A stretch of 36,468 bases of DNA from Candidatus Competibacteraceae bacterium. Lineage in GTDB: Bacteria; Pseudomonadota; Gammaproteobacteria; Competibacterales; Competibacteraceae. The notes under the pieces were generated by a model that worked only from the letters and a program-made list of their open reading frames with translations, was not told where the DNA came from and made no database searches. This document shows, in pieces, positions 1 through 36,468 of this stretch. The stretch is taken from contig RXIX01000023.1 of the NCBI GenBank assembly GCA_003989075.1, positions 1-36,468 of the forward strand. Reading direction: 5' to 3'. The translations under genes were made by a program, and so were the position numbers. How positions within the stretch are numbered: the stretch's first letter is position 1; each line of letters starts with the position of its first letter.

Positions 1-1517
1 CTGGTCACCACGCTATCGAGAAACGCCCGGTCATGGCTGACCAGCAGCAGCGTGCCGCTGTACTCCAGCAGCAATTCCTCCAGCAGTTCCAGCGTTTCCA
101 GATCCAGATCATTGGTCGGCTCGTCCATCACCAATAGATTGGCCGGCTGACTGAACAGCCGCGCCAACAGCAGGCGGTTGCGCTCACCGCCGGACAGCGA
201 CTTGACCGGCGAACGCGCCCGCTGTGCACTGAACAGAAAATCACCCAGATAGCTGATCACATGGCGGCGCTGGCCGTTGATCTCCAGGGTTTCCCGACCT
301 TCGGCGAGGTTGTCGAGCACACTGCGCTCAGGGTCGAGACGCTCGCGCAACTGATCGAAATAGGCAAGCTCCAGCCGTGTGCCAAGGCGTACCGTGCCGC
401 TATCCGGCGTCAACCGCCCCAGCAGCAACTGCAACAGGGTGGTCTTGCCGGAACCATTCGGACCGATCAAGCCAACGCGATCGCCACGCATGATCCGCAC
501 CGAGAAATCACGAATCAACGGCGTGTCGCGCCAGGCATAGCGGACATCCTGCGCCTCAATGACCAGCCGGCCGGACGCTTCGGACTGTTCCAGCTCGAAA
601 CTGGCCTTGCCGAGCTGTTCGCGCCGCTGGCGACGTTCATCGCGCAAGGCCAACAGGGCGCGCACCCGGCCTTCATTACGGGTCCGCCGCGCCTTGATAC
701 CCTGGCGAATCCACACCTCTTCCTGGGCCAGAACCTTATCGAACTTGGCGTTATGGCGGGTTTCGATCTCCAGCAGGGCCGCCTTCTTCTCCTGAAACTG
801 GGCATAATCACCCGGCCATGAGGTCAGCACGCCCCGATCCAGTTCCAGCAAACGGGTGGCCAAGCGCTGCAACAGGGCCCGGTCATGGGTGATAAACAGC
901 AGACCGCCGCGAAATTGTAGCAACTCCTCTTCCAGCCACTGAATGGTGTCCAGATCCAGATGGTTGGTCGGTTCATCAAGCAGCAGCAGATCCGGCTCGC
1001 TGACCAGCGCCCGGCCCAGCAGCACCCGCCGCCGCCAGCCACCGGACAACTCGGCCAGCGGCGTATCCGCCGGCAAGCGCAAACGGCTGAGAATGGCCTC
1101 GGTGCGCTGCTGCCAGCGCCAGCCCTCGCGCGCTTCCAGTTCATGCTGCAGGCGTTCCACCCGGCGCAACCGCTCCGGCGCGGCATCGTGGACCAGGGCG
1201 GTAGCCGCCTCGTGATACTCCGCCAGCAGCGCGCCCAGCCCTTCCAGACCGCCGGCAACCACTTCGAACACGGTCGCCGTGGTGTCAGCGGGCAATTCCT
1301 GGGACAGAGTGGCCAGACGCAGGCCGGGCTGGCGCCAGATCTCGCCACTGTCAGGCTGAATCTCGGCAGCCAGCAGGCGCAGCAGGGTGGTCTTGCCCGT
1401 GCCGTTGCGACCAATCAGACAGACCCGCTCGCCAGGATCAATCTGGAAGCTGGCCTGATCGAGCAGCGCTTCGGCACCGAAGGCAATGGAAACGTTGTCA
1501 ACACTCAAAAGTGGCAT
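1..1517 (-). CDS. uup: ABC-F ATPase Uup, 3' end cut by window edge
   Basis: Cytosolic ABC-F protein of the Uup type, a ribosome- and DNA-associated ATPase linked in E. coli to transposon excision and ribosome quality control. About 505 codons are visible, starting at the ATG at 1517 (MPLLSVDNVSIAFGAEALL). Two ABC cassettes are present. The first has Walker A GRNGTGKTT, signature LSGGWRRR and Walker B LLLLDEPTNHLDLD. The second has GPNGSGKTT, LSGGERNR and LLVIDEPTNDLDLETLE. An ABC-F linker rich in Arg and Glu lies between them. The frame is open to base 1, ending in the H-loop (LLLVSHDRAFLD). E. coli Uup is about 635 residues, so roughly the last 130 residues, including the C-terminal coiled coil, lie outside the window. 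No operon partner is visible. Confident of ABC-F; Uup rather than another paralogue is by resemblance of the second cassette. Confidence 0.9.
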   Translation of the reverse strand, partial: MPLLSVDNVSIAFGAEALLDQASFQIDPGERVCLIGRNGTGKTTLLRLLAAEIQPDSGEIWRQPGLRLATLSQELPADTTATVFEVVAGGLEGLGALLAEYHEAATALVHDAAPERLRRVERLQHELEAREGWRWQQRTEAILSRLRLPADTPLAELSGGWRRRVLLGRALVSEPDLLLLDEPTNHLDLDTIQWLEEELLQFRGGLLFITHDRALLQRLATRLLELDRGVLTSWPGDYAQFQEKKAALLEIETRHNAKFDKVLAQEEVWIRQGIKARRTRNEGRVRALLALRDERRQRREQLGKASFELEQSEASGRLVIEAQDVRYAWRDTPLIRDFSVRIMRGDRVGLIGPNGSGKTTLLQLLLGRLTPDSGTVRLGTRLELAYFDQLRERLDPERSVLDNLAEGRETLEINGQRRHVISYLGDFLFSAQRARSPVKSLSGGERNRLLLARLFSQPANLLVMDEPTNDLDLETLELLEELLLEYSGTLLLVSHDRAFLDSVVT

Positions 1518-1934
1518 CTGTCAATCAACTCACCATGACCGGGCGTGCTGAGCCCGATGCAGCAGGAAACAGTAATCCGCCGACACACGCAACAGGGCCA
1601 ATTCCCCGGCAGGCTGGTGGAAATGTTTAACTTACCGTAGATGCCCCGTCAGCAGCGGAACATCCTGTTGGTACCGTACTCGGCAAAAGACCGGGTCGGA
1701 TGGAAACGGCCCGCGACTCTGGCCTACATTGAATTTGGAATTTGCCAGGCTGATAAATCTCCAGCGCGAGTGTTACTGCCCATAACCAGACCTTACAGTA
1801 GCATAGCGATGCCCACAGCCTGGAGCTGCTCATTGTGCAGACTGGCCGCAACCGCCATACCGTACTGAACTATGCTTTCCTCTACCATCAAACAACGCTG
1901 GACATCGTGACAGAAAGATTCTGGGAGCATTCTG
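1518..1934. other. Gene-free region between divergent uup and the PhnD-like gene
   Basis: This stretch of 417 bases separates uup (leftward) from the binding-protein gene (rightward). Short open frames occur on both strands, but none has a convincing ribosome-binding site or protein-like composition. It is more AT-rich than its surroundings near 1720-1800 and 1860-1935, as expected for promoter DNA. Beyond the weak promoter candidate at 1729-1757 I see no RNA gene or repeat. Confidence 0.5.
1729..1757 (+). promoter_or_regulatory. Candidate sigma-70 promoter for the PhnD-like/kinase pair
   Basis: TTGAAT at 1729-1734 and GATAAA at 1752-1757 are separated by 17 bases, the optimal sigma-70 spacing. 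Each hexamer matches the consensus at four of six positions. The leader to the ATG at 1935 would be about 170 bases. Pattern match only; no other support. Confidence 0.25.
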
Positions 1935-2771
1935 ATGAAAAGATTATTCATGGCTCTGGCCATTATGGCGCTGGGCTCGACGGTTACACTGGCAGCCAGC
2001 GTCACATACCGATTTTCTCCGGTCAATCAGTGGGATATAACCAAAACAGCGTCCTATTGGAACCCGATTGTGCAATACGTGGAAGAAAAAAGCGGGGTAC
2101 AGCTGGAACTCAAGATCGGCCGCACTTCTGCTGACACGACCAGCTATGTGCTGGCAGGGGAAGTGGAGTTCGTATTTTCCAATCACCTGTTTTCGCCAGA
2201 ACGCGAGGCGCTGGGCTGGAAGGTATTCGGGCGGCGCAACATGCCGCAATTGTACGGACAAATCGCCGTACCCGAGGATTCTCCAATCCGCAAACTGGAG
2301 GATCTGCAGGACAAGACGGTCGTTTTTGCCGGCCCCGAGGCGTTCATCGGCTACAAGGTGACCTACGCCGAACTGCTCTCGCGCGGCATCCAGGTTAAAA
2401 CCAGCTTCGGCGGCAACCAGAACGCAGCCTTTGCCCAGATGTTTTCCGGCAAGGCCGATGCCACGGGCAGCAATTCGATGCTGATCGAGGGCTATGCCAA
2501 ACGCGAGAACAAGCAGTTCCGCATCCTGTGGACGTCCGAGGGCTACCACGATCTGGCGCTGATGGCATCCAGCAAGGTGCCGGAAAAGGATGTGCAGGCC
2601 GTGGCCCAGGCCTTTTTCAGCATGCACAATGATCCGGTGGGTCAGGAGATTCTGCGCAAGGCTTCTGAAACCGTGGGCCTGAGCAGCGACGCCTACTTCG
2701 TCCCGGCCACGGCAGCCGATTATGTATCGTACCGCCATTTCTACCAGACGGCTCCGACCGTGCTGCGCTGA
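1935..2771 (+). CDS. PhnD-type periplasmic phosphate/phosphonate-binding protein
   Basis: A 278-residue secreted solute-binding protein of the PhnD family, whose members bind phosphonates, phosphite or related oxyanions. The first 21 or so residues form a signal peptide (MKRLFMALAIMALGS, cleavage near TLA-ASV). The family layout follows: an N-terminal YRFSPVNQW strand, a YVLAGEVEFVFSNHLF segment, then EDLQDKTVVFAGPEAFIGYKV, typical of the first lobe. The start is supported by GGGAG seven bases upstream. The kinase gene begins 17 bases after the stop. No permease or ATPase (PhnE, PhnC) is nearby, so a role as the ligand-sensing partner of the kinase is more likely than transport; that is inference. 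The ligand cannot be read from the sequence. Confidence 0.8.
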   Translation: MKRLFMALAIMALGSTVTLAASVTYRFSPVNQWDITKTASYWNPIVQYVEEKSGVQLELKIGRTSADTTSYVLAGEVEFVFSNHLFSPEREALGWKVFGRRNMPQLYGQIAVPEDSPIRKLEDLQDKTVVFAGPEAFIGYKVTYAELLSRGIQVKTSFGGNQNAAFAQMFSGKADATGSNSMLIEGYAKRENKQFRILWTSEGYHDLALMASSKVPEKDVQAVAQAFFSMHNDPVGQEILRKASETVGLSSDAYFVPATAADYVSYRHFYQTAPTVLR

Positions 2772-2788
2772 CTTGACTGACTACGGAC

Positions 2789-4858
<2,070 letters not shown>

Positions 4859-5018
4859 CAGCCCGCCAGGACTTTCCTTCAGCGCTGCCATGACATAGCG
4901 GTGGCCCGGATACATCCCTGCTCCTCGCAGGCCCGTATTGCCGGCAACGTCCGCTGCCACGGCCGTCTGGTCATCCTGCCGCCGCATGAACTGCGACATC
5001 CCCTGAACAGTTCTTGAA

Positions 5019-7175
<2,157 letters not shown>

Positions 7176-7355
7176 TTGCCCTCCCGGTCGGGATCACAGC
7201 ATCAATAACAGTCCTCTCCGCTGGAGCGAGCGACCGTGTTCACTGAAACTGCTGGTCCCCAAGCGGGATCGCTGATTCCGTTGGCATTGGCCGCCCTCTC
7301 CCCAGGGGAAGAGAGCATGAACCACAGACCAGCAGCTAAAGGGTGAAGATCGATC

Positions 7356-8588
7356 CTACTCGCTGAACGCGCGCATCGTCGTGCTGACCTCGCCGGGTCC
7401 GATCACGGTGATGCCACCCTCGGTGACCTGGTACAGGCGCCGATCCTGCTCCGGGTCATAACCGATGCGCGCACCGGCCTCGATGATGTTGTACTGACCG
7501 ATGATGGTCCGCCGCAGCCGCGCACCGCGCTTGATCCAGACATAATCCTGAATCACGCAATCCTCCAGCTCAACATCGTCCTCGATGATCACTTCGCGGC
7601 GAATCATGCAGTTGCGGATTGAGGCTGAATGCACCAGCGAGCCGGCGGCGATCACGCTGTTGTGAATATGGGCGTCGATGATCCGCGCCACCGGTCCCTG
7701 ATAATTACTGGAAAAAATCCGCCACTGCGGGTTGAACACGTCAAAGCGCGGCGTCAGCCCGAGCAGATCCTGATGGGCGTTGAAATAGGCGTCCAGGGTA
7801 CCGACATCGCGCCAGTAGGCCGGCTCTTCGTAGGACTTCACCCCCGGTACCCGATTGGTAGCAAAGTCGTAGGCAAACAGCCGGTGACTGTCCTTGAGCT
7901 TGGGCAATACATGGTGGCCGAAGTCGTGTTCACCACGACGATTGGCTTCCTTGAGGGCATCGACCAGCACCTTGGCGTTGAACAGGTAGTTGCCCATCGA
8001 AGCGTAGGCGCGCGTCGGATCGGAGGGCATGGGCGCCGGGTTGAGCGGCTTTTCCTGGAATTCGTTGACCCGGCCGGCGTGGTCAGCGGCGATGACGCCA
8101 AAGGACTTGGCCTCGTCCAGCGGCACTGGCAGCGCCGCGACCGTGACGTCAGCTTCGCGCTCCAGATGAAAATCCACCATCTGCTGAATGTCCATGCGAT
8201 AGATATGGTCGGCGCCAAACACCAGCACCAGATCCGGATCGTGCAACTGGATCAGGTTCAGGTTCTGGTAGACGGCATCCGCAGTACCCTGGAACCAGTC
8301 GCCACCGCTGAGCATCTGCGGCGGCACCACGGTCACGAATTCCTCATTGCGCATCGGCGATACCACCCAGGCCTTGCGCACATGCTCGATCAGCGACTGG
8401 GACTTGTACTGCACCAGCAGGTAGATCGACTGGATGCGGGCATTGAGCAGGTTGCTCAGCACGAAGTCGACGATCCGATAGCGGCTCCCAAAGGGCAGCG
8501 ACGGCTTGGAACTGGCGGTGGTCAGCGGCTGCAGGCGCGAGCCTTCGCCACCGGCCATTACAAACGCAAGAACTTTGGGTTGTTTCAT
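7356..8588 (-). CDS. glgC: Glucose-1-phosphate adenylyltransferase (ADP-glucose pyrophosphorylase)
   Basis: A 410-residue enzyme making ADP-glucose and pyrophosphate from ATP and glucose-1-phosphate, the committed donor-forming step of bacterial glycogen synthesis. The N-terminal nucleotidyltransferase domain opens with VMAGGEGSRLQPLT and continues with KPSLPFGSRYRIVDF, FGADHIYRMD and EFQEKPLNP. The C-terminal part is the left-handed beta-helix (SIRNCMIRREVIIEDDVELEDCVI). E. coli GlgC is 431 residues. The segment after LQPLT reads TTASSKPS where E. coli has the Arg-rich allosteric segment DRRAKPA, so response to fructose-1,6-bisphosphate or AMP may differ; that is inference. The start overlaps the maltokinase stop by four bases (ATGA), so the two are translationally coupled. 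Confidence 0.95.
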   Translation of the reverse strand: MKQPKVLAFVMAGGEGSRLQPLTTASSKPSLPFGSRYRIVDFVLSNLLNARIQSIYLLVQYKSQSLIEHVRKAWVVSPMRNEEFVTVVPPQMLSGGDWFQGTADAVYQNLNLIQLHDPDLVLVFGADHIYRMDIQQMVDFHLEREADVTVAALPVPLDEAKSFGVIAADHAGRVNEFQEKPLNPAPMPSDPTRAYASMGNYLFNAKVLVDALKEANRRGEHDFGHHVLPKLKDSHRLFAYDFATNRVPGVKSYEEPAYWRDVGTLDAYFNAHQDLLGLTPRFDVFNPQWRIFSSNYQGPVARIIDAHIHNSVIAAGSLVHSASIRNCMIRREVIIEDDVELEDCVIQDYVWIKRGARLRRTIIGQYNIIEAGARIGYDPEQDRRLYQVTEGGITVIGPGEVSTTMRAFSE

Positions 8589-10192
8589 CGCGGCACTTCC
8601 TTCATTGTCAGGGACAGCAGTTCACACAATCCCCCGAGAGGAATCACAAGCCAGTCGGGGCGGTTATCCAATTCGTAGCGCAGTTCGTAACTGGCCTTTT
8701 CCAGGGTCAGCAGCTCCAGCAGGGCCTGGACTTGCCAGGGATCGTCCGGATCGCTGGCGCAACCCCGCGCGGCTTGGGCATAGCCTTCCAGGAACGCGCT
8801 GCGGGCCTGCTCCTCCCACACCCGGACATGGGGCGCGAGCAGTTGCCATTGGCCCATGCCCGCAGTGGTCGCCTGGCGCAGCGCAGCGTGCGCGGCATAA
8901 TTGAACGAGCGCAACAGACCCACCACATCGCGCAACGGCGTGTGCTTGGCGCGCCGCTCCTCTAAAGGCCGCAATGGCTCGCCCTCGAAATCAATGATGA
9001 TGACATCATCCCCGACCAGCAGCACCTGGCCGAGGTGATAATCACCGTGGCAGCGGGTTTTCATAGGCAGCGGATCACTGATCGCCGGGGCCACGCAGCG
9101 CGCCAGCACAGCCTCGCGCGCATCCAGCACTGTCGTAGCCAGAACCCGCATCGATTCCGGCAGCCCGCTCCGCGCCAACTCCAGCCAATCCAGCGTCGTG
9201 GCCAACTCACTGCGAATCCGCGTGCTCCACGCCTCAAGATCCGCCACCGTGATCGGCTCGGGATCAAAGGCCGGATCACCCGTGTGCAGCGCCAGAACCC
9301 GGTGCAGCTCGCCCGTGCGGCGGCCCAGGGTCGCGGCGAAGCGCCGATACCGGCCATGCACCTGCCCGTCCGCCGCGCGCAGCGCATCCGGCTGCTGCAG
9401 GCAGTCACCCAGGAAGCACCGCAGATAGTCCTGGGTGTAGCTCCAAGCATCGCCCTGATTGTCAATAAAGCCCTGCACCAGGGCCAGCGCGATGACCGTA
9501 CCGTTGCCGTCCGCGTATTCCAGGGCGCCGGCCAGCGGCGCGACGTTGCCAAATCCGGCGACATCGCTCAGGAAACGGCCCATCTCCAGTTCGGGGTTGA
9601 TGCCCGCCCGCAGGCGTCGATAAACCTTGAGCAGCATGCGGCCACCGATGTTGAGCGTAGCGTTGCTGCTATCCAGGGACAGGCATTTGACCGACAGGGA
9701 CCCGGGCGCCTCACCGGCCCACTGGCGAAAAACGCGCGTTGAGGAGAACTTCAGCCAGCCCTCACCCAGCGGGATGCGGACGTTGCCGGCCATCATCCTG
9801 AGAATCGACTGGCTGAAGGCTTCACGGGCACAGGCATCGTAGAGCAGACCGATCCGCGCCCCGATCCGCACCCGGGCCAGCGTGCAGGACCTTGGCGGGC
9901 GCGGCTGGTCATCGCCTTCATCATCCCAGGCCAGTGCCAGCGGCAGCCCGTAATCCTGCGGCTCTGCCTGGCCGGCCAGCCAGACCCGAATGCGCGCCAG
10001 CAGCCACCCGGCCTGATCGAACCCGATGTCATGGCAGTCGCATTCCACCCGCTCGATGCACCCGCCCTTGCCGGCGAACCAGCGCTGCGTCGACAGGAAC
10101 ATGGACAGCGCCTGAGCAAGGGCGACGGACACGATCGGGTCGCGCCACCCCTCGGCGCCAGCCAGATCAATGATCCTGTCGCCTGGTTCCAC
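8585..10192 (-). CDS. mak: Maltokinase (Mak/Pep2 type), stand-alone
   Basis: A 535-residue kinase with the aminoglycoside-phosphotransferase-like fold of maltokinases, which use ATP to convert maltose to maltose-1-phosphate for GlgE. The N-terminal cap begins with FLSTQRWFAGKG, the signature QRWF segment of the family. The catalytic loop is RCHGDYHLGQVL, followed by the metal-binding IIIDFEGEP, then ERRAKHTPLRDVVGLLRSF and a C-terminal YELRYELDNRPDW segment. In many bacteria this domain is fused to the C terminus of trehalose synthase TreS; here it stands alone. The start is a GTG with GGGAGG five bases before it. It lies 14 bases after glgE and overlaps glgC by four, placing it in the middle of one operon. 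Function is by family and context; trehalose-free routes to its substrate maltose are not visible. Confidence 0.9.
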   Translation of the reverse strand: MEPGDRIIDLAGAEGWRDPIVSVALAQALSMFLSTQRWFAGKGGCIERVECDCHDIGFDQAGWLLARIRVWLAGQAEPQDYGLPLALAWDDEGDDQPRPPRSCTLARVRIGARIGLLYDACAREAFSQSILRMMAGNVRIPLGEGWLKFSSTRVFRQWAGEAPGSLSVKCLSLDSSNATLNIGGRMLLKVYRRLRAGINPELEMGRFLSDVAGFGNVAPLAGALEYADGNGTVIALALVQGFIDNQGDAWSYTQDYLRCFLGDCLQQPDALRAADGQVHGRYRRFAATLGRRTGELHRVLALHTGDPAFDPEPITVADLEAWSTRIRSELATTLDWLELARSGLPESMRVLATTVLDAREAVLARCVAPAISDPLPMKTRCHGDYHLGQVLLVGDDVIIIDFEGEPLRPLEERRAKHTPLRDVVGLLRSFNYAAHAALRQATTAGMGQWQLLAPHVRVWEEQARSAFLEGYAQAARGCASDPDDPWQVQALLELLTLEKASYELRYELDNRPDWLVIPLGGLCELLSLTMKEVPR

Positions 10193-10197
10193 GCTGT

Positions 10198-10203
10198 CCT
10201 CCC
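10198..10203 (-). promoter_or_regulatory. Ribosome-binding site fixing the maltokinase GTG start
   Basis: On the minus strand GGGAGG stands five bases upstream of the GTG at 10192-10190. This supports a GTG start rather than a later ATG, which would remove the beginning of the conserved cap domain. Confidence 0.75.
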
Positions 10204-10206
10204 GCC

Positions 10207-12369
10207 TCAGCCTTCAAACGTGGCGAAGTCGCGCTCGGTGTGCAGGTGGTGGCGAATGCGGAACACATGCGCCGGCATCCGGTGCGGATTCAGTTCGACA
10301 TAGTTGCGCGGCCCATGCCACAGGTAATGCGCGCCGGTCAGCAGGTCATGCACCTGGAACGGCTGCTGCGGATCCACGCCCAGTGCTTCGAGATCAAGGT
10401 GAGTCCAGCCGGCCTGGGTGTAATGCGGATCCAGATTCACCACCACCAGAATGACGTTGGCGCGATCCGGGGTGACCTTGCTGTAGCACAGCATCTGCTC
10501 GTTATCGACCTGATGCACCCGCATGCCCCAGTCGGACTGCAGGGCCGGATTGCGCTTGCGAATCCGGTTCACCAGGGCAATGAAGTCGCACAGGCTGTTA
10601 GGTCCGTCCAGTTCCTGGCGATCCCGGTAGCGCAGCTGATACTTCTCGGAATCCAGATACTCCTCGCTGCCGTGCTTGACCGCGACGTGTTCCATCAGTT
10701 CATAGGCCGGCCCATAGATCCCATAGCTGGCGGTCATGGTCGCCGCCATCACCAGCCGCGACATGAACATCGGCCGGCCGCCGAACTGCAGCGCCTCGGT
10801 GAGAATATCCGGGGTATTCGGCCAGAAGTTGGGGCGGAAATACTCGCGGCCCGGGCCCTGGCACACTTCGGTCAGGTACTCGCCAAGCTCGGCGGCAGTA
10901 TTGCGCCACGCATAGTAGGTATAGGACTGACTGTAGCCGAGCTTGGCCAGGCGATGCATGACCTTGGGCCGGGTGAAGGCTTCGGCAAGGAAGATCGCGT
11001 TCGGCGTGCTCTGCTTGATCTCGCCGATCAGCCATTCCCACATGGCGAAGGGCTTGGTATGCGGGTTGTCGACCCGGAAGATGCGTACGCCCTGCTGAAT
11101 CCAGAATTCAAAGATGCTCTTGATCTCGTCCCACAGCGCCCGCCAGTCGGCGGTTTCAAAGTTGAACGGATAGATGTCCTGATACTTCTTAGGTGGATTC
11201 TCGGCATACTGCACCGTGCCATCCGGCCGCCAGCGGAACCAGTCGGGATGCTGCTCGACGTAAGGATGGTCGGGGGCGCATTGCAGGGCGATATCCATGG
11301 CGATGTCGATACCGTGCTCCTTCGCCTTGTGCACCAAGTGGCGGAAATCCTCCAGGGTGCCCAGTTCCGGCAGAATCGCCTTGTGGCCACCTTCCGCCGC
11401 GCCGATCGCCCAGGGACTGCCCACATCATCGGCAGTGGGCGTCAGGGTGTTGTTCTTACCCTTGCGGTTGACCCGGCCAATCGGATGGATCGGCGGAAAG
11501 TACAGCACATCGAAGCCCATCGCGGCGATGCGCGGCAGCCAGGCTTCGCAATCCCGGAAGGTGCCATGCTGGCCGGGGACCGCACTGCAGGAACGCGGAA
11601 ACATTTCGTACCAGCTGCTAAAGCGGGCGCGCTCGTCATCGACCACCACCGCCAGGATCCTGTCGTACTGCAGGGCCAGGCTGCGATCGGCATACAGTGT
11701 CATCAACCGCGCCAGATCCTCATCCAGCCCCAGCCGGCGACGGTATTCGAGCTCCTTCTGCCCCACCAGTTCCTGGGCGCGCCGGGCCAGCCATTGCGCA
11801 TCGCCGCCCGTAGCACGCTGGCTGGCCTGCTCAACCAGCTTCTCACCCACCCGCAGGGCAATGGCCACGTCCTCGGCCTGCACCCAGCGCCCGAGATCAT
11901 GCCGCCAGGACTTGAAGGCATCCACCCAGGCGGTCACCGTGTATTCGTAGCGGCCCAGATCCAGCACCACAAACTCGCCCTGCCAGCGGTCATTGACCAG
12001 GGCGCGCATCGGCGTTTCCTGCCAGTCGCCCGCACCCGCCTTGCGATATTGCAGCACGCAGGACAGCGCGTCATGGCCATCGGTGAACACATCCGCCTCG
12101 ACCGTCACCGTATCGCCGACCGTGCGCTTAATAGCGAAACGGCCACCATCGAGCTGCGGCGTCACCCCCTCGATGATCGCGCGCCTGCGGCCATCGGGAC
12201 CGGCGACAGGGACCGCGACCGGCTCCGGCTCGGGAACGACCGCGACCGGCTCCGGCATGGGCGTTGAAACTGCGGCGGGCGGGGACGATGATGCGGGTTG
12301 AGCGTGCTGCGTGACTGCTGCTACATCCGCGACTTTCTTTTTCTCATCCGCCACGAGCTTCTTTTTCAT
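10207..12369 (-). CDS. glgE: Maltose-1-phosphate maltosyltransferase GlgE
   Basis: A 720-residue GH13_3 enzyme that adds maltosyl units from alpha-maltose-1-phosphate to the non-reducing end of alpha-1,4-glucan. The nucleophile is Asp434 in FRVDNPHTKPF and the acid/base is Glu463 in FLAEAFTRPK, 29 residues apart as in characterised GlgE. YFPPIHPIGR and the substrate-loop GRVNRKGKNNT are also present. The ATG at 12369 is preferred because AGGATAGG precedes it; a longer frame reaches 12450 but the added residues look non-coding. Residues 1 to about 60 form an unusual extension: a Lys-rich start (MKKKLVADEKKKV) followed by an Ala/Pro/Glu/Val-rich linker. The family fold begins near GRRRAIIEGV. 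It is the first gene of the leftward cluster, diverging from dapD across 228 bases that must hold both promoters. Confidence 0.93.
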   Translation of the reverse strand: MKKKLVADEKKKVADVAAVTQHAQPASSSPPAAVSTPMPEPVAVVPEPEPVAVPVAGPDGRRRAIIEGVTPQLDGGRFAIKRTVGDTVTVEADVFTDGHDALSCVLQYRKAGAGDWQETPMRALVNDRWQGEFVVLDLGRYEYTVTAWVDAFKSWRHDLGRWVQAEDVAIALRVGEKLVEQASQRATGGDAQWLARRAQELVGQKELEYRRRLGLDEDLARLMTLYADRSLALQYDRILAVVVDDERARFSSWYEMFPRSCSAVPGQHGTFRDCEAWLPRIAAMGFDVLYFPPIHPIGRVNRKGKNNTLTPTADDVGSPWAIGAAEGGHKAILPELGTLEDFRHLVHKAKEHGIDIAMDIALQCAPDHPYVEQHPDWFRWRPDGTVQYAENPPKKYQDIYPFNFETADWRALWDEIKSIFEFWIQQGVRIFRVDNPHTKPFAMWEWLIGEIKQSTPNAIFLAEAFTRPKVMHRLAKLGYSQSYTYYAWRNTAAELGEYLTEVCQGPGREYFRPNFWPNTPDILTEALQFGGRPMFMSRLVMAATMTASYGIYGPAYELMEHVAVKHGSEEYLDSEKYQLRYRDRQELDGPNSLCDFIALVNRIRKRNPALQSDWGMRVHQVDNEQMLCYSKVTPDRANVILVVVNLDPHYTQAGWTHLDLEALGVDPQQPFQVHDLLTGAHYLWHGPRNYVELNPHRMPAHVFRIRHHLHTERDFATFEG

Positions 12370-12597
12370 TTCGCCTATCCTCGTTGTGCTGATCTGATCC
12401 GCGATGGGGCGCACGCCGGGCATGCCCCTTCGGCTGCCGTTTACACGCATTCAGTGGTAAAGTGACCGACCCGTTTCGCAGGTCGTCCGCGCGGCCAGCC
12501 CTGTTCTGTTTATCCCTGCTTATTATGACGGTTTTTCGCGGCTGTGCCTAAGTGACCGTCGGCCCGGCCGGCCGCCCGCACCGAGGATTTTGCACTC

Positions 12598-13416
12598 ATG
12601 ACTGATTTGCAACAGCTTATCGAAAATGCCTTTGAACGCCGCAGCGAGCTTGAGCCCGCCAGTGCCCCGGCTGAGGTGCGTGAGGCGGTGGAGGAAGCCC
12701 TGGGCCTGCTGGAACTGGGCCGGGTACGGGTCGCCGAATCGCGCAATGGTGCCTGGACGGTCAACCAGTGGCTGAAGAAAGCGGTACTGCTGAGCTTCCG
12801 CCTGAATGAAAACACCATCATCCGCGACGGCTACACCAACTACTTCGACAAGGTGCCGCCCAAGTACGCCGAATATGGTGAAAACGATTTTCTCGCCGCC
12901 GGAGTGCGCGTGGTGCCACCGGCAGCGGCGCGGCGCGGCTCCTACATCGCGTCCGGTGTGGTGCTGATGCCCTCCTTCGTCAACATCGGCGCCTATGTCG
13001 ATTCCGGCACCATGGTCGATACCTGGGCCACGGTCGGCTCCTGCGCGCAGATCGGTAGGAATGTGCATCTGTCCGGCGGCGTCGGCATCGGCGGCGTTCT
13101 GGAACCGTTGCAGGCCAGCCCGACCATTATTGAGGATGACTGCTTCATCGGCGCCCGCTCCGAAGTGGTCGAAGGCGTGATCGTCGAGCGCGGCTCGGTG
13201 ATTTCCATGGGCGTCTATATCGGCCAGAGCACCAAAATCTACAACCGGCTGACCGGCGAAGTCAGCTATGGCCGGGTGCCAGCCGGCTCAGTAGTGGTGC
13301 CCGGCGCCCTGCCCGCGCCCGATGGCAGCCACAGCCTATACTGCGCGGTGATCATCAAGCAGGTCGATGAGAAAACCCGCTCGCGGGTCGGCCTGAACGA
13401 ACTGCTGCGCGACTGA
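12598..13416 (+). CDS. dapD: Tetrahydrodipicolinate N-succinyltransferase
   Basis: A 272-residue cytosolic enzyme transferring succinyl from succinyl-CoA to tetrahydrodipicolinate in the succinylase branch of lysine and meso-diaminopimelate synthesis. E. coli DapD is 274 residues. After an N-terminal helical domain it shows the left-handed beta-helix hexapeptide repeats ([33 protein letters not shown]), the [17 protein letters not shown] turn and the C-terminal [21 protein letters not shown], all typical of DapD. A GAGG lies upstream of the ATG. Nine bases separate its stop from the Rpn-family gene, with dapE next, so the three are probably co-transcribed. Confidence 0.97.
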
Positions 13417-13425
13417 ACCACGCAC

Positions 13426-14403
13426 ATGCCCGTGCATCATCCGCACGATCATTTCGTGCGTGAATTCCTCAGTGAACCGGCGCACGCCCGCGCGTTCCTG
13501 CGCGCCGTGCTGCCGGCGCCGCTGATCGAGGCCCTGGATTGGAGCGGCCTGCGCAGCGAAGCGGCGACCTTCATCGACGAAAACCTGCGGCAACAGTCAT
13601 CCGACCTGCTGTTTTCCGTGCCCGGCCTGACCGGCGAACCGCAGCAGATCTACCTGCTGTTCGAGCATAAATCGGCTCTGGATCCGCGTCTGGCGCAGCA
13701 ACTGCTCGGCTATCTGGCACGCATCTACGCCGCACAAAGCCAGCCGGCGCCGGTGGTCAGTCTGGTGTTCTACCACGGTGACGCGCCACACCCGGCCGGG
13801 CGGCGTTTTCTCGATGAACTCTCCCTGCCACCGCACAGCCAGACGCTTTATCAGCCGTACATTCCGGATTTTGGCTATGTGCTGTTCGATCTGGCGCGCG
13901 CTACGCCCCATCTTTGGCAATCGCTGGCACTGCGGCTGTTCCTGGCCGCCCTGGACAGTGCACGCGATCCCGATCCCGCGCGCCTGGCGGGCGTGCTACG
14001 GTTGGCTGATCAACTGCTGCGGGAATCCAGCAGCACCCGGATTGTCCATGCCGTACTGGTCTATCTGTTCCAGGTGACGGATTTGCAACCGGCGCAATGG
14101 CAGGCCTTGCTCAATCCACCTTTTTCACCCGATCTGGAGGCCACGATGATTTCCACCGCCCAGCAGCTGTTTGAACAAGGCAAGCTCGAAGGCCGTGTCG
14201 AAGGCCGTGTCGAAGGCCGTGTCGAAGGCCGGACTGAGGGTGAAACGCTGTTCCTGGAACGCCTGCTCCAGGCCAGGTTTGGCCCACTTTCGACCGCTGA
14301 TCGACAACGGATCATGATGGCAAGCCCGGAAACCCGGCTATCCTGGGGTGAACGGGTCCTGACCGCCGCCACGCTGGCCGACGTATTCGCCGAGACCCAT
14401 TAG
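13426..14403 (+). CDS. Rpn/YhgA-family PD-(D/E)XK nuclease (putative transposase PF04754)
   Basis: A 325-residue member of the Rpn (recombination-promoting nuclease) family, once annotated as transposase. E. coli RpnA is a DNA endonuclease that promotes RecA-independent recombination. The N-terminal [19 protein letters not shown] and [15 protein letters not shown] segments are characteristic. The PD-(D/E)XK residues appear as Asp60 (SSDLLF) and Glu80-x-Lys82 (LFEHKS). The C terminus has a QQLFEQGK helix, a run of EGRV repeats and a short helical domain. No terminal inverted repeats flank it, so it is not an obvious insertion sequence. It sits between dapD (nine-base gap) and dapE (115-base gap) with no clear Shine-Dalgarno, so translation may depend on coupling to dapD. 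No relation to lysine synthesis is implied; these genes occur in many chromosomal sites. Confidence 0.85.
14188..14235 (+). repeat. 12-bp in-frame tandem repeat in the Rpn-family gene
   Basis: Three perfect copies of a 12-base unit (14188-14199, 14200-14211, 14212-14223) and a diverged fourth (to 14235) encode [16 protein letters not shown] from residue 255. Because 12 is a multiple of three, slippage would change the linker length without breaking the frame. Confidence 0.9.
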
Positions 14404-14518
14404 GAAAATTCCCAATCCCTATCGTCCGCCCCGCACGGGTCGCGAGGTGACACTGCCCTGCTTCGCGCCCAGCCCGGGTGCGTCCCTTCTTCCTGTTCCT
14501 GCTGAAAAATGGATCGCA

Positions 14519-15676
14519 ATGTCCACCACACTGGCTCTTGCTCTCGACCTGATCCGCCGGCCTTCGATCACCCCGGAGGATGCCGGTTGCCAGGATGTCT
14601 TGAGCGCCCGGCTGGCAGCGCTCGGCTTCCGCCTGGAGCGGCTGCGCTTCGGCACGGTTGACAATCTATGGGCGCGACTGGGCGATAGCACGCCCGTGCT
14701 GGCCTTTGCCGGACACACCGACGTGGTACCGCCCGGCCCGCTGGAACAGTGGCAATCGCCACCGTTCGCCCCGGAACTGCGCGATGGCCTTCTGTTCGGG
14801 CGCGGCGCGGCGGATATGAAAGGCAGCCTGGCGGCAATGATCACGGCCTGCGAACGCTTTCTGGCTGCGCATCCCCGACCGCGCGGCTCCCTCGCCTTTC
14901 TGATCACCAGTGACGAGGAAGGCGCAGCGGTCGATGGCACGGTCCGGGTCGTCGAGCATCTGCAGGCACGCGGCGAAAGGATCGACTGGTGCCTGGTCGG
15001 CGAGCCCTCCAGCAGCGCCCGCATCGGCGACGTGATCAAGAATGGCCGGCGCGGCTCGCTCAACGGCCGGCTGCTGCTGCGCGGCGTTCAGGGCCATGTC
15101 GCCTATCCGCACCTGGCCCAGAACCCGATCCACGCCATCGGCGCGCTGCTGAGCGCCCTAACCGATGAGGTGTGGGATCAGGGCCACGATTTTTTCCCGC
15201 CGACTTCGTTCCAGATCTCCAACCTGCGCTCTGGCACCGGCGCGGTCAATGTAGTACCCGGTGAACTGGAGATGCTGTTCAACTTCCGCTTCTCGCCGGC
15301 GGTCACGGTCGCGGCACTGCAGGAACGCACCCGCCTGCTGGTCGAAACCGCCCTGCTCAACGAGGAAATCAAAACCGGCCAGGTATTCCAGTACGACCTG
15401 GACTGGACCCTGTCGGGATTACCGTTCTTCACCGCGCCGGGCACCCTGGTCGCCGCGGCCCAGGCCGCGATCCGCGCCGAAACCGGACAGGACGCAGAAC
15501 TATCCACCAGCGGCGGCACCTCCGATGGCCGTTTCATTGCCCCGACCGGCGCCCAGGTCATTGAACTGGGGCCGCTCAACGCCACCATTCACAAGGCCAA
15601 TGAACAGATTGCCGTCGCCGACCTGGATACGCTCAGCCGCATCTACGAGACGCTGCTCGTTCACCTGCTGGCGTGA
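14519..15676 (+). CDS. dapE: Succinyl-diaminopimelate desuccinylase
   Basis: A 385-residue di-zinc M20 peptidase-like enzyme that removes succinate from N-succinyl-LL-diaminopimelate, later in the same branch as DapD. The ATG at 14519 is chosen because [25 protein letters not shown] aligns with the start of E. coli DapE (375 residues); a GTG 72 bases upstream would add residues not seen in the family. Metal ligands and catalytic residues are visible in [31 protein letters not shown] (the catalytic Glu pair), VGEPSSS and the final NATIHKANE His. [14 protein letters not shown] is the usual substrate-binding loop. All sites are intact. Confidence 0.96.
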
Positions 15677-15824
15677 TGCCTCTTGAAGACGCCATCCCTG
15701 AAGTGTCGCTGGAATCGTTAAAATCCCGACAATCGGCATGCCTCATGCATCCTGGGTTTACGCAACCTGAGGTCACCCTGATTCCTGGCCGGAATGGCCG
15801 GTGATGCGTGGATAACAGTCTGCT

Positions 15825-15854
15825 CCCCTGTCCCGCCTTCGCAAACGGCAGGGG
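15825..15854 (+). terminator. Possible terminator hairpin after dapE
   Basis: CCCCTG at 15825-15830 pairs with CAGGGG at 15849-15854, followed by ATTTTC. The loop is 18 bases with some inner pairing (CCG/CGG). It sits between dapE and the phosphofructokinase gene. The T-run is short, so this is a weak call. Confidence 0.3.
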
Positions 15855-15896
15855 ATTTTCAAGCGCCTTCAACTTCCTGTAAGCAGGACACTTTCC

Positions 15897-18125
15897 ATGT
15901 CTGAGACTGACACGCTTCCCCTCCAGATCGGCGTCCTCACCAGTGGTGGCGATGCCCAGGGCATGAACGCCGCAGTGCGCGCCGTGGTGCGTGCTGCCCT
16001 GCACGCGGGCGCCACCGTCCACGCCATCTACGAAGGCTATCAGGGCATGGTGGATGGCGGCGACCGCATCCGCCCGCTGTCCTGGGACGATGTCGGCAGC
16101 ATCCTGCACCGGGGCGGCACGATGATCGGTACCGCGCGCTGTCTGGCCTTTCGCGAGCGCACGGGCCGGTTGCGCGCCACCCTCAACCTGCTACAGCGCG
16201 GCATCGACCGCCTGGTGGTGATCGGCGGTGATGGCAGCCTGACCGGCGCCGACACCTTCCGCCGCGAATGGCCGGACCTGGTCGCGGAACTGCTGCAACA
16301 AGGCGCGATTGATGCCGATACTGCGGCACGCCATCCGGCGCTGATGATTGCCGGGCTGGTTGGCTCCATCGACAACGACATGGTCGGCACCGACATGACC
16401 ATCGGCGCCGATTCCGCCCTGCACCGTATCACCGAGGCCATCGACGCCCTCACCAGTACTGCTGCCAGTCACCAGCGCAGCTTCGTGGTTGAGGTGATGG
16501 GCCGCCACTGCGGCTACCTGGCCCTGATGAGCGCCATCGCCGGCGGCGCCGACTATGTGCTGATTCCGGAGAACCCGCCGCCCGAAGGCTGGGAAGCACA
16601 GATGTGTGAACTGCTGCGCAACGGCCGCGCCGCCGGTCGCCGCGACAGTATCGTCGTGGTCGCCGAGGGCGCGATCGACCGTCAGGGCCAGCCGATCAGC
16701 GCCGACTATGTGCGTCAGGTGCTGGAAAGCCGGCTCGGCGAGGATACCCGCGTCACCATCCTCGGCCATGTGCAGCGCGGCGGCACACCCAGCGCCTTCG
16801 ACCGCTGGATGAGCACCCTGCTCGGCCATGCTGCAGTGCAGGAGCTGCTCACAGCCACACCCGAGAGCGAACCACAACTGATCGGCATGCGCTATAACCG
16901 CGTCTGCCGCATCCCGCTGATGCCCTGCGTTCAGCAGACCCGCGCCGTCGCCGAGGTGATTACCCGCCGCGATTATGCCCAGGCGATGGCACTGCGCGGC
17001 GGCAGCTTCACCGAGATGTTCCAGATTTTCCAGGCGATGGCCGAGGCGCTGCCGAGCGTGGCGCCACCGGCCCAGCCGCAGCGGATCGCAGTGCTGCACG
17101 GCGGCGGACTGGCTCCGGGCATGAATACCGCTGCGCGCGCCGCAGTGCGTCTGGGCCTGGACCGTGGTCATACCCTGCTCGGCGTGCATGGCGGTTTTGA
17201 AGGGCTGCTCAATGGCCGGATCAGCACGCTCAGTTGGGGCGATGTCGAAGGCTGGACCGCGACGGGCGGCGCCGAACTGGGCACCACCCGCCAGGTGCCG
17301 AGCGTCGAGCAGCTTTATTCAGTGGCGCGCGCTTTGGAAACGCACCACGTCAACGGCCTGCTGGTGATCGGCGGCTGGATGGCCTATGAAGCGGCCTATC
17401 GGCTGTACAGCGAGCGTGACCGTTACCCGGCGTTCAAGATCCCGATCATCTGCCTGCCGGCGACCATTGATAACAACCTGCCCGGCTCGGATCTGAGCAT
17501 CGGCGCCGATACCGCGCTCAACGATATCGTCGCTGCGCTTGATCGCATCAAGCAGTCGGCGATGGCGGCGCGGCGCTGCTTCGTAGTGGAAACCATGGGC
17601 CGCCATTGTGGCTATCTGGCGCTGATGAGCGGCCTGGCCGGCGGCGCTGAGCGCATTTACCTGCCCGAGGAAGGCATCACTCTCAAGGGTCTGCAGGCCG
17701 ATGTCGAGCATATGATCGCCAGCTTCCGTGAGGGCCGGCGCCTGTATCTGACCATCCGCGGCGAGTACGCCAACGACCATTACACCACCGATTTTCTGTG
17801 CCGGCTGTTCGAGGAGGAAGGCGGCGATCTGTTCGATGTGCGTCAGGCGGTGCTCGGCCATATTCAGCAGGGCGGCAATCCCTCGCCCTTCGATCGGGTG
17901 CTGGCAACCCGGCTGGCGGCACACTGCATTGATTTCCTGACCGGCGAACTGGAGCGCGGCACGGCAGCCGGAGCCTTCATCGGCCTGGCCGAGGGCAAGG
18001 TCACCACTTTCCCGCTCAAGCAGATGCCCGACATGACCGATACCCGCTGCCGGCGGCCACTGCATCAATGGTGGCTGGATCTGCGCGCGGTCATGGCAGC
18101 GATGGCGCGGCCACGTCAACACTAG
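15897..18125 (+). CDS. Tandem-domain 6-phosphofructokinase, eukaryote-type
   Basis: A 742-residue protein made of two PfkA-like domains joined head to tail (about 10-370 and 395-735), the architecture of eukaryotic phosphofructokinase rather than the 320-residue bacterial PfkA. The N half looks catalytic: GGDGSLTGAD with Asp112, SIDNDMVGTD with the base Asp159, MGRHCGY and GHVQRGG. Gly after GGD, and Gly rather than Lys ahead of SIDND, mark ATP rather than pyrophosphate as donor. The C half is degenerate: GGWMAYEA replaces GGDGS (Trp494), TIDNN replaces TIDND, and GHIQQGG lacks the substrate Arg. It is therefore probably regulatory, as in eukaryotes. An AGGA precedes the ATG. It would supply glycolytic flux beside the glycogen genes. 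ATP dependence is inferred from residues only. Confidence 0.9.
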   Translation: MSETDTLPLQIGVLTSGGDAQGMNAAVRAVVRAALHAGATVHAIYEGYQGMVDGGDRIRPLSWDDVGSILHRGGTMIGTARCLAFRERTGRLRATLNLLQRGIDRLVVIGGDGSLTGADTFRREWPDLVAELLQQGAIDADTAARHPALMIAGLVGSIDNDMVGTDMTIGADSALHRITEAIDALTSTAASHQRSFVVEVMGRHCGYLALMSAIAGGADYVLIPENPPPEGWEAQMCELLRNGRAAGRRDSIVVVAEGAIDRQGQPISADYVRQVLESRLGEDTRVTILGHVQRGGTPSAFDRWMSTLLGHAAVQELLTATPESEPQLIGMRYNRVCRIPLMPCVQQTRAVAEVITRRDYAQAMALRGGSFTEMFQIFQAMAEALPSVAPPAQPQRIAVLHGGGLAPGMNTAARAAVRLGLDRGHTLLGVHGGFEGLLNGRISTLSWGDVEGWTATGGAELGTTRQVPSVEQLYSVARALETHHVNGLLVIGGWMAYEAAYRLYSERDRYPAFKIPIICLPATIDNNLPGSDLSIGADTALNDIVAALDRIKQSAMAARRCFVVETMGRHCGYLALMSGLAGGAERIYLPEEGITLKGLQADVEHMIASFREGRRLYLTIRGEYANDHYTTDFLCRLFEEEGGDLFDVRQAVLGHIQQGGNPSPFDRVLATRLAAHCIDFLTGELERGTAAGAFIGLAEGKVTTFPLKQMPDMTDTRCRRPLHQWWLDLRAVMAAMARPRQH

Positions 18126-18139
18126 GCACGCGGCGAAAG

Positions 18140-18170
18140 GCGCACCCCAGGCTTTTCGTCGAGGGTGCGC
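18140..18170. terminator. Hairpin between convergent phosphofructokinase and kinase genes
   Basis: GCGCACCC at 18140-18147 and GGGTGCGC at 18163-18170 form a perfect 8-bp stem with a 15-base loop in the 54-base gap between converging genes. There is no strong T-run on either strand. A bidirectional transcription block is the likely role; this is not certain. Confidence 0.4.
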
Positions 18171-18179
18171 ACACGCTGC

Positions 18180-21100
18180 TCAGGGCTGGGCGCGAACGGG
18201 CCGTGCACCCAGCACATCGAGTGCTTCGACATATTCAAAGCGCTCGATGTGCTGCTCCAACTGTTGCGCCCGCATGCCGAATGCCAGCCGGAACAGCGCC
18301 CGGTGCTGGGTGAAAACCTGTGTAGCGCGCAAATCGGCAGCAGTCAGTAACGACACCAGTTCAGCGAGTGCAGACTGCAACTGGGCCGTATCCACCACGC
18401 CATGCTCTTGTAGCGGTGCATCCAGAACAGCCAGCAGTTGCCCGGCCAGCGCATTGAATTCCGCCGCCAGGGCATCGGCCTGCCCACCAATGAGCGCGGG
18501 GTCGGCGCCGGTCGCCAGCGCCGTTTCCAATGCCGTGGCATGATCCCGCAGCGGCAGCAGGCCCAGATTGCCAAATACGCTCTTGAGCGAGTGCGCCAGC
18601 CGCCGGGCCGCAGCACGGTCGCCCTCAGCCAGCATCCGGCCCAGAAGATCCATATCCCCGGCATGGTCCAGGGCACAGCGGCGCAGCAGTTCGATATAGC
18701 GGGACTGGTGACCGTTGAGCACACGCAGGCCGGCGGCGCTGTCCAGGCCCCTGATCTTCGCCAGCTGCGTCAGTCGCGGATCCAGCGATGACGGCCGCGC
18801 CACCGGATCGGCGAGTGCCGGGCCATCATCGATCCGCGCCGGCAGCCAGCGCAGCAGCGCAGCAAACAGCTGCTCCGGATCCATGGGCTTGGCGACAAAG
18901 TCATTCATACCCGCAGCCAGACAGGCGCGCCGATCCTCCTCGAACACATTGGCGGTCATGGCCAGGATCGGCAGGCGCGTAGCATCGAAGCGCTCGCGCA
19001 ACAGACGGGTCGCGGTCAGGCCATCCATCACCGGCATCTGCACATCCATCAGCACCAGGGCGTAGGTCTGCTGCCGGACCCGCGCCACTGCCTCGCAACC
19101 ATCTGCGGCCGTATCCACCACCAGCCCCACCCCGCGCAGCAGATCCAGCGCCACCTCGCGATTCACCACATTATCCTCGACCAGCAACACCCGGTTTCCG
19201 GTATGGCGCTGACGCAGCCGCGTACTGCTGTCATGGTCCGGGCTTGCCACCGGTGCCATCAAGACCGGATGCCCTCGCTCCAGCCACGCAGTCAGCCAGA
19301 AGGTACTGCCCTGGCCCGGCGTACTCTCCACACCCACTGCTCCGCCCATCAGTTGTGCCAGACGCTGGGTGATCGCCAGCCCCAGCCCGGTGCCGCCATA
19401 TTTGCGCGTGATGGTGGCATCCGCCTGGGAAAACGCCGCGAACAGACACGCCTGATCAGCGGCGGCAATACCAATACCGGTATCCTGCACCTCGAAGCGC
19501 GCCAGCACCCGATCGCGCTCCTGCTCCAGCAGGCGCACGCGCAGCGTTACCGAACCGTATTCGGTGAACTTGACCGCGTTGCCGGCATAGTTCAGCAGCG
19601 CCTGACGCAGGCGGGTCGGATCACCGCGCAACCACAGCACCATATCATCGCCTTCCACCTCCACGCTCAAACCCCGGGCCTGGGCCGATTCAGCAATCAG
19701 CGAGCGCACATGATCGAGCAGCGCGCCAAGGGCAAAATCGGTCTGTTCCAGCACCAGTTTGCCGGCCTCAATCTTGGACAGGTCGAGAATATCGTTGAGC
19801 ATCGACAGCAGATGCCGGGCGGCGCTGTCGATGCGACCCAGACGGGCGGCCTGTTCCGGATTGCTTTCGGTCTGCCGCAGCAGGTGAGTCAAGCCGATGA
19901 TGGCATTCATCGGCGTGCGGATCTCGTGGCTCATATTGGCCAGGAAGGCACTCTTGGCGCGATTGGCCGCCTCGGCGCGCTCGCGCGCTTCAATCAATTG
20001 CGCGGTGCGCTCTTCGACCAGCTCTTCCAGATGATGGCGATGGCGATCGAGTTCGGCACCGACGCGCCTCTTTTCGGTGATGTCCTCCTTGACCGCCACA
20101 TAGTGCGTGATACGGCCATCGGCCTGACGCAGCGGGGTGATGATGGCAAATTCGGTGTATTCGCTGCCGTCCTTGCGCCGGTTGATGAACTCACCCTTCC
20201 AAGGCTGCCCCTGACTCAGCGCCGTCCACAGGCTTGCGTAGGTTTCCGGAGCGGTCCGGCCCGAGTGCAGCAGACGCGGGTTATGGCCCAGCACTTCATC
20301 GCGACTGTAGCCGGTGGCATTGACGAAGGTCTGGTTGACGTATTCGATATTCGCGTCCAGATCGGTGATGACGATGCTCTCGGGGCTTTGTTCGACCGCC
20401 TGCGCGAGCTTGCGCAGTTGCAGAGCGGCGCGGCGGCGCTGCACGATGCGCCACAGTTCGTTGCCGATCAACTGCACGGTTTCCACATCCAGCTCGTTGT
20501 AGTCGCTGGCCTTGTTGCCCACGCCGGTGAGCATCACCACCCGGCCATTTTCGATCACCGGAACCGACAGCAGCCGTTGCAAGGGCGCGTGACCTTCGGG
20601 CAGGCCACGCTGGCGCGCATCGGCGGCGTAATCGTTACAGATCAGCGGCTGGTGCTGGCGCAGAGCATCGGCCCACAGGCCCGCCTGGCTGACTGGATAG
20701 TGGCGATCAAACACCGCCTTGCAGTAGTCGCGCAGGGTGCGCCGCGACCAGGTGACCAGCTCAATGGTTTCCTCGTCATCGTTGACGAAGTGAATAAAGG
20801 CAATGCAACTGCCGGTCAGCTCCTCGGCCAGTTCCTGACCGCGCTGTAAAAAGGCAACCTCATCGACCTCCTCGGCAACCCGTGGCAATTCCAGCAGCGC
20901 TTCGGCACGGCGCGATTGCAGCGCCAGGGTGTCCTCGATGCGCTTGCGCTCGCTGATATCGCGGGAAATGCCGTAGCTGCCCATGATGCGCCCTTCGGCA
21001 TCGTACAGCGGACCCTTGATGGCCAGATAGGTCACCGGACCCCGCACGGTATCCAGTCGTTCCTCGCAGGTGATCACCTGGCCACTGTCGCGCACCGCCT

Positions 21101-22559
21101 GATCATTGGCCATGATCGTGGCCGCCTGCTCGGGCGGGAACAGCATCCTGTCATCCTGGCCGAGCACCTGCTGTTCGGCCTTGCCGGTGACCTGTTGGGC
21201 CTGACGGTTGAACAGGATGTAGCGCCCCTGGAGATCCTTGGCGAAGATGGCATCGGTGGAGGTGTTAGCAATCGCAGCCAGCAGCTGCAGTGCCCGCAGG
21301 CGCTCGGCCTGGGCCTGCTGCGTGCCCTGGGCAATCGCCAGTTGCTGGCGTTGCCGCTGCAGATACAGGCCAGCCACGGCCACAAACAGCGCCAGCATCC
21401 CCGTCAAGGCAATCCACAGGACATTGCCCGTCACTTCGTTATACAGCTCCACCCGGTCCAGCTTGGCCAGCAGGTACCAGTCGCTGCCGGGAATGTCGCG
21501 CCCGACCCCGAATACCGATACGCCCCGGTAATCGCGGCCCTCCAGGACATGATTCAAGCCGGCCGTGCCCCGCATCAGTTGCGCCGCCAGCAACAGCGGG
21601 TCATCCGCAGATCTGCTCAGGCTCAACGACGCATCGGGCACATGCCGCAACGGATTCAGAAAGACAATCTGCCGGCCATCGCGGCGAAACAGCACGATCT
21701 CACCACTGGGGCTGGGCACCGGCCAGTCGCCGAGTTGCCGGGGCAGGTAATGCTCGCCATCGGCATGCAGGATGATGATGGGACGGGGCAATCCGGCCAT
21801 CATCGGCAGACTGACCACGAAATCCAGATGCGCGCGGCCCTGAGCATCGCGATAGGGCTGGATCCAGTGCACCTCGCCGGTCTGGGCGGCGCGCAGACGC
21901 TCGGCGCGGACCCTGGCATCGATATCGGAAACCGCTGCCTCAGCGCACGGCTCGCTGCACCAGAGGAACCGCCCCTGTTCATCCAGCAGCGTGACCGCCT
22001 CAAAGGAACCCAGACTGGCAAACTCATTCAGGCGCTTGAACAGGCGATCGCGGCTCTCGTTATCGCCGGTTTCGCGCCAGCGCTGATAAAACTCCGCCAG
22101 GGCTTCACTGCTGTGAATGATGCGCGCGTTCCGGATGCGCTCTTCAAACCAGTCGGCGACCTGCTGGGCTTTCAGATCGGCAATGGCCTGCAGGCGCGCG
22201 ATCTGGGTCTGGCGCGCTTCGGCGATGGTCCGGCTGATCGAAGCAATCGTCAGACCCAGAATCAGCGGCGCCAGCACCAGCAGCGACAGCAGCACCGGAC
22301 GCAGTGACGGTGTATTTGCATTCGATAAGGTATCGGGTCCAAACCAGCGCCGCCGCAGCAGGCCATACAACAGCAGGGAGGTGACGGCGATGAACAGCCA
22401 GCCCTTGAGAGTACTGACCAGGGTCAGCGCCTGCGGCGAACTCAGCCACCATTCCACGACCTTATCGGACAGCAGAATCCACAGCGCGGCGAAAATGGCG
22501 TAGATCACCACCACGCGCAGGATATGGGCATGGTGCGCCTGAGTAGAGGAATCGCGCAT
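18180..22559 (-). CDS. Large tripartite hybrid sensor kinase (PAS-GAF-PAS-HisKA-HATPase-REC-HPt)
   Basis: A 1459-residue membrane kinase. Two transmembrane helices open the protein ([35 protein letters not shown]). A third ([19 protein letters not shown]) precedes a long periplasmic sensor closed by a fourth ([21 protein letters not shown]). Next come a PAS domain ([20 protein letters not shown]), a GAF domain ([20 protein letters not shown]) and a second PAS ([19 protein letters not shown]). HisKA carries His878 ([11 protein letters not shown]), HATPase follows, the receiver carries Asp1172 ([11 protein letters not shown]), and the C-terminal HPt carries His1323 ([14 protein letters not shown]). 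This is the full BarA/ArcB-type phosphorelay; no cognate regulator is adjacent. The ATG at 22559 is preferred: the longer frame to 22766 adds residues that overlap the SDR gene and are rich in Cys and Arg. The signal is unknown. Confidence 0.92.
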
Positions 22560-22626
22560 GATCAAGCAGGACCTCTTGGTATTTCCTGGCGTTCGCCGGC
22601 ACACCGGGCGCGAGCCTAACCAGAGT

Positions 22627-23490
22627 TCAGCGCCGCCCGCCGCCACTGGCCCGGTGCAGCAGCGCATCCAGAGCCGACGTGGGCAGCAGGCGACGCAACA
22701 GGGCAAATAGATAGGTTGGCGCCGTGACAAAATAGCGCGCCTGGGGACGTGGGCTTTCCACGGCATGAATCAGCCGCTTCAGCACCGCTTCAGGCGGCAG
22801 GGTAAACGGCGCCGCAGGTCCTTCCTTGAGCAGTCGCGCTTCCATCGCCGCATACTGCTCCCGATGCACGCTGTGGGCAGGATCGATGTGCCGCTGATAG
22901 GCGACATGGGCATTATCGCGAAAACGGCTGAGAATCGGCCCCGGCTCGATCAGGCAAACGTGAATACCGGTGCCGCGCAGTTCCTGGCGCAGGGTATCCG
23001 CCAGACCTTCCAGGGCGAACTTGCTGGCAACATAGGCGCCCCGGTAGGCAAAGGCCACCAGCCCGAGCACCGAGCTATTGTAAACAATCCGGCCATGACC
23101 CTGACGGCGCAGCACCGGGATCACCTGATTGCTCAGCTCCTGGGTGCCAAACAGGTTGACCTCGAACTGCTCACGCAGCGCGGCGCGGCTCAGATCCTCC
23201 ACCGCACCCGGCTGACCGTAGGCAGCATTGTTGAACAGCGCGTCCAGCCGACCGCCGCTGCGCTCCAGGACCGTCGCCACCGCCGTGCGGATGGATGCCG
23301 AATCGCTTAAATCCAGCAGCAGGCTTTCCAGCCCCGCTGCCTGGAGCTGGGCCACATCAGCCGGCTGGCGCGCCGTAGCGAACACCCGCCAGCCGCGCGC
23401 CCGCAAACCTTCGGCGGCGCAACGACCAATGCCCGAGGAACAGCCGCTGATCAGAATTGTCCGCTCCTGCCCGTCCACATGCTGCTGCAT
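22627..23490 (-). CDS. Short-chain dehydrogenase/reductase (SDR)
   Basis: A 287-residue classical SDR. The cofactor motif is SGCSSGIG (residues 15-22), with ATARQ after the second strand where Arg suggests NADP preference. NNAAYG follows, with the catalytic Ser140 (VYNSS), Tyr153 and Lys157 (AYVASK). The C-terminal part ([15 protein letters not shown]) resembles SDRs annotated as short-chain alcohol or 17-beta-hydroxysteroid-like dehydrogenases. The substrate cannot be assigned. The ATG at 23490 has AGGAG 11 bases upstream; an alternative GTG at 23502 lies directly against that sequence and is less likely. The large kinase begins 67 bases downstream. The gene diverges from pstS across an AT-rich control region. 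Confidence 0.88.
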
Positions 23491-23607
23491 GAATATTCCC
23501 ACTCCTGTCTCTTAAATGTTTCAAACCATAATCCAGCATAGCCTGAAAACAAACCGCCAGACCACGATCTGGCACATCACTCAAAATGCCTATCAGCCGC
23601 GAGGTGA

Positions 23608-23636
23608 TGCAATAAAAATGACATACAAATGCAATA
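23608..23636. promoter_or_regulatory. Pho-box-like triple heptamer upstream of pstS
   Basis: Three heptamers recur with exact 11-base periodicity and 4-base A-rich spacers: TGCAATA (23608-23614), TGACATA (23619-23625) and TGCAATA (23630-23636). On the minus strand they read TATTGCA, TATGTCA, TATTGCA. PhoB sites are direct 7-bp repeats (consensus CTGTCAT) spaced by 4 bp, so the geometry fits and the middle unit contains TGTCA. The orientation is opposite to pstS transcription and the outer units are imperfect. A weak TATTCC lies ten bases further on (23647-23652). Confidence 0.45.
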
Positions 23637-23741
23637 TAAAGGCCGCTATTCCGTAGTAGTTTTAGCGTAGTCTTTGCTATTGCAATCCTCAGGATGACGA
23701 GGATTTTTAATTTTACCATACAGTTACAACAAGACCGACTC

Positions 23742-23746
23742 GGAGG
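23742..23746 (+). promoter_or_regulatory. Ribosome-binding site fixing the pstS GTG start
   Basis: GGAGG at 23742-23746 stands seven bases before the GTG at 23754, immediately ahead of the signal peptide. An upstream ATG at 23694 would place 20 extra residues before the signal sequence and lies in AT-rich leader DNA. Confidence 0.8.
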
Positions 23747-23753
23747 CTGTTCC

Positions 23754-24800
23754 GTGATCAAGCAGAAAATCGCCCTTGCCCTCGCCGCGAACCTTACCCT
23801 GGCGGGTGCCGCGCAGGCGCAGTCCGCCCGCGACTACATCAGCATCGTCGGCTCGTCGACCGTCTACCCGTTCTCGACTGCCGTAGCTGAACAGTTCGGC
23901 AAAACCAACAGCAGTTTCAAGACCCCGAAGGTGGAATCGACCGGCACCGGCGGCGGCTTCAAGCTGTTCTGCGGCGGCGTCGGCACTGAATATCCGGATA
24001 TCGCCAACGCCTCGCGGCCGATCAAGAAATCGGAAATCGAGACCTGCGCCAAGAATGGCGTCAAGGAGATCATCGAGGTCAACATCGGCTTTGACGGGAT
24101 CGTGATTGCCTCCTCAAAAAAGAACAAGCCGATGGCGCTGACTCTTGAGGATCTGTGGCTGGCGCTGGCCAAGGAAGTACCGGAACCGGGCACCGGCAAG
24201 CTGGTCGCCAATCCGTTCAAGACCTGGAAGGACGTGAACCCGGAACTGCCCGCCAACAAGATCGAAGTGCTTGGCCCACCGCCGACCTCCGGCACCCGGG
24301 ATGCCTTCGTGGAACTGGTCATGGATCATGGCTGCAAGAAATTCCCGGTGATCAAGGACCTGGAAAAGAGCGACGAAAAGAAGGCCAAGGCGATCTGTGG
24401 CACCTTGCGTGAGGATGGCGCCTACATCGAAGCCGGCGAGAACGACAACCTGATCGTCAACAAGCTGGTCGCCAATTCCAATGCGCTCGGCATCTTCGGC
24501 TACAGCTTCATGGAGGAGAATCTGGACAAGGTTCAGGGCGAAACCGTCAACGGCGTCGCGCCGAACTTCGAGAACATCGCCGACGGCAAGTATCCGATCT
24601 CGCGGCCGCTGTTCTTCTACGTCAAGAAGGCCCATGTTGGCGTGATTCCCGGCATCAAGGAATTCATCGCCGAATTCACCAGCGAAAAAGCCGCCGGTGA
24701 TGAAGGTTATCTGAGCAACAAGGGCCTGATCCCGCTGCCCAAGGACAAGCGTAAGCAGGTCGCAGCCGACGCCAACAGTCTCAAGACGCTGGCCCCGTAA
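23754..24800 (+). CDS. pstS: Phosphate ABC transporter periplasmic binding protein
   Basis: A 348-residue high-affinity phosphate-binding protein delivering phosphate to PstCA. Translation from the GTG gives a clear signal peptide ([22 protein letters not shown]) cleaved before QSARD. The phosphate-site motifs are present: [34 protein letters not shown], the [11 protein letters not shown] loop, IGFDGIVIA, and [11 protein letters not shown] carrying the Ser/Arg/Asp ligands. It is the first gene of pstSCAB-phoU. A long hairpin separates it from pstC, which would let binding protein be made in excess of the membrane parts. The upstream Pho-box-like repeats suggest phosphate-starvation control. 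Confidence 0.96.
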
Positions 24801-24818
24801 CCGGGATCCCCTTCCAAT

Positions 24819-24860
24819 GCCATCCTGGGCTGAAGCAGCAGTTCTTCGGCCCGGGATGGC
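24819..24860 (+). terminator. Long intercistronic hairpin between pstS and pstC
   Basis: The arms 24819-24835 and 24844-24860 pair over 17 positions, with only two G-T wobbles, around an 8-base loop. The first arm starts GCCATCC and the second ends GGATGGC. Only GTTCTT follows, so full termination is unlikely. Partial attenuation or protection of the pstS mRNA 3' end is the probable role. Confidence 0.75.
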
Positions 24861-24884
24861 GTTCTTCATACGGATCACCGGGCC

Positions 24885-26264
24885 ATGTCGTTCTATCTGT
24901 TCCTTACCCTCCTCCTGTTGAGTTCTGGCTGCTATTACCTCGGTCGCCGGCGCGCCTTTACGGTCGCCGGTGATCATGTCCGCAACCTGCATTCCCTGCC
25001 CAGCTACTATGGCGCCTACACCGCCCTGTGGTGCGGCCTGCCGGCACTGCTGGTGTTCGCCGCCTGGACGGCCCTGCAGCCGAGCATCATTCTCGAACTG
25101 GTGACCAACGCGCTGCCGCCAGAGCTGCGCACGCTGCCACCAGGCCGTCTGGATCTGGTGCTCAACGACATCAAGAATCTGGTCAACGGCAACATCGTCT
25201 CCAGCGCGCCCGATCCGGCCATCCTGGCCGCTGCCGATCACTACCGCAACCTGCAGCTGATTGGCAACGCTGCGCTGTGGATCGCAGTGATGAGCCTGGC
25301 CATCGCCGGCGCCGCCCATGCCTGGCGCGCCATCTCGCCCAAGCTGCGCGCCCGCAACCGCGTCGAGCAGGTCGTAAACCTGTTCCTGGTCATCAGCTCA
25401 ACCATCGCCATCTTCACCACCGTCGGCATCATCCTGTCGGTGCTGTTCGAGTCGATCCTGTTCTTTGGCAAGGTGCCGATCAGCGATTTCCTGCTGGGCC
25501 TGCAATGGAGTCCACAAACCGCGTTGCGCGCCGATCAGGCCGGTTCATCGGGCGCCTTTGGCGCCGTGCCGCTGTTCGCCGGCACCCTGCTGATCTCCGG
25601 CATCGCCATGCTGGTTGCGGTACCGATCGGCCTGATGTCAGCGCTGTACCTGTCCGAGTACGCCACCCCGAAATTCCGCGCCACGGCCAAGCCGGCGCTG
25701 GAAGTGCTGGCCGGCATTCCCACCGTGGTCTACGGCTTCTTTGCCGCTCTGACCGTAGCGCCGCTGCTGCGCGACATCGGTACGGCTCTCGGCCTGCAGG
25801 TCGCCTCGGAAAGTGCGCTGGCCGCCGGGCTGGTCATGGGCATCATGATCATTCCCTTTGTCTCCTCGCTGTCCGACGACGTGATCAATGCTGTGCCACA
25901 GTCGATGCGCGACGGTTCCTACGCCCTCGGCGCGACCAAGTCGGAAACCATCAAGCGGGTGCTGCTGCCGGCCGCCCTGCCCGGCATCGTCGGCAGCATT
26001 CTGCTCGCCGTGTCGCGCGCCATCGGTGAAACCATGATCGTGGTCATGGCCGCCGGCCTGTCGGCCAACCTGACCGCCAATCCGCTGCAGGCAGTGACCA
26101 CAGTCACCGTGCAGATCGTCACCCTGCTCACCGGCGATCAGGAATTCGATAGCGCCAAGACCCTGGCCGCCTTTGCCCTGGGGATGGTGCTGTTCGTCGT
26201 CACTCTGATTCTCAACATCATCGCCCTGCATGTGGTGCGCAAGTACCGGGAACAGTATGAATAA
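24885..26264 (+). CDS. pstC: Phosphate ABC transporter permease PstC
   Basis: A 459-residue inner-membrane permease, longer than E. coli PstC (319) and like the extended form found in many gammaproteobacteria. The N-terminal extra part has hydrophobic helices near residues 3-20, 44-64, 128-146 and 165-195, with a periplasmic segment between the second and third. The conserved transport domain begins near SGAFGAVPLFAGTLLISG and includes the EAA-like cytoplasmic loop that contacts PstB (MRDGSYALGATKSETIKRVLLP), followed by SRAIGETMIVVMAAG. The reading frame overlaps pstA by eight bases, indicating coupled translation. Confidence 0.95.
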   Translation: MSFYLFLTLLLLSSGCYYLGRRRAFTVAGDHVRNLHSLPSYYGAYTALWCGLPALLVFAAWTALQPSIILELVTNALPPELRTLPPGRLDLVLNDIKNLVNGNIVSSAPDPAILAAADHYRNLQLIGNAALWIAVMSLAIAGAAHAWRAISPKLRARNRVEQVVNLFLVISSTIAIFTTVGIILSVLFESILFFGKVPISDFLLGLQWSPQTALRADQAGSSGAFGAVPLFAGTLLISGIAMLVAVPIGLMSALYLSEYATPKFRATAKPALEVLAGIPTVVYGFFAALTVAPLLRDIGTALGLQVASESALAAGLVMGIMIIPFVSSLSDDVINAVPQSMRDGSYALGATKSETIKRVLLPAALPGIVGSILLAVSRAIGETMIVVMAAGLSANLTANPLQAVTTVTVQIVTLLTGDQEFDSAKTLAAFALGMVLFVVTLILNIIALHVVRKYREQYE

Positions 26265-27564
26265 GCCCATCGCCCCCGCCGCACCGGCCCGCGATATCAA
26301 GGCCATCGTCAACGCCGGCCTGGCGCACCGCCACGCTGCCGAGCGCCGTTTCCGTCTTTACGGCCTGGTTGCCATCAGCCTCGGCCTGGCCTTTGTGGTG
26401 CTGATGTTCGCCAGCATCATCAGCAAGGGTTACCCGGCCTTCTGGCAGACCTATATCGAGCTGCCGGTTGCCTTCGACGCAGCAGTCATCGATCCCGAAG
26501 GCAAGCGCGACCCGAAAGTGCTGGAAAATGCCGATTACGCGGCTCTGGTCCGCGCCAGCCTGCGCAGCCTGTTCCCGCAGGTCGAAGGCCGCCGCGATCT
26601 GCGCGCCCTGTACGCGCTGGCCAGTTCCAGCGCGCCGCTGCAACTGCGCGCCGCAGTGCTCGACAACCCGACGCTGATCGGCAGCACGCAACCGGTCTGG
26701 GTGCTGGCCAGTGCCACAGTCGATACCTTCGTCAAGGGCAATATCGACCGCTCTCTCGATGAAACCCTGCGACCGATCAAGGACCAGGACATCGCCTGGG
26801 TCGACAAGCTGCGCGCCGATGATCGGCTGGAGCGACGCTTCAACAGCATTCTGTTCAATCACGGCGACTCGCGCGAACCCGAGCAGGCTGGCATCCGCGG
26901 CGCATTGATGGGATCGTTCTATACCCTGCTGGTCACCTTCCTGCTGTCCTTCCCGATTGGCGTGGCTACGGCGGTCTACCTGGAGGAGTTCGCGCCCAAA
27001 AACCGCTGGACCGACCTGATCGAGGTCAATATCAACAATCTAGCGGCAGTGCCGTCGATCGTGTTCGGCCTGCTCGGGCTGGCGGTGTTCATCAACTTCT
27101 TCGGCCTGCCGCGTTCGGCGCCGCTGGTCGGCGGTCTGGTGCTGAGTCTGATGACCCTGCCGGTGATCATCATTGCCGGGCGCGCCGCGCTGACCTCGGT
27201 GCCCCCATCGATTCGCGAAGCAGCGCTGGGCATGGGGGCTTCGAAGCTGCAGATGGTCGGCCATCATGTACTGCCACTGGCCATGCCGGGCATGCTGACC
27301 GGTTCGATCATCGGCATGGCCCGCGCTCTGGGCGAATCGGCGCCCCTGCTGATGATCGGCATGGTGGCCTTCATCGTCGATATTCCCAAGGGCATGTTCG
27401 ACCCGGCCACGGTGCTGCCAGTGCAGATCTATCTCTGGGCTGACCTGCCGGAACGGGCCTTTGTGGAACGCACCTCGGCGGCGATCATGGTGCTGCTGGC
27501 GTTCATGATCCTCATGAACGGTTTGGCGATTATCCTGCGCAAGCGCTTCGAGCGCCGCTGGTAA
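26257..27564 (+). CDS. pstA: Phosphate ABC transporter permease PstA (DUF3333 type)
   Basis: A 435-residue permease partner of PstC. The ATG at 26257 ([15 protein letters not shown]) lies inside the pstC stop region, with GGGAACAG upstream; an earlier in-frame start would extend further into pstC. The N-terminal cytoplasmic segment, first helix ([21 protein letters not shown]) and large periplasmic insert of about 180 residues match DUF3333, the extension of the long PstA type. The permease domain starts at [20 protein letters not shown] and holds the EAA-like loop ([20 protein letters not shown]) and [16 protein letters not shown]. coli PstA, without DUF3333, is 296 residues. Confidence 0.95.
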
Positions 27565-27602
27565 GCCTGCGCTGCCCTCACTTCCATCACGAGCCTTGCG
27601 AT

Positions 27603-28496
27603 ATGAGCACAACTCCTCTCGAAATCAACACGCCCCTGGATGGTGCGACCACGTCCAGCCGCGCGTCGGGCAATCCGCTCTCCAGCACCCAGATCACCGA
27701 TTACGACCACCGGCAGACCGTCGGCAAGATCACTGTCGATAATCCGAAAATGACCTGCCGCGGAGTCAACGTCTATTACGGCGCCAAGCAGGCGCTCAAG
27801 AACGTCAGCCTCGACATCGGCGCCAATGAAGTGATTGCCTTCATTGGCCCGTCCGGCTGCGGCAAGTCCACCTTCCTGCGCTGCCTGAACCGGATGAACG
27901 ACACCATCCCCGGCTGCCGGGTGGCCGGTGAGATTCGCCTCGATCAGGAGGACATCTACGATCGCAGTTTGGATGTGGTGCAATTGCGCGCCCGGGTCGG
28001 CATGGTGTTCCAGAAGCCCAACCCCTTCCCCAAGTCGATCTATGAAAACGTCGCCTACGGGCCACGCATTCACGGCATGGTGCAGAACAAGGCCGAGCTG
28101 GATGCCCTGGTCATTGCCAGCCTGGAGCGCGCCGGGCTGCTCAAGGAAGTGGAAAAGCGCCTTGAGGAACCCGGCACCGGCCTGTCCGGTGGCCAGCAGC
28201 AGCGCCTGTGCATTGCCCGGGCGATTGCGGTCAATCCCGAGGTGATTCTGATGGATGAGCCCTGCTCGGCGCTCGACCCGATCGCTACTGCCAAAATCGA
28301 GGAGCTGATCGACGAGCTGCGCGAGAACTACACCATCGTCATCGTTACCCACTCGATGCAGCAGGCGGCGCGGGTCTCGCAGCGCACCGCCTATTTCCAT
28401 CTCGGTGACCTGATCGAGATTGGCGAAACCGACCAGATTTTCACCAATCCCCGGCACAAGCTGACCGAGGATTACATCACCGGCCGCTTCGGCTGA
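27603..28496 (+). CDS. pstB: Phosphate ABC transporter ATPase PstB
   Basis: A 297-residue ATP-binding subunit. Walker A is GPSGCGKST (Gly82-Thr90), the Q-loop is in [21 protein letters not shown], the signature is [14 protein letters not shown] and Walker B is [16 protein letters not shown], followed by the H-loop VTHSMQQA. The [17 protein letters not shown] segment is specific to PstB. About 45 residues before [16 protein letters not shown] form a Ser/Thr-rich extension compared with E. coli PstB (257). A later start would shorten it, but none has a better ribosome-binding site. It follows pstA by 38 bases. Confidence 0.96.
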
Positions 28497-28530
28497 TGCC
28501 TTCCTGACCGACGCGACGGGAGTACCGCAT

Positions 28531-29256
28531 ATGCCTATCAGTCATGACGCTCACACCGTCAAGCAGTTCGATATCCAGCTCGCCAACCTGCGCAATCTGG
28601 TTCTGGAAATGGGCGGGCTGGTCGAGGATCAGATTCAGCGCGCGATCCAGGCGCTGGATGACGAGGATCTGAGCGAAGCGCGTGAGGTGGTGTCGCGCGA
28701 CCAGATCATCAACGGCCTGCAGGTCAAGGCTGACGAGGATTGCATCAGCATCATCGCCCTGCGCCAGCCGGTCGGGGTCGATCTGCGCATGATCATGTCG
28801 CTGTCCAAGGCGGTGACCGATCTGGAGCGGATTGGCGACGAGGCCGAGAAAATTGCCCGGATGACGGTCAAGACCTATGACGGGGTCAGCAGTCCGCCCA
28901 GCGCCAAGCTGCTGCGCGACATCGCGCCCATGGCCAAGCAGGCGACCAGCATGCTGCACGGCTGTCTCGATGCGCTGGCCCGGCTGGATGTTGAGCGGGC
29001 GGTGCAGGTCGCGCGCGGGGATGATGAGCTGGATCAGGAATTCCAGTCGGCGCTGCGCCGGCTGATCACCTACATGATGGAAGACCCGCGCACTATCGGC
29101 CATGCCATCAATGTGATCTTCATCATCAAGGCGCTGGAGCGGATCGGCGATCATTCCAAGAACATCGCCGAGTACATCATCTATCTGGTCAAGGGCAAGG
29201 ACGTGCGCCACGTCAAGACCGAAGACCTGAGCAGCGCGGCCAGCGAGCCGGAATAA
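28531..29256 (+). CDS. phoU: Phosphate transport/signalling regulator PhoU
   Basis: A 241-residue cytosolic helical protein that modulates PstB and the PhoR kinase so that the Pho regulon is off when phosphate is plentiful. Two PhoU repeats are visible, each with the metal-binding E/DxxxD pattern: SLSKAVTDLERIGDEAEKIARM in the first and IIKALERIGDHSKNIAEYIIYL in the second. Its length matches E. coli PhoU (241). It is the last gene of the pst operon, 34 bases after pstB, and is followed by a strong terminator. The cognate phoB and phoR are not in this window. Confidence 0.96.
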   Translation: MPISHDAHTVKQFDIQLANLRNLVLEMGGLVEDQIQRAIQALDDEDLSEAREVVSRDQIINGLQVKADEDCISIIALRQPVGVDLRMIMSLSKAVTDLERIGDEAEKIARMTVKTYDGVSSPPSAKLLRDIAPMAKQATSMLHGCLDALARLDVERAVQVARGDDELDQEFQSALRRLITYMMEDPRTIGHAINVIFIIKALERIGDHSKNIAEYIIYLVKGKDVRHVKTEDLSSAASEPE

Positions 29257-29287
29257 GCCAGCCTGCAAGCCTCGGCAGACTTCTCAG

Positions 29288-29327
29288 CCGCCGCTCCGGG
29301 ACCGACCCGACGAGCGGCGGTTTTTTT
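29288..29327 (+). terminator. Rho-independent terminator of the pst-phoU operon
   Basis: CCGCCGCTC (29288-29296) and GAGCGGCGG (29312-29320) form a perfect 9-bp GC-rich stem around a 15-base loop, followed by seven T residues (29321-29327). The last T is the first base of the opposing gene's stop codon (TCA on the plus strand), so the convergent genes abut on this element. Confidence 0.92.
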
Positions 29328-30211
29328 CATGCCGCGTGGCCCTGCGCCCGCAGCCAGGCGGCGTGCTTGACGCGCATATCGGCCAGCACCTCCAGATCGA
29401 TCAGATCATCGTCGCGGATGCGCTCGTCATAGTTTTCCCAGCCCATGAAGTCGCGCAGCGCCCGCAGCAGTTCGGCATCGCACAGGCCATTGACCACCCC
29501 CTTGTAGAAACCGCGCGCGCGCAGGATCTGCTGCAATTCATTGGCGATGGCGGTATCGATCCGCGCCAGTTGTTCCGGCTCGCTGCGAAAATAGGTCAGG
29601 CGGTGGATGGCGTACAGCCGCTCCAGTTCGGCGATTGGCGTTGGATGGTCATAGACCGAGATATCGACGTAGCGATCATCGAAACCGCCATAGCCGCCAC
29701 CGGCACGCACCACTTTCAGCGCTGCGGACTGCTGGCCGCGCCGATCACCACCGGCGGCCTGTCCCGCCTGCAGGGCGATCATCAGGCGCAGCGCCAATGC
29801 GCCCGGCGTGGTCTCGAAGGCACGCACCATGGCCTGCACCACGCCCGGACCGGCCAAGGTATTGCCCTGCGCCGCACAATGGCGACCCTGCAGGCTGCCG
29901 GCCCAGTCGAAACCGTGCGCACCGGTGAAGCTGGCGCTGCGCCCCTGGGCATCGATGATGCCCACCTGCCGATAATCGCGCTGCGGGTCGCCATCGGTCA
30001 GGATGGCCAGAGCCTGTTCGGGCGACGCGCCATTCTCCAGCAGCGCCAGCCCGCGCGGCCCGTAGCTGGTGTTGCAATAGCATTGCGTGGCCACCGCGCC
30101 GACACCAGCTTTGGCGAAGGGAATCGAGACGCCGACGTTGGGAAATTTCGACTGCACGGCCACGCCCAGATCGCCGTTATCGGGATCAAAGGCGACGATG
30201 GAAAAGGTCAT
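29327..30211 (-). CDS. DUF1028 family protein with C-terminal peptidoglycan-binding-like domain
   Basis: A 294-residue protein. The first 220 residues match DUF1028, a family with an Ntn-hydrolase-like fold and no settled function: MTFSIVAFDPDNGDLGVAVQ, VGAVATQCYCNTSYGPRGL, ASFTGAHGFDWAG, HCAAQGNTLAGPGVV and QSAALKVVRAGGGYGG. The last 70 or so residues (IDTAIANELQQILRARGFY onward) correspond to the putative peptidoglycan-binding domain often found behind DUF1028. There is no signal peptide, so it is cytosolic as written. GAGGAGG stands seven bases before the ATG. It is the last of three leftward genes (moeB-like, cupin, this), 18 bases after the cupin. The biochemical role is unknown. Confidence 0.88.
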   Translation of the reverse strand: MTFSIVAFDPDNGDLGVAVQSKFPNVGVSIPFAKAGVGAVATQCYCNTSYGPRGLALLENGASPEQALAILTDGDPQRDYRQVGIIDAQGRSASFTGAHGFDWAGSLQGRHCAAQGNTLAGPGVVQAMVRAFETTPGALALRLMIALQAGQAAGGDRRGQQSAALKVVRAGGGYGGFDDRYVDISVYDHPTPIAELERLYAIHRLTYFRSEPEQLARIDTAIANELQQILRARGFYKGVVNGLCDAELLRALRDFMGWENYDERIRDDDLIDLEVLADMRVKHAAWLRAQGHAA

Positions 30212-30229
30212 GGCAATCCTCCTCGGGAT

Positions 30230-30718
30230 TCAGGTGAGTTGGGTAATCAGCGCGGCATGGCGCGGGTATTGCGCGATCAGCAGGGCGCGATCGGCCAGTT
30301 CAAAATCGGCAAAATCGAAGCCGGGCGCGACAGTGCAGGTGACCAGACTGAAGGCGGCCGGATCGTCGCTCTCCACGCCAGCACCGAACCAGCAGCCGGC
30401 GTGCGCCACGCCCTGCAACTGCTGATCAGCAGCCGGATCGCTGCCAAGGCGCAGGCAACGGTAATCGCCACCCGTATCGAGCACATGCACGCTCAGCGGC
30501 GCGCCGAGCTGAAAAAACCAGAGTTCATCGGATTTCAGGCGGTGCAGACGCGAGCGCTGGCCAGCGGGCAGCAGGTAGTGGATTGCGGTGAGCAGCGGAC
30601 GCGGTCCATGGCGATCGGGCGGATGCAAGGCCAGCGGCGCGGTGTAAATGCGCCGGAAATAGCCGCCTTCGGGGTGCGGTGTCAGATGCAGATGCGCGAT
30701 CCAGTCGGCGGCGGTCAT
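30230..30718 (-). CDS. DUF985 cupin (Cupin_5) protein
   Basis: A 162-residue single-domain cupin of the DUF985 type. It opens with ADWIAHLHLTPHPEGGYFRRIY, the family's N-terminal signature. It continues with TAIHYLLPAGQRSRLHRLKSDELWFFQLG, the cupin metal-box region (His and Glu), and ends with the second cupin motif in CTVAPGFDFADFELA. The ATG at 30718 overlaps the stop of the moeB-like gene by four bases, so this start is preferred over one 15 bases upstream. Members have been linked to sugar epimerase-like or oxalate-decarboxylase-like folds, but no activity can be assigned here. Confidence 0.88.
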   Translation of the reverse strand: MTAADWIAHLHLTPHPEGGYFRRIYTAPLALHPPDRHGPRPLLTAIHYLLPAGQRSRLHRLKSDELWFFQLGAPLSVHVLDTGGDYRCLRLGSDPAADQQLQGVAHAGCWFGAGVESDDPAAFSLVTCTVAPGFDFADFELADRALLIAQYPRHAALITQLT

Positions 30719-31461
30719 GGCGCGTGGCCACACACCGGGCAGGCCGGATCACGGGGCAGACGCAGGCTGCGCCATTCCATGCGCGCGGCATCGAGCAGCA
30801 GCAGGCGCCCGGCGAGCGGTTCGCCCAGCCCGCTCAGCAGCTTGATCGCTTCCAAAGCCTGGATGCTGCCAATAATACCGACCACCGGCGCCAGCACGCC
30901 GCGCTGGGCACAGGTTTCAGCGGGCATGGCCGGATCGCGGTACAGACAGCGGTAACAGCCGCCCAAACCATCCGGCCGCCACACCAGCACCTGCCCTTCC
31001 AGACGGATCGCCGCACCGCTGACCAGCGGCGTAGCGGTCGCGACACAGGCGGCGTTGATTGCCAGCCGGGTGGGCAGATTATCGCTGGCGTCGATCACCA
31101 CATCGGCAAGGCGCACCTGTTCGCGCAGTTCCGCAGCGTCCAGCGTCCGCGCCAGGGCGATCACCTCAAGGCCGGGATTCAATGCCCGCACAGCATCGCC
31201 AGCCGATTCGACCTTGAGCCGGCCAATATCCGCCGTGCGGTGGATGATCTGCCGTTGCAGGTTGGACAGGTCCACGGTATCGAAATCGACCAGCGTCAGC
31301 CGGCCAATGCCAGCGGCAGCCAGGTACATGGCCACCGGCGATCCCAAGCCGCCCAGACCGATAAGCAAGGCGTGGGACTGGCGCAACCGCTCCTGACCGG
31401 CAATATCGAATCCGGGCAGCAGAATGTGCCGACTGTAGCGCAGCAGTTCATCATCGGTCAT
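30715..31461 (-). CDS. moeB: MoeB/ThiF-type adenylyltransferase
   Basis: A 248-residue E1-like enzyme that adenylates the C-terminal Gly of a MoaD- or ThiS-type sulfur carrier, for molybdopterin or thiazole synthesis. It begins TDDELLRYSRHILLPGFDIAGQ like E. coli MoeB. The nucleotide-binding GLGGLGSPVAMYLAAAG, VDFDTVDLSNLQRQIIH (with the conserved Asp and Arg) and DASDNLPTRLAIN follow. Zinc ligands are CYRC and CPVC near the C terminus. No rhodanese domain is attached. GAGG lies seven bases before the ATG at 31461; an ATG six bases earlier is equally in frame but too close to that site. MoeB versus ThiF cannot be settled because neither moaD nor thiS is nearby. Confidence 0.88.
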   Translation of the reverse strand: MTDDELLRYSRHILLPGFDIAGQERLRQSHALLIGLGGLGSPVAMYLAAAGIGRLTLVDFDTVDLSNLQRQIIHRTADIGRLKVESAGDAVRALNPGLEVIALARTLDAAELREQVRLADVVIDASDNLPTRLAINAACVATATPLVSGAAIRLEGQVLVWRPDGLGGCYRCLYRDPAMPAETCAQRGVLAPVVGIIGSIQALEAIKLLSGLGEPLAGRLLLLDAARMEWRSLRLPRDPACPVCGHAP

Positions 31462-31615
31462 GCTCATGCCTCGGCGGGGACGCGGGAAGGAGTGATCATT
31501 ATAGTGAGCCATCAGGCCAGCACATGCGCCCAGCCCGGCGGAGCCAGGCGCTGAACGGCGCTCCCTGCAACCGGTGTTCCGGGCGTACTATAAGCCGGTT
31601 TTCCAGCCCTTCACC

Positions 31616-31620
31616 AAGGA
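31616..31620 (+). promoter_or_regulatory. Ribosome-binding site supporting a TTG start for yheS
   Basis: AAGGA at 31616-31620 precedes the TTG at 31631 by ten bases. Starting there gives 636 residues and an N terminus aligned with YheS. The upstream GTG at 31574 would add 19 residues not seen in the family. Confidence 0.5.
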
Positions 31621-31630
31621 CTCGCCCGGT

Positions 31631-33541
31631 TTGATCAGCCTTCGCCAACTCTCCCTGCAACGCGGCGGCAAGCCGCTGTTCGACAACAGCTCGCTCACTG
31701 TGCATCCCGGCTGGAAAGTCGGGGTGATCGGTGCCAATGGCTGTGGCAAATCCACCCTGTTCGCTCTGCTGCGCGACGAACTGCACCCCGACGCCGGTGA
31801 TATCGACCTGCCAGCGCGCTGGGTCATCGCCCATGTCGCCCAGGAAACCCCGGCGCTGCCCGATCCAGCGCTGGAATTCGTCCTCGATGGCGATGCCGAA
31901 CTGCGTCAGGTTGAACGCGATCTGCACGCCGCCGAGGCCGCCCACGATGGGGCACGCCAGGCGGAACTGCACGCCCACTTCGACGCCATCGGCGGCTACA
32001 GTGCCCGCGCCCGCGCCGGCAAGCTGATGGCCGGACTCGGCTTCAGCACCGAGCAACTGGCACGGCCGGTCGCGGAATTCTCCGGCGGCTGGCGGGTGCG
32101 CCTGAATCTGGCGCGGGCGCTGATGTGTCGTTCCGATCTGCTGCTGCTCGACGAACCCACCAATCACCTCGATCTCGACGCGGTGCTGTGGCTGGAACAA
32201 TGGCTGCGCGGCTATCCTGGCACCCTGCTGCTGATCTCGCATGACCGCGACGTGCTCGACAACGTAGTCAGTCACATTGCCCATCTTGACCAGCAGCGCA
32301 TCACCCTCTATCCGGGCCGCTATGCCGATTTCGAGGAACAGCGCGCCGCGCGGCTGGCTCTGCAGCAGGCCGCCTACGACAAGCAGCAGCGTGAAATCGC
32401 CCATCTGGAAAGTTTCATCACCCGCTTCCGCGCCAAGGCCACCAAGGCCCGTCAGGCGCAAAGCCGCATCAAGGCCCTGGAGCGCATGGAGCGCATCGCC
32501 GCCGCCCATGTCGATTCCCCGTTCAGCTTTGCCTTCGCCGAGCCGGGCCGCTTGCCCAATCCGCTGCTGAGCATTGAAAAAGTTGCTACCGGCTATGACG
32601 GGCGGCGGATTCTCGACGCGGTCAACCTGGTCATCGGTCCTGGAACGCGGCTCGGCCTGCTCGGGCCCAATGGCGCCGGCAAATCAACCCTGATCAAGCT
32701 ACTCGCCGGGCTGCTGCCACCGCTGAGCGGGCGCATTGAAGCCGGGCAGGGTCTGGCAATCGGCTATTTCGCCCAGCATCAACTGGAGCAGTTGCGGCCA
32801 GACTGGAGTCCGCTGCGCCACCTGCAGCAACTGAGCGAGCGCGCCAGCGATCAGGAGCTGCGCGACTTTATCGGCGGTTTTGGCTTCCAGGGTGATCGGG
32901 CGCTGGATCCGGTCGCGCCCTTTTCCGGCGGCGAAAAGGCCCGGCTGGCGCTGGCGCTGCTGGTCTGGCAAAAGCCCAACCTGCTGCTGCTTGATGAGCC
33001 GACCAATCATCTCGATCTGGACATGCGCCACGCTCTGACCCTGGCCCTGCAGGATTATCAGGGTGCGCTGATTGTGGTTTCGCATGACCGCCACCTGCTG
33101 CGCACCGTGACCGATGAATTCCTGCTGGTAGCGGAAGGCCGGGCGCAGCCGTTTGATGGCGATCTCGACGACTATCGCGACTGGCTCAGCGAACGCCAGC
33201 GCCTGAGCAATCGCGATACCGGTTCCGGCGGCACCGGCACCGGCAACAACGCCGCCGAGCGGCGCGAGCAGAAACGTCAGGAGGCGGAACGCCGCCAGCA
33301 GCTCGCTATCAAACGCAGGCCGCTGGAACAGCAGCTCAAAAAGCTGGAGCAGCGCATGGACAGGCTGCACGCCGAGCAGAAAAAGCTGGATGGTGCCCTG
33401 GCCGATCCCGCCAGCTATGAAGAGGCCAACAAGGCCCGGCTCAAGGATTGGCTGCTGCGCAAGGGTGAGGTGGATCGGGAACTGGCTGATCTGGAAGGAG
33501 AGTGGCTGGAACTGCAGGAAGCCATCGAGGCACTGGCATGA
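31631..33541 (+). CDS. yheS: ABC-F ATPase, YheS type
   Basis: A 636-residue cytosolic ABC-F protein; E. coli YheS is 637. Cassette 1 has GANGCGKST, FSGGWRVRLNLARAL and LLLLDEPTNHLDLD. Cassette 2 has GPNGAGKST, FSGGEKARLALALLV and LLLLDEPTNHLDLDM. Both H-loops read SHDR. The inter-cassette linker (HLESFITRFRAKATKARQAQS) is the Arg-rich segment that reaches toward the tRNA sites of the ribosome. The C terminus is a long charged coiled coil (about residues 530-636) after a Gly/Thr-rich hinge. The family acts on stalled or difficult translation. The TTG start is inferred from length and alignment. The last codon overlaps the next gene by four bases (ATGA). Confidence 0.93.
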   Translation: MISLRQLSLQRGGKPLFDNSSLTVHPGWKVGVIGANGCGKSTLFALLRDELHPDAGDIDLPARWVIAHVAQETPALPDPALEFVLDGDAELRQVERDLHAAEAAHDGARQAELHAHFDAIGGYSARARAGKLMAGLGFSTEQLARPVAEFSGGWRVRLNLARALMCRSDLLLLDEPTNHLDLDAVLWLEQWLRGYPGTLLLISHDRDVLDNVVSHIAHLDQQRITLYPGRYADFEEQRAARLALQQAAYDKQQREIAHLESFITRFRAKATKARQAQSRIKALERMERIAAAHVDSPFSFAFAEPGRLPNPLLSIEKVATGYDGRRILDAVNLVIGPGTRLGLLGPNGAGKSTLIKLLAGLLPPLSGRIEAGQGLAIGYFAQHQLEQLRPDWSPLRHLQQLSERASDQELRDFIGGFGFQGDRALDPVAPFSGGEKARLALALLVWQKPNLLLLDEPTNHLDLDMRHALTLALQDYQGALIVVSHDRHLLRTVTDEFLLVAEGRAQPFDGDLDDYRDWLSERQRLSNRDTGSGGTGTGNNAAERREQKRQEAERRQQLAIKRRPLEQQLKKLEQRMDRLHAEQKKLDGALADPASYEEANKARLKDWLLRKGEVDRELADLEGEWLELQEAIEALA

Positions 33542-33951
33542 ATCCGCATCTGACTGAACGCCTGTTCGCCGCCTTTCCGGCTTTGTTTCGCGGCCGCCAG
33601 TTGCCGGTAACTGAAAATCTGATGGGCTTCGGCTTTGACTGCGGGGATGGCTGGTATGCCCTGATCGAGCAGTTGGCCACCGCTATCAGCGCGCATGCCG
33701 CCGCGACCGGCCTCAATCCGCTGGCGGTGCAGGTCAAGCAGACATTTGGCACGCTGCGCTTCGATGTGGACGCTGCCGATGCGCATATCCAGGCCCTGTG
33801 CGCAGCGGCGGAGCAGCGCTCCAGCCAGATTTGTGAGCAGTGCGGCGCGCCCGGAGCATTGCGCTATTACCGCCGCCGCCTGCTCGTCTGCTGCGATCGT
33901 CACGCGCCGCCGGGCAGTTGGATTGCGGCGCAGCGCCCCGACGCTGATTAG
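33538..33951 (+). CDS. Small Cys-rich protein of unknown function, coupled to yheS
   Basis: A 137-residue protein starting at the ATG inside the yheS stop (four-base overlap). It resembles a scattered family of short bacterial and phage proteins sharing a GDGWYALIEQL segment, a QVKQTFGTLRFDVD segment and a C-terminal Cys cluster. Here that cluster is CEQCGAPG and, 14 residues later, LLVCCDRHAPPGSW, which could bind one zinc ion. I know no established function. No signal peptide or membrane segment is present. Coupling to the ABC-F gene suggests co-expression but not necessarily shared function. Confidence 0.75.
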   Translation: MNPHLTERLFAAFPALFRGRQLPVTENLMGFGFDCGDGWYALIEQLATAISAHAAATGLNPLAVQVKQTFGTLRFDVDAADAHIQALCAAAEQRSSQICEQCGAPGALRYYRRRLLVCCDRHAPPGSWIAAQRPDAD

Positions 33952-33983
33952 GCGGTTTTCGCATTTGTCCAGTGGATTGCGCA

Positions 33984-34012
33984 TTGCACCATTGGCCGCA
34001 CGCCCCTAGCAT
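33984..34012 (+). promoter_or_regulatory. Weak candidate promoter for the OsmC-family gene
   Basis: TTGCAC (33984-33989) and TAGCAT (34007-34012) are 17 bases apart in the 118-base gap before the gene. The -10 matches four of six consensus positions and the -35 three. Pattern only. Confidence 0.2.
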
Positions 34013-34069
34013 TATGCGTTTTTCCACACTATCCGCTGCCTTCGCGGCGGTCTCGGCAGAGGTTTTGTC

Positions 34070-34504
34070 ATGGCATCGCTGAAGAAAATCCAGGTCACGT
34101 CCACGCTCGGCCCCAAATTCACCATCGAGAGCCGCATTCGCGATCATCTGATCTATGTCGATCAGCCCACGCCGGGCGGTGATGACAAGGGTCCGACGCC
34201 GCTGGAATACCTGTTCGTATCGCTGGCCGGCTGCATCGGCAGTATCGCGCGTATCGTTGCCAGCCAGCGCCGCCTGCCCCTGCGTGGCATGGAAATCAGC
34301 GTCGAAGGTGAGCTGGATGGCGAGGTGCTGATGGGCAAGAGCACCGCCAATCGCGCCGGTTTTCAGGGCCTGACCGTGAATGTGGTCATTGATGCCGACA
34401 TGACTCAGGCGGAGAAGGAAGAGTTCCTGCACGAGGTGGACCGGCGCTGCCCGATCTCCGACAACATCCTCAACACCACGCCGATCAGCTTCAAGGTCTG
34501 CTGA
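34070..34504 (+). CDS. OsmC/Ohr-family peroxide-reductase-like protein
   Basis: A 144-residue OsmC-family protein; relatives reduce organic hydroperoxides through two redox Cys. Both are present: Cys55 in SLAGCIGS and Cys127 in DRRCPISDNI. TPLEYLFVSLAGC is the typical central helix. This short form, ending NTTPISFKVC, is closer to the general OsmC/YhfA-like group than to Ohr proper. AGAGG lies seven bases before the ATG. It appears to be a single gene, with dgt starting 70 bases later in the same direction. Substrate not assignable from sequence. Confidence 0.88.
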   Translation: MASLKKIQVTSTLGPKFTIESRIRDHLIYVDQPTPGGDDKGPTPLEYLFVSLAGCIGSIARIVASQRRLPLRGMEISVEGELDGEVLMGKSTANRAGFQGLTVNVVIDADMTQAEKEEFLHEVDRRCPISDNILNTTPISFKVC

Positions 34505-34574
34505 GGCGAATCACCGGCGCGAGCGGTGGCGCTCGGCTATGCTTGGCCGATTCTCCGCCACCGGCTCACCGCGC

Positions 34575-35924
34575 ATGGACTGGAACCGTCTGCTCTCCCG
34601 CGCCCGCCCGGGTCTGTCCCATCAGCAGCCCGACAGCGAGGCGCGCACCGACTTTCAACGCGACTTTGACCGCATCGTCTTTTCCTCGGCATTTCGCCGC
34701 CTGCAGGACAAGACCCAGGTCTTCCCGCTCTCGCAGAGCGATTACGTCCGCACCCGCCTGACTCACAGCCTGGAAGTGTCCAGCGTTGGCCGCTCGCTCG
34801 GCACCCTGGTGGGCGATTGTGTGATTCGCCGCCACGAACTCAGGAATGTTGACCCGCAGGACTTTGGCGCGGTAGTGGCTGCCGCCTGTCTGGCGCACGA
34901 CATTGGCAATCCGCCCTTTGGTCACGCGGGCGAGGATGCGATTCGGCTGTGGTTCACCCATTCGCTGAACGGTCAGGCGTTGCTGGAGCAGTTGGATGCG
35001 CCCGAGCAGCAGGATTTCATCCGCTTTGAAGGCAACGCCCAGGGGTTCCGCATCATCAGTCGCCTGCAAAGTCCGGACAATCGCGGCGGCATGCAACTGA
35101 CCTGCGCTACGCTCGGCACCTTCACCAAGTATCCGCGCGCGGCCTGGCTGGCCGATGAGCGGCTGCCTGGCATCGCGTTCAAGAAATTCGGCTTTTATCA
35201 GGATGACCGCGATCTGTTCACCGAGGTTGCCGGACTGCTCGGTCTGGAGCCGGTCGGTTCGGATGCCTGGAGCCGTCACCCGCTCGCCTATCTGCTGGAA
35301 GCCGCCGACGATATCTGTTACCGGATCATTGATGTCGAGGATGCCTTCCGCCAGCAGCAACTGCCTTATGAACAGGTGCGCGATCTGCTGTTGCCGCTGA
35401 GTGGTGATCCCGATCGTGCCCGGCGCAAGCTGGCGCACATCACCCGGCCCAAGGAGCATATCGAGTATCTGCGCGCCAAGGCCATTGGCACGATCATCGA
35501 TCAGGTGCATTGCTGTTTCATGGATCATGAGGATGCGATTCTTGCCGGTCAGTTTCCGGATGAGTTGCTCGACAGGATTCCCGCTGCCGAGGCCATGCGT
35601 GCCCTCAAGGCCTGTGGCGAGCAGCAGGTGTATGTGTGCAAGCCGGTGGTGGAAGTGGAAGCGGCTGGTTTCGAGGTGTTGGGTGGTTTGCTGGAGGCGT
35701 TTGTGACCACGGTGAATGACATCGCCGCGCGCGGTGGGCAGGCGTCGCCCAAGAGCCGCATGCTGATTCATCTGGTGCCGGAGCAGTTTCTTGGTCCTGG
35801 GCGTGTGCCGCATGTTGATCTTTATCGGCGGGTATTGGCCGTGACCGATTTTGTATCCGGCATGACCGATTCCTATGCGGTGGCGCTGTTTAAGAAACTG
35901 ACGGGCATGTCGCTGCCGAATTGA
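34575..35924 (+). CDS. dgt: dGTP triphosphohydrolase-like HD-domain dNTPase
   Basis: A 449-residue HD-superfamily enzyme that splits a dNTP into nucleoside and tripolyphosphate, helping balance dNTP pools. The metal-site residues include His64 (RTRLTHSLEV) and the HD pair His108-Asp109 (CLAHDIGNPPFGHAGE), with a later Asp in AADDICYRIIDVEDA. FDRIVFSSAFRRLQDKTQVFPL is the usual N-terminal family signature. The ATG at 34575 (MDWNRLLSRARPG) is preferred; one 36 bases upstream would add residues unlike the family start. E. coli Dgt is 505 residues, and this length fits the broader dNTPase group. A strong terminator follows 34 bases after the stop. Confidence 0.94.
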   Translation: MDWNRLLSRARPGLSHQQPDSEARTDFQRDFDRIVFSSAFRRLQDKTQVFPLSQSDYVRTRLTHSLEVSSVGRSLGTLVGDCVIRRHELRNVDPQDFGAVVAAACLAHDIGNPPFGHAGEDAIRLWFTHSLNGQALLEQLDAPEQQDFIRFEGNAQGFRIISRLQSPDNRGGMQLTCATLGTFTKYPRAAWLADERLPGIAFKKFGFYQDDRDLFTEVAGLLGLEPVGSDAWSRHPLAYLLEAADDICYRIIDVEDAFRQQQLPYEQVRDLLLPLSGDPDRARRKLAHITRPKEHIEYLRAKAIGTIIDQVHCCFMDHEDAILAGQFPDELLDRIPAAEAMRALKACGEQQVYVCKPVVEVEAAGFEVLGGLLEAFVTTVNDIAARGGQASPKSRMLIHLVPEQFLGPGRVPHVDLYRRVLAVTDFVSGMTDSYAVALFKKLTGMSLPN

Positions 35925-35958
35925 TGCGCGGTTTGAATCCGTTTGATGGTGATGTATG

Positions 35959-35981
35959 AGCCGGCGCAAGCCGGCTTTTTT
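35959..35981 (+). terminator. Rho-independent terminator after dgt
   Basis: AGCCGGC (35959-35965) and GCCGGCT (35970-35976) form a perfect 7-bp stem with a GCAA tetraloop, followed directly by T residues to 35981. This is a textbook terminator in position and form. Confidence 0.93.
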
Positions 35982-36215
35982 GTGGGTGCCTCTTTGCCTG
36001 TTGCGGTTGATTCTTCGGGGTATATCGCCATTTCCCGGTTTTTTGGGAGTCTCACCGAGTAGACGTTTTGGCGTGTTGGCGGGGGTTGAGTGTGTAGATA
36101 TCTGCATCTACTTGCCAGCCTGTTGTCACTTCATTGGTGTTTTTTATTTTACCCATCAGGCTCTTGAGTAGGTTTCGTATCTTCAAGGATGTAAAGTATC
36201 GCTACTGAACAACCG
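35982..36215. other. Gene-free region between the dgt terminator and the MITE
   Basis: These 234 bases are more AT-rich than the coding regions. A 71-residue frame crosses the terminator and runs through here, but it has no ribosome-binding site and no protein-like pattern. A 6-bp hairpin (GTAGAT/ATCTAC, 36094-36111) is the only small structure noticed. The last five bases (AACCG, 36211-36215) are the left copy of the target duplication of the next element. Confidence 0.5.
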
Positions 36216-36397
36216 CAGGACTTTCGCTTACCTGACTTTTTCCGTCATACCTTCGCCCTGAGCCTGTCGAAGGACGCGAAAGCGGGTATCCATTCTTTTC
36301 AAAAAGTTACTGGATTCCCGCATACGCGGGAATGACGAAAAGCGCAAGTCCCGTATATTAGAAAATCAATGAGATGAAACACCAAGCGAAAGTCCTG
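36216..36397. mobile_element. MITE-like element, 182 bp, 14-bp terminal inverted repeats, 5-bp target duplication
   Basis: The ends are perfect inverted repeats: CAGGACTTTCGCTT at 36216-36229 and AAGCGAAAGTCCTG at 36384-36397. AACCG occurs directly outside both ends (36211-36215 and 36398-36402), as expected for a 5-bp target-site duplication. No transposase is encoded. Inside are nested palindromes: CGTCAT (36243-36248) with ATGACG (36332-36337), GCGGGTATCCA (36282-36292) with TGGATTCCCGC (36311-36321), the small hairpin CCTTCG/CGAAGG (36250-36273), and ATTCCCGC/GCGGGAAT (36314-36333). The last two are short palindromes commonly seen between genes in many proteobacteria. The insertion sequence that moves it cannot be named from here. 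Confidence 0.82.
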
Positions 36398-36467
36398 AAC
36401 CGTTTGTTTTGAAAAGCCCGGCTGGCTTTTCACGATAGGCGCTGTTCTGTTCCTCCAGCTCAGGAAT
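36366..36467 (-). CDS. Possible 3' end of a gene running in from the right edge
   Basis: One minus-strand frame is open from the window edge for 33 codons to a TGA at 36368-36366. Its first part (IPELEEQNSAYREKPAG) looks protein-like. The frame crosses the hairpin at 36411-36431 and ends inside the MITE, so the element would have supplied the stop. A second frame is also open here, so this is tentative. Confidence 0.18.
   Translation of the reverse strand: MPELEEQNSAYREKPAGLFKTNGSGLSLGVSSH
36411..36431 (-). terminator. Hairpin with terminator-like symmetry near the right edge
   Basis: GAAAAGCC (36411-36418) and GGCTTTTC (36424-36431) form a perfect 8-bp stem with a 5-base loop. Read on the minus strand it has the A-stem-T form of a bidirectional terminator and could end a gene lying beyond the window edge. 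On the plus strand no gene ends here. Confidence 0.45.
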
Positions 36468-36468
36468 C

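Follow-up and report, generated by a model that had tools for sequence, protein, structure and literature searches.

Two kinds of short repeat come closest to the element described here. Bacterial MITEs, among them NEMIS, Nezha and others in the part of the literature drawn on here (PMC3733652) as well as MITEAba12, are non-coding, shorter than 300 bp and bounded by terminal inverted repeats. CGTC-tagged REPs have stems of 8 or 9 bp, loops of 4 or 5 nt and, in most cases, CCA tails, are mostly arranged as HH dimers, and are present in five phyla, according to the sections of the survey used here (Di Nocera et al., 2013; PMC3733652). The same sections describe them as not associated with transposase genes and without a dedicated transposase, and ask whether their mobility is due to RAYTs or to other transposases (Di Nocera et al., 2013; PMC3733652). 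The element analysed here shares with bacterial MITEs the features listed above and, further, is flanked by target duplications, exists in many copies and has a parent IS that can be identified. In place of an IS remnant, however, it encloses a CGTC REP pair, which is spread across Proteobacteria and is also found between other ends.

The window, the whole stretch of 36,468 nucleotides of Candidatus Competibacteraceae DNA that was analysed, belongs to a 3.40-Mb genome in 278 contigs (G000). It carries a 182-bp element at 36216-36397, 3′ of an ORF ending at 35924, and contig C23 ends 66 bp past the right AACCG copy (Table 1). The first-pass annotation had described perfect 14-bp inverted termini with an AACCG duplication, around a core of nested palindromes with an interrupted left arm and an intact right arm; the ends (14/14 bp), the duplication and the nested structure are all present as it claimed. 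What it had missed is a third, partly decayed terminus and, outside it, 44 bp resembling an IS end. The left arm consists of CGTCATACC, 23 bp and CGCGAAAGCGGGTATCCA, while the right arm, TGGATTCCCGCATACGCGGGAATGACG, is unbroken. The element has no coding capacity: it overlaps four frames of 20 aa or more, of which the longest (55 aa) enters from outside. Within the window the terminus pattern is weakly unusual, with 6 matches at up to 3 mismatches vs 2.4 expected.

Table 1. Features of the 182-bp element and its flanks (positions in the window)
Feature	Position	Strand	Basis
Target duplication AACCG, left copy	36211..36215	.	sequence
Left terminal inverted repeat CAGGACTTTCGCTT	36216..36229	+	inverted match to right end
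Left CGTC-tagged REP, CGTCATACC...CGCGAAAGCGGGTATCCA, split by 23-bp insert	36243..36292	+	sequence; copy comparison
23-bp insert TTCGCCCTGAGCCTGTCGAAGGA, single unit of a separate dispersed palindromic repeat	36252..36274	.	genome matches
Right CGTC-tagged REP TGGATTCCCGCATACGCGGGAATGACG, intact	36311..36337	-	sequence
Inner terminus AAGCGCAAGTCCCG, partly decayed (2 mismatches)	36340..36353	-	equals right end of 115-bp short form
44 bp like left end of IS701-family element, terminal inverted repeat included	36354..36397	-	40/44 identical
Right terminal inverted repeat	36384..36397	-	inverted match to left end
Target duplication AACCG, right copy	36398..36402	.	sequence

Across G000 the terminus matches at up to 2 mismatches number 61 + 56, vs 15 + 5 for a reversed-pattern control, which excludes chance ends at the level of the genome. 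Paired ends were read from loci fetched via the element and its ends, a part of all genome matches, and give 40 rows, or 39 distinct elements once one overlapping reading is removed; the further copies of the ends anticipated by the first-pass annotation are thus many. Seventeen of the 40 rows are 115 bp long, 10 are 159-160 bp, and the others range from 117 to 415 bp. An exact 5-bp duplication flanks 24 of the 39 rows with both flanks, equivalent to 23 of 38 distinct copies, and is found in 2 of 1521 mismatched flank pairs; the duplications looked for at other copies are therefore present at most of them and absent from 15 of the 38. A chance inverted repeat as the source of the window element is ruled out by this copy number and these duplications. 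An origin as a plasmid or phage element was rejected, as searches of 72,556 plasmid and 50,697 phage records at E 1e-5 gave no match.

At least one CGTC REP is found in 38 of the 39 copies and exactly two in 31, and the sole copy lacking a REP is a 295-bp deletion derivative of an IS. The 44-bp IS end is present in 12 of the MITE copies, including that of the window. The 23-bp palindrome in the left REP occurs in the window copy only (1/39); among the other 38 copies, 37 contain two or more REPs and the insert is found in none. The repeat to which the insert belongs is dispersed, with 29 matches at up to 2 mismatches in G000, 94 in G034, one in G007 and none in G014 or G025 (reversed control, 0). 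At a separate locus, L062 (G000:C139:2565-2704), a 30-bp tandem array of the CCCTTCGACAGGCTCAGGGCGAACGGGTCT repeat, of the same repeat family as the 23-bp insert, adjoins a MITE-like core without termini.

The full insertion sequence sharing these termini, which the first-pass annotation had proposed to look for, lies in the same genome at G000:C20:36143-37222. It is 1080 bp long with perfect 14-bp ends, and its ORF encodes 341 aa when read from a TTG and 333 aa when read from an ATG. The 333-residue protein is assigned to the IS701 family by the NCBIfam model NF049921 (transpos_IS701_2; 364 bits vs a cut-off of 250), and Pfam DDE_5 and DDE_Tnp_1 both score over cut-off, while three acidic motifs fit a putative DDE triad by position. 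Over its final 44 bp the window element agrees with the left end of this IS at 40/44 positions. The 295-bp derivative (L066:531-825, G000:C90) has an internal deletion and retains both ends of the IS701-family element. Relatives of full length, 1067-1096 bp with (C/T)AGGACTTTCGC ends, are found in G014, G028 and G020 and at locus L138, and locus L136 has the ends and length of the G028 copy. Five of the six loci encoding relatives of the transposase are from Candidatus Competibacteraceae or Candidatus Contendobacter, and the sixth is labelled only Proteobacteria. The IS701 family usually generates a duplication of 4 bp, and the ISAba11 type is reported with 5 bp. The IS of G000 and its relatives agree with the family in the transposase model (NF049921), well over cut-off, and in a length of about 1.07-1.1 kb, and share their ends with the MITE, but would differ in a 5-bp duplication, which is seen at the MITEs and at one of five distinct full-length IS copies (AGAAT, in G014) and is absent from the other four; the intact single IS copy of G000 has flanks without a 5-bp duplication.

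Because there is a family of copies, with 5-bp duplications, an IS with matching termini and a 44-bp match to the left end of that IS, we conclude that the window element is a MITE of an IS701-family element, with the inverted ends, target duplication, multiple copies and parent with the same ends by which such elements are recognised. It is very probably a chimera with a CGTC REP pair, moved in trans by the IS701-family transposase of the same genome. We infer that this DDE transposase would bind the 14-bp ends of the MITE, excise or copy it, and insert it at 5-bp staggered sites. The chimera has an inverted CGTC REP pair in the middle, and its right 44 bp would come from the left end of the IS, on the side of the transposase promoter.

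The 115-bp short form consists of an end, a CGTC REP, a spacer, an inverted CGTC REP and an end. It is probably ancestral, since G007, G034 and G025 show the short architecture in the loci read, and the 159/160-bp long form would then have arisen by gain of the IS end. The long form keeps a visible right end of the short form (AAGCGCAAGTCCCG, 36340-36353), followed by the 44 IS-like bp, and we infer that a short MITE sat beside or within an IS end and took this end over. The window copy would last have gained the 23-bp palindrome unit within its left REP. The nested palindrome is as the first-pass annotation described it, refined to a later event in this one copy of the 39.

It is also conceivable, if improbable, that the hairpins act on RNA, as a terminator or mRNA stabiliser between genes, and that the element persists for this reason, its mobility being past history. 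Folding of the element strand is far stronger than that of shuffled sequence (z -6.0), as very stable hairpins would have it, and of the 27 copies (among 39) that were examined, 22 overlap ATG-started frames of 150 aa or longer by 40 bp at most. The exact duplications and perfect ends, however, point to recent movement, and the orientations of the neighbouring genes are mixed, although this last point comes from an unreliable script that took the nearest long frame, an antisense one for the window copy.

The core of the element matches a CGTC REP dimer, with the CGTC tag, an 8-bp stem, a 4-nt loop, a CCA tail and HH orientation, the left REP being split in the window copy. The likeness to the HH dimers in the sections used here of Di Nocera et al. 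(2013) covers tag, stem, loop, tail and the placement of the tags outside, while the difference is that here the dimer is embedded in a transposon with a duplication. A strict REP-pair pattern has 23 matches in the whole G000 genome (reversed control, 0), and the 72-bp core is matched in 45 of 398 genomes drawn from the phylum, G000 included. In a test with one locus per genome, which excluded 4 further loci with extra REPs and 5 that did not match the pattern, the inverted repeat around the pair is significant in 1 of 17 distant genomes. The REP pair is therefore widespread on its own, as its core occurs in distant genomes without these ends.

Two inverted REPs are also the architecture of a REPIN, which raises the very improbable alternative that the pair is moved by a RAYT (a Y1 transposase) and that the IS701-like ends have no part in this. 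Of the 38 genomes searched, 26 contain Y1 transposases (PF01797, to which RAYTs belong). Against this, no CGTC REP at up to 3 mismatches lies within up to 1.5 kb on each side of any of the 30 Y1 loci fetched, a part of all Y1 matches in the 38 genomes, and the 5-bp duplications flank the IS701-like ends. The absence at Y1 loci is in line with what the sections used here of Di Nocera et al. (2013; PMC3733652) report. We rejected a RAYT-borne REPIN on the absence of the REP from 30/30 fetched loci, and retain the IS701-family transposase as the candidate mover.

The same REP pair is found between other transposon ends in related genomes. We assigned end types around 101 distinct strict dimers, a part of the whole-genome counts (43 in G007, 166 in G145, 9 in G109 and 15 in G084), in a test that is partly circular because these very data had served to define the end patterns by eye; shuffled flanks match at 0 to 0.7% per flank. 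Type A ends (IS701-like) are on both sides of 20/23 strict dimers in G000, 6/7 in G034 and 13/21 in G007. Type B ends (TACCGTTTCCCGATAG) enclose 2/21 in G007, 4/13 in G014 and 1/2 in G025, type C ends (TACTGCGCACGG) 7/20 in G145, type D ends (AACCG...) 5/7 in G109 and 2/20 in G145, and type F ends 1/7 in G109, with no recognised end type around the dimers of G081 (0/2) or G084 (0/6). Type B is flanked by 3-bp TNA duplications in 10/10 rows (9 distinct; mismatched control 28/90), type C by a 2-bp TA duplication in 7/8 (control 49/56) and type D likewise in 3/4 (control 9/12); the single type F element is without a 5-bp duplication. Singly, the TNA and TA duplications say little, since they are short and their mismatched controls are high, the target sequence itself being fixed. 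It is therefore the ends, not the duplications, that carry the argument for several transposons. As observations in their own right, possible further ends around the REP pair are TGAGAATGGCRCCTG, GTAACCGTTCA and CACTGCCATTAAGTTAAGG, at L157 (G093), L275 (G109), and L122 and L129 (G014).

A consensus-free inverted-repeat test, which kept 71 pairs (47 dropped for extra REPs, 4 too short, and 5 of 29 phylum loci without a match to the relaxed pattern), places 24/71 over the 99% point of a cross-genome control. The genomes standing out are G000 (9/12), G109 (4/7), G034 (3/6) and G007 (6/13), with little or nothing in G145 (1/7), G014 (0/8), G025 (0/1) and the distant genomes (1/17). The test thus backs type A in G000, G034 and G007 and types D/F in G109, but not the ends in G014 and G025, with one case in G145. 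In an earlier pairwise test 4/97 pairs exceed the threshold of 19.3, which came from a cross-genome null distorted by flanks containing further REPs. Capture of the REP pair by several transposons is supported and not universal, and since few genomes stood out it is not the general state of CGTC REPs. The first-pass annotation had suggested that widespread intergenic repeats were captured between transposable termini, and the core is indeed present in other Proteobacteria in the absence of these ends and, in relatives, lies between different termini; what is added is that the right end is itself a fragment of the parent IS.

The REP pair may be a passenger, or it may be a mobile unit that inserted into MITEs. 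In the latter case a mobile CGTC REP pair with a preference for palindromes would have entered older MITEs instead of being captured, which we consider rather unlikely. The CGTC-1 dimers of H. neapolitanus are described as sitting within 41-bp palindromes (Di Nocera et al., 2013; PMC3733652, in the sections used here), and the same pair is found inside several unrelated ends. However, no pair-less MITE is present among the 39 G000 copies, which were found via the element and its ends and so do not represent all end pairs, the 295-bp IS derivative being the only one without a REP. To our knowledge, there is no mover of the CGTC REP pair itself.

Six of the G000 MITE copies carry extra REP-plus-filler units: four of 175 bp, one of 174 bp and one 415-bp array. 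The distance from REP start to REP start is 60 bp in the 175-bp forms and 61 bp in the 174-bp form. The latter (L063:549-722, G000:C187) has the same termini, three REPs and a different spacer. The array (L061:522-936, G000:C125:5221-5635) is a 415-bp MITE copy with internal 60-bp units of the same REP and filler and 7 REPs; it resembles a Porphyromonas gingivalis MITE with an internal minisatellite, as far as the part of that report used here goes (PMC4596501), in having tandem repeats inside, and differs in that its tandem unit is a REP plus filler.

Direct REP pairs 41-71 bp apart have 130 matches in 10 of 47 genomes (reversed control, 0). Pairs at fixed spacings (60-62 and 65-66 bp) with mostly unique fillers are seen in G084, G145, G093, G117 and G000 (loci L312-L351, L061, L063, L065, L069 and L070). 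Of the 32 matches in G084, 20 are pairs at 60-61 bp and 12 belong to short-period arrays; those in G145, 60 in all, comprise 15 at 61 bp, 12 at 66, 7 at 65, 21 at 41 (with one filler common to all) and 5 others; and G093 has 5 at 61-62 bp. Spacings in G000 are less regular (58, 60, 61, 62 and 63 bp), and the pairs in G007, G014, G105, G117, G435 and G029 include other spacings. Simple tandem duplication of REP-filler-REP units is mostly rejected, as the fillers differ and the 115-bp G000 form lacks the units; we accept it for the 60-bp array in L061 and for G000:C8:7888-8203.

The boundaries of the duplicated stretch were read from the agreement between the two copies, leaving out pairs whose filler holds CCCGC, one 66-bp G145 pair among them. 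They are sharply defined wherever pairs are numerous enough. In the 61-bp pairs of G084 (n = 19; REPs identical, 18 distinct fillers), the copies agree at +1 and +2 in 16 each, at +3 in 2, at +4 in 6 and at -1 in 7, which gives a 28-bp duplication and a 33-bp insert. The 66-bp pairs of G145 (n = 5) agree in 5/5 at -3 to -1 and +1 to +3 and in 1/5 at -4 and at +4, which gives 32 + 34; the 61-bp pairs (n = 13, REPs identical in 11) agree at -1 in 12 and at +1 and +2 in 11, which gives 29 + 32.

In the part of the literature used here, type I-E integration in Escherichia coli lengthens the array by 61 bp, made up of a 28-bp repeat and a 33-bp spacer, and non-canonical spacer integration is known in this species (PMC11788318, the latter citing Nivala et al., 2018). 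A fixed duplication with a fixed insert at the REPs fits the geometry of CRISPR adaptation, with 28 + 33 = 61 in G084 as in type I-E. The 32 + 34 pattern we take to resemble type I-C, and 28 + 32 type I-F. Perhaps, then, and we lean slightly against it, the CGTC REPs are natural stray landing sites of CRISPR spacer integration, the result then being spread by transposon ends. In G093 a CRISPR array of 23 repeats with a 61-bp period (L383:9446-10833, G093:C13) shares its stretch with a cas1 match. The duplicated REP unit of G084 aligns best to the repeat of this array when kept in the same register, at 14-17/28, with at most 11/28 at shifts of up to 6. The G084 fillers are 46% G+C vs 35% for the genome, and a self origin was rejected for them, as none of the 19 recurs over more than 14 nt outside REP pairs in the 513,316 bases covered, roughly a third of that genome.

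Several results weaken the CRISPR reading. Direct REP pairs occur in 10 genomes, and among these Cas1 is detected in G000, G007, G014, G029 and G093 but not in G084, G145, G117, G105 or G435; overall there is no association (5/10 vs 15/37 of genomes without such pairs). The operon of G000 (L382, G000:C2:12000-30000), with cas1, cas2, cas4, cas3, Cas5b and Cas7/Csh2, is of type I-B by score, the Cas7 Csh2 and Cas5b models being over cut-off; this type does not fit 28 + 32, and no CRISPR array was found in that stretch. Nor was a source of any insert found in the searches made: 36 fillers have no match at E 1 among 50,697 phage records, and five filler 22-mers have no exact match in IMG/VR.

The kind of element, a MITE, is known; its combination with a CGTC REP pair, repeated with other ends, is new to us. 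In the open-licence literature, none of the matches listed describes CGTC REPs within IS-ended MITEs, spacer-like insertions in REPs, or REPs as a natural target of non-canonical spacer integration. The parts used here of a 2025 REP survey (PMC12306157), a 2024 MITE review (PMC10969869) and a Pseudomonas aeruginosa CRISPR paper (PMC11687729) hold nothing on IS-ended REP MITEs or on spacer insertion at REPs. If the CRISPR reading were true, REPs would seed CRISPR-like units scattered over the genome and would naturally attract stray spacer integration, a point that touches on the origin of new CRISPR arrays. With a REP pair inside a transposon that has fresh duplications, and a candidate enzyme in the same genome, the question left by Di Nocera et al. 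(2013) becomes a simple assay. In other genomes the same REP pair is present within differently ended elements, and since REP pairs lie within at least three kinds of transposon ends, CGTC REPs would have a way to spread.
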